Origin: a virus
Length of the DNA: 32,239 bases
IMG/VR virus record: IMGVR_UViG_3300028844_006068
Location: 1 to 32,239 of that record
Reading direction: 5' to 3' (one strand)
Shown here: positions 1-32,239 of the stretch, piece after piece
How the letters are laid out: each line of letters begins with the position of its first letter
How positions within the stretch are numbered: the stretch's first letter is position 1
Notes under the pieces: model-generated
What the model saw: the letters and a program-made list of their open reading frames with translations, nothing else
The model's database searches: none
What the model was told of the DNA's origin: nothing
Made by a program: the position numbers and the translations under genes

Positions 1-228
1 TTCTTGAAGTAAATCTACTTGCTCTGTTTGATTTTGTTCTTCAACTATTCCTAGTTGTGGCGGTAGCGATTGAGTCCCCTCAGTCGGAGCCGTTGTTCCC
101 TCGGGCTCTGGTGTGCGCGTGCCGAACTTAACTTTAAAGTCCCCAATTTCAAACTCGGAGACTCCTGCGCTTGCACATGTTTTGATAATAGCGCAAATTT
201 CTTTTCCTTGTAAATCCTTAATTGCCAT
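1..228 (-). CDS. Partial phage protein downstream of TerL (C-terminus cut by window edge)
   Basis: An open frame starts at ATG 228-226, overlaps the end of the terminase gene (TATGGCAATTAA, terminase stop at 220-218) and runs off the left edge without a stop; 76 codons are visible. The protein begins MAIKDLQGKEICAIIKTCAS, followed by a short beta-like stretch (FEIGDFKVKFG) and then an acidic, Pro/Thr/Gln-rich tail. Small proteins that start with an IIK-C-AGV-type helix followed by a short strand and a disordered tail are common between terminase and portal genes in podovirus-like phages. No function is known to me. The overlap suggests translational coupling to terL. Confidence 0.7.
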   Translation of the reverse strand, partial: MAIKDLQGKEICAIIKTCASAGVSEFEIGDFKVKFGTRTPEPEGTTAPTEGTQSLPPQLGIVEEQNQTEQVDLLQE

Positions 229-1756
229 ATTGTTCATTCCATTCGTTGATATCTGCTGCCAAGGACTGTCCCCAGTCCTCTTCCCCTTGTTTTGGGTCCT
301 CAAACCTTGCTCTTCTTTGCTCAATGTAATACTCCTGCCACTCTTCGTTGGTCTGTGGTAATTTAATTACGTTTTCTTCCATTTTGCTATCATCTTTCGG
401 CATGATAGCAGTAAAATCCCATGCTACATCGACTATTGGATACCTGGCCGAATCGCAAAAATCGTCCTTGGCCTTGGTCTTAGGTGTTGCTTTTTGCAAA
501 GTTATCATTTCATTTCCAAGCTTCCTAAGCTCGTCGGTATCAAATATTTGCAGCATGTCATTTTTGAACAAGGTATTGATAATATCTTCCCCTAATTCAT
601 GACTTTTCTCTGCCTTCGACCAGGGATCGCCCAGTCTTGCCGTGATTGTACCGAAGTCTTTTGCCGAAAAATCATAGAGTTTATTTACAAACTGCTCAGT
701 CGGTTCGCAAAGCTCTACATGCTTTTCGTGAACATCCCCGGAAGTTGTTTGTATGCCGTCCCCACGCCACCCTTTATAGATGACCCCATACTTCATGTCA
801 GGTCGGACCGCGATGTAAGTAAGAGCCGAAGGATGATTCTCCTCGCCGCCCGAACCAATGTCACACCCAGCCCTGCGAACCCAATCGGCGGGTATCTTAA
901 AAGGCTCCACATAATGTCTTGTCGGATCGAAAGCATGAAACTTTCTCCCCTCTTCTTTGATAAAGCGCCCAAAAACACGTCTTAAAACCTCGGCCTTCGA
1001 CTTACAACCGTCTATCACTTCTTGAATACGCTCTTGAGTCCATGGCCCCTTAGACCCATCCATATATTTCATGCAATCGTACATAGAAATTGTACGCTTT
1101 TGTGCTTTTTTGAAAAGTTCCGTATCAAGACCAATGGCCTCCATTGCACGCCACCACATTTCTTGACCCATGGTCGCTGTAAAGACCATGTGAAAATATC
1201 CTTGTGTACCTGCGAGACGAATACGAAGCTCGTCGTATAAATTTTCCGGAAGTTCTTCGTCACAAAATGTGGCGTAAACAGAACCCGATTGCAAAGTCTT
1301 TGGATCCTGCATGTATGTTTTAAAATAAATACTCACACCAGAGCGAAAGTGAATGGCCTTGATAAATTTTTTCTCATACTCAACCGTCCACCCATAGTAG
1401 GCCGAATTTCTCTGCGCCCCCCGTGGCATAAACTCCGGCAGCCATTTTTTCTCAAACTCAACGGTCGCCACTTCCTTTGAAGGATAAAGATACCAAAATT
1501 GGTTCGGCGCCCGCCCCCAAAGCTCCGGCCACTTGTTTTGATCCGTTGCCCAGTCAATACATTTCCTAATCTGCGTCGAACTTTTAGAGATCTGATTCGC
1601 AGCGCATAAAAGATTCATCTTGTTTCTAGAAGTGAAAAACTCATAAGCCCACTTGTACCAGGGCCACCCATAAAGATGCGGAAGCTCTTCCATGAGAAGT
1701 TCACGGTCCCGCAGTAATTTTAATTTACGCTCCTGCAATTCAAGCGTATCATTCAT
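218..1756 (-). CDS. terL: Terminase large subunit (TerL)
   Basis: This is the ATPase-nuclease motor that pumps DNA into the prohead. The 512 residues carry an N-terminal ATPase: a deviant Walker A at about 53-59 (ANQISKS), Walker B FCDEE at 164-168 and a coupling motif FTATMG at 192-197. The C-terminal RNase H-like nuclease has acidic residues at D299 (GCDIGSG), D377 (LGDPWS) and D432/D435 (DDFCDS). Length and motif order are typical of TerL. The Walker A has Ser where Gly is usual (NQIGKS in relatives), a small oddity. The start ATG overlaps the stop of the upstream gene (ATGAATGA). Neighbours are probable packaging genes. Confidence 0.95.
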   Translation of the reverse strand: MNDTLELQERKLKLLRDRELLMEELPHLYGWPWYKWAYEFFTSRNKMNLLCAANQISKSSTQIRKCIDWATDQNKWPELWGRAPNQFWYLYPSKEVATVEFEKKWLPEFMPRGAQRNSAYYGWTVEYEKKFIKAIHFRSGVSIYFKTYMQDPKTLQSGSVYATFCDEELPENLYDELRIRLAGTQGYFHMVFTATMGQEMWWRAMEAIGLDTELFKKAQKRTISMYDCMKYMDGSKGPWTQERIQEVIDGCKSKAEVLRRVFGRFIKEEGRKFHAFDPTRHYVEPFKIPADWVRRAGCDIGSGGEENHPSALTYIAVRPDMKYGVIYKGWRGDGIQTTSGDVHEKHVELCEPTEQFVNKLYDFSAKDFGTITARLGDPWSKAEKSHELGEDIINTLFKNDMLQIFDTDELRKLGNEMITLQKATPKTKAKDDFCDSARYPIVDVAWDFTAIMPKDDSKMEENVIKLPQTNEEWQEYYIEQRRARFEDPKQGEEDWGQSLAADINEWNEQYGN

Positions 1757-2516
1757 CTAAAGGTTCTCCTTTAGCCATGGGAGAAACCTCTAGGATGGTG
1801 TCGGAAACCTCGGTAGGTTCGCTTTCTCCTGCCGGGGTTTCCTCTGTTGTAACATTGCGAACAGTACGCTCAATTTTCTTAATCTCACGATTTATCTCCG
1901 CCAAAGATTTTGGCGCCTCAGACGAAGAACTAATCTTTACATTCGTACGCTGGTCAACCGCCACCCTTTGTATCACCGAACCCTTAATACGATTTTGCAA
2001 CAACGCCACAATCTTAATCTTCTCACGAATCACCGGCAAATTAGCCCCGCCCTTACCAGAGTTTGGCATCTTTAAAATCTTACGCATTTCCCTTAACCCA
2101 AGATCCATCATTTCTTCCATGGATGCCTGCATGTCAGTTACAGGAAATAAAATAAACGCAAGCTTTAAAGGGTTTCGCAAAACATCGTTCCACATATAAT
2201 GAGCCGAACAAATACCCTTCATAACTGCATGCAAAGAAATACTGCGCTTCCAATTATCCTGCGTGTGATTGTACTCACGCCAAAACGCCACACGTAACTG
2301 ATAATCCCGAACATCCGGACGCAAATGCTTTTCAATAGACGCGAACCGATAGTCGTAAAACTTTGGGTCAATCTCGTCCATAGCATCTTGCATAGCACCA
2401 GGGACTAAATTATAAACGCTGCGCGGATCGGTCTTATCAAAAATCGTAACACCAGTCTGATTCTCCGATAACGTCTTTAACTGCTTATTTATAGGGCCAG
2501 GAAAATCACTGCTCAT
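1749..2516 (-). CDS. Protein of unknown function upstream of terL (small terminase candidate)
   Basis: 255 residues from ATG 2516. An in-frame ATG at 2546 would add 10 residues, but 2516 gives the usual short overlap with the upstream gene stop and has GGAAG ten bases before it. The body (about 30-200) is mostly helical with many charged residues (DPKFYDYRFASIEKHLRPD, WREYNHTQDNWKRS). A basic segment follows (KIKIVALLQNRIKGSVIQR), then a coiled-coil-like AEINREIKKIERTVRN and an acidic tail rich in Glu, Pro and Thr. I see no helix-turn-helix. Its place directly before terL, with an 8-base overlap, makes a small-terminase or packaging role possible; that is inference only. Confidence 0.6.
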   Translation of the reverse strand: MSSDFPGPINKQLKTLSENQTGVTIFDKTDPRSVYNLVPGAMQDAMDEIDPKFYDYRFASIEKHLRPDVRDYQLRVAFWREYNHTQDNWKRSISLHAVMKGICSAHYMWNDVLRNPLKLAFILFPVTDMQASMEEMMDLGLREMRKILKMPNSGKGGANLPVIREKIKIVALLQNRIKGSVIQRVAVDQRTNVKISSSSEAPKSLAEINREIKKIERTVRNVTTEETPAGESEPTEVSDTILEVSPMAKGEPLDE

Positions 2517-2808
2517 CTTTAGGAGCTTCCGACAAATAGGGCTCAATATATTTTTCCTGCAAAGCCTCTATTAATTCTTTTGCGGCGTCCTCACCAAAAC
2601 ACTCGGCAACATCAACAAGCTGCACGCAGCCCGCATTTAATAACAAACTACCAAAAGTCACTTGGTCAATCTGCGCGTCCTTAACCTTTGGCTTGGTCAT
2701 CGCCAAATACATTAAAGCGTAATCCGCATCCTTCTCCGCTTCCCACTCTTCAAATTTTTGTAACCCAGTCTTTACTCGGTGACTGAAAACCAATTGGCCT
2801 ACATTCAT
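2506..2808 (-). CDS. Small acidic protein, first visible gene of the packaging operon
   Basis: 100 residues starting MNVGQLVFSHRVKTGL. The start at 2808 is chosen because AAGGAG lies nine bases upstream; the longer frame from TTG 2874 would add 22 Pro/Lys-rich residues and has no comparable site. The protein is acidic and helical (FEEWEAEKDADYALMYLAM; DVAECFGEDAAKELIEALQ). No family is recognised. It overlaps the next gene by 11 bases and is the promoter-proximal gene of the leftward unit, so it is probably co-expressed with the terminase. Confidence 0.65.
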   Translation of the reverse strand: MNVGQLVFSHRVKTGLQKFEEWEAEKDADYALMYLAMTKPKVKDAQIDQVTFGSLLLNAGCVQLVDVAECFGEDAAKELIEALQEKYIEPYLSEAPKDEQ

Positions 2809-3277
2809 TGGTGCTTTCTCCTTGGTGCGTGGTGCGGGGGGCTGATCCAACAGAGGTTTAATTTGTAAAACCAACCCTTACACCCCCACTTGGCCATCGC
2901 GAACACGTTGGAGCGGGGGGCCCGCATTTACGAATTTCTCAATTTTTTAAAAATTTTTCAATGACAATCTAATTTTTAAGAATATCGGACACAGGGAATA
3001 TCAAATTCGAACTCCGGAGCCCCCCACCCCCCATCTTAAATATGTTATCTTTGACGCGCGCCGCGTGTGACTTATGGCTATAAGTTACAGTACTAAGTAG
3101 TTGATATCACTTAGGTTCTTGCGGCGTCGCATGTTCGGCGCTTGCAGCGCGGTTCCAACGTGACCTTATATATGTTCGAATTTCGGACCTTGCGGCGCGG
3201 TGGCGGAATGTGACCCGGTGCTCTCAAGTCTAGTGTGTTCACTTTGAGACACCTCAAAAAAAGCTAAATAAAATGCA

Positions 3278-3341
3278 GTTTACCCTTTACTTTTGACGCA
3301 AGGTGCCGATATACTAAATAGGTAAACAAATAAAAGTTTAC
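3278..3341 (+). promoter_or_regulatory. Rightward promoter framed by three GTTTAC/GTAAAC sites
   Basis: A sigma70-like promoter can be read as TTTACT (3286-3291), 18-base spacer, TATACT (3310-3315). An alternative -35 is TTGACG just downstream, with poorer spacing. GTTTACC at 3278-3284 lies just before the -35. Its complement GGTAAAC at 3321-3327 lies just after the -10. A third GTTTAC at 3336-3341 forms a GTAAAC-N8-GTTTAC dyad with the second. This placement suggests operator half-sites for a repressor, possibly the XRE-type protein encoded at 6561. The promoter would drive the genes from 3369. Confidence 0.5.
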
Positions 3342-3343
3342 AC

Positions 3344-3360
3344 AAACCCAACGCAAAGGA
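3344..3360 (+). repeat. Repeated leader/RBS module, copy 1
   Basis: AAACCCAACGCAAAGGA ends eleven bases before... the ATG at 3369 follows AGTAAAAC. The same 15-base core ACCCAACGCAAAGGA occurs before two further genes (3643-3659 and 4715-4732). It contains the Shine-Dalgarno sequence, but the conserved part extends well upstream of it. Confidence 0.75.
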
Positions 3361-3368
3361 AGTAAAAC

Positions 3369-3635
3369 ATGGATAAAAAAACAATAAGTAAATTCAGGAC
3401 TCGAATCAATAGAGCTCAAAATACATTGAGCGTTTGTGGTGACATGTTGCTTACCATGGACATAGACAGCATGCCATTGAGTGAGCTCATAGAGCTTCGA
3501 GACGGTCTTTTGGATAGTCGTAAGCCATTGAGCTATAAATATCTAGACCAGCGTTTAGAGATCTTAACTGCTCAAGATGAGCAAGCCGCTCAAGTAGATT
3601 ATGAGCACCACTATGATTATGTAACCGGCGAATAA
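3369..3635 (+). CDS. Hypothetical small protein
   Basis: 88 residues, unknown family. The N-terminus is basic (MDKKTISKFRTRINRAQNTL), the middle is helical and leucine-rich (PLSELIELRDGLLDS), and the tail is acidic with His and Tyr (YEHHYDYVTGE). No transmembrane segment, signal peptide or catalytic motif is visible. It is the first gene after the promoter at 3286-3315 and carries copy 1 of the shared leader with AAAGGA nine or so bases before the ATG. First position behind a strong promoter suggests an early product; the role is unknown. Confidence 0.65.
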   Translation: MDKKTISKFRTRINRAQNTLSVCGDMLLTMDIDSMPLSELIELRDGLLDSRKPLSYKYLDQRLEILTAQDEQAAQVDYEHHYDYVTGE

Positions 3636-3642
3636 TTTAATT

Positions 3643-3659
3643 AACCCAACGCAAAGGAG
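3643..3659 (+). repeat. Repeated leader/RBS module, copy 2
   Basis: AACCCAACGCAAAGGAG lies directly upstream of the ATG at 3667. It matches copies 1 and 3 through the upstream ACCCAACGC part as well as the ribosome binding site. Confidence 0.75.
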
Positions 3660-3666
3660 TTTTTAA

Positions 3667-4074
3667 ATGAAAAAATTAAGAGAGTTAAACCTTGAAGATA
3701 AATACATGGAGCCCGCAGATTTTAGATTTTACACCACTGATTGGGAGTCCAATGGCACTTCAACCTTAATCATTGCAGACCAAGATAATCAAATCATAGC
3801 CATTATTGAAGAGGCGCTCTTCAATGCCACCTTTCAACCAACAGACCGGCTCAATGGAGTTACAGCCGGTTATGCCAACGAATCAATTTGGTACATTGAA
3901 GATAATGAAGACAATGAAGAGCTTTTAGAGAGTTTACACGAGAACACGTCAAGCGAAATGTACTTAGTGGCTCAATTGGACCGAGAACAAGTGCTTGAAT
4001 CAATAGCTCAAAGCCCTGTTCAAACCCGGTTTGAAGTCCTAAGAAAAATTGTAACCGCTATCAAAGGAGCGTAA
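3667..4074 (+). CDS. Hypothetical acidic protein
   Basis: 135 residues, strongly acidic, unknown family. The N-terminal half looks like a small alpha/beta domain (FRFYTTDWESNGTSTLIIAD, NQIIAIIEEALFNATF), the middle is an acidic run (DNEDNEELLESLHEN), and the C-terminus is helical (REQVLESIAQSP, FEVLRKIVTAIKGA). The start has the repeated leader with AAAGGAG seven bases upstream. It ends two bases before the next gene. Nothing points to a function; a small acidic early protein could be a host-interaction factor, but that is speculation. Confidence 0.65.
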   Translation: MKKLRELNLEDKYMEPADFRFYTTDWESNGTSTLIIADQDNQIIAIIEEALFNATFQPTDRLNGVTAGYANESIWYIEDNEDNEELLESLHENTSSEMYLVAQLDREQVLESIAQSPVQTRFEVLRKIVTAIKGA

Positions 4075-4076
4075 TC

Positions 4077-4706
4077 ATGAGTTTCAATTCATTTGATAAC
4101 CCACAACTGAAATTTAAAAAACGATCAAATATGTATAGCAATTCAACCGGCACGAATACGTTCTATCCTGAGACACTTAGTGCTTACTCTTACTCGTGGT
4201 GGCAATATTTGAAAAACTTCAATGGCACTTTAGTCTTCAATGATTACAGCTATAGCCCGTCAACGTCGAGTCACCAGTGGAAATTAGAGTCACTCCTTAA
4301 AGAGCTAAACATAAAAATTGACCTTTATGTAAACCAACGCCAAAGCCTCTCAAAAGGAATCGACGTTGAACACCTTTATGAAGAGCACTTTAAAGAGCTT
4401 GAAAGGTTTGAGAACGTGAAACTCGGAGAAGATAAGAGACTCAACGCTTTCAATGAAGCTCAATACATATTGACCAAAATCGACGCGCTTCGAAAATATG
4501 GAGCGAAGTGCTCAAAGGAGCGCCAAAAAGAAATTCAAGCTCAAGTAAAGGAGCGCGAAAAACGCAGAAAAGAAGAACAGCGCGCGAAATATCTTGAGAG
4601 AAAAGCCAAAGTTAAAGCTTTGGAGCCTGAATTGAAGTCACTAGACTCCATTGATTTAGGCTTTTCAAAATTGAGTGATTTAAATGAAGTGAATATAAAC
4701 CAATGA
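4077..4706 (+). CDS. Phage protein with SYSWW motif and C-terminal coiled coil
   Basis: 209 residues. Residues about 35-75 hold a conserved-looking block: SYSWWQYLKNFNGTLVFN, then DYSYSPSTSSHQWKLESLLKEL. I associate this pattern (aromatic SWW, VFN, S-T-S-HQ) with a family of uncharacterised phage proteins. Residues about 95-185 form a long, highly charged helix or coiled coil (KERQKEIQAQVKEREKRRKEE). There is no membrane segment and no catalytic motif I can name. AAAGGAG lies seven bases before the ATG, two bases after the previous stop. Probably an early protein of unknown function. Confidence 0.7.
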   Translation: MSFNSFDNPQLKFKKRSNMYSNSTGTNTFYPETLSAYSYSWWQYLKNFNGTLVFNDYSYSPSTSSHQWKLESLLKELNIKIDLYVNQRQSLSKGIDVEHLYEEHFKELERFENVKLGEDKRLNAFNEAQYILTKIDALRKYGAKCSKERQKEIQAQVKEREKRRKEEQRAKYLERKAKVKALEPELKSLDSIDLGFSKLSDLNEVNINQ

Positions 4707-4714
4707 ATTTAACC

Positions 4715-4732
4715 AAACCCAACGCAAAGGAG
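4715..4732 (+). repeat. Repeated leader/RBS module, copy 3
   Basis: AAACCCAACGCAAAGGAG lies upstream of the ATG at 4740. It is the third copy of the leader seen before 3369 and 3667, here inside the gene block and not next to a visible promoter. Confidence 0.75.
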
Positions 4733-4739
4733 TTTTAAA

Positions 4740-5789
4740 ATGAAAAATGTATTAAGGTACAAAAAAACAGAATTGAGTGACTTATCCGGTGCTTTTAAAG
4801 GAGCGCCAAAATATCAAAAAATAAAAGACCCAAAGCAGGACTTCGAAAAAGCCATCAATTGTTTTTTGAGAGGTGAGTCCGGTAAATATGGCAAATATGT
4901 GAGTGTCCCCAACGCTTTGGTTTACAGGTCTATGATAACCAACGACACCGGCGGAGTAATGGAAGTCCGCCAAAATATCATAGCAGCGCGAATCAATGGC
5001 ATAGTGCTCGGCAATAGTTCAATTTTGCCTTTAATAGGTCGAACAGTGGCCTTTGGAAACTCTTCCAATAATCGGTCGATAACCCCCGTACAGGAAACGC
5101 TAGGCTCAATGGTGCCTATGCTTCCGTTTTCGGTCTTCATTGAAGCAAGTCTAGACCTAAACGCCATTGAGATTTTGGAGCGTGGGAGTGACGAGACGAT
5201 AAACCGAAAATATGAGAACACCGATTTTTCAAGCTATGATAAGAAGCAAGCACTCAAAAAAGGCAAAAAATACGAGACTCCGGAGTTTCTTTTTGAAGAT
5301 GTTCATTTTACCGGGGCCTTTCTCTTTAAAATTGAATCAAAGTTCTTTTTGTTTGATATCGACCGCGAAGAGATAGCGCATTCAATTTTTAATCCTTTTT
5401 TAGTCGAGATCCCTAAACCGGTGGCCACCATTGAAGAGGCTTATCATGCCTTAATCCCGAATGAAGTCCATGAAGCCAAAGCCAAAGGTTTGAAAGTGAT
5501 CCGGCAAGGTGAATTTTTCTTCATTCCAATGGACTCAAAAGTCAAAGCAGATATTCACCCGGATGAGGACTCACGTTGGGGGCGCTCTTCAAGATTCATT
5601 GAGGGAAAACTCCAAGCGGGGCGAAACAGGCCCAATTTTTCAGGCTTCGTAAATAAAGAGACCGGCTATATTAAGGGCAAGGTAAGGCACTCGGGGCGTG
5701 AACACCGAACCATACTCCTTAGAACATGGCACAAAGCCGTCACAAACACGAGTGAACAAAGTTTCACTATCACGGGCGATATCGACTAA
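4740..5789 (+). CDS. Uncharacterised phage protein with C-terminal HSGREH motif
   Basis: 349 residues, the largest gene of this block. The C-terminal third has a striking segment: SSRFIEGKLQAGRNRPNF, then VRHSGREHRTILLRTWHKAV and NTSEQSFT. The His/Arg/Glu cluster (HSGREH) could be a ligand- or metal-binding site, but I know no function. The middle (about 100-220) looks like a beta-rich domain with several aromatic strands (FLFEDVHFTGAFLFKIESKF, FFLFDIDRE). The start has copy 3 of the shared leader. An intrinsic terminator follows, so this gene may end the first early transcript. A function in host takeover or DNA metabolism is possible but unsupported. Confidence 0.7.
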   Translation: MKNVLRYKKTELSDLSGAFKGAPKYQKIKDPKQDFEKAINCFLRGESGKYGKYVSVPNALVYRSMITNDTGGVMEVRQNIIAARINGIVLGNSSILPLIGRTVAFGNSSNNRSITPVQETLGSMVPMLPFSVFIEASLDLNAIEILERGSDETINRKYENTDFSSYDKKQALKKGKKYETPEFLFEDVHFTGAFLFKIESKFFLFDIDREEIAHSIFNPFLVEIPKPVATIEEAYHALIPNEVHEAKAKGLKVIRQGEFFFIPMDSKVKADIHPDEDSRWGRSSRFIEGKLQAGRNRPNFSGFVNKETGYIKGKVRHSGREHRTILLRTWHKAVTNTSEQSFTITGDID

Positions 5790-5795
5790 AAACAT

Positions 5796-5821
5796 GGGGC
5801 CTCAATGTTGGGGCCTCTTTT
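5796..5821 (+). terminator. Intrinsic terminator or attenuator
   Basis: The octamer GGGGCCTC (5796-5803) is repeated directly at 5810-5817. As RNA the two copies pair with each other over eight positions (six Watson-Crick and two G-U pairs), with loop AAUGUU, followed by UUUU. It lies between the 349-residue gene and the next small gene, whose ribosome binding site AAAGGAG starts straight after the T run. Partial read-through is likely because no promoter is evident downstream. Confidence 0.6.
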
Positions 5822-5835
5822 AAAGGAGTTTTAAA

Positions 5836-6075
5836 ATGAAAGTTATTGAAATTATTGGATCAAAAATATGGCGAAATAAAAACACCGGCGCGGTGGCCTC
5901 AATTTTTGGGGCGGTGCCATGGACAAACCCAGAGGACAAAAGGTCTTGGGTTATTGAAACGCGCGGTTTCACATGGCGCCTTGACAATGGCACTGTTGGG
6001 CTCGGAAGAGTCCCGGCAAAGACCTATGAAGAGGCCCGCAAAGTAATGAATCGAATCAATGAAAGGAGTAGTTAA
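5836..6075 (+). CDS. Hypothetical small basic protein
   Basis: 79 residues, unknown family. The sequence looks like a small beta-rich domain: MKVIEIIGSKIWRNK, ASIFGAVPWT, SWVIETRGFTWRLDNGTVGL, then a helix EEARKVMNRINERSS. AAAGGAG lies eight bases before the ATG. A second frame starting at 5846 covers the same bases but has no ribosome binding site. The gene ends immediately before the next ATG (TAAATG). Confidence 0.6.
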   Translation: MKVIEIIGSKIWRNKNTGAVASIFGAVPWTNPEDKRSWVIETRGFTWRLDNGTVGLGRVPAKTYEEARKVMNRINERSS

Positions 6076-6330
6076 ATGAAACGTAAAAGAATTGTTGAAA
6101 GGTACGCCTACAAAAATACGCTTTCAGAAAAAGGCTCACCAACAAAATATAAATTGAGAATCAAAAGCATACGCAATATTTACGCATGGACTAATCAATG
6201 GGGCAATCCGTCTTATGGCTTTATCATGGAAAATGGTGACACCTATTTATTGGTCGATGATTACGGGGCCTTGAATGATATTTCAAATGTACCCGTGAAA
6301 TATGTTAACCGTCGAAAAGACTTAATTTAG
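6076..6330 (+). CDS. Hypothetical small basic protein
   Basis: 84 residues, unknown family. It has a basic N-terminus (MKRKRIVERYAYKN) and a strand-rich core (NIYAWTNQWGNPSYGFIMENG, TYLLVDDYGAL). The ATG directly follows the previous stop, with AAAGGAG seven bases upstream inside that gene. No membrane segment or known motif is seen. Size, spacing and composition match its neighbours, so it belongs to the same co-transcribed block. Confidence 0.6.
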   Translation: MKRKRIVERYAYKNTLSEKGSPTKYKLRIKSIRNIYAWTNQWGNPSYGFIMENGDTYLLVDDYGALNDISNVPVKYVNRRKDLI

Positions 6331-6342
6331 AGGAGTGGACCA

Positions 6343-6564
6343 ATGAGTAAAACTAACTATGGTGAAAAACGAGACTACAAAAAGATAGACCTTTTTTATG
6401 CTGGGGATTACTTCGCAACAACAACTTGGGCTAAAACATGTAAAGAGGCTGTTGAAAAATGTATTGAGAATATTGAAACTAGAAGTCACCAGTTGGGCGG
6501 CATCGGCTTAGTTGAAAAACAGGTACTTAAAAATAAGCACTTATTAAAAGGGAGGTTTCAATGA
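6343..6564 (+). CDS. Hypothetical small protein
   Basis: 73 residues, unknown family. After a charged N-terminus comes KKIDLFYAGDYFATTTWAKT, then KEAVEKCIENIETRSHQ and a basic end. The layout (strand, TT-W segment, helix) resembles many small phage proteins of unknown role. AGAGGAG lies seven bases before the ATG. The stop overlaps the start of the XRE regulator by four bases (ATGA), suggesting coupled translation. Confidence 0.6.
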   Translation: MSKTNYGEKRDYKKIDLFYAGDYFATTTWAKTCKEAVEKCIENIETRSHQLGGIGLVEKQVLKNKHLLKGRFQ

Positions 6565-6827
6565 GAATGGGAGAAAAACAACGCGAATTTTTGGGGGAAT
6601 ATTTAATGGCATGCCGTAAAAATGCCGGTTTCACTCAAAAAGATATTTCAGACAAACTTGGGTATGATTCGCCCCAATATATTTCGAACATTGAGCGCGG
6701 AGTATGCGCAACACCAGTGGGGCACCTAAGGCTATTCGTGGAACTTTATAAAATACCACGCGGTAACTTTATAAGTATGCTCCAAGGGCTCTATGCGGAG
6801 TCTGTAAAAAGGGAGTTATCACTATGA
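6561..6827 (+). CDS. XRE/Cro-type helix-turn-helix regulator
   Basis: 88 residues, one HTH_3 (lambda Cro/CI-like) domain over about residues 10-65: LMACRKNAGFTQKDISDKLG forms helices 1-2, and YDSPQYISNIERG forms the recognition part with the usual S-xx-ER-G pattern. A further helix pair is at HLRLFVELYKIP. No ligand or dimerisation domain follows, as in Cro-like proteins. GGGAGG lies a few bases before the ATG, which overlaps the previous stop (ATGA); a second ATG two codons in is possible. Being a DNA-binding regulator in the rightward block, it is a candidate to act on the dyads at 3278-3341 or 10550-10566. The target is inferred. Confidence 0.85.
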   Translation: MRMGEKQREFLGEYLMACRKNAGFTQKDISDKLGYDSPQYISNIERGVCATPVGHLRLFVELYKIPRGNFISMLQGLYAESVKRELSL

Positions 6828-7126
6828 AAACACTAAGCCAATATTCAGTGTGGCGTAGGCACAGGCCACGGCCTTTTGAAGGCACTAAGTTTCTAGTATT
6901 TTTGCAGTTATTAGAAGATGCGAATTTAATTAAACGAAAAACGACCATAGGGGGTACGTTATGCGAAGTAAAAAAGATAAGCGAGAAGGAAGTACAAAAA
7001 GTTTTAAAGGAGTGGGGGCAACAATCCTTATTCTATCGGTGGCGCTATTCACTCAAGGCTGTGCTACTACACAGACAGAGGAAGGGCCAAACACTATGCA
7101 AGTTATGGGAGCACTTATGCAATTAA
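6824..7126 (+). CDS. Possible small basic protein overlapping the lipoprotein gene
   Basis: 100 residues from an ATG that overlaps the regulator stop (ATGA), with GGGAG eight bases upstream. The first 55 residues look like a plausible protein: SVWRRHRPRPFEGTKFLVFL, then LLEDANLIKRKTT and KKISEKEVQKVLKEW. The last 55 residues overlap the lipoprotein frame at 6961 for 166 bases and are basic and irregular. It could be a genuine gene with a long overlap, or a gene whose end was replaced. There is no membrane segment, so this is not an inner-membrane spanin around an Rz1-like gene. Unknown function. Confidence 0.4.
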   Translation: MKTLSQYSVWRRHRPRPFEGTKFLVFLQLLEDANLIKRKTTIGGTLCEVKKISEKEVQKVLKEWGQQSLFYRWRYSLKAVLLHRQRKGQTLCKLWEHLCN

Positions 7127-7272
7127 ACAACGACATGAATTATCAGCGAAGTTTAGATATCCAACGCCAGAAAGCCTCAAACTATGGGGGCCAAATGCCG
7201 TTGCGCCAAACACAACCGCAGGGCATGGGCAATGCTTCGCAGGATTGGATCAATAAAAATGGGGGCTGGTAA
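6961..7272 (+). CDS. Predicted phage lipoprotein
   Basis: 103 residues. A basic n-region (residues 2-17, RSKKDKREG...KSFKG) is followed by a hydrophobic core and lipobox, LILSVALFTQGC, with the acylated cysteine at residue 34. The mature part (70 residues) is Gln/Asn/Met-rich (MQVMGALMQLNNDMNYQRSL) with a Gly/Pro/Gln tail. GGGGG lies seven bases before the ATG. Known small phage lipoproteins act in lysis (o-spanins) or in superinfection exclusion; the sequence does not decide. It overlaps the preceding frame and shares TAATG with the next gene. Confidence 0.7.
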   Translation: MRSKKDKREGSTKSFKGVGATILILSVALFTQGCATTQTEEGPNTMQVMGALMQLNNDMNYQRSLDIQRQKASNYGGQMPLRQTQPQGMGNASQDWINKNGGW

Positions 7273-7412
7273 TGGGAAAAGTTTATATTGTAACGGGCGA
7301 GGGGCAAACGGGCTCCAAACATTATTTTAAATTGGGGGCCGCTTTGGCGTATATTAAAAAATTAATGGAAGCGGGCTATGGGGCTTCAATATCTGTAAGG
7401 GGGCAAAAATGA
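7272..7412 (+). CDS. Tiny hypothetical protein
   Basis: 46 residues (MGKVYIVTGEGQTGSKHYFK...), below usual ORF cut-offs. The ATG overlaps the lipoprotein stop (TAATG). The sequence predicts a strand (KVYIVTGEG), a helix (LGAALAYIKKLMEAG) and a strand (GASISVRG). This compact beta-alpha-beta order with Lys- and Gly-rich turns looks like a real mini-domain. No function is assigned. It is the last clearly supported gene of the rightward block before the terminator at 7784. Confidence 0.55.
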   Translation: MGKVYIVTGEGQTGSKHYFKLGAALAYIKKLMEAGYGASISVRGQK

Positions 7413-7414
7413 GG

Positions 7415-7576
7415 TTACTTATTTTTCTTTTGCTGGGCTTCCCAAATAGACTTCTTTTTGTCAATCTCTTTGGGGGTGTCCCCAAATTTGGTAAGATTAG
7501 GCTTGGCTTGTCCAACGCCATAGCGTTTATTTTTCGATTGAAAGCCTGCTTTAAATTTTTCCCACGCGGACGCCAT
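7415..7576 (-). CDS. Small basic protein on the opposite strand
   Basis: 53 residues (MASAWEKFKAGFQSKNKRYG...IWEAQQKKNK), soluble, Lys-rich. AAGGAG lies six bases before the ATG at 7576, and a promoter-like pair TTGCCA-N18-TAAACT stands just upstream. A competing plus-strand frame (7409-7702) is Leu/Phe-rich, as expected for the complement of a Lys-rich gene, so I favour this one. The motif KPNLTKFGDTPKEID has the look of a short conserved phage protein, but I cannot name it. It stands alone, convergent with the rightward block. Confidence 0.55.
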   Translation of the reverse strand: MASAWEKFKAGFQSKNKRYGVGQAKPNLTKFGDTPKEIDKKKSIWEAQQKKNK

Positions 7577-7606
7577 GCCTTGCTCCTTTTACTCTTTGTC
7601 GGTATT

Positions 7607-7636
7607 AGTTTAGGATTGTTTGAGGGTATTTGGCAA
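7607..7636 (-). promoter_or_regulatory. Candidate promoter for the 7415-7576 gene
   Basis: On the minus strand TTGCCA (7636-7631) and TAAACT (7612-7607) are separated by 18 bases and stand about 30 bases before the ATG at 7576. It is a moderate sigma70 match read by eye. Confidence 0.35.
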
Positions 7637-7706
7637 CCTTGGCCTTTGATCGACTACTTGCAGGATTGTATCCAAGGCAAAGAAGAGTTTAGGTTATTTT
7701 GATGAG

Positions 7707-7727
7707 TTATCCACAGACTTATCCACA
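7707..7727 (+). other. Two perfect DnaA boxes in direct repeat
   Basis: TTATCCACA occurs at 7707-7715 and again at 7719-7727, same strand, 12 bases start to start. This is the consensus DnaA binding sequence of many bacteria. A third, inverted copy (TGTGGATAA) is at 11023-11031. Confidence 0.65.
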
Positions 7728-7749
7728 TTTTTGATTTTATTACATGCTC

Positions 7750-7772
7750 TGTTTTGGCACCGTGCCAGAACA
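7750..7772. repeat. Near-perfect palindrome
   Basis: Arms TGTTTTGGCAC (7750-7760) and GTGCCAGAACA (7762-7772) surround a single central C at 7761. All eleven positions pair except one T-G. With a one-base centre it is better suited to binding a dimeric protein, or to cruciform extrusion, than to forming a tight RNA hairpin. It lies between the DnaA boxes and the first terminator. Confidence 0.7.
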
Positions 7773-7783
7773 TTGCGTTGGGT

Positions 7784-7816
7784 GGCCTCAGACCGGCGGG
7801 TTTGGGGCCTTTTTTT
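7784..7816 (+). terminator. Strong intrinsic terminator of the rightward block
   Basis: GGCCTCAGACC (7784-7794) pairs with GGTTTGGGGCC (7799-7809) over eleven positions, two of them G-U, with tetraloop GGCG, followed by seven T (7810-7816). It ends rightward transcription from the small-gene block before the minus-strand primase gene. Confidence 0.85.
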
Positions 7817-7873
7817 GTGGTCTCTGGCCCGTTGGACCGTTTGATTTCCTATTTAATATAATATTTTTTATCC

Positions 7874-7895
7874 CCCCTCTTTTTAGGGGCTTTTT
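7874..7895 (+). terminator. Second, weaker plus-strand terminator
   Basis: CCCCT (7874-7878) and AGGGG (7885-7889) form a five-pair stem with a six-base loop, followed by C and TTTTT (7891-7895). It backs up the terminator at 7784. Confidence 0.5.
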
Positions 7896-7946
7896 ATGTT
7901 TTAGTTCTTATAAAAAAAAAATATATTAATTAATACTAATATTTAC

Positions 7947-8172
7947 TGGCCCAAGTGTCCAAAGATAGGTCAAACCCGCCCCCCGCAACACTTTCCCGCT
8001 GGCCCATCGCTCCCCCGCCACACGGTCCACTGGCCCATCACAAACGGTCCAACACAATTGACTCACCACGCAGACTCATCGTGCCATGTGACGCCGTACA
8101 GCACTCGACGCTTCACACCATTGATTCGGGTCCGTTTGTGGCCCATCACTTTGTCTTTTTGGCCCATCACTT
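7947..8172. repeat. Dispersed TGGCCCA(TCAC) repeat, five copies
   Basis: Copies start at 7947 (TGGCCCAAG), 8000 (TGGCCCATCGC), 8031 (TGGCCCATCAC), 8139 and 8160 (both TGGCCCATCACTT). Two copies lie inside the end of the primase-helicase gene, where on the minus strand they encode the repeated VMGQK / VMGHK. Three lie beyond its stop. GGTCC or GGACCG words accompany several copies. The spacing is irregular. They could be origin iterons or decayed tandem duplications. Confidence 0.55.
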
Positions 8173-10486
8173 CTCGGGCCCCTAACACGCCATATAATCT
8201 CTTGGAAAAAGTTCGAAATGCCACGGGGCGTTCTTCAAGATCTTTGCAGCGTTTTGCGTAAGAAGTAAACATTTCCTCAACATCGGCACAGGGGTTGCCA
8301 TCCTTATCTTTTGTCATCCAATCGGGCGCGCTTCCCGTATCATTATTAATGGGCTCCCCGACTTCTATGTGATCGGCCACCCAGCGAGCCACAGAGTCCA
8401 TGTCTTCCTTATATTCTATCAAGGCATCCCTTACGGCCCTGGAGTCAGTGAACTGGTATTCACGCTCCCTGAGGGCGTGATAAGCGTTAAGCACTAGATT
8501 TAAAACGCCGGGCAATTCATTCTCAATGACGCGCTGGTCTATATTTACATCAATATTTCCTAACTCATGTGAGAATTTTGCGTTAAAGGGCACGATTAAA
8601 AGCCTACGAAAAAAACCGTGATTGGGGTTAGCTCCCTTGGGAAGCTCGTTACAAGTCATTATGAATTTGGCTTTGTTGCAGAAGGAATAGGGATCTTTAA
8701 ATTTTCTGCTTGCGGTAACAGCGGCGCCTGTGACAAGTCCTTTGATGAGTTCCCAAACATCTTTTTCAGTAAACGATGGCACCTCTTCCAAAATATTAAA
8801 TAGGGCACCGTCCAGGGCTTGTAAATGGAAGGCATTTTGTAGGTCTCGCACGCCGAGAGAAGTAACCGCGTCTCCCCCAAGCGCCCGGAGTATATTAAGG
8901 AATCTCGACTTTCCATTTTGACCTTCCCCCGTGCATACCAAAATTTTGTCTGCCCTGGGATCGTCGTTTGAAAGACAATACCCCATGTATTCCAACAAAT
9001 TAGCTTGGAGTGTCTTATCTCCGCACGTAACGCCATCAAGCATAGTTGTGAAGGTTGGAGCATTGGCTTCCTTATCATAGTTAAAATCAAGGATTGCTTT
9101 AAATCCGAACTTTTTGTCATGGGGCTCTAACTCCATTGTATCAATATTTAGTACACCATTGGCAAGATTCAGCCGACGGTTTGTGGATTTTCTAAACCAC
9201 TCTGGGTTTTGTAGGTTTGTGCGCTTTACTTTACCCCGAAATTCATTGGCCATGGTGTTTTTAGCCTTGGGGTAGAAGTATTCTTCGGCGAAATTATCAA
9301 TATAAACATCCGACAACTCTTGCCAGTGGTTTTCCGTGTACTGGTAGTGGACGTTGTTGACGTTTAAGTAAGGCTTGTTTTTGTTATAAAACTTTTTTAA
9401 GTCGTCGTACTGCGGTGTAAGACTTCCCTTTGCGTTAAGAGCATGAAACCCTGAATGAGCAGTGGCGATAAAGTCTTGACCTTTAATGGCAATGGGAGAT
9501 CGGAGTTTCTTGTAATGCACACACTTACTGCATCCTTTCCACATGCTATTAATATTGTCGCATGTCCTGGGACCACTAGCTCCAAGAGATTGTTCCGCCT
9601 TTCTGTTAGTAACAGTTTCGTTGTAACTTGGGTGATATTTTGAGTAGTCATGAACCTTTTCCTTTCCGCCTTCAAGGCGTGCCACGATACTTAGCATCGC
9701 GTACCATTGGGGCTCTGACATTTCTTGCTGGTTTTCTTTTGCCCATTTTAAATATTCGCACTCATCTTCAACAGAACTTGTGTCAACACGCAAGTACGAA
9801 AGCTCCCTTTCACTAATAAAATCTTTTTCTGTTAACAAGGGCAGACCACTTGCCTTTTGTAAATCTAAATCAATCGCTTCCAGATGCGAGTGTAAAAGCT
9901 TGACCCAAACCTTTGGGCGGTCAGGCTTTATGTTTAAGGTAAGGGGCAGCCTAAACATTCGGTTTGGTGCAAAGACCGCTGCATCGGCCACCCCTTGCAA
10001 GCCCTTGTCACGCAATCGGTCGTTGATCCTGGAGCAAAGGACTTGATAATAGATTCTATTTTTATCAAAAAAATCAATATCTTTTATGGGGTTCTTAAGC
10101 CTGACAACAAAATGATACCCGCCGCCACTTAGTATTTGTAAAATGCTTTCTTTTTGAACATTGATTGCATCGGCTAACACTTCAAGATAAGCTTCGTCTA
10201 ACTTATCGTCGCGGTTGTGGGGTATCCCGTCTATATCGAACATGATTAGTTCTTGGGTGCCCCACGCTTTTTCTTTCCGCCCTTCCGGAGTATCTGGAAC
10301 ATTGTGTAACGTACAAAATAAATTATATCGCTCACTTTCAGGAATGTTGTTGACCGTATCATTAATACTAGATAACAAGTCTTCAATAGTATTGAACACT
10401 ATATCCGGGGTTAACGGTGCGTCGTATTTCTTTGGCGCTGTTTGGCCTTTTGGAATAAATTCACGTAGCTTTCTTATCTGTATCAT
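8063..10486 (-). CDS. Primase-helicase (archaeo-eukaryotic primase + SF3 helicase)
   Basis: 807 residues from ATG 10486, which has GAGGGG six bases upstream; a TTG at 10513 would add nine residues without a good site. It makes primers and unwinds DNA at the fork. The N-terminal prim-pol domain shows FDIDG (83-87, the metal-binding acids), GGGYH (121-125) and an Arg-rich third motif (NRMFRLPLTLN, 175-185). Cysteines C309, C319 and C322 suggest a small zinc site. A D5/P4-type helicase follows: Walker A GEGQNGKS (520-527), Walker B NILEE (564-568), TCNE sensor (611-614) and paired arginines 627-628. The final ~35 residues are basic and repetitive (VMGQK, VMGHK). It lies alone on the minus strand beside the origin candidate. 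Confidence 0.92.
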   Translation of the reverse strand: MIQIRKLREFIPKGQTAPKKYDAPLTPDIVFNTIEDLLSSINDTVNNIPESERYNLFCTLHNVPDTPEGRKEKAWGTQELIMFDIDGIPHNRDDKLDEAYLEVLADAINVQKESILQILSGGGYHFVVRLKNPIKDIDFFDKNRIYYQVLCSRINDRLRDKGLQGVADAAVFAPNRMFRLPLTLNIKPDRPKVWVKLLHSHLEAIDLDLQKASGLPLLTEKDFISERELSYLRVDTSSVEDECEYLKWAKENQQEMSEPQWYAMLSIVARLEGGKEKVHDYSKYHPSYNETVTNRKAEQSLGASGPRTCDNINSMWKGCSKCVHYKKLRSPIAIKGQDFIATAHSGFHALNAKGSLTPQYDDLKKFYNKNKPYLNVNNVHYQYTENHWQELSDVYIDNFAEEYFYPKAKNTMANEFRGKVKRTNLQNPEWFRKSTNRRLNLANGVLNIDTMELEPHDKKFGFKAILDFNYDKEANAPTFTTMLDGVTCGDKTLQANLLEYMGYCLSNDDPRADKILVCTGEGQNGKSRFLNILRALGGDAVTSLGVRDLQNAFHLQALDGALFNILEEVPSFTEKDVWELIKGLVTGAAVTASRKFKDPYSFCNKAKFIMTCNELPKGANPNHGFFRRLLIVPFNAKFSHELGNIDVNIDQRVIENELPGVLNLVLNAYHALREREYQFTDSRAVRDALIEYKEDMDSVARWVADHIEVGEPINNDTGSAPDWMTKDKDGNPCADVEEMFTSYAKRCKDLEERPVAFRTFSKRLYGVLGAREVMGQKDKVMGHKRTRINGVKRRVLYGVTWHDESAW

Positions 10487-10619
10487 ATAATGCCCCTCAG
10501 GATGTCTAGACAACGACCAAAACTTGTTGAAAAATAAGGATCGTGAAAACTTGACAATTAGTCAAGCTTATCCTAGTTTGCAAGCACCGCGACACGTTGC
10601 AAGCAACAGGGGGTTCTAT
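10487..10619. promoter_or_regulatory. Divergent promoter/operator region
   Basis: This short spacer separates the leftward primase-helicase from the rightward block. A perfect -35 TTGACA (10551-10556) is followed after 17 bases by a weak -10, TAGTTT (10574-10579). The -35 is embedded in a dyad CTTGAC (10550-10555), AATTA, GTCAAG (10561-10566). A direct repeat TTGCAAGCA stands at 10578-10586 and 10597-10605, 19 bases apart (about two helical turns), overlapping the expected transcription start. These are good candidates for an operator and a second regulator site. Confidence 0.55.
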
Positions 10620-10826
10620 ATGTGTACTCGTGAAAAAGAACTTGAGATACTCAGAGAACGGCTCCAAGAATATAGAAGTCTTTTAGAACTAATTTACAAC
10701 ATGTTGCATGACCCAAAGGGCCCGCCTACTGACGAGGCGATTGAGAAATTTTTAGGCAGGCTTAATGAGTACGGTATAGGTGACACCGAAGAAAAAGGGT
10801 GGCCAAAAGAAAAGGGAAGATGTTGA
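10620..10826 (+). CDS. Small coiled-coil protein, first gene of the rightward replication block
   Basis: 68 residues from ATG 10620 with AGGGGG six bases upstream. A longer frame from TTG 10524 would cross the promoter and is rejected. Residues 3-35 form an amphipathic helix (TREKELEILRERLQEYRSLL), then DPKGPPTDEAIEKFLGRL and a charged tail. No known family. The stop overlaps the next ATG (TGATG). It may be a small early regulator or accessory protein; unknown. Confidence 0.6.
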   Translation: MCTREKELEILRERLQEYRSLLELIYNMLHDPKGPPTDEAIEKFLGRLNEYGIGDTEEKGWPKEKGRC

Positions 10827-10963
10827 TGCGCATTTTTTTAGTCGTCTTTCTAATGGGGTGTTCCACGTCGCCAGATACAGAGAACAAATGTTGGAAATGT
10901 AAACCAGGACAAACGATCCCTGATTGCAAGTGGGTCTGTAACATTAAACCAAAGTGGTATTAG
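10826..10963 (+). CDS. Tiny cysteine-rich lipoprotein
   Basis: 45 residues. MRIFLVVFLMGC is an extremely short signal with lipobox LMGC, so the acylated cysteine would be residue 12. The mature 34 residues contain four more cysteines (C22, C25, C34, C38) and three tryptophans among lysines and prolines (CWKCKPG, CKWVC). That density suggests a disulfide-bonded or metal-binding peptide at the membrane. It is too short for usual gene finders. Translation is coupled to the previous gene (TGATG). A second gene of the same design is at 12331. Possible roles are superinfection exclusion or envelope modification; unproven. Confidence 0.65.
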   Translation: MRIFLVVFLMGCSTSPDTENKCWKCKPGQTIPDCKWVCNIKPKWY

Positions 10964-11101
10964 ATGATTGAATTAATAATGGTGCTGTTAATGCAAGCAC
11001 AGATAGAAGATGAATACGCAAATGTGGATAACTCTGGGGATATTTACTGTGCAATGTTATTAAGAGGGGATTATGGAGACGAGATTAGATATACAGACTG
11101 A
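10964..11101 (+). CDS. Possible tiny protein with hydrophobic N-terminus
   Basis: 45 residues, ATG directly after the lipoprotein stop (TAGATG). The start MIELIMVLLMQAQIEDEY could be a short signal or membrane anchor, followed by an acidic tail (NVDNSGDIYCAMLLRGDYGD). It overlaps the oxygenase-like gene by 29 bases. The only ribosome-binding help is coupling to the upstream gene. The frame also contains an inverted DnaA box at 11023. This is weakly supported and could be leader sequence. Confidence 0.35.
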   Translation: MIELIMVLLMQAQIEDEYANVDNSGDIYCAMLLRGDYGDEIRYTD

Positions 11102-11783
11102 GTTTAAACGCTTCCCGTTTCACGTATCATATACAGCGGAGACAATAAAGGAAGCATGTCTTTATGACCACTCCCCTGCTATTAAGAGGCGTGAGAACTT
11201 TTGGACCTATGGTTCTGCAAGCTATAAAGACAAAGATAATTTTACCAATCACGAGTATGAAGCCTTTGTTGCAAAGACAAACTTTCAATTAGTAGAAACA
11301 TTTCCGGATCTCTATAGATATTACTTAGAGTGGTTTGAAGAAAAGCTAAAGATGCCTGTGCAATACATGCCGGGGGTTTCCATACCGGGGTTTCATGTCT
11401 TTAGGTATGACAAAGACTTTGAGGCACCCCTTGCAAGGCCACATGTTGATGTACCCTTTAACAAGTTTGATTGGGGTAAAACGATTGGCTATCACACTAT
11501 ATTTACTCCTGTTATAGCAGTTGAGATCCCTGACGATGCGGGGATGTTTGTTTGGGATGTAACAGCCGAGGATATTGATGAGCATGGGGTGGAGAAAGTT
11601 TTAGAGCGGCTTCCTAATATTAACCCAATGGGATTGGTTTCACACAAAGTTGATACGATGCTCTTTCATTCAGGGCGCTTTGTGCATCAAATAAAACCTT
11701 TCAGTGGACCAACCGACAAGTGGCGTATTACGATGCAAGCACATGCAGTTTTAATGGACGGCGTATGGAACATATATTGGTGA
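11073..11783 (+). CDS. 2-oxoglutarate/Fe(II)-dependent oxygenase-like protein
   Basis: 236 residues. The pattern fits the prolyl-4-hydroxylase-like branch of the double-stranded beta-helix oxygenases: the iron ligands H124-x-D126 (RPHVDVPF), a distal histidine H205 in DTMLFHSGRFVHQIKP and the 2-oxoglutarate-binding arginine R218 (KWRITMQAH). Such enzymes hydroxylate protein or nucleic-acid substrates; phage copies are common, but their substrates are mostly unknown. The N-terminal ~95 residues are helical and carry no motif I know. AGAGGGG precedes the ATG closely. It sits among accessory genes, so a host-directed or DNA-modification role is possible. Family call good, substrate unknown. Confidence 0.75.
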   Translation: METRLDIQTEFKRFPFHVSYTAETIKEACLYDHSPAIKRRENFWTYGSASYKDKDNFTNHEYEAFVAKTNFQLVETFPDLYRYYLEWFEEKLKMPVQYMPGVSIPGFHVFRYDKDFEAPLARPHVDVPFNKFDWGKTIGYHTIFTPVIAVEIPDDAGMFVWDVTAEDIDEHGVEKVLERLPNINPMGLVSHKVDTMLFHSGRFVHQIKPFSGPTDKWRITMQAHAVLMDGVWNIYW

Positions 11784-11786
11784 GTA

Positions 11787-12014
11787 ATGAATGCAGTAAT
11801 AATAGAGAAGTATTGGACTCCGAGAATGAACTCTCTTTGCAAAACTCTTATAGAGGGTGGCCCAAGCGAAGAGGAGATCACGTTACTTTGTGTGCTTTCT
11901 ATAATGGATGAGACGATGCGGGTTTTGGCCGAGACACCCGCGTATGGGAAAGCCGTTATGCACACTTATAATGAGATTGAAGAGTACCTAGACAAAGAAG
12001 GGTTTGAGCAATAA
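11787..12014 (+). CDS. Hypothetical small acidic protein
   Basis: 75 residues, all-helical by appearance (RMNSLCKTLIEGGPSEEEIT, LLCVLSIMDETMRVLAE, NEIEEYLDKEGFEQ). No motif is recognised. It starts three bases after the oxygenase stop with GGTGAG upstream, and its stop overlaps the next ATG (TAATG). It probably belongs to the same transcript as the oxygenase-like gene. Confidence 0.55.
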   Translation: MNAVIIEKYWTPRMNSLCKTLIEGGPSEEEITLLCVLSIMDETMRVLAETPAYGKAVMHTYNEIEEYLDKEGFEQ

Positions 12015-12334
12015 TGGACGAGCAATTTGAGCGGGCGATGGATAAGACTTGGATTAAATTTAGTCAAGAAAACCCAAAACAAAAAGGAATATATTGGAGA
12101 GCTATGTTTTTTGGGGCAAGAGTGGCCTACACCGAGCGCCAGAAAGAAATAGACGAGAAGGATAGAGAAATAGAAGAGTTAAAGGGGAAGCTTGAGGTCG
12201 CAACGTCAGAGTTAAAAGAATGTAAAATAGACTTTGAGATGTCCATAGAATATAAGGGCGTTAATGTTGTAGCTCCTGACAGAATTGAAAGAACCTTAAA
12301 AAAGATCCAGCTAGCCGAAAAGGAGTCCGAATGA
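12014..12334 (+). CDS. Hypothetical coiled-coil protein
   Basis: 106 residues. It starts MDEQFERAMDKTWIKFSQEN, has an aromatic/alanine segment (YWRAMFFGARVAYTERQ) that looks like the short conserved block of many phage accessory proteins, then a coiled coil (KEIDEKDREIEELKGKLEVA) and a charged C-terminus. No catalytic motif. The start overlaps the previous stop (TAATG) and the stop overlaps the next gene by four bases (ATGA). Phage proteins of this build are frequent in accessory blocks and have no known function. Confidence 0.6.
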   Translation: MDEQFERAMDKTWIKFSQENPKQKGIYWRAMFFGARVAYTERQKEIDEKDREIEELKGKLEVATSELKECKIDFEMSIEYKGVNVVAPDRIERTLKKIQLAEKESE

Positions 12335-12486
12335 AAATAATACTACTAAGCTTATTGCTTACAGGGTGCTCACTATGCCCAATAAAATATCCTTTAGATG
12401 GAAAAGCGCAAAGAGCTTGTGAGTGCAAGAAAACTTGTGGGCATTATCCATGTGATCTTAATACTTGTGAGAAGGAATCCGAATGA
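12331..12486 (+). CDS. Tiny cysteine-rich lipoprotein
   Basis: 51 residues. MKIILLSLLLTGC gives a very short signal with lipobox LLTGC (lipidated C13). The mature part has six further cysteines (C16, C30, C32, C36, C41, C46), for example CECKKTCGHYPC. AGGAG lies five bases before the ATG, which overlaps the previous stop (ATGA), and its stop overlaps the next start in the same way, so it is embedded in a coupled run. The design matches the lipoprotein at 10826, though the two do not align closely. Function unknown; a surface or periplasmic role is inferred. Confidence 0.7.
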   Translation: MKIILLSLLLTGCSLCPIKYPLDGKAQRACECKKTCGHYPCDLNTCEKESE

Positions 12487-12713
12487 CAGGGCCTAGAGAT
12501 ATTCCTAGATATAATTGTTTTGAAGGTGAGCTAAATAAAGAAACTGGTAAGTTTGTTTGGTTCAAAGATTATAGAGAATTAAAATCCGCAGCGGATAAGT
12601 TGGCCGAGGCTTTAGAGCATATCATGGGTAAAGACCAAGCATCGAATGGTGACCATAATGAATTAGGGATCATAGCAAAATATGCACTCAAAGACTACCG
12701 AGGTGAGATGTGA
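12483..12713 (+). CDS. Hypothetical small accessory protein
   Basis: 76 residues. The N-terminal half is polar (GPRDIPRYNCFEGELNKETG), followed by a helix RELKSAADKLAEALEHIMG and a C-terminal LGIIAKYALKDYRGEM. The ending ALKDYR after a LAEAL helix is a pattern I have seen in many short phage accessory proteins of unknown role. The start overlaps the lipoprotein stop (ATGA) with AAGGA upstream. Its last codons lie in a 15-base sequence (12692-12706) that recurs at 12921-12935. Confidence 0.55.
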   Translation: MTGPRDIPRYNCFEGELNKETGKFVWFKDYRELKSAADKLAEALEHIMGKDQASNGDHNELGIIAKYALKDYRGEM

Positions 12714-12935
12714 CAGACTTTGAAAAAGCAAGAGAAAAACAAATAGAAAAAGTAATGAAAATATCGGCGGCTAGTCGTGAAGGCTTACAGGATAATTATA
12801 AAGAACCAACTATTGAATCAGCTTACAGGGCTGGGGCGAACTGGGCGCACAAGTGGGTTAGTGACAAAGGAGTGGGCCACCTTCTTGGTTGGATGAAAGA
12901 TATAAGTAGAAGGCGGGAAGAGACTACCGAGGTGA
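12692..12935 (+). repeat. 15-base direct repeat pair
   Basis: AGACTACCGAGGTGA occurs at 12692-12706 (end of the 12483 gene and ribosome binding site of the next) and at 12921-12935 (inside that next gene, different reading frame). Only the two 15-base ends are repeated; the DNA between is unique. Confidence 0.7.
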
Positions 12936-13276
12936 AAGAAATAAAGCATATAGATAGGCCAGATTGGAAATACGAAATATTGCCAGTGGGATTACAGGAC
13001 GATGTTTTCCCTAAAGATAAGCCGAAGGAACTAAGGAACTATATTTCTCCAACAGTTGAATGTTTAAATAAATGGTTCGATGAACACGTAGCTCCACTAA
13101 ATAAGCTCCTTGATGAAGCGAAGCAGTTGGCGCATATCTTATCAATGTCAAAAAGCAGAAGCCTAGATTGGGACCAAATGAACAAAGAAGGATCATTAAG
13201 AATATTACAAGATTGGAGGGGTAAATGCTTTAAGGCCATAACCCGCTGGCAAGAGTATCTGAAAGGTGAGAAATGA
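12710..13276 (+). CDS. Hypothetical accessory protein
   Basis: 188 residues, GTG start overlapping the previous stop (GTGA) with GAGGTGAG upstream. The N-terminal half (about 1-70) shows a block familiar from phage accessory proteins: IESAYRAGANWAHKWVSDKG. The second half, after the repeat at 12921, is different in character (DRPDWKYEILPVGLQDDVFP, then helices LNKWFDEHVAPLNKLLDEAK and LRILQDWRGKCFKAITRWQ). This could be a two-domain protein or a mosaic formed by recombination at the 15-base repeat. No enzymatic motif. Function unknown. Confidence 0.55.
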   Translation: MTDFEKAREKQIEKVMKISAASREGLQDNYKEPTIESAYRAGANWAHKWVSDKGVGHLLGWMKDISRRREETTEVKEIKHIDRPDWKYEILPVGLQDDVFPKDKPKELRNYISPTVECLNKWFDEHVAPLNKLLDEAKQLAHILSMSKSRSLDWDQMNKEGSLRILQDWRGKCFKAITRWQEYLKGEK

Positions 13277-13569
13277 AATATATTTTTATTTTAGCACGAA
13301 CATTGGACAAATATCATCAAGGGGTACAACACACTTTACCAGGGCTTGAAAGATATCACGGCATTAAGTTTAATAAAAAAGGCCAGGACTATGTGAGCGA
13401 TAAGTATGTTATTAAACCCGCCCTTAGAAGAGAACAAGTGTTAGGCTTTTACAACTGGCAGTTGATAAAGTTTGCCGACTACTGGGAAAACCCGGAGGCC
13501 GTTGAAATAGAACAAGAACATCAAATAGATATTGCAAGAAGAAAAGCCCCATCCGTGGGGCAAGACTAG
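13273..13569 (+). CDS. Hypothetical small protein preceding the helicase
   Basis: 98 residues, basic in the middle. MKYIFILARTLDKYHQGVQH is followed by LPGLERYHGIKFNKKGQDYV and FYNWQLIKFADYWENPEAV. The start overlaps the previous stop (ATGA) with AAAGGTGAG upstream. No known motif; the N-terminal KYIFILART looks like a first beta strand. It lies directly before the SNF2-type helicase, so it may belong to the replication set. Confidence 0.55.
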   Translation: MKYIFILARTLDKYHQGVQHTLPGLERYHGIKFNKKGQDYVSDKYVIKPALRREQVLGFYNWQLIKFADYWENPEAVEIEQEHQIDIARRKAPSVGQD

Positions 13570-13609
13570 CCCTCCGTGGCGCAAGTTATATGATACAGGA
13601 TACGCACCA

Positions 13610-15079
13610 ATGATTCCTAGTAATTTTTTTAAAGTAGAGCCCTGGGCTCATCAATTAAAAGCCATCGAAGCGGCTAAGGACCTTGAAGGATACGGGTTTT
13701 TCTTTGAAGTGGGTGCCGGAAAAACAATGGCGTGTATCAATACACTTCGTCTCAAGTACCTAAAACACGGGCGTTTACTTAGAACTTTAGTCATTGGGCC
13801 ACCTATTATATTGGAGAATTGGCGTAGAGAATTTCTCATGCACTCCAATCTTAAGCCAAAGGATGTTGTCATTGTGTATGGCACGGCAAAAAAGAGATTA
13901 GAAATTGTTGAAAAGCATAAGGACCGGGATGTTGTCTTTATCACTAACTATGAGTCCCTAACTATGGGAAGCAAAAAAGATGCACGGAAGAGAAGGGCAC
14001 CCGGTCCACTTTTAGAGGCTTTTAAGTCTTGGGCTCCGGAGTGTCTAGTGTTCGATGAGTCCCATCGTTGCAAGGAAATGCGTACTGCGAGAACTATGGC
14101 GGGTGTTGAGCTTGCGGATCTTGTCTATTACAAATATCTCCTAACAGGTACACCAATTTTGAACACCCTTATGGATGTGTTTGCTCAGTTTAGAATATTA
14201 GATAATGGGAGAACTTTTGGGAAAAACTTTTTCAGTTTCAGAGGCAGGTTCTTTGTTGATAAGAACGCTGGGATGAATAAGCAAAACTACTTTCCAAATT
14301 GGTGCCCAAGGGAAGGGGCCGCTGATGAGATCAAAATGTTGTTACGTCGTAAAAGTATGTTTGTCGAGAAGATTGATTGTCTGGACCTTCCCCCCCTGGT
14401 AAAGCAAACGATACAAGTACCAATGGGTAAAGATCAAGAAAAAGCTTACGTCGCCATGAAAAATAATTTCATTGCCTATATTGAAGACAAGGCTGCCATT
14501 GCGGAGCTTGCTATCACTAAAGCCCTAAGATTGCAGCAGATAGTCTCTGGGTTTGTTAATGTTGAAGAGGGCGCAGGGGAGCGCAGCGCACAAAGGTTTA
14601 AAGGTAACCCGCGCCAAGCAGCATTAAAAACATTATTAGAGGACATTACCCCCGCGCATAAGGTGCTTGTGTGGGCTGTATTTAAGGAGAACTATAATGA
14701 TATTAGAGAAGTCTGCGAAAAGCTCAAGCTTAAGTATGTCGAAGTTCACGGAGGGGTTACGCAAAAGAATAAAATGCTTGCCGTTGATTCTTTCAACGAT
14801 GATCCTTCTATTTCTGTTCTCATTGGTCATCCTGGTAGTGGGGGCATTGGGATTAATCTTGTCGCCGCCTCTCACTCTATATTTTATAGCCGTTCCTTCT
14901 CATTGGAGTATGATATTCAAGCAGAAGCTAGAAACTTCCGGGGTGGAAGTGAACGACACGCCAAAGTCACCCGAATAGACTTAGTGACGCCCGGTACAAT
15001 TGACGAACAAGTACAACTTGCACTTGCAAGCAAGAAGAACATTGGCTATCAAGTATTAAAAGACTTTGTAAAAGTTTAA
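13610..15079 (+). CDS. SNF2/DEAD-like helicase (SF2)
   Basis: 489 residues from ATG 13610 (AGGA nine bases upstream). A TTG at 13532 would add 26 residues overlapping the previous gene and has no ribosome binding site. Domain 1: Walker A GAGKT (35-39), motif Ia LVIGPPIILENW, NYESL, Walker B DESH (149-152), motif III LTGTP (178-182). Domain 2: KVLVWAVF, HGGVTQKNK, GHPGSGGIGINL (motif V) and QAEARNFRGG (motif VI). This arrangement is the SNF2-like ATPase found in many phage replication modules, where it translocates on or remodels DNA. It begins the run of replication genes up to the polymerase. Confidence 0.9.
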   Translation: MIPSNFFKVEPWAHQLKAIEAAKDLEGYGFFFEVGAGKTMACINTLRLKYLKHGRLLRTLVIGPPIILENWRREFLMHSNLKPKDVVIVYGTAKKRLEIVEKHKDRDVVFITNYESLTMGSKKDARKRRAPGPLLEAFKSWAPECLVFDESHRCKEMRTARTMAGVELADLVYYKYLLTGTPILNTLMDVFAQFRILDNGRTFGKNFFSFRGRFFVDKNAGMNKQNYFPNWCPREGAADEIKMLLRRKSMFVEKIDCLDLPPLVKQTIQVPMGKDQEKAYVAMKNNFIAYIEDKAAIAELAITKALRLQQIVSGFVNVEEGAGERSAQRFKGNPRQAALKTLLEDITPAHKVLVWAVFKENYNDIREVCEKLKLKYVEVHGGVTQKNKMLAVDSFNDDPSISVLIGHPGSGGIGINLVAASHSIFYSRSFSLEYDIQAEARNFRGGSERHAKVTRIDLVTPGTIDEQVQLALASKKNIGYQVLKDFVKV

Positions 15080-15091
15080 GGAGATTAAGAA

Positions 15092-15505
15092 ATGAGTATA
15101 ACGGTAGAAGAGTTAGATGAATTGTGTAAAGACTTTCTCGAGAAAAAAGAGTACCAAAAGAAAGCGGAAAAAAGGTTTAACGAAATTAAAGCGGAGACAA
15201 AGGAAGCTCAGACAAAGGTTATTGCAGCACTTCAAGCACTTGATAAAACTGAGAATGAAGGCCCTTTCGGAAAAGTCAAAATAATGCAGACAGAGTATTA
15301 TAAGATGATTGATAAAGAGCAGGCAATGGGGTGGCTCAAAGAAAATGGGGAGTTTGATAACTTAGCCAGTGTGAATGCTAGAACTTTTTCTTCGTATGTT
15401 AAGGGATTAGTGGCGGAGAAAAGAACGGCAAATGATTTTTGTTGGCTGCCCCCAGGAGTAGAAGATGCTACAAGTGATTACACATATTTAAAAGCAACAA
15501 CGTAA
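15092..15505 (+). CDS. Uncharacterised phage replication-block protein
   Basis: 137 residues. Residues 1-60 form a charged coiled coil (EYQKKAEKRFNEIKAETKEA). Then comes a small domain with FGKVKIMQTEYYKMIDKEQA, MGWLKENGEF and VNARTFSSYVKGLVAEKR. This order (coiled coil, strand pair, AM-WLKE-G helix, VN-RT-S helix) recurs in uncharacterised phage proteins next to SSB or polymerase genes. AAGGAG lies eight bases before the ATG. It may bind DNA or a replication partner; not shown. Confidence 0.65.
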   Translation: MSITVEELDELCKDFLEKKEYQKKAEKRFNEIKAETKEAQTKVIAALQALDKTENEGPFGKVKIMQTEYYKMIDKEQAMGWLKENGEFDNLASVNARTFSSYVKGLVAEKRTANDFCWLPPGVEDATSDYTYLKATT

Positions 15506-15528
15506 TGGGAAAGTTTAAGGAGAGTATA

Positions 15529-15822
15529 ATGGATATTAAGGAAGGCTTTGAAACAGCAGCAAAAGAATTAAAACAGTTTACTGAAAGTGAAATACAATTT
15601 TACGAAGGGCAAGGGCAATCCGTTGATAGGACCAGCCACACGAACCATTCGTATAAAATGTATGTATTAGGAAAGCTACAAAATTTATCAGACAGATTAG
15701 ACGCATTAGAAACCAAAGGAGCAACAAATGTCACAAGGAAAAAAACAACCACAAAAAAAGCAAGATCTACCAGCAAAAAAGGAAAGCGCAAGTCTAGTAG
15801 ACAACTCGAGCTTGAGCTTTAA
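15529..15822 (+). CDS. Small protein with Lys/Arg-rich tail
   Basis: 97 residues from ATG 15529 with AAGGAG six bases upstream; the in-frame ATG at 15505 (TAATG overlap with the previous stop) is the alternative. The body is helical (GFETAAKELKQFTESEIQFY; YVLGKLQNLSDRLDALETKG). The last 30 residues are a histone-like basic tail (KKTTTKKARSTSKKGKRKSS) ending in LELEL. The tail suggests nucleic-acid binding. It overlaps the next gene by 95 bases in another frame. Confidence 0.6.
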   Translation: MDIKEGFETAAKELKQFTESEIQFYEGQGQSVDRTSHTNHSYKMYVLGKLQNLSDRLDALETKGATNVTRKKTTTKKARSTSKKGKRKSSRQLELEL

Positions 15823-16534
15823 AGGTAACGAAGCTGCCGACCACACAGATATCATCGTACCCCGTTTGCTGCTCATGCAGGGCACAAGTAAATGGGTTCC
15901 AGATAGCTTTAACCAAGGCGATATTATCAACTCTGTTGAAGAGTCTTTACTTGCCAAAAAAGGTGAGACTGTTGAGATTATCCCCTTCATGCTAAAAAAG
16001 TCTTGGGAGATTTTCACTCGTGAAACTCCTGCGGCATGGGTAAGAAGTGAGCCTTGGAATGCAGGCAACGACCATTTAGAATGGGAGTATGAAGAGACAG
16101 ACCCAGATAGAGGTGTCCAACAATTAAAGCGCCAACGCCAATATGGTTTTTATGCTTTTGTTGTGACTAAAGAGGAAGAGGCTTTTCCAATCCCTGTGTT
16201 AATAAACTTTCGTTCAAGTGCTGGGTTTAAGGAAGGCAAAAAAATCGCCTCCCACTTTGCAATGATGAAAGGTTTAAATCAACCTGGCTTTAATGTCTCG
16301 TGGACTATTGGCACAGAGTCAGTAAAAGACGGCGACAAAAATTATCAAAAGTTTGTTGTGAGAAAAGCGCGCAACGTAACAGAAGAGGAAATGAAACCCG
16401 TGTTTCAATGGCTAAAATTAATGAGCACGAATCAAAATATCAAGGACCATGACGTTGATGACACTGCCGATATTTCTGGTCCCGCAGCCCCTACTGTGAA
16501 GAACGGTGAGGTAAATCAACAAGCACAATTTTAA
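15728..16534 (+). CDS. Putative ssDNA-binding or recombination-associated protein
   Basis: 268 residues, ATG with AAAGGAG six bases upstream despite a 95-base overlap with the previous gene. A Lys/Gln-rich N-terminus (SQGKKQPQKKQDLPAKK) precedes the main domain, which starts near DIIVPRLLLMQGTSKWV and continues with NQGDIINSVEESLLAKKGE, VEIIPFMLKKSWEIF, FPIPVLINFRSSAGFKEGKK and FNVSWTIGTESVKDGDKNYQ. The tail is acidic (DHDVDDTADISG) and ends in QQAQF. A beta-rich core and an acidic C-terminal tail, placed between helicase and polymerase, are typical of phage SSB-like proteins, but I cannot name a family. Treat the function as a suggestion. Confidence 0.6.
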   Translation: MSQGKKQPQKKQDLPAKKESASLVDNSSLSFKGNEAADHTDIIVPRLLLMQGTSKWVPDSFNQGDIINSVEESLLAKKGETVEIIPFMLKKSWEIFTRETPAAWVRSEPWNAGNDHLEWEYEETDPDRGVQQLKRQRQYGFYAFVVTKEEEAFPIPVLINFRSSAGFKEGKKIASHFAMMKGLNQPGFNVSWTIGTESVKDGDKNYQKFVVRKARNVTEEEMKPVFQWLKLMSTNQNIKDHDVDDTADISGPAAPTVKNGEVNQQAQF

Positions 16535-16617
16535 TAGCCAAGGTCTACCGCCGACCTTATAAACGCGTACTCCTGGGCAAGAGTAAAACGGCCCACAATT
16601 TTACTTCGGGGGGAGTT
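16535..16617 (+). promoter_or_regulatory. Short spacer with two hairpins
   Basis: AAGGTC (16540-16545) pairs with GACCTT (16553-16558), and AGTAAAA (16582-16588) pairs with TTTTACT (16599-16605). Neither has a T run, so they are not standard terminators. They may stabilise the upstream mRNA end or gate translation of the microprotein at 16618. Confidence 0.35.
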
Positions 16618-16704
16618 ATGGAGATTATTTGGGGGTTTTTAGGATTTTTACTTGGGCATGTGATAACACTTTTTGTTTTATTCGAAGTGCCGATAGGAAT
16701 GTAA
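16618..16704 (+). CDS. Membrane microprotein (28 residues)
   Basis: MEIIWGFLGFLLGHVITLFV plus LFEVPIGM. It is almost entirely one hydrophobic helix. A G-rich Shine-Dalgarno (GGGGGGAG) precedes the ATG closely, and the next gene starts directly after the stop (TAAATG) using AGGA inside this frame. It is too short for gene finders. It may be a real single-pass membrane peptide, or mainly a coupling leader for the next gene. No family is known. Confidence 0.45.
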   Translation: MEIIWGFLGFLLGHVITLFVLFEVPIGM

Positions 16705-17022
16705 ATGGAAAATATAAGCGATTTTGAAAAGACAATAAGCATTGAGGGGGTAAGTCTCATAGCTCTAAAAGGAGTTATGAATAAAAAGTTAGCCCCTGCG
16801 GATACTTTTATTGTAGACCTTGAAGAGGCTGATAAAGGCGACTTAGAAACACCGCTACACGAGCTTATTAATCCTGGAAATTTTAGAGCTTTAGTTGCTA
16901 CTTGTTTTGGTCTACCAAAGGATGCGGATATAGGGGAAGTAAGAGCCACAAAGTCAGGCGAAGTTTGGATCAAGTCCAAAGAGTCTTGGGTTTATTTAAC
17001 ACACGTACCGGGTGCGAAGTAG
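16705..17022 (+). CDS. Hypothetical protein in the replication block
   Basis: 105 residues, unknown family. The first half reads FEKTISIEGVSLIALKGVMN, followed by an acidic stretch (FIVDLEEADKGDLETPL), a helix HELINPGNFRALVATCFGLP, and a strand pair EVRATKSGEVWIKSKESWVY. AGGA lies seven bases before the ATG. No catalytic residue pattern is recognised. A competing minus-strand frame (16557-16979) has no ribosome binding site and is its shadow. Confidence 0.6.
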   Translation: MENISDFEKTISIEGVSLIALKGVMNKKLAPADTFIVDLEEADKGDLETPLHELINPGNFRALVATCFGLPKDADIGEVRATKSGEVWIKSKESWVYLTHVPGAK

Positions 17023-17038
17023 TGTCAAAGGGGGATGA

Positions 17039-17212
17039 ATGCCATTCAAAAGCGAAGCTCAAAAAAGAAAGTTCGCCCAACTCGTCAAAGACGGCAAAAT
17101 GTCGCAAAAAACTTACGACAAGTGGGACAAAGAAACAGGAAAAGCAAAGCTCCCAGAGCGGGCCACGCGTAATACTCCGCAAACGCGCACAACGAGAAGA
17201 GTGAAGAAATGA
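17039..17212 (+). CDS. Small conserved phage protein (MPFKSEAQKRKF type)
   Basis: 57 residues: MPFKSEAQKRKFAQLVKDGK, then MSQKTYDKWDKETGKAKLPE and a Thr/Arg/Lys-rich tail. The opening PFKS-AQ-RKF, then a short GK linker and a helix with DEW/DKW, followed by LPER, is a pattern shared by many short phage proteins of unknown role, often close to structural or replication genes. GGGGG stands four bases before the ATG. The stop overlaps the exonuclease ATG (ATGA). It was below the usual ORF size limit. Confidence 0.7.
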   Translation: MPFKSEAQKRKFAQLVKDGKMSQKTYDKWDKETGKAKLPERATRNTPQTRTTRRVKK

Positions 17213-17928
17213 AACTATTAGGAATAGATTTTGAAACCAATGGACCAGAGCCCACAACTTGTGACATTACCGAAGCTGCTTGGGTAGTTTACGACACAGA
17301 TTTTGGCAATAAGCCAGTCGTCTCCCGCTGCTTTTTTAACAACGAAGTTAAAGTCATGGACCCAGTAGCAGAAAAAATAACGGGTATCACAATTAAGCAA
17401 TGTCAAACGTATGGAATACCCCGAGACGCAATCGGCTCTGTTTTGGCCGAAGACATTAAAGAGTATAACCCGGATTTTTTAGTGGCCCATAATGCCCACG
17501 GGTTTGATAGAATTATCCTAGAACGGCTAATACCAGAGGCAAAAGAAAATGGCCCTTGGATTGATACAATGGAAGATCTTCCAACGCATACTTATGAACG
17601 ACTCGGCACCCGCACCTTAGAATTTATGGCCGCACGTTCTGGTTTTTTAAATCCCTTCCCTCATGCAGCCTTGCCAGATGTAATGACAATGATGAAATTG
17701 CTATTTATGGAGGATATTGCTATAGTCGCAGAGCGGTCCAAGATACCTACGGTCACAATAGCCGCAGATGTTTCCTTTCAAAATAAAGATTTAGCAAAGG
17801 GACGTGGGTATTATTGGGAAAATGTTCGCGGTAAAAAGTACCCAAAGAAATGGGTAAAGCGAATGAAACAAGACGAGGTTGAAACGGAACAGGCGGAAGC
17901 TCCTTTCGGCGTCGCAATTATTGACTAG
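17209..17928 (+). CDS. DnaQ-like 3'-5' exonuclease (DEDDh)
   Basis: 239 residues. Catalytic pattern: D7 and E9 in LLGIDFETNG, HNAHGFD with D100, and H152-x4-D157 in FPHAALPD, which is the DEDDh type. Such enzymes proofread or trim 3' ends and can process RNA. The polymerase encoded downstream has its own exonuclease domain, so this enzyme has a separate task such as recombination, host DNA degradation or primer processing. The C-terminus (about 200-239) is basic then acidic (YPKKWVKRMKQDEVETEQAE). Its ATG overlaps the preceding gene stop. Confidence 0.88.
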   Translation: MKLLGIDFETNGPEPTTCDITEAAWVVYDTDFGNKPVVSRCFFNNEVKVMDPVAEKITGITIKQCQTYGIPRDAIGSVLAEDIKEYNPDFLVAHNAHGFDRIILERLIPEAKENGPWIDTMEDLPTHTYERLGTRTLEFMAARSGFLNPFPHAALPDVMTMMKLLFMEDIAIVAERSKIPTVTIAADVSFQNKDLAKGRGYYWENVRGKKYPKKWVKRMKQDEVETEQAEAPFGVAIID

Positions 17929-17939
17929 GAGTCATTGCA

Positions 17940-18188
17940 ATGAAAGAAAAAGTGGTACTATACACACGAGTTAAGACAATAAATAAAAAGTACCTTGAGA
18001 AGATGAGCCTCGACACCAATCACCCAGTATCAGCCTGCTTAGATGCAGTTCTTGATGCTGCACGATTAAAGCGTGGGCTTGTCTTAAAACCAAAAGCTCT
18101 TAAAGCATTAGAAAAAATCAAGGCGGTAAAAGAAAAGAAACGCCAAAAGATTAAAGCTTTGGGGCGTAAACCACAAGCCTCGGCATAG
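17940..18188 (+). CDS. Small basic protein, possible ribbon-helix-helix
   Basis: 82 residues. KVVLYTRVKTINKKYLEKMS followed by LDTNHPVSACLDAVLDAARLKRG fits a short strand, helix, turn, helix order as in ribbon-helix-helix DNA-binding proteins, with a Ser at the start of helix 2. A long basic helix follows (ALEKIKAVKEKKRQKIKALG). AGGAG lies eight bases before the ATG. If correct it could regulate the replication genes or bind DNA with the polymerase. The fold is a guess from pattern only. Confidence 0.5.
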   Translation: MKEKVVLYTRVKTINKKYLEKMSLDTNHPVSACLDAVLDAARLKRGLVLKPKALKALEKIKAVKEKKRQKIKALGRKPQASA

Positions 18189-18189
18189 T

Positions 18190-20106
18190 ATGCTCGTCAC
18201 TCGCACCAATTTTGACGCCATACTATTTGAGATTAGTAGACAGTATTTTCGCAGCTTAGACACGGAGACAACTGGACTGTTGCCTTTTCATGGTGACAAA
18301 TTATTCTCCATTATCATCGGCACCAAGGAAGGTGAGTATTATTTTAATTTCAATCAGTACCCGAATCTTCCGGATGATTTACTCCTGGGGGAAGAGCACC
18401 TTAGAAAAATGCAAGAGCGCCTTTTCTCGGGCGATGCTTACTGGTTTATCCAAAAAGCAATATTCGACCTTCCTATTTTGGCTCAAGATAATTTGCATTT
18501 GGACGGCACTGTCCATTGCACAAAAGTTGGCGGTCGAGTGCAGTACAATGAGCATCATAAGTACACGCTAGAGGCCCAAGGGGAACGTATAGGGTGCCCA
18601 AAAGATAAGACTGTTGATGAGTACATAAAAAAACATAAGCTCTCTTCCCAACGTGAAGTAAACGGCAAAAAGTTTAAGCAAAAAAGATTCGATCTTGTCC
18701 CGTTTGAAATTATAACTAAGTATGGTCTGCAAGATGCTAAAGTCACATTTAAACTTGGGATGCACCAGCTTGAGCAGATAGAGAAAAGAGCGCAGAGAAT
18801 GCCTGCTAACAAACCAAACATAAAGGACTTGCACGCCAATGAGCTTAGACTCGAAAAAACAATCCACAGGATGCAAATGCGAGGGGCAAAAATCGACAAT
18901 GATTTTTGTAGACGAGCTGTCGAACATAACTCCGAGCAAATGGAAAGAGCTACTAGCGCATTTAAAAGAGAGACCGGAGTTGAGTTCATCTTATCGGGGA
19001 AAGTATTTTCAGATATATTTGCAGCCCACAAAGATGCTTGGTCCTATACGGATAAGGGAAACCCATCGTTCGATGCCGACGCTTTGGCAAAAATTCCTCA
19101 CCCGGCTGCAAAATGTATTCTCGACTACAAAAAAGCCAAAGCAGAAATAGACTTTTATTACGGCTTTATCTATCATGCCGACAAAGAGGGTGCTATTCAC
19201 ACAGACTTTAACTCTGGCGGCACCAGAACAGGGCGTTTCTCAAGCTCAAACCCTAATTTACAAAATTTAAAAAGATCAAGCGAAGATGACTTAAAAGAAG
19301 AGTTTGTTGTACGACGTGCGTTTATCCCGCGCCCAGGTTTCTTTTTTGCAATGCTTGATTACGACCAAGTAGAATACCGAATGATGGCAGACTATGCCAA
19401 TTGCACAGCACTGATAGACAAAGTTTTAGGGGGATTAGATGTTCACACCGCAACAGCAGAGATTGCAGGAGTCTCAAGATACGAAGCAAAAACAGTCAAC
19501 TTCGGAACACTCTATGGACAAGGCATCGCAGCACTTGCTCGTGATCTTGGAGTTACTGAGAATAAGGCAAGAGCAATCCAAGGCTCCATTTTTAATGCTG
19601 CTCCAGAGATCAAAACCCTTATCCGCGCAGTCACTAGAACTGCTGAAAAACGCGGGTTCATTTTCAACTGGCTTGGAAGAGTCTGCTACTACCCAAAAAG
19701 AAACCTCTGCTACAAAGCTACGAATGCTTTAATGCAAGGCGGAGCCGGGGATGTAGTTAAAAAAGCAATGAATGCGATTGACGAAATACTACTCCCCTTG
19801 CAATCATCAATGATCTTAAATATTCACGATGAGCTAGTGTTTGAAATAGCTTACGGAGAAGAGGATATTTTGGACGATATTAAGGGTATTATGGAGAATA
19901 TTTACCCATATAAACGATTGCCATTGACTGTTGGTATTGATTACTCTGAGAAGAGTCTTGCAGACAAGCAGCCGTGGAAGGGGAGAAGTTCACTTGGGGA
20001 AAAAGGAAGAGACGAAATTCAAGGAGAAGATTCGTCCACAGTTGGACTCGCTCCCAAACAGTTGGATCGAGAAAATTCAGCAGGTCGCCTTACGGGGCAC
20101 GCCTGA
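18190..20106 (+). CDS. polA: Family A DNA polymerase with 3'-5' exonuclease domain
   Basis: 638 residues; replicates the phage genome. Exonuclease domain: D24 and E26 (LDTETTG), D93 (IFDLPIL, usual Asn replaced), D182 (YGLQDAK). Polymerase: TRTGRFSSSNPNLQN (345-359), motif A with D390 (MLDYDQVEYR), motif B R430-K434-F438-Y442 (position equivalent to E. coli Phe762 is Phe), motif C HDE (546-548). No 5'-3' exonuclease domain is present. The last ~35 residues after the usual family end (GIDYSEKSL...PWKG) overlap the nuclease gene and look unlike polymerase. The start has no clear ribosome binding site; it lies one base after the previous stop. Confidence 0.95.
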   Translation: MLVTRTNFDAILFEISRQYFRSLDTETTGLLPFHGDKLFSIIIGTKEGEYYFNFNQYPNLPDDLLLGEEHLRKMQERLFSGDAYWFIQKAIFDLPILAQDNLHLDGTVHCTKVGGRVQYNEHHKYTLEAQGERIGCPKDKTVDEYIKKHKLSSQREVNGKKFKQKRFDLVPFEIITKYGLQDAKVTFKLGMHQLEQIEKRAQRMPANKPNIKDLHANELRLEKTIHRMQMRGAKIDNDFCRRAVEHNSEQMERATSAFKRETGVEFILSGKVFSDIFAAHKDAWSYTDKGNPSFDADALAKIPHPAAKCILDYKKAKAEIDFYYGFIYHADKEGAIHTDFNSGGTRTGRFSSSNPNLQNLKRSSEDDLKEEFVVRRAFIPRPGFFFAMLDYDQVEYRMMADYANCTALIDKVLGGLDVHTATAEIAGVSRYEAKTVNFGTLYGQGIAALARDLGVTENKARAIQGSIFNAAPEIKTLIRAVTRTAEKRGFIFNWLGRVCYYPKRNLCYKATNALMQGGAGDVVKKAMNAIDEILLPLQSSMILNIHDELVFEIAYGEEDILDDIKGIMENIYPYKRLPLTVGIDYSEKSLADKQPWKGRSSLGEKGRDEIQGEDSSTVGLAPKQLDRENSAGRLTGHA

Positions 20107-20323
20107 TTTTTTATGTTGTATAAATGGCTGCTTTGTAGCCTTGGAGTTAAAAAAAGATGAGTACGAAGATGCAGATGGGCTTCAAAGATATAAGCTAAAA
20201 GCAATATCAAATGCTGGGGGAGTGGGGATTGTAGTGTCCCCAGAGAATTGGGATACCACGTATGAGTTTTTACATTGCATAGCTATACATGGGTACGAAT
20301 ACGCAAAAGAATTATTTAATTAA
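19994..20323 (+). CDS. VRR-NUC domain nuclease
   Basis: 109 residues from TTG 19994, with GGGGAG eight bases upstream; the frame stays open to another TTG at 19931. The PD-(D/E)xK core is visible: GTPDFL (35-40), ALELKKDE with E51-x-K53, and Q64 in LQRYKLKAISNAGG. Stand-alone VRR-NUC proteins are common in phage replication modules and act as endonucleases on branched DNA or in recombination. It overlaps the polymerase by 113 bases in the +1 frame. A TTG start inside the upstream gene suggests low or coupled expression. Confidence 0.82.
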   Translation: MGKKEETKFKEKIRPQLDSLPNSWIEKIQQVALRGTPDFLCCINGCFVALELKKDEYEDADGLQRYKLKAISNAGGVGIVVSPENWDTTYEFLHCIAIHGYEYAKELFN

Positions 20324-20339
20324 CAAAGGAGACGCACCA

Positions 20340-20723
20340 ATGAGTGAAGTATCAGAGTTACCAAAAAGAGGGTTTGAACTACCCTATAAAGCATTCGAAA
20401 ACACACCTGTTTTTATCCAAGGGGTAAGAAAAGTGTATAACTGTGAGGCTTTTCCTAGTGTGAAAAGTGCTTATAGAATCAATAGGTTAGTAGATAAAGT
20501 TCAACAAGAACTTAAGAACTACTCCGAACTTCGTATAAAAATAAAAGAAGACGACGAGGCCAAAGAAGTAAAGCTAAAAGAGCTTCACGAAATTAAGGTT
20601 CCAATTAAATGGGCCCCCTTAACTCTTGAAGAACTTGAAGCTGTGCCAGGGATTAGTCCTGCGGACCTTATGGCTTTAGAGCATATTGTTGACCCTAAGG
20701 CTTTTGAGAGTGCACTATCTTAA
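20340..20723 (+). CDS. Hypothetical protein, last gene of the rightward block
   Basis: 127 residues from ATG 20340 with AAAGGAG eight bases upstream; an in-frame ATG at 20289 is inside the nuclease gene and lacks such a site. Sequence: ELPYKAFENTPVFIQGVRKV, YNCEAFPSVKSAYRINRLVD, then a charged helix and LTLEELEAVPGISPADLMAL. The pattern with a starting strand, a helix pair and a final LTLEEL-GISPADL region resembles small phage proteins of unknown function. It converges with and overlaps the late minus-strand gene by 29 bases. Confidence 0.6.
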   Translation: MSEVSELPKRGFELPYKAFENTPVFIQGVRKVYNCEAFPSVKSAYRINRLVDKVQQELKNYSELRIKIKEDDEAKEVKLKELHEIKVPIKWAPLTLEELEAVPGISPADLMALEHIVDPKAFESALS

Positions 20724-21123
20724 GCATTACATCATAAAGGCCCTTGAGCTTAGTATCTTGGGCCTCTAATTTTTCTTGTATCCACATTATTTTGCCGTAG
20801 TTTTGAGTGGACTTTGCAATGTCAGGGCGCATGCGTGCCATGTCCCCTTCAACTTTCGAAAGCCCGTCAAGAAGAGCTTTCATCCTGGCTTTTGTACTCG
20901 TGTCGAATGCTGAGTTTCGTAGGTCTCTTTCAATTTGTGCTTTGAAAGTGTTTAAGGTAAGGGCCTGGGTGTCTACTTTTTCCCGTAAAATTTTAAAAGA
21001 TCTACGGGTTTCTTTTTGGAAGGCATCATTTTGTTCAATTAATCTTTTTAAAAGGTAGGCGACTAACCCGAAAACACAGGTCATTCCGCCGCCAACAAGG
21101 ATATTAATAAGAACTTTTTCCAC
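20695..21123 (-). CDS. Membrane-anchored coiled-coil protein (spanin/holin-like topology)
   Basis: 142 residues, GTG start at 21123. One transmembrane helix at about residues 5-27 (INILVGGGMTCVFGLVAYLL) is followed by a long helical, coiled-coil region (AFQKETRRSFKILREKVDTQ ... LEAQDTKLKGLYDVMLKIV). N-terminal anchor plus coiled coil is the layout of i-spanins and of some phage lysis accessory proteins. It is the last gene of the late leftward block, a usual place for lysis genes, but no endolysin is next to it. Its end overlaps the convergent gene at 20723. Confidence 0.6.
   Translation of the reverse strand: MEKVLINILVGGGMTCVFGLVAYLLKRLIEQNDAFQKETRRSFKILREKVDTQALTLNTFKAQIERDLRNSAFDTSTKARMKALLDGLSKVEGDMARMRPDIAKSTQNYGKIMWIQEKLEAQDTKLKGLYDVMLKIVHSQKP
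20738..20774 (+). terminator. Possible terminator for the rightward block
   Basis: AGGCCC (20738-20743) and GGGCCT (20760-20765) form a six-pair stem with a 16-base loop, followed after CTAA by five T (20770-20774). It lies just beyond the last plus-strand gene but inside the minus-strand coding sequence, so the pairing could be coincidental. Confidence 0.35.
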
Positions 21124-21241
21124 TTTCCTTTTTCACTTTCTCATACTTATCTCTAAGATCTTGTATAGAGCGGATCTCTTTTTTTGGTTTTTTATGCGGT
21201 TTCTTTTGGTTCTTCATGGAACTCATACTTGCTTTAGTCAT
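21104..21241 (-). CDS. Small highly basic protein
   Basis: 45 residues: MTKASMSSMKNQKKPHKKPK, then KEIRSIQDLRDKYEKVKKES and GKSSY. GGAG lies seven bases before the ATG at 21241, which overlaps the previous stop (ATGACTAA). Its end overlaps the membrane protein start by 20 bases. The spacing and tight overlaps on both sides argue for a real gene despite its size. Unknown function; a basic helix of this kind may bind nucleic acid or the membrane. Confidence 0.55.
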   Translation of the reverse strand: MTKASMSSMKNQKKPHKKPKKEIRSIQDLRDKYEKVKKESGKSSY

Positions 21242-21464
21242 CTTCTTTCTCCATTAGTTCTTCTCTTTTACTGCGAAGGTCGTCGATTGAATTGATAGCT
21301 TTCTTTTTCTTTTCGATACACATTTGCACGTATTTCATTTTTTCTTTGTCGGCCTTAATTTCTTCGGCTTCCATAAGAGTTCTCGCCCAGCCTTCAACTT
21401 CGTAGTCGTCGTATTTCCCATACTTTTTTTTCATTTTTCCTGCCTCTTCTACGGGTGCATCCAT
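21234..21464 (-). CDS. Small charged helical protein
   Basis: 76 residues, almost all helix: KYGKYDDYEVEGWARTLMEA, EEIKADKEKMKYVQMCIEKK, NSIDDLRSKREELMEKEDD. AAGGAG precedes the ATG, which overlaps the large ejection-type gene stop (TAATG). Similar short helical proteins with a YDD-EVEGWARTL-like region occur at the end of phage structural blocks; no function is known to me. Both it and the following 45-residue gene contain a SI-DLR sequence, so the two may be distantly related in this segment. Confidence 0.6.
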   Translation of the reverse strand: MDAPVEEAGKMKKKYGKYDDYEVEGWARTLMEAEEIKADKEKMKYVQMCIEKKKKAINSIDDLRSKREELMEKEDD

Positions 21465-23443
21465 TATTTTCTCTCCTTAACTTGTTCCCAAAGGTTAATA
21501 GCCCCTTGAGGTATAGGGCTCATGTTTTGCATTAATTGTCCGCCTTGCCTCACTTTATTTCCGGCCTCTGCGTATCTTCTAAGATTAGCAGGACTTGCCA
21601 ACTTTCTACCAGCTAAACCAGCAATAGCCGCTGTTAAGAATGGAGACATACCAGGCACCTCTTGGCCTATTGTGTACCCAGCGTACCCAGCACCTAAACC
21701 TAACGCCGCCTCTTGTGCCGTAGCCGAAGATCCGCCAACGTATTTTGCCGCAGATGCAGGTCTTCCAAACTGACTTAACGTGTACATGTCATTTGCATAC
21801 TCGGGAACATCTACACCCAGGGCTTTTCCCATTTCTTCCATTTGGGCTCGTCGCTCAAAGTTTGCTTGGCTTTGTAAATTTCTTAAGTGCCCCTCGGCCT
21901 TCTTTGGGTCATCGGCGTATGTTTTTACAGTGTCCCCAATTTCATAGAGTTTATTGTATTGGCCTTTTACATTCTTAAATTCTTGACCCATAAGAGTGTC
22001 ATCTAAGGACTTATTCACATCGTCTACTACTTGTTTAGAAACGCGAACTAAATCCTGGTCAACTTTACTCATGCCTTGGACGTTTACATTTTTTCTAATT
22101 TTTGTAAGATCATTTAGGTTATCCATATAACCAACAATGTCTTTTCCTTGTAGTAGGTTTGTATCCCCACCGCCTCGTGTGTACTGGCTAATGGTGTCTT
22201 TTAAGTGCAAGTAATTTTGAACGTCAATTTTTTCTAAGTCTTTAGCACTTTTTTCAGCCAAGTCGTCCGCTGCTTTAAGTGGTCTTCCCAACTCATCAAC
22301 AAAACCCACAGACTCTTCGCCAGCATCCTTTAGTCTTTGCTCAAAACCAGGCACAGCCTCTTCCGCTTTTAAACGATACTTTTCCAAGAGATCGTATAAA
22401 GGTTTTTCGGCGTTTGTGGCATCAACTTCAACGTCTAAAGATTTTAAAGACTTGCCGTAAACTTCCCCAAGAGCATCTTTTTTGGCCTTAAAAGCTGCTT
22501 TTAAATCAGACACAAAAGCCCTTGGAACTTCCGAAGGATCTACCGACATAAGACCAGATGCGACCCTTTCCCTTAAGTTTTTCATGGCCGCTGGTGTATA
22601 ATTACTGGCCCAAGATGCAAGGTGAGGCGTCGAAGCATTTACCATTTTCCCAACACCACGAGTGAGAACACTTCGTTGGGCGTTGATAACTTGCTTCATT
22701 GCTTTTTCTGCACCCTCTTCCCCAAGCTCTGAGATCAATTTCTTTTTTAGCCCTGATTTTAAAAAGTGTTTTGAGGCGCCACCAGTCCCAAGGAGTAAAG
22801 GGGCTGCTGCACCAAAAGTCGCAGACCAGCCTATCATTCCGGGGTCGTACTCTTTGGCAACACCTGTGGCTTTACCTATGGATTGTCTGATACCTTCCGT
22901 TGTGGCACCTGCCATTGCACCCGCACCCATTGCGCCAGCCATTGCACCCGCAGGCACAGTTACGGGAGCCGCAGGACCTCCCCCCAAACCAAGAGTCGCT
23001 CCGGCGACGCCGCCTGCTGTGGCCGCCATTGTTTCCGCCGTCGCCGCAGGTATGTCGTAACCAACATCTACAATATCCATAAGCTCCGGGCTGTATGCTT
23101 TATTTTCAGGGTCCACTTTTAGCCACTCTTTCTCGTCGGCTCTTTTTACAATCATGTCGCCTTTTTCATCCCGGTCAAATTCTAAGTCAGGATGCTCCCG
23201 CTCCATGTACTCGAGACCTTGTTGTGGATTTACGGCAAAGTTTTTATAAAGGGCGCGACTTACTAAAGATACATCTGGGTGTCTTTCATTTTTTACTTTT
23301 CGTTGTAACCTATATGTAATTGGGTCTCTTCCACGCTCCCCGCCCATTGGGATATTTTCTTGGAAGTCAGACCACGGCCCCGCCACCTCTTTTACAGTAT
23401 CTTTTGTTTCAGTTTCTTGAAAGTCTTCCCAAGGTCCGCCCAT
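21464..23443 (-). CDS. Large ejection/internal virion-type protein
   Basis: 659 residues from ATG 23443 (GGGAG eight bases upstream; TAATG overlap with the previous gene); a GTG five codons earlier is the alternative. The N-terminus has two copies of a GPWxDFQE motif (GGPWEDFQE, AGPWSDFQE). About residues 130-200 are Ala/Gly-rich and hydrophobic (ETMAATAGGVAGATLGLGGG, AGAMAGAMGAGAMAGATTEG), enough to insert in a membrane. The rest is long helices (ESVGFVDELGRPLKAADDLA) with a second hydrophobic segment near the end. Such proteins in short-tailed phages are ejected to extend the DNA channel across the host envelope. Role inferred from composition and position. Confidence 0.7.
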   Translation of the reverse strand: MGGPWEDFQETETKDTVKEVAGPWSDFQENIPMGGERGRDPITYRLQRKVKNERHPDVSLVSRALYKNFAVNPQQGLEYMEREHPDLEFDRDEKGDMIVKRADEKEWLKVDPENKAYSPELMDIVDVGYDIPAATAETMAATAGGVAGATLGLGGGPAAPVTVPAGAMAGAMGAGAMAGATTEGIRQSIGKATGVAKEYDPGMIGWSATFGAAAPLLLGTGGASKHFLKSGLKKKLISELGEEGAEKAMKQVINAQRSVLTRGVGKMVNASTPHLASWASNYTPAAMKNLRERVASGLMSVDPSEVPRAFVSDLKAAFKAKKDALGEVYGKSLKSLDVEVDATNAEKPLYDLLEKYRLKAEEAVPGFEQRLKDAGEESVGFVDELGRPLKAADDLAEKSAKDLEKIDVQNYLHLKDTISQYTRGGGDTNLLQGKDIVGYMDNLNDLTKIRKNVNVQGMSKVDQDLVRVSKQVVDDVNKSLDDTLMGQEFKNVKGQYNKLYEIGDTVKTYADDPKKAEGHLRNLQSQANFERRAQMEEMGKALGVDVPEYANDMYTLSQFGRPASAAKYVGGSSATAQEAALGLGAGYAGYTIGQEVPGMSPFLTAAIAGLAGRKLASPANLRRYAEAGNKVRQGGQLMQNMSPIPQGAINLWEQVKERK

Positions 23444-24447
23444 TACATTTTCTCCCACGAGCTTTGCATTTTAGGATCCCCGCCTTTAAAGCGATACCCG
23501 TCTTTTTCTGTACCAACAGAAGGTGGTTTAGGGGCCGTTTTTTTAGCAGGCTCTTTTCCTATTCTTTTATTGTAAAGTTCTAAAGGATCTCCCCCCTCTT
23601 TTCTTACAATATCTGAATAAATGTCTTCTATATCTTGAAGGTTTTGCCTCAAAGTTTCTGGCGGAAGTGTTGGTTTCAAACTACCCATAAGAGTCGATAA
23701 CATGTCTAACTGACTCTGTGGTACTTGCCCAAGACCAGAACCTTGTCGCTTGATATTTAATAATTGGTCAACCGCTACGTTTCCTTTTACAGAGTCAATA
23801 TGCTTTCGTAAAACATCTGCATCTGTTCCAGGGATAAGGCTCATGGGAGCACCCCAAGTAGTTACAGCGGCGCCACCTTTATCAATAAGATCTTTGGCCA
23901 TCCCAATATCTCTGACCAAAATCTTCCCAACATTTTGAAGGCTCTCACTTTGCGTTTTCTTTTCATCTTCGAGCTTTTTAGTTTTTGCCTGTTCCGCTTT
24001 AAGACGAGCAGCTTTAAGTTCTTGGTCGAGGCCACCAGCTTGGTTCATTCCGACCATTTGGTTTTGCATGAATTTTAACTGGTCATCCGTTAAGCCTTGG
24101 TTTTGAGCACGTATCAAAGTTTTAAGAGCGATAAGCTCTTTTGTTTGATCCTTTGGCTGTGATTCTTTGTAAAGCTTTGAAAACTGATTACCAGTCCCCG
24201 ATACAATATCCGTTAAAGCTGCAAGAACACCCATTTTTTTGTCGGGCTTTTTAGCCATCTTTGCTTTTAAGTTAGCAAGTAGCTCTTTGTTTTCTGCAAT
24301 ATCTTCTCGTTGACCTTCAAACAAAGGTGATTCTTGGGCTCTTTGTTGTAGCATTAGGGCAATCTGCTCACCCATAGGGGCCTTTTTTTGTGGCTGTACT
24401 ACTTGGAAAATAGGAGCCATTGGATTTTGAGGATCGCCGTTTGCCAT
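23443..24447 (-). CDS. Ejection/virion-associated protein
   Basis: 334 residues, ATG with GGAGG six bases upstream. The N-terminus is Gln/Met/Lys-rich helices (GEQIALMLQQRAQESPLFEG). The centre contains DADVLRKHIDSVKGNVAVDQ followed by LLNIKRQGSGLGQVPQSQLD, a block I know from putative DNA-delivery and tail-associated proteins of podovirus-like phages (helix, then S-GGALG-VS-like turn and helix). The C-terminus ends GYRFKGGDPKMQSSWEKM, also typical. It overlaps both neighbours by one base (TAATG). No enzyme motif. Function by analogy only. Confidence 0.68.
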   Translation of the reverse strand: MANGDPQNPMAPIFQVVQPQKKAPMGEQIALMLQQRAQESPLFEGQREDIAENKELLANLKAKMAKKPDKKMGVLAALTDIVSGTGNQFSKLYKESQPKDQTKELIALKTLIRAQNQGLTDDQLKFMQNQMVGMNQAGGLDQELKAARLKAEQAKTKKLEDEKKTQSESLQNVGKILVRDIGMAKDLIDKGGAAVTTWGAPMSLIPGTDADVLRKHIDSVKGNVAVDQLLNIKRQGSGLGQVPQSQLDMLSTLMGSLKPTLPPETLRQNLQDIEDIYSDIVRKEGGDPLELYNKRIGKEPAKKTAPKPPSVGTEKDGYRFKGGDPKMQSSWEKM

Positions 24448-25034
24448 TATATACCTCCGCCAAACATGTTTTTAGGATCATAAACATTTAACATACTTGC
24501 TTGATCTTTAAGACCCATCATTCCAGAACCTAAAGTAGGCGGTTGTAACATGGGCTGTTGGGCCATCATGTGTTTTGTGCCTTGCGGGCTCATTCCTGCC
24601 CATGGAGTTTGTGGTGCTCCGCCTAGTGCACCGGCACTTGCTTGTCCACCTGCACCCGCTGCGGGCATACTTGCAGAAAAGTCCGCACCTTGCTGGCCAA
24701 GTTTAGCCGCCATGTCGGAGCCACCTAAAGCATTGGTCCCCGCTGTTGCGCCAGCGGGAGCAGTGGTCATTCCACCTGCGGCTCCACCCCAGCCACCTGG
24801 GTTCACAGTATGTGCTAACATAGCACCTTGCATACCGCCACCAAGCATTCCACTCATCATGTCAGTGTTACCAACTTGTGCGGCACCAGGGTCACCCATT
24901 CCACTCCAAGGAGACATAGCAATGGCTTGCTTTCTAAATTTATCGTGTGACTTTGCTTTTTTATTTGCGGCTTTTGCATCAAGGCCACCTTTAACAGCGC
25001 CCGCAGCAGCAACACCTACGTTTATCCAAGACAT
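24447..25034 (-). CDS. Gly/Ala/Met-rich virion protein (ejection type)
   Basis: 195 residues. The N-terminus MSWINVGVAAAGAVKGGLDA is a mildly hydrophobic helix, as in small phage internal virion proteins. Next comes a basic part (KAANKKAKSHDKFRKQ) and then about 140 residues extremely rich in Gly, Ala, Met and Gln (SGMLGGGMQGAMLAHTVNPG; GADFSASMPAAGAGGQASAG). Low complexity and a helical N-terminus in this position fit a protein that unfolds to pass the tail channel. GGGAG stands five bases before the ATG. Confidence 0.65.
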   Translation of the reverse strand: MSWINVGVAAAGAVKGGLDAKAANKKAKSHDKFRKQAIAMSPWSGMGDPGAAQVGNTDMMSGMLGGGMQGAMLAHTVNPGGWGGAAGGMTTAPAGATAGTNALGGSDMAAKLGQQGADFSASMPAAGAGGQASAGALGGAPQTPWAGMSPQGTKHMMAQQPMLQPPTLGSGMMGLKDQASMLNVYDPKNMFGGGI

Positions 25035-25510
25035 GATGACTCCCTTTTTATATCTTCAATTTGTTTAAGTTCATTTTCTGTAAGTGAAGAAACGTCGCCA
25101 TAGTCTTTTGCTATAACCTCGTCCTCTATTTTTTCTAAATCCGTTTCCTGTGTTGCGTGGGCTGTGATCCAAACGCAATCCGTATGGGCATAGCCCACTC
25201 TTTTTATCCCTGGTTTTGATACGACCACATAAGGAGCAGATACCTCTTTTGTGCCCTCTTCTGTAAGAAGAGAAATAGTCCCCGACGCCAGGATGTTTAA
25301 GCTCTGGTGTTTGTGAATTTTGCCTACAACTAAAGATCCTGCGGGGATAAGTAACTCTCTACCGTAAAGATCTTTTGAAAAGTGATGCTTAACAGGAAGA
25401 TCAAGCTGGGGGTATTCAGCCATTTCTTTTTCAAGCTCTAAAATACCTTCGCGTCGCTCGTCACGAAGAGCTATTTCGTCTTGTTTATTTTCCGTCATAC
25501 TTGTAGTCAT
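25022..25510 (-). CDS. Cupin-like beta-barrel protein
   Basis: 162 residues from ATG 25510 (AAGG six bases upstream); TTG 25516 and ATG 25498 are in-frame alternatives. The core (about 45-125) reads LYGRELLIPAGSLVVGKIHK, HQSLNILASGTISLLTEEGT, then VSAPYVVVSKPGIKRVGY and CVWITAHAT. Strand-rich with G-rich turns and histidines in the H-H-x-S pattern, it fits a small cupin fold. Similar phage proteins are known near tail genes without clear function. The first 40 residues and the last 35 are charged helices. It overlaps the GNAT-like gene by 26 bases. Confidence 0.65.
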   Translation of the reverse strand: MTTSMTENKQDEIALRDERREGILELEKEMAEYPQLDLPVKHHFSKDLYGRELLIPAGSLVVGKIHKHQSLNILASGTISLLTEEGTKEVSAPYVVVSKPGIKRVGYAHTDCVWITAHATQETDLEKIEDEVIAKDYGDVSSLTENELKQIEDIKRESSCLG

Positions 25511-25931
25511 CTTCAACCTTTTCCAATAAAAATTCTACTAATACGGAGCCCTTAAACATACGGGTTCCAATGATCTTAAAGCCTACTTTAAGGGCAATCT
25601 TAATCATAGGTAAATTTGTATTCTCAATATAAGTGGTGACTCTTTTATAACCATTAGCCAAACACCACTCGGCGTTTCTTTTATAGCTTAAGTAACTTTG
25701 CACAGTCCCCTTGCTACTAGGAAAGGCTCCCCCGTATTGCCAGTAGCATGACTCTTTATCAAGCTCTCGTACAGTGCAATAGTTAAGAGGTGCATCCCCT
25801 CTTACGTTTAAAAGAGCGAAGTCAATGTTGTTAAAATCAGGCTCAATCTTCTCATTAAAGCAGACTAAATGAGCACTTGCAGCCATAAGCCGCCACTCAT
25901 CCCCTGAAATTTTTTTGACTTCGGTGTGCAT
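25485..25931 (-). CDS. GNAT-type acyltransferase-like protein
   Basis: 148 residues. The C-terminal half reads RNAEWCLANGYKRVTTYIEN, TNLPMIKIALKVGFKIIGTR, MFKGSVLVEFLLEK. This is the N-xx-M-x-K-A-x-K-x-GF-x-x-I-G pattern of the last GNAT strands. The N-terminal half is less typical and the acetyl-CoA binding loop (Q/RxxGxG/A) is not evident, though an AFPSSKGTVQSYL stretch sits where it could be. Phage GNAT-like proteins often accompany tail and ejection genes and their targets are unknown. It is followed by the cupin-like gene with a 26-base overlap. Confidence 0.65.
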   Translation of the reverse strand: MHTEVKKISGDEWRLMAASAHLVCFNEKIEPDFNNIDFALLNVRGDAPLNYCTVRELDKESCYWQYGGAFPSSKGTVQSYLSYKRNAEWCLANGYKRVTTYIENTNLPMIKIALKVGFKIIGTRMFKGSVLVEFLLEKVEDDYKYDGK

Positions 25932-26602
25932 TACTTCTTTCCGCCTCCACTTGAGGGAGTGGAGGCCGCTGTTCTTTCAGCAGCCCATGCCCGCATTTCC
26001 TCGTTATAAGCGTTAATATCGGAAGCTCTTTTTTGTAAAACATCATTAAGAGAATTTTGAATGTTAAATTGGTCGCCTGCTCTTTGAAAACCTGCGGCTC
26101 CCATTTCAGCTTGCCCCAATGCACCTAACTGTTGGCCACGCATTTGTTCATCTGCGATATCAAGACCCAACCGTTGACCCAAAACACCTTGGCCTGCTTG
26201 CAAAGCTTGTTGGGCACCACGACCCGCCATTCTTTCAGCAGCGCCGCCTCGAAGTCCGCCCTTCATAGCCATGTTACTCATAGCATTAGAAGTTTGCCCT
26301 TGAGCATTTGCCATGGCTTGACCCGCTTGCCCTTGGACTTTTTGTTCCATAAGTTTACGCCACTGGCTTTGCTCACCCGGCTGCCTTAAACCGTCTTGTC
26401 GCATTTGCTCCAAGTACCTTGGGTCCAAATTATTTTGTAACTGATACTGCTCTTTTATCATCCCCTCGGGACCAAGCATGGACTCGAACTCTGGGCGATC
26501 CGGACGGCCCGCGTATTTTTTTACGTCCTTCATCATGTCCTGATATTGTTGCGGGTCAATTAACTGATATTGTTGTTGTTTATTATTGTCGCCTAAAGCC
26601 AT
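25931..26602 (-). CDS. Gln/Ala-rich ejection or virion-associated protein
   Basis: 223 residues. A Gln/Tyr-rich N-terminus (GDNNKQQQYQLIDPQQYQDM) leads into helices with many Gln, Met, Ala and Gly (GQAGQAMANAQGQTSNAMSN, MKGGLRGGAAERMAGRGAQQ, ALQAGQGVLGQRLGLDIADE). This GGLRGGAAERMA...RL-L-I-DEQ-R block is frequent in putative internal virion proteins of podovirus-like phages. The C-terminus is Ser/Gly-rich. GAGGAG lies nine bases upstream of the ATG, which directly follows the adaptor gene stop. Function inferred. Confidence 0.68.
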   Translation of the reverse strand: MALGDNNKQQQYQLIDPQQYQDMMKDVKKYAGRPDRPEFESMLGPEGMIKEQYQLQNNLDPRYLEQMRQDGLRQPGEQSQWRKLMEQKVQGQAGQAMANAQGQTSNAMSNMAMKGGLRGGAAERMAGRGAQQALQAGQGVLGQRLGLDIADEQMRGQQLGALGQAEMGAAGFQRAGDQFNIQNSLNDVLQKRASDINAYNEEMRAWAAERTAASTPSSGGGKK

Positions 26603-27298
26603 TTAACTCATCTCCTCGTAATAACTCATGTCCATTTCAATTTCATTCTCATTGTCAGGTTGAGCCGTTTGTAATGTTGCTTGCATCAAACTCCGCTGTG
26701 CTTGCAGGTCCATGCGTGCTTGCCCAGCGTTAGGGTGTATCTCTTTTTCATAACATCTAACTTTTACATATTGAAATACAAAGTTCACAAATTCAGGAAT
26801 GTCGCAAATGTCAGTGCCATTTTCTAAACGGTTCGCCTGACGAATATACCAAATTTCAATAATAGGCCCCGTATCACGCGCCTTAGGCACGATAATCATT
26901 TGTGGGTTTCCAATAGTTTCATTCAAAATTAAATATTGATAAAGGTCACTTGTTTCAAAAGTTTTTGCAATTTCGTACTGCTCGAAGCGATGCCAATTTT
27001 TCATGCGGCGAACTTTATAAATAGACGATGTATTATTGTAAGTGACTTTTCTTATTTTATGCCCGTAGATATTTTCGGGTAAGTCGTAAGCCTCTTGCCC
27101 AGCCACAAGGTTTAGTGTTGTGCGAGTTAAGAAATAGTCTTCATAGAGGGAATGAATTTCAGCCTCACATTCGTCGATGCCTTCATTGATGTAATCAATC
27201 ATTTCATCTGTACGAATAAAGTTTTCGGCCTCGAGATCCAAGTCGCGATTAATCTTTGCTCTTATTTGATCTAATGTCCAATATTTCCTAACGGCCAT
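26603..27298 (-). CDS. Head-tail adaptor/connector-type protein
   Basis: 231 residues. Typical segments are LDQIRAKINRDLDLEAENFI, RTDEMIDYINEGIDECEAEI, HSLYEDYFLT, NLVAGQEAYDLPENIYGHKI and CDIPEFVNFVFQYVKVRCYE. Conserved E-M-DYINEAIDEAE and LP-DIY blocks followed by a DIPEF helix are found in the adaptor proteins under the portal of many podovirus- and siphovirus-like phages (gp4/gp11-like). The C-terminal tail is acidic (DNENEIEMDMSYYEEMS). GGGG precedes the ATG. It leads the ejection-gene set. Confidence 0.75.
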   Translation of the reverse strand: MAVRKYWTLDQIRAKINRDLDLEAENFIRTDEMIDYINEGIDECEAEIHSLYEDYFLTRTTLNLVAGQEAYDLPENIYGHKIRKVTYNNTSSIYKVRRMKNWHRFEQYEIAKTFETSDLYQYLILNETIGNPQMIIVPKARDTGPIIEIWYIRQANRLENGTDICDIPEFVNFVFQYVKVRCYEKEIHPNAGQARMDLQAQRSLMQATLQTAQPDNENEIEMDMSYYEEMS

Positions 27299-27318
27299 AA
27301 TATCCCCTTGTCTTCATA

Positions 27319-27609
27319 CTAGCTCCCATGCTCATTGCTATCAACGGTTTCTCGTGAGTTATCAGAAATTAACTTCGTGCCCCGTGTGTCACGGATTCTC
27401 CAAAAGAAGTGCCCGACCAAAATCCCAGGGATAAAGCCACAGGTAAACGTAAAAATCGGGTATTTATACGACCACTCAAACATCATATAACTAATGCTTG
27501 CCTCCGTTCCCCCCTCTAAAATTGCGTACACGTCGTACCCAATCCAAGAAATGAAGAAAATAAGCACCGAAATGAGGGTAAAACAGGCCGTTTTTGACTT
27601 AATATTCAT
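27319..27609 (-). CDS. Two-helix membrane protein, holin candidate
   Basis: 96 residues with two membrane helices: about 8-30 (ACFTLISVLIFFISWIGYDV) and 50-70 (YPIFTFTCGFIPGILVGHFF), and a hydrophilic C-terminus. A GG-EASIS stretch connects them, and GHFFWR ends the second helix. Short phage membrane proteins of this shape (D-YA-GG-ATIS ... G-GHLFW) are widespread, frequently called holin-like, without proof. The ATG overlaps the previous stop (ATGA). The endolysin expected beside a holin is not visible. Confidence 0.65.
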   Translation of the reverse strand: MNIKSKTACFTLISVLIFFISWIGYDVYAILEGGTEASISYMMFEWSYKYPIFTFTCGFIPGILVGHFFWRIRDTRGTKLISDNSRETVDSNEHGS

Positions 27610-28106
27610 GCTAAAAACCCCGCTATTTTGTTCTTAAAATCAGTCATCCTGGCGTCAGTCATAAAAGGAGCCAAGGTCGGGTCAATCCCTGCGGCAATTA
27701 AACGGTCAATTTCAGCCATTACTTCGTATAAACTATAAGATCTCATGTAATAATTTAGGTCCCTTAACTCATCGGCTACAGCTTTTGTTTTTCCCGCTTG
27801 AGTAATACCCATGGCAATATTTTCTGCTGCAAATTCGTAGATCATTTCTTTTACAAATTTATCCACATCTTTTTCCAGGTATAAAGCCATTTGTTCTTCA
27901 AGCGTTGGGGCGTCTACGAACCCATTTATAAAGGACGTGAGATCCGTATCTTGTTGAGCCGAAGGCTCCTGGGTCAAAATAATAGTAAGTTGATTACCAA
28001 GTAATCTACACTTGTCGTAAATGGGGCCCACAGAAACGTCTTCTTTCAATTGGTCGCTAAACACACCGAGGAAGTTTATTGTCTTTGTAAAGTTTCTTTC
28101 AGCCAT
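27606..28106 (-). CDS. Hypothetical virion-block protein
   Basis: 166 residues, mostly helical and acidic: RNFTKTINFLGVFSDQLKED, LEEQMALYLEKDVDKFVKEM, IYEFAAENIAMGITQAGKTK, YYMRSYSLYEVMAEIDRLIA. No family is recognised. It sits between the fibre-type protein and the holin candidate, overlapping both by 1 to 4 bases. A structural or chaperone role is possible by position alone. Confidence 0.6.
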   Translation of the reverse strand: MAERNFTKTINFLGVFSDQLKEDVSVGPIYDKCRLLGNQLTIILTQEPSAQQDTDLTSFINGFVDAPTLEEQMALYLEKDVDKFVKEMIYEFAAENIAMGITQAGKTKAVADELRDLNYYMRSYSLYEVMAEIDRLIAAGIDPTLAPFMTDARMTDFKNKIAGFLA

Positions 28107-28948
28107 TATCCAAGCCTCACTAATACAATTGTACGACCGCCGACCGCTAAACTACCCGAGCTTATGTTTGCACGAATGTCTACCGCCTCTATACCGTCAA
28201 CTGTTACAACGCCAAGAGTTTGAAAAGACGCCTTGTAGTTAGAGCCAACACCTTGCACCCGTCGTCTAGTATCTACTACTTCAAACCCGCCTTTGTAAAC
28301 CACACACTCAGCATCACGGTTGTTTTGCGTGATAGTAATGTCAGCAGAAAACCATACAGCGTAAGTACCGGAAAGAGGGGTTACTGTGAAACCTGTAATA
28401 AGGTCGTCAGTAGGCGAAGTGGTAATGAATAGCGTGTTAGAAGAAACTTTGTAGTTTGTAATACCTGTAGCTGTAAAATCTTGAACCCCAATAAACCAAG
28501 AGCCCTCGTTTAGAGCATTGTCCTCAAGGATAACTTCGGCACCTTGCCCTATGTTTAATATCGCCAGGAGATTGTTGTCGTTGTCTCTAATGCTAATGTC
28601 TTCATTGGAATCGTTAATTATCTCGTACTTTGCTCCGTTAAAAATAGTGAGCGCATCCGGTAATACAAGAGAATGCCCTGTAGCTGTGCCCTGTATAATT
28701 TGAAGGGTCGCGCTATTAAAGTCTAAATTTGTCGTGCCGTCGAGAGATGTTGTAATGTACTCTGGGTCAAAGACGACCTGCTTTCTAAGCTCTTTAATAA
28801 TATCCGAAACATTGATGGCTCGAATACTTGTACCAGTGTTATCAAAGTCTGAAATATCGGCGGTTAACTCGCGCTCTTCGGCACCGTCGAAATTATCTAC
28901 TCCGTTTGTCTCTAAAATAGAGACTTTGACTTTATCTCCGTATCCCAT
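28106..28948 (-). CDS. Tail fibre or decoration-type protein with beta-sandwich end
   Basis: 280 residues. After a mixed N-terminus (1-60), residues about 85-152 show a repeat-like strand pattern common in fibre proteins (LPDALTIFNGAKYEIINDSN, ISIRDNDNNLLAILNIGQGA, ILEDNALNEGSWFIG). Residues about 185-280 look like a TNF-like jelly roll (FTVTPLSGTYAVWFSADITI, GSLAVGGRTIVLVRLG). Such C-terminal domains bind host surfaces or form trimer heads. AAGGA lies six bases before the ATG, just downstream of a terminator. It is a candidate receptor-binding protein. Confidence 0.65.
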   Translation of the reverse strand: MGYGDKVKVSILETNGVDNFDGAEERELTADISDFDNTGTSIRAINVSDIIKELRKQVVFDPEYITTSLDGTTNLDFNSATLQIIQGTATGHSLVLPDALTIFNGAKYEIINDSNEDISIRDNDNNLLAILNIGQGAEVILEDNALNEGSWFIGVQDFTATGITNYKVSSNTLFITTSPTDDLITGFTVTPLSGTYAVWFSADITITQNNRDAECVVYKGGFEVVDTRRRVQGVGSNYKASFQTLGVVTVDGIEAVDIRANISSGSLAVGGRTIVLVRLG

Positions 28949-28959
28949 CCGTAGTCCTT

Positions 28960-28991
28960 AAAAAAGCTTCGGAGTGTGACTACCCCGAAGC
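28960..28991 (-). terminator. Intrinsic terminator inside the late block
   Basis: On the minus strand GCTTCGG (28991-28985) pairs with CCGAAGC (28972-28966), loop of 12 bases, followed by TTTTTT (28965-28960). It lies between the 29015 gene and the fibre-type gene starting at 28948. Read-through would lower expression of everything downstream in the late block. Confidence 0.8.
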
Positions 28992-29014
28992 CCGTGTTCA
29001 ACTTCTAATAATCA

Positions 29015-29707
29015 TTAAGAGTTTTTCTTAATGTACTCAACATCTACTGCTAAATCAGTAGCATTTAATGCGACTCCGCAATACCAAACTCTTGACCCAG
29101 AACCCGCAGGCGCCGTAGTCGTAAGAGCCGACCCATCCCAGTAATATTTAGTCCCTGCCGTAGCAGTTGTAAGTACACCAGTAAGAACATAATCGCCTGA
29201 AACAATTGGACAATCCACACCTACAGCCGCATCCGCAGCCGCCAAACCTATGGCGTAGTCTGTACCAGTAATTGGGTTAAGTGGAAGTACAGTATCGTTG
29301 GCCGATACATAAACTAAGTCACCCTTAGTTACTCCACCAGTACCCGCCGGAACATCAACACCGTCAACTGTATCTAGTACAGCCGCAAGGTCATCTAATA
29401 TCCCTTGGATTGTTGTGGCAGATGATTGTGGAATGTTCGCAGGATCGCCACCAAGAATCTTTGCACCCTGGCTTGCACCATTGTTGTAAAGATCCATTGC
29501 CTCGATAAACTTAACACCGTTTGTACCGTCAAGATCATTGACTACGGTATTGTCTGCGAGTCGAAGCATTGTTGCATCCCACTCACCGCCTGCATCTAAT
29601 GTTGCCAGTTTCCCAGCATCGCCCGCACCTGCGGACGTGTTTACAGATGAAACCTCTTCGGCCACCTCTGTATTTGCGTCAACGTATAGAAATTTCCTAT
29701 TCGCCAT
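29015..29707 (-). CDS. Beta-rich structural protein (fibre or decoration type)
   Basis: 230 residues. The N-terminal part (ANRKFLYVDANTEVAEEVSS; VNTSAGAGDAGKLATLDAGG) is typical of the particle-attachment region of small fibre proteins. The second half has many Thr/Gly/Ala-rich strands: KGDLVYVSANDTVLPLNPIT, IVSGDYVLTGVLTTATAGTK, YYWDGSALTTTAPAGSGSRV. The KGD-VYVS ... G-YYW-G-L pattern is common in phage decoration or fibre domains. The terminator right after it isolates it transcriptionally with the upstream late genes, suggesting a high-copy structural product. Confidence 0.65.
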   Translation of the reverse strand: MANRKFLYVDANTEVAEEVSSVNTSAGAGDAGKLATLDAGGEWDATMLRLADNTVVNDLDGTNGVKFIEAMDLYNNGASQGAKILGGDPANIPQSSATTIQGILDDLAAVLDTVDGVDVPAGTGGVTKGDLVYVSANDTVLPLNPITGTDYAIGLAAADAAVGVDCPIVSGDYVLTGVLTTATAGTKYYWDGSALTTTAPAGSGSRVWYCGVALNATDLAVDVEYIKKNS

Positions 29708-30047
29708 GTTTAACCCCCTTATCGTCGTTTAAAGTTACTTCCAACGTGTCGGGGTTAAAACCAAATGCACCCTTGAGACCAAGACGCTTTTTAATCTTAG
29801 TTAAGACCACTTCACGTTGAGAAGATAAATTTTCTTTCTTCTCTTTCAATGTCTTTTGGTGCGCTTTTATTGAAGACCTATCTAAGCGTATTTCGTTTAT
29901 CTGGTACTTCTTGATCTCTTCTCGGAGACCAAGGCCCAGATCTTTAAGTATTTCTATGTCTAGATCTCGTTTTATTATCTCGGTCTCTAGAAAATAATTC
30001 TCAAGTTCTAGAGCCTCTATTTTTGTTAATTTTTTTATCTTAGTCAT
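29697..30047 (-). CDS. Coiled-coil protein
   Basis: 116 residues. The first ~85 residues form continuous charged helices (EALELENYFLETEIIKRDLD, IKAHQKTLKEKKENLSSQRE); then comes a short segment KKRLGLKGAFGFNPDTLEVT. No enzymatic motif. The ATG overlaps the previous stop (ATGA) and the end overlaps the next gene by 11 bases. It could be a chaperone, needle or trimerisation partner of the neighbouring fibre-type proteins; unknown. Similar coiled-coil proteins lie between tail genes in many phages. Confidence 0.6.
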   Translation of the reverse strand: MTKIKKLTKIEALELENYFLETEIIKRDLDIEILKDLGLGLREEIKKYQINEIRLDRSSIKAHQKTLKEKKENLSSQREVVLTKIKKRLGLKGAFGFNPDTLEVTLNDDKGVKHGE

Positions 30048-30550
30048 ATACGCTTAATCCTTGTGGTTTCAGGATTAACGAACATAGTACCGTCTCCAAA
30101 TGATATACCAAGTTTCTGCATATAGCCACTTGCAGGGGAGCTATTACTCCCGACACCTGTCGCACTAAGATACACACGACCTCTTGCCAGGGCCGTTGAG
30201 ACAAGGCCAATAAGACAAACAGTGCACGTCGTAGTCGTTGGTTTATCAATGACAATACCGATAACAGGCTGAGTGGTAAGGTTATCAGGAGCGGGCTCCG
30301 CGAAATTATTTGCAGATAAACTTTGTAACACCCATTGCCCGACACCCGTGGTGATTGCACATCCCATGACTTTATTAATTTGGTCCGCAGTTGTAGGGGC
30401 CGGAGTAGTACCGCCACCTTGAATGATAGTGATATCTCCACCAGCAGTATCAAGGCGCTCCAAATATAGTTTAAGACGGTAAAAGTTTTCTTGAACATAT
30501 CTGTCTTCAATCTCCTTAAGGAGTAGGTCGAGGCTGTTCGTTTGGCTCAT
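30044..30550 (-). CDS. Small structural protein with beta-domain
   Basis: 168 residues. A helical N-terminus (LDLLLKEIEDRYVQENFYRL, KLYLERLDTAGGDITII) precedes a Gly/Thr/Pro linker (QGGGTTPAPTTADQINKVMG) and a beta domain (QPVIGIVIDKPTTTTCTVCL, ARGRVYLSATGVGSNSSPAS, YMQKLGISFGDGTMFVNPET). The GRVYLSATG ... YMQKLGISFGDGT part resembles the small capping domains seen in phage fibre and decoration proteins. Its start overlaps the end of the tail-hub gene (ATGA). A competing minus-strand frame (30040-30510) is a shadow. Confidence 0.65.
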   Translation of the reverse strand: MSQTNSLDLLLKEIEDRYVQENFYRLKLYLERLDTAGGDITIIQGGGTTPAPTTADQINKVMGCAITTGVGQWVLQSLSANNFAEPAPDNLTTQPVIGIVIDKPTTTTCTVCLIGLVSTALARGRVYLSATGVGSNSSPASGYMQKLGISFGDGTMFVNPETTRIKRI

Positions 30551-32239
30551 GAACTAGATCCCGCAACACTTCCTCCACTGTAAGGGGTTTGTGTTTTCGA
30601 TAGGTATTCCCAATGGAAAACATAACCATTTAACTCTAGCACCTCACCTTTCGGTGTACCTTTTATGACCCAACCAAAACTTCCCGTAGGGGCCGAATTT
30701 GTGGCGTCGTTGAATTGAATTGTGGTATCAGTGCGTGAAGTTATTAAATACTGTGCTGTGTAGCCATCATTTGCAAACGATACATAGTAATCTACCGCTT
30801 GCGTTGGCCACTTCGCAGTACCCCCAACAGTCGCCGTGTTTAATGACCCATCGACAACGGCATTCCCTAATAATTCAGAGTTTACAATTTCTACGATGGC
30901 ATTTGTGAATTGAATTTGCTTATATTGGCAACGTAAACCTTTAGAAGGAAAACGCCTCCACTCCTCAATTAACCCCTGGAAGTTCCATTGTGCTGAAACA
31001 GTCCCCCAAAGAGGTAAGTCTGCCCCCCATGTTATATTGCTATTGTAAAGTATAGGGGCTAAATCCCCTACAACCCGGTTGTTATCATTCGAAGATGTAA
31101 CCGCTAAAGATAAATTTGTAGTGTTCGCAGCAGAAATTAACACTCTAGGTACAAACTTTCTCATAAACTTAGAACCAAAGTCTAGGAAGCATGATTTATA
31201 CTGGTGAATGATTGTTAACTCATCCCAATCCGCAGGGGCTTTACCTGTATCAATCTTGGGGTCCGTAAAGTAACTGTCAGAGTGTTCTAGAACATAGCCC
31301 CTAGTATCTCCTCGATATATTTTATTGTTGCTTACAGCCAGTGCTGTGGGCCTGAAAAAATCTCCGCCACTTAAAGTGGTAAAACAAGACTGTGGGCTAA
31401 TACCCCACTTAAGATCTAGCACATAACAAATATCAGGCTCATTCGACCCATCCTCTTTACTTACAGCCCAAATGACCCTTTCATTTGCAGGCTCATAGGT
31501 AGCTACAATGCGTACTTTTCTGGCTTCATTGGCTACAAAAGCCCTGTATGATTCGTTTAAATTATCAGAGATCTTTTGAACCTTAAACCCATCGGACCAA
31601 TAAAACCCAACTTCCCCAGCCCAAAAAATACCCTTATGGGTCTGTATAATAGAGTTTTGAGAAACACACCCGGCTCTGTCATCAATACGGCGAAGATCCA
31701 TTGAGCCTAAGCCTAAGTCGTCAATTATATTATCAATCCTATAAACATACTTCTCACAAAAAACCATGCCTCTATCATAAATGCTTGATAAACCCTTTAT
31801 CTCTTGCTCTGCCTTTGCAAAAAAACTTGCCGGGGCTGAATCAGGATCGCCAGGAATGGATTGTCTGACTAAATAAGATTCATCGTCTATTCCTATGCGA
31901 AGATGTGCATAATAAGCCGTATCGTTTACAACGTGTACGAACTTACATTTTGGGGGCGTATCATTTGAAGCAGCGCCGCCCGTTGTGTAAAGAGCTAAAC
32001 TTGTGGCGAGTGTAGCATCCTCGGTTTCATCCGTGTAATTCGAAGTCCCCAAAGAAACAGCAGTTACCAAGAAAAGATCTTGTTGGCCGTCAATCGTTCT
32101 GTAAATCTCAATTTCTATGTTGGCCGCATCCCAATTTTCTACCACAGGTAAAGATGTTGGAAGAGTTATAGCAGTGCCATTCCCTGAGGTAATAGTGCCG
32201 CCTTGTATAATAGTAGGAAAAGCATATACAGGGCCACGA
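30547..32239 (-). CDS. Tail hub / DNA stabilisation protein, P22 gp10-like (N-terminus cut by window edge)
   Basis: The frame is open to the right edge; 563 residues are visible. The first internal start would be GTG 32145, but the coding sequence clearly continues upstream of it (31 more codons, GPVYAFPTIIQGGTITSG). Features: TAYYAHLRIGIDDESYLVRQ, ASFFAKAEQEIKGLSSIYDR, GMVFCEKYVYRIDNIIDD, then GIFWAGEVGFYWSDGFKVQK and ISDNLNESYRAF, a blade-type repeat (W-G-VG-YWSDG) typical of the P22 gp10 family that closes the portal channel after packaging. A C-terminal beta region follows. It heads the visible late block. Confidence 0.75.
   Translation of the reverse strand, partial: RGPVYAFPTIIQGGTITSGNGTAITLPTSLPVVENWDAANIEIEIYRTIDGQQDLFLVTAVSLGTSNYTDETEDATLATSLALYTTGGAASNDTPPKCKFVHVVNDTAYYAHLRIGIDDESYLVRQSIPGDPDSAPASFFAKAEQEIKGLSSIYDRGMVFCEKYVYRIDNIIDDLGLGSMDLRRIDDRAGCVSQNSIIQTHKGIFWAGEVGFYWSDGFKVQKISDNLNESYRAFVANEARKVRIVATYEPANERVIWAVSKEDGSNEPDICYVLDLKWGISPQSCFTTLSGGDFFRPTALAVSNNKIYRGDTRGYVLEHSDSYFTDPKIDTGKAPADWDELTIIHQYKSCFLDFGSKFMRKFVPRVLISAANTTNLSLAVTSSNDNNRVVGDLAPILYNSNITWGADLPLWGTVSAQWNFQGLIEEWRRFPSKGLRCQYKQIQFTNAIVEIVNSELLGNAVVDGSLNTATVGGTAKWPTQAVDYYVSFANDGYTAQYLITSRTDTTIQFNDATNSAPTGSFGWVIKGTPKGEVLELNGYVFHWEYLSKTQTPYSGGSVAGSSS

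Follow-up and report, generated by a model that had tools for sequence, protein, structure and literature searches.

What are two perfect DnaA boxes doing in the genome of a phage that encodes its own replication proteins, and does replication start beside them? This question is raised by IMGVR_UViG_3300028844_006068, a linear virus record of 32,239 bases that we analyzed over its whole length and hereafter call the window. Because it encodes a terminase (matching that of G015 at 69%), virion proteins and a family-A DNA polymerase, in addition to a SNF2-type helicase and a D5-type primase-helicase, the window is a phage and not a satellite; it does not share the lack of a full virion and packaging gene set that defines a phage-inducible chromosomal island (PICI) as a whole element. 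The primase-helicase (D5_N plus DUF5906 helicase) is encoded on the − strand at 8063-10489, with its stop at 8063.

The boxes, both TTATCCACA on the + strand, occupy 7707-7715 and 7719-7727, 12 bp from one another, so that the pair forms a 12-bp direct repeat (GAGTTATCCACA/GACTTATCCACA). The original prediction was right to single them out: the window holds four perfect copies of TTATCCACA against 0.27 per dinucleotide shuffle, and two perfect boxes at most 50 bp apart appeared in 0/1000 dinucleotide shuffles of the window. The third copy, at 11023-11031 (−), is 41 bp upstream of a gene starting at 11073, possibly inside a short ORF, and the fourth, at 27859-27867 (+), is inside the gene 27606-28106. 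A box context copied from a host oriC was considered and rejected, the 29-bp context being absent from the GTDB genome collection.

The location of the pair is indeed gene-free, in that no credible gene overlaps it: the + strand ORFs 7409-7702 and 7744-7929 look spurious, and the nearest good ORF, found beyond the boxes, is a small basic one of 53 aa (7415-7576, − strand) with a good ribosome site (AAAAGGAG) upstream. Two other elements of the description hold only in part. The boxes had been placed in AT-rich DNA, but the AT-rich tract, which does exist nearby (7849-7945, 82% A+T), lies 120-240 bp rightward, and the whole interval 7576-8062 is 57% AT; they had also been placed next to the end of the primase-helicase gene, and the distance to the stop of that convergent gene is about 335 bp. 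The small ORF invites a reading in which DnaA bound at 7707-7727 would be a repressor or a roadblock, either silencing this leftward gene or blocking an origin until phage functions displace it. The boxes are indeed upstream of the ORF, at a distance of about 130 bp, and a weak promoter-like match is present at 7636-7607, but the boxes do not overlap this match, and the gene, a short one, shows no clear conservation; we consider such a role improbable.

Adjoining the boxes, and extending up to the primase-helicase stop, is a larger structure that had been missed, composed of an AT tract, iterons and an inverted repeat. From the gene towards the boxes, one successively meets the ATGGGCCA iterons with the CAAACGGTCCAAC arm, the AT tract, the TATTAAATAGGAAATC motif at its far edge and, 100-125 bp outside this iteron core, the tandem boxes. 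The iteron ATGGGCCA is found on the − strand at 8000-8007, 8031-8038, 8139-8146 and 8160-8167, the last two copies lying within the primase-helicase gene, at its 3′ end. A 13-nt inverted repeat without mismatches (I4) has its near arm CAAACGGTCCAAC at 8041-8053 and its far arm GTTGGACCGTTTG, an outer iteron, at 7831-7843, on the DnaA-box side of the tract; the tract itself is a putative DNA unwinding element, judging from its composition and from the inverted repeat I1. The motif TATTAAATAGGAAATC (7843-7858, − strand) stands at the tract edge, where it abuts the far iteron, and is near-identical in the relatives L104, L106 and L126; the far-edge motif TATTAAATAGGG(A)AATC is common to four of the six nearest genomes. 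With an 8-mer repeated four times, the primase 3′ flank exceeds all 306 other 500-bp segments of the contig.

Origins of PICIs lie 3′ of the initiator gene, always have their iterons in two sets, one on either side of an AT-rich region, and are functional in a plasmid test (PMC6092414). The structure described here is likewise immediately 3′ of the primase-helicase gene, its candidate initiator, and has iterons on both sides of the AT-rich region, although the far side, with just the 13-nt arm and a GGGCCA, is weaker than in L104 or L126. The window also presents what one would look for in a DnaA-dependent origin as far as its own sequence goes, namely consensus DnaA boxes near an AT-rich putative unwinding element. 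A terminator-like hairpin (7784-7809, + strand; 11 pairs, then a T7 run), a consensus match of a kind not above its number in shuffled sequence, might keep rightward transcription out of the origin. A second rightward terminator-like hairpin is seen at 7874-7889, within the AT tract, and both hairpins separate the rightward early genes from the origin.

The same layout recurs in relatives, which we found by DNA-polymerase and primase searches of IMG/VR and which have about 25-63% primase identity. A single 8-mer occurs four or more times in 32/67 of their primase 3′ flanks (the 67 include a few redundant ones) vs. 27/2660 background windows, and in 28 of the 32 positive loci, no other window of the locus attains that 8-mer count. 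The layout is constant while the iteron sequence changes from phage to phage: GCCAGCACA in L104, then TTGGGACA, TTACTTGGCA, GCGGTTCC, CCTGCACA, GAACAAGAG and others elsewhere. The repeats usually flank an AT-rich tract, and several sets start inside the primase gene. When GTDB genomes were searched for primase relatives, a single 43% match was obtained, the MAG locus L315, which has the iteron layout of the window and no DnaA box in the stretch read. In one relative (L107, genome G004), the primase-helicase is in two pieces, at contig positions 6793-7323 and 7341-9044, which is either a frame break or a split gene.

Strand composition is informative here only once gene orientation is dealt with. 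The cumulative GC skew, proposed as a check of the original prediction, has its raw minimum at 4351 and its maximum at 21059, and the minimum does not coincide with the boxes. Raw skew follows gene orientation and has no switch at 7.7 kb; it was therefore rejected as an origin marker and replaced by an orientation-corrected skew at third codon positions (GC3). With genes called by a simple longest-ORF rule, so that all values are approximate, the strongest switch from C-rich to G-rich in the window falls at 6400, 1.5 kb from the tract (about 7900); it is at 8900 in G004 (tract at about 9400), at 21600 in G012 (about 22400) and at 27700 in G009 (about 27900); in G001, the maximum is elsewhere, not at the site. 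The peak is thus at most 1.5 kb from the site in 4/5 genomes, as one expects of an origin, and in the window, G004 and G009, both gene orientations shift in the same direction near it, which supports bidirectional replication from this neighborhood in four of the five genomes. The claim that replication starts here is supported by the iterons, AT tract and inverted iterons common to relatives, together with the nearby orientation-corrected switch, and we hold with considerable confidence that the site is the phage replication origin. It is mainly on grounds other than those first put forward that the finding points to a real replication origin.

Which protein fires the origin is another matter. 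The closest relative, L104 (63% primase), as well as L105 and L106, retain the iteron origin and have no DnaA boxes; absence of the boxes in related phages is one of the things that the original prediction had named as counting against it, and the conservation among related origins that a DnaA-dependent origin should display was not found. We rejected DnaA as the conserved initiator: it is unlikely to play that part because these near relatives keep the iteron origin without boxes. In its strongest form, the DnaA hypothesis makes the host protein the main initiator, which would bind the boxes, melt the AT tract and load the host replicative helicase as at oriC, leaving only elongation to the primase-helicase. 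The presence of perfect boxes close to the AT-rich tract would fit, as would the skew switch, but there are just two boxes, about 120 bp from the tract, the iterons are conserved and the boxes are not, and the phage encodes its own primase-helicase and polymerase; we find this form very improbable.

A weaker role of DnaA fares better when iteron origins of the group are considered together. Using TTWTNCACA, the E. coli DnaA box consensus (PMC5124646), within −150 to +400, we found sites in 7/29 iteron origins, most having none. The 29 origins contain 11 sites vs. 2.6 in composition-preserving shuffles (0/400 reach this number), nine vs. 2.4 expected without the window (1/400 shuffles), and eight vs. 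2.4 without the window and L107 (0/400 shuffles), these P values being somewhat optimistic because TTTTCCACA variants, a form known as a cyanobacterial DnaA box (PMC4674748), were adopted after being seen. There was no excess of DnaA-type sites in the primase flanks without iterons, and for exact TTATCCACA alone, without the window, the excess was not significant (62/400). Among individual loci, L126 (G001) and L142 (G009) each have one TTTTCCACA, beyond the far iterons; the perfect TTATCCACA of L107 (G004) is inside a Q-rich coding sequence, for which reason the boxes of this locus were discounted as evidence. After the window, the strongest case for DnaA involvement is L110, with its near-duplicate L120, where TTATCCACA, TTTTCCACA, TTATACACA and a near-box TTATCCACG are found among GGACAGCA iterons, 144-329 bp past the primase stop. 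Because the boxes are not conserved and yet TTWTNCACA is enriched in iteron origins, DnaA-type sites are probably, on this sequence comparison, an optional and repeatedly present accessory of these origins, carried by a minority of the related phages.

One has to weigh against this how frequent such pairs are in viruses at large. The original prediction held that phages with their own replisome do not usually carry intergenic consensus DnaA sites, which is doubtful as a generality: tandem TTATCCACA pairs are not rare in viral contigs, TTATCCACA-N3-TTATCCACA being present in at least 120 IMG/VR stretches, and among the sites listed, most are outside any ORF of at least 100 aa and beside unrelated genes. 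In 80 of these contigs, the fetched stretch never encodes the primase family of the window, and a scan of ten proteins neighboring tandem boxes revealed no replication initiators. The pair often takes the form AGTTATCCACAGGTTTATCCACAG in IMG/VR loci L183-L262, several of which share a longer context, with AGATTAATCTT after the pair. It can thus be argued that the origin is real and wholly phage-driven, the boxes being bystanders that arose by local 12-bp duplication or by capture and have no part in replication. The nearest relatives do keep the origin without boxes, the pair is a 12-bp direct repeat, and the same tandem form is common beside unrelated genes; but two perfect boxes so close together do not arise by chance (0/1000), and DnaA-type sites are enriched in the other iteron origins of the group after control for composition. 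We judge this bystander explanation rather unlikely, and we lean, with some reserve, towards an origin at which the phage primase-helicase initiates replication and, in some lineages, DnaA boxes are an accessory.

The primase-helicase is the proposed initiator. Its best sequence match in the PDB is 7ola/7om0, labeled “DNA primase” (E 2e-18), which we take to be the SaPI5 primase-helicase. Its last 180 residues are predicted to fold as a winged helix in a model built from just six sequences, with a mean pLDDT of 68.5 and values of 80-93 for most of residues 91-170; the closest folds in the PDB are those of RFX DNA-binding domains (target TM 0.76-0.77 at a probability of 1.00), followed by lower matches to Orc1/Cdc6 and ASFV PrimPol, with E no better than 1.6e-3 for these fold matches. 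A likeness of the tail to calmodulin in a direct sequence search against the PDB consisted of weak matches and was taken as chance. Directly after the FxKRL helix, sequence and length differ strongly among phages, as one would predict were every tail specific for the iteron of its own phage.

With the primase-helicase as the favored initiator, 7700-8170 would be the phage's own origin, of the PICI/SaPI satellite kind. The C-terminal winged helix may bind the ATGGGCCA/TTGGACCGTTTG repeats flanking the AT tract; by analogy with SaPI and P4, the helicase would then assemble, melt the tract and prime both forks, and the phage family-A polymerase probably continues synthesis. The tandem boxes would be an accessory element, where bound host DnaA would most likely help to open or remodel the origin, or tune it to the host, a role modeled on the DnaA boxes beside iterons in plasmids. 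A bolder proposal, which we put forward only tentatively, is that of a class of hybrid origins: tailed phages that encode a primase-helicase and a polymerase of their own would use a PICI-type iteron origin to which DnaA boxes were repeatedly added, host DnaA co-licensing initiation and tying it to the replication state of the host.

Since the satellite-type origin is common in the tailed phages considered here, a single replicon type probably serves satellites and phages alike, the iteron being private to each element and the DNA-binding tail variable. The primase 3′ flanks L104-L167, from about 30 phages each having its own iteron and a variable C-terminal tail, form a large natural data set from which the recognition of repeats by tails could be decoded, and the repeat search is a simple computational route to origins in uncultured phages. 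The DnaA boxes, for their part, pose a testable question: do some of these phages take their cue from the initiator of the host?

Among known systems, the closest are the PICI/SaPI origins (SaPIbov1, SaPI1, EfCIV583, EcCICFT073), which, like that of the window, are directly 3′ of a (primase-)helicase initiator gene and have two sets of element-specific iterons around an AT-rich tract. The window-type origin differs from them in belonging to tailed phages, which encode a terminase, virion proteins and a family-A polymerase, and in that some members of the window group add DnaA boxes, whereas the text of PMC6092414 does not mention “DnaA” for PICIs. As positive controls, the Streptococcus satellites Javan379 and Javan761 have 8-mer repeat scores of 9 and 7; the Streptococcus phages YMC-2011 and Javan628 score 4 and 5, and in Sfi19, with a low 8-mer score, inspection by eye shows AGTTACTTAGTTACT-type repeats to either side of an AT tract. 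Marinobacter PS6 is borderline, and the iteron layout is absent from Carvaje, R9Y1, LMAVpSH, JCL1032, Shewanella 1/44 and IME-EF4. The Streptococcus phages (Sfi19/Sfi21 group, YMC-2011, Javan628) resemble the window in that an AT-rich tract flanked by repeats follows the primase gene, but their primases are merely 23-27% identical and the stretches examined have no DnaA boxes. Phage P4, whose alpha protein is a fused primase-helicase as in the window, uses two separate sites, ori and crr, whereas the window has one compact site 3′ of the gene. The title of Ziegelin 1993, as cited in PMC9611036, describes alpha as recognising origin repeats. Finally, the theta origins of iteron plasmids (P1 oriR, F ori2, RK2 oriV, pSC101) have, like the window, iterons, an AT-rich region and DnaA boxes next to one another. 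The Rep proteins of these plasmids, which are not primase-helicases, load the DnaB helicase of the host, and an arrangement of the iterons in two sets around the AT region is not known for them. In these plasmids, DnaA acts jointly with the plasmid initiator, which the DnaA boxes assist (PMC4980987).
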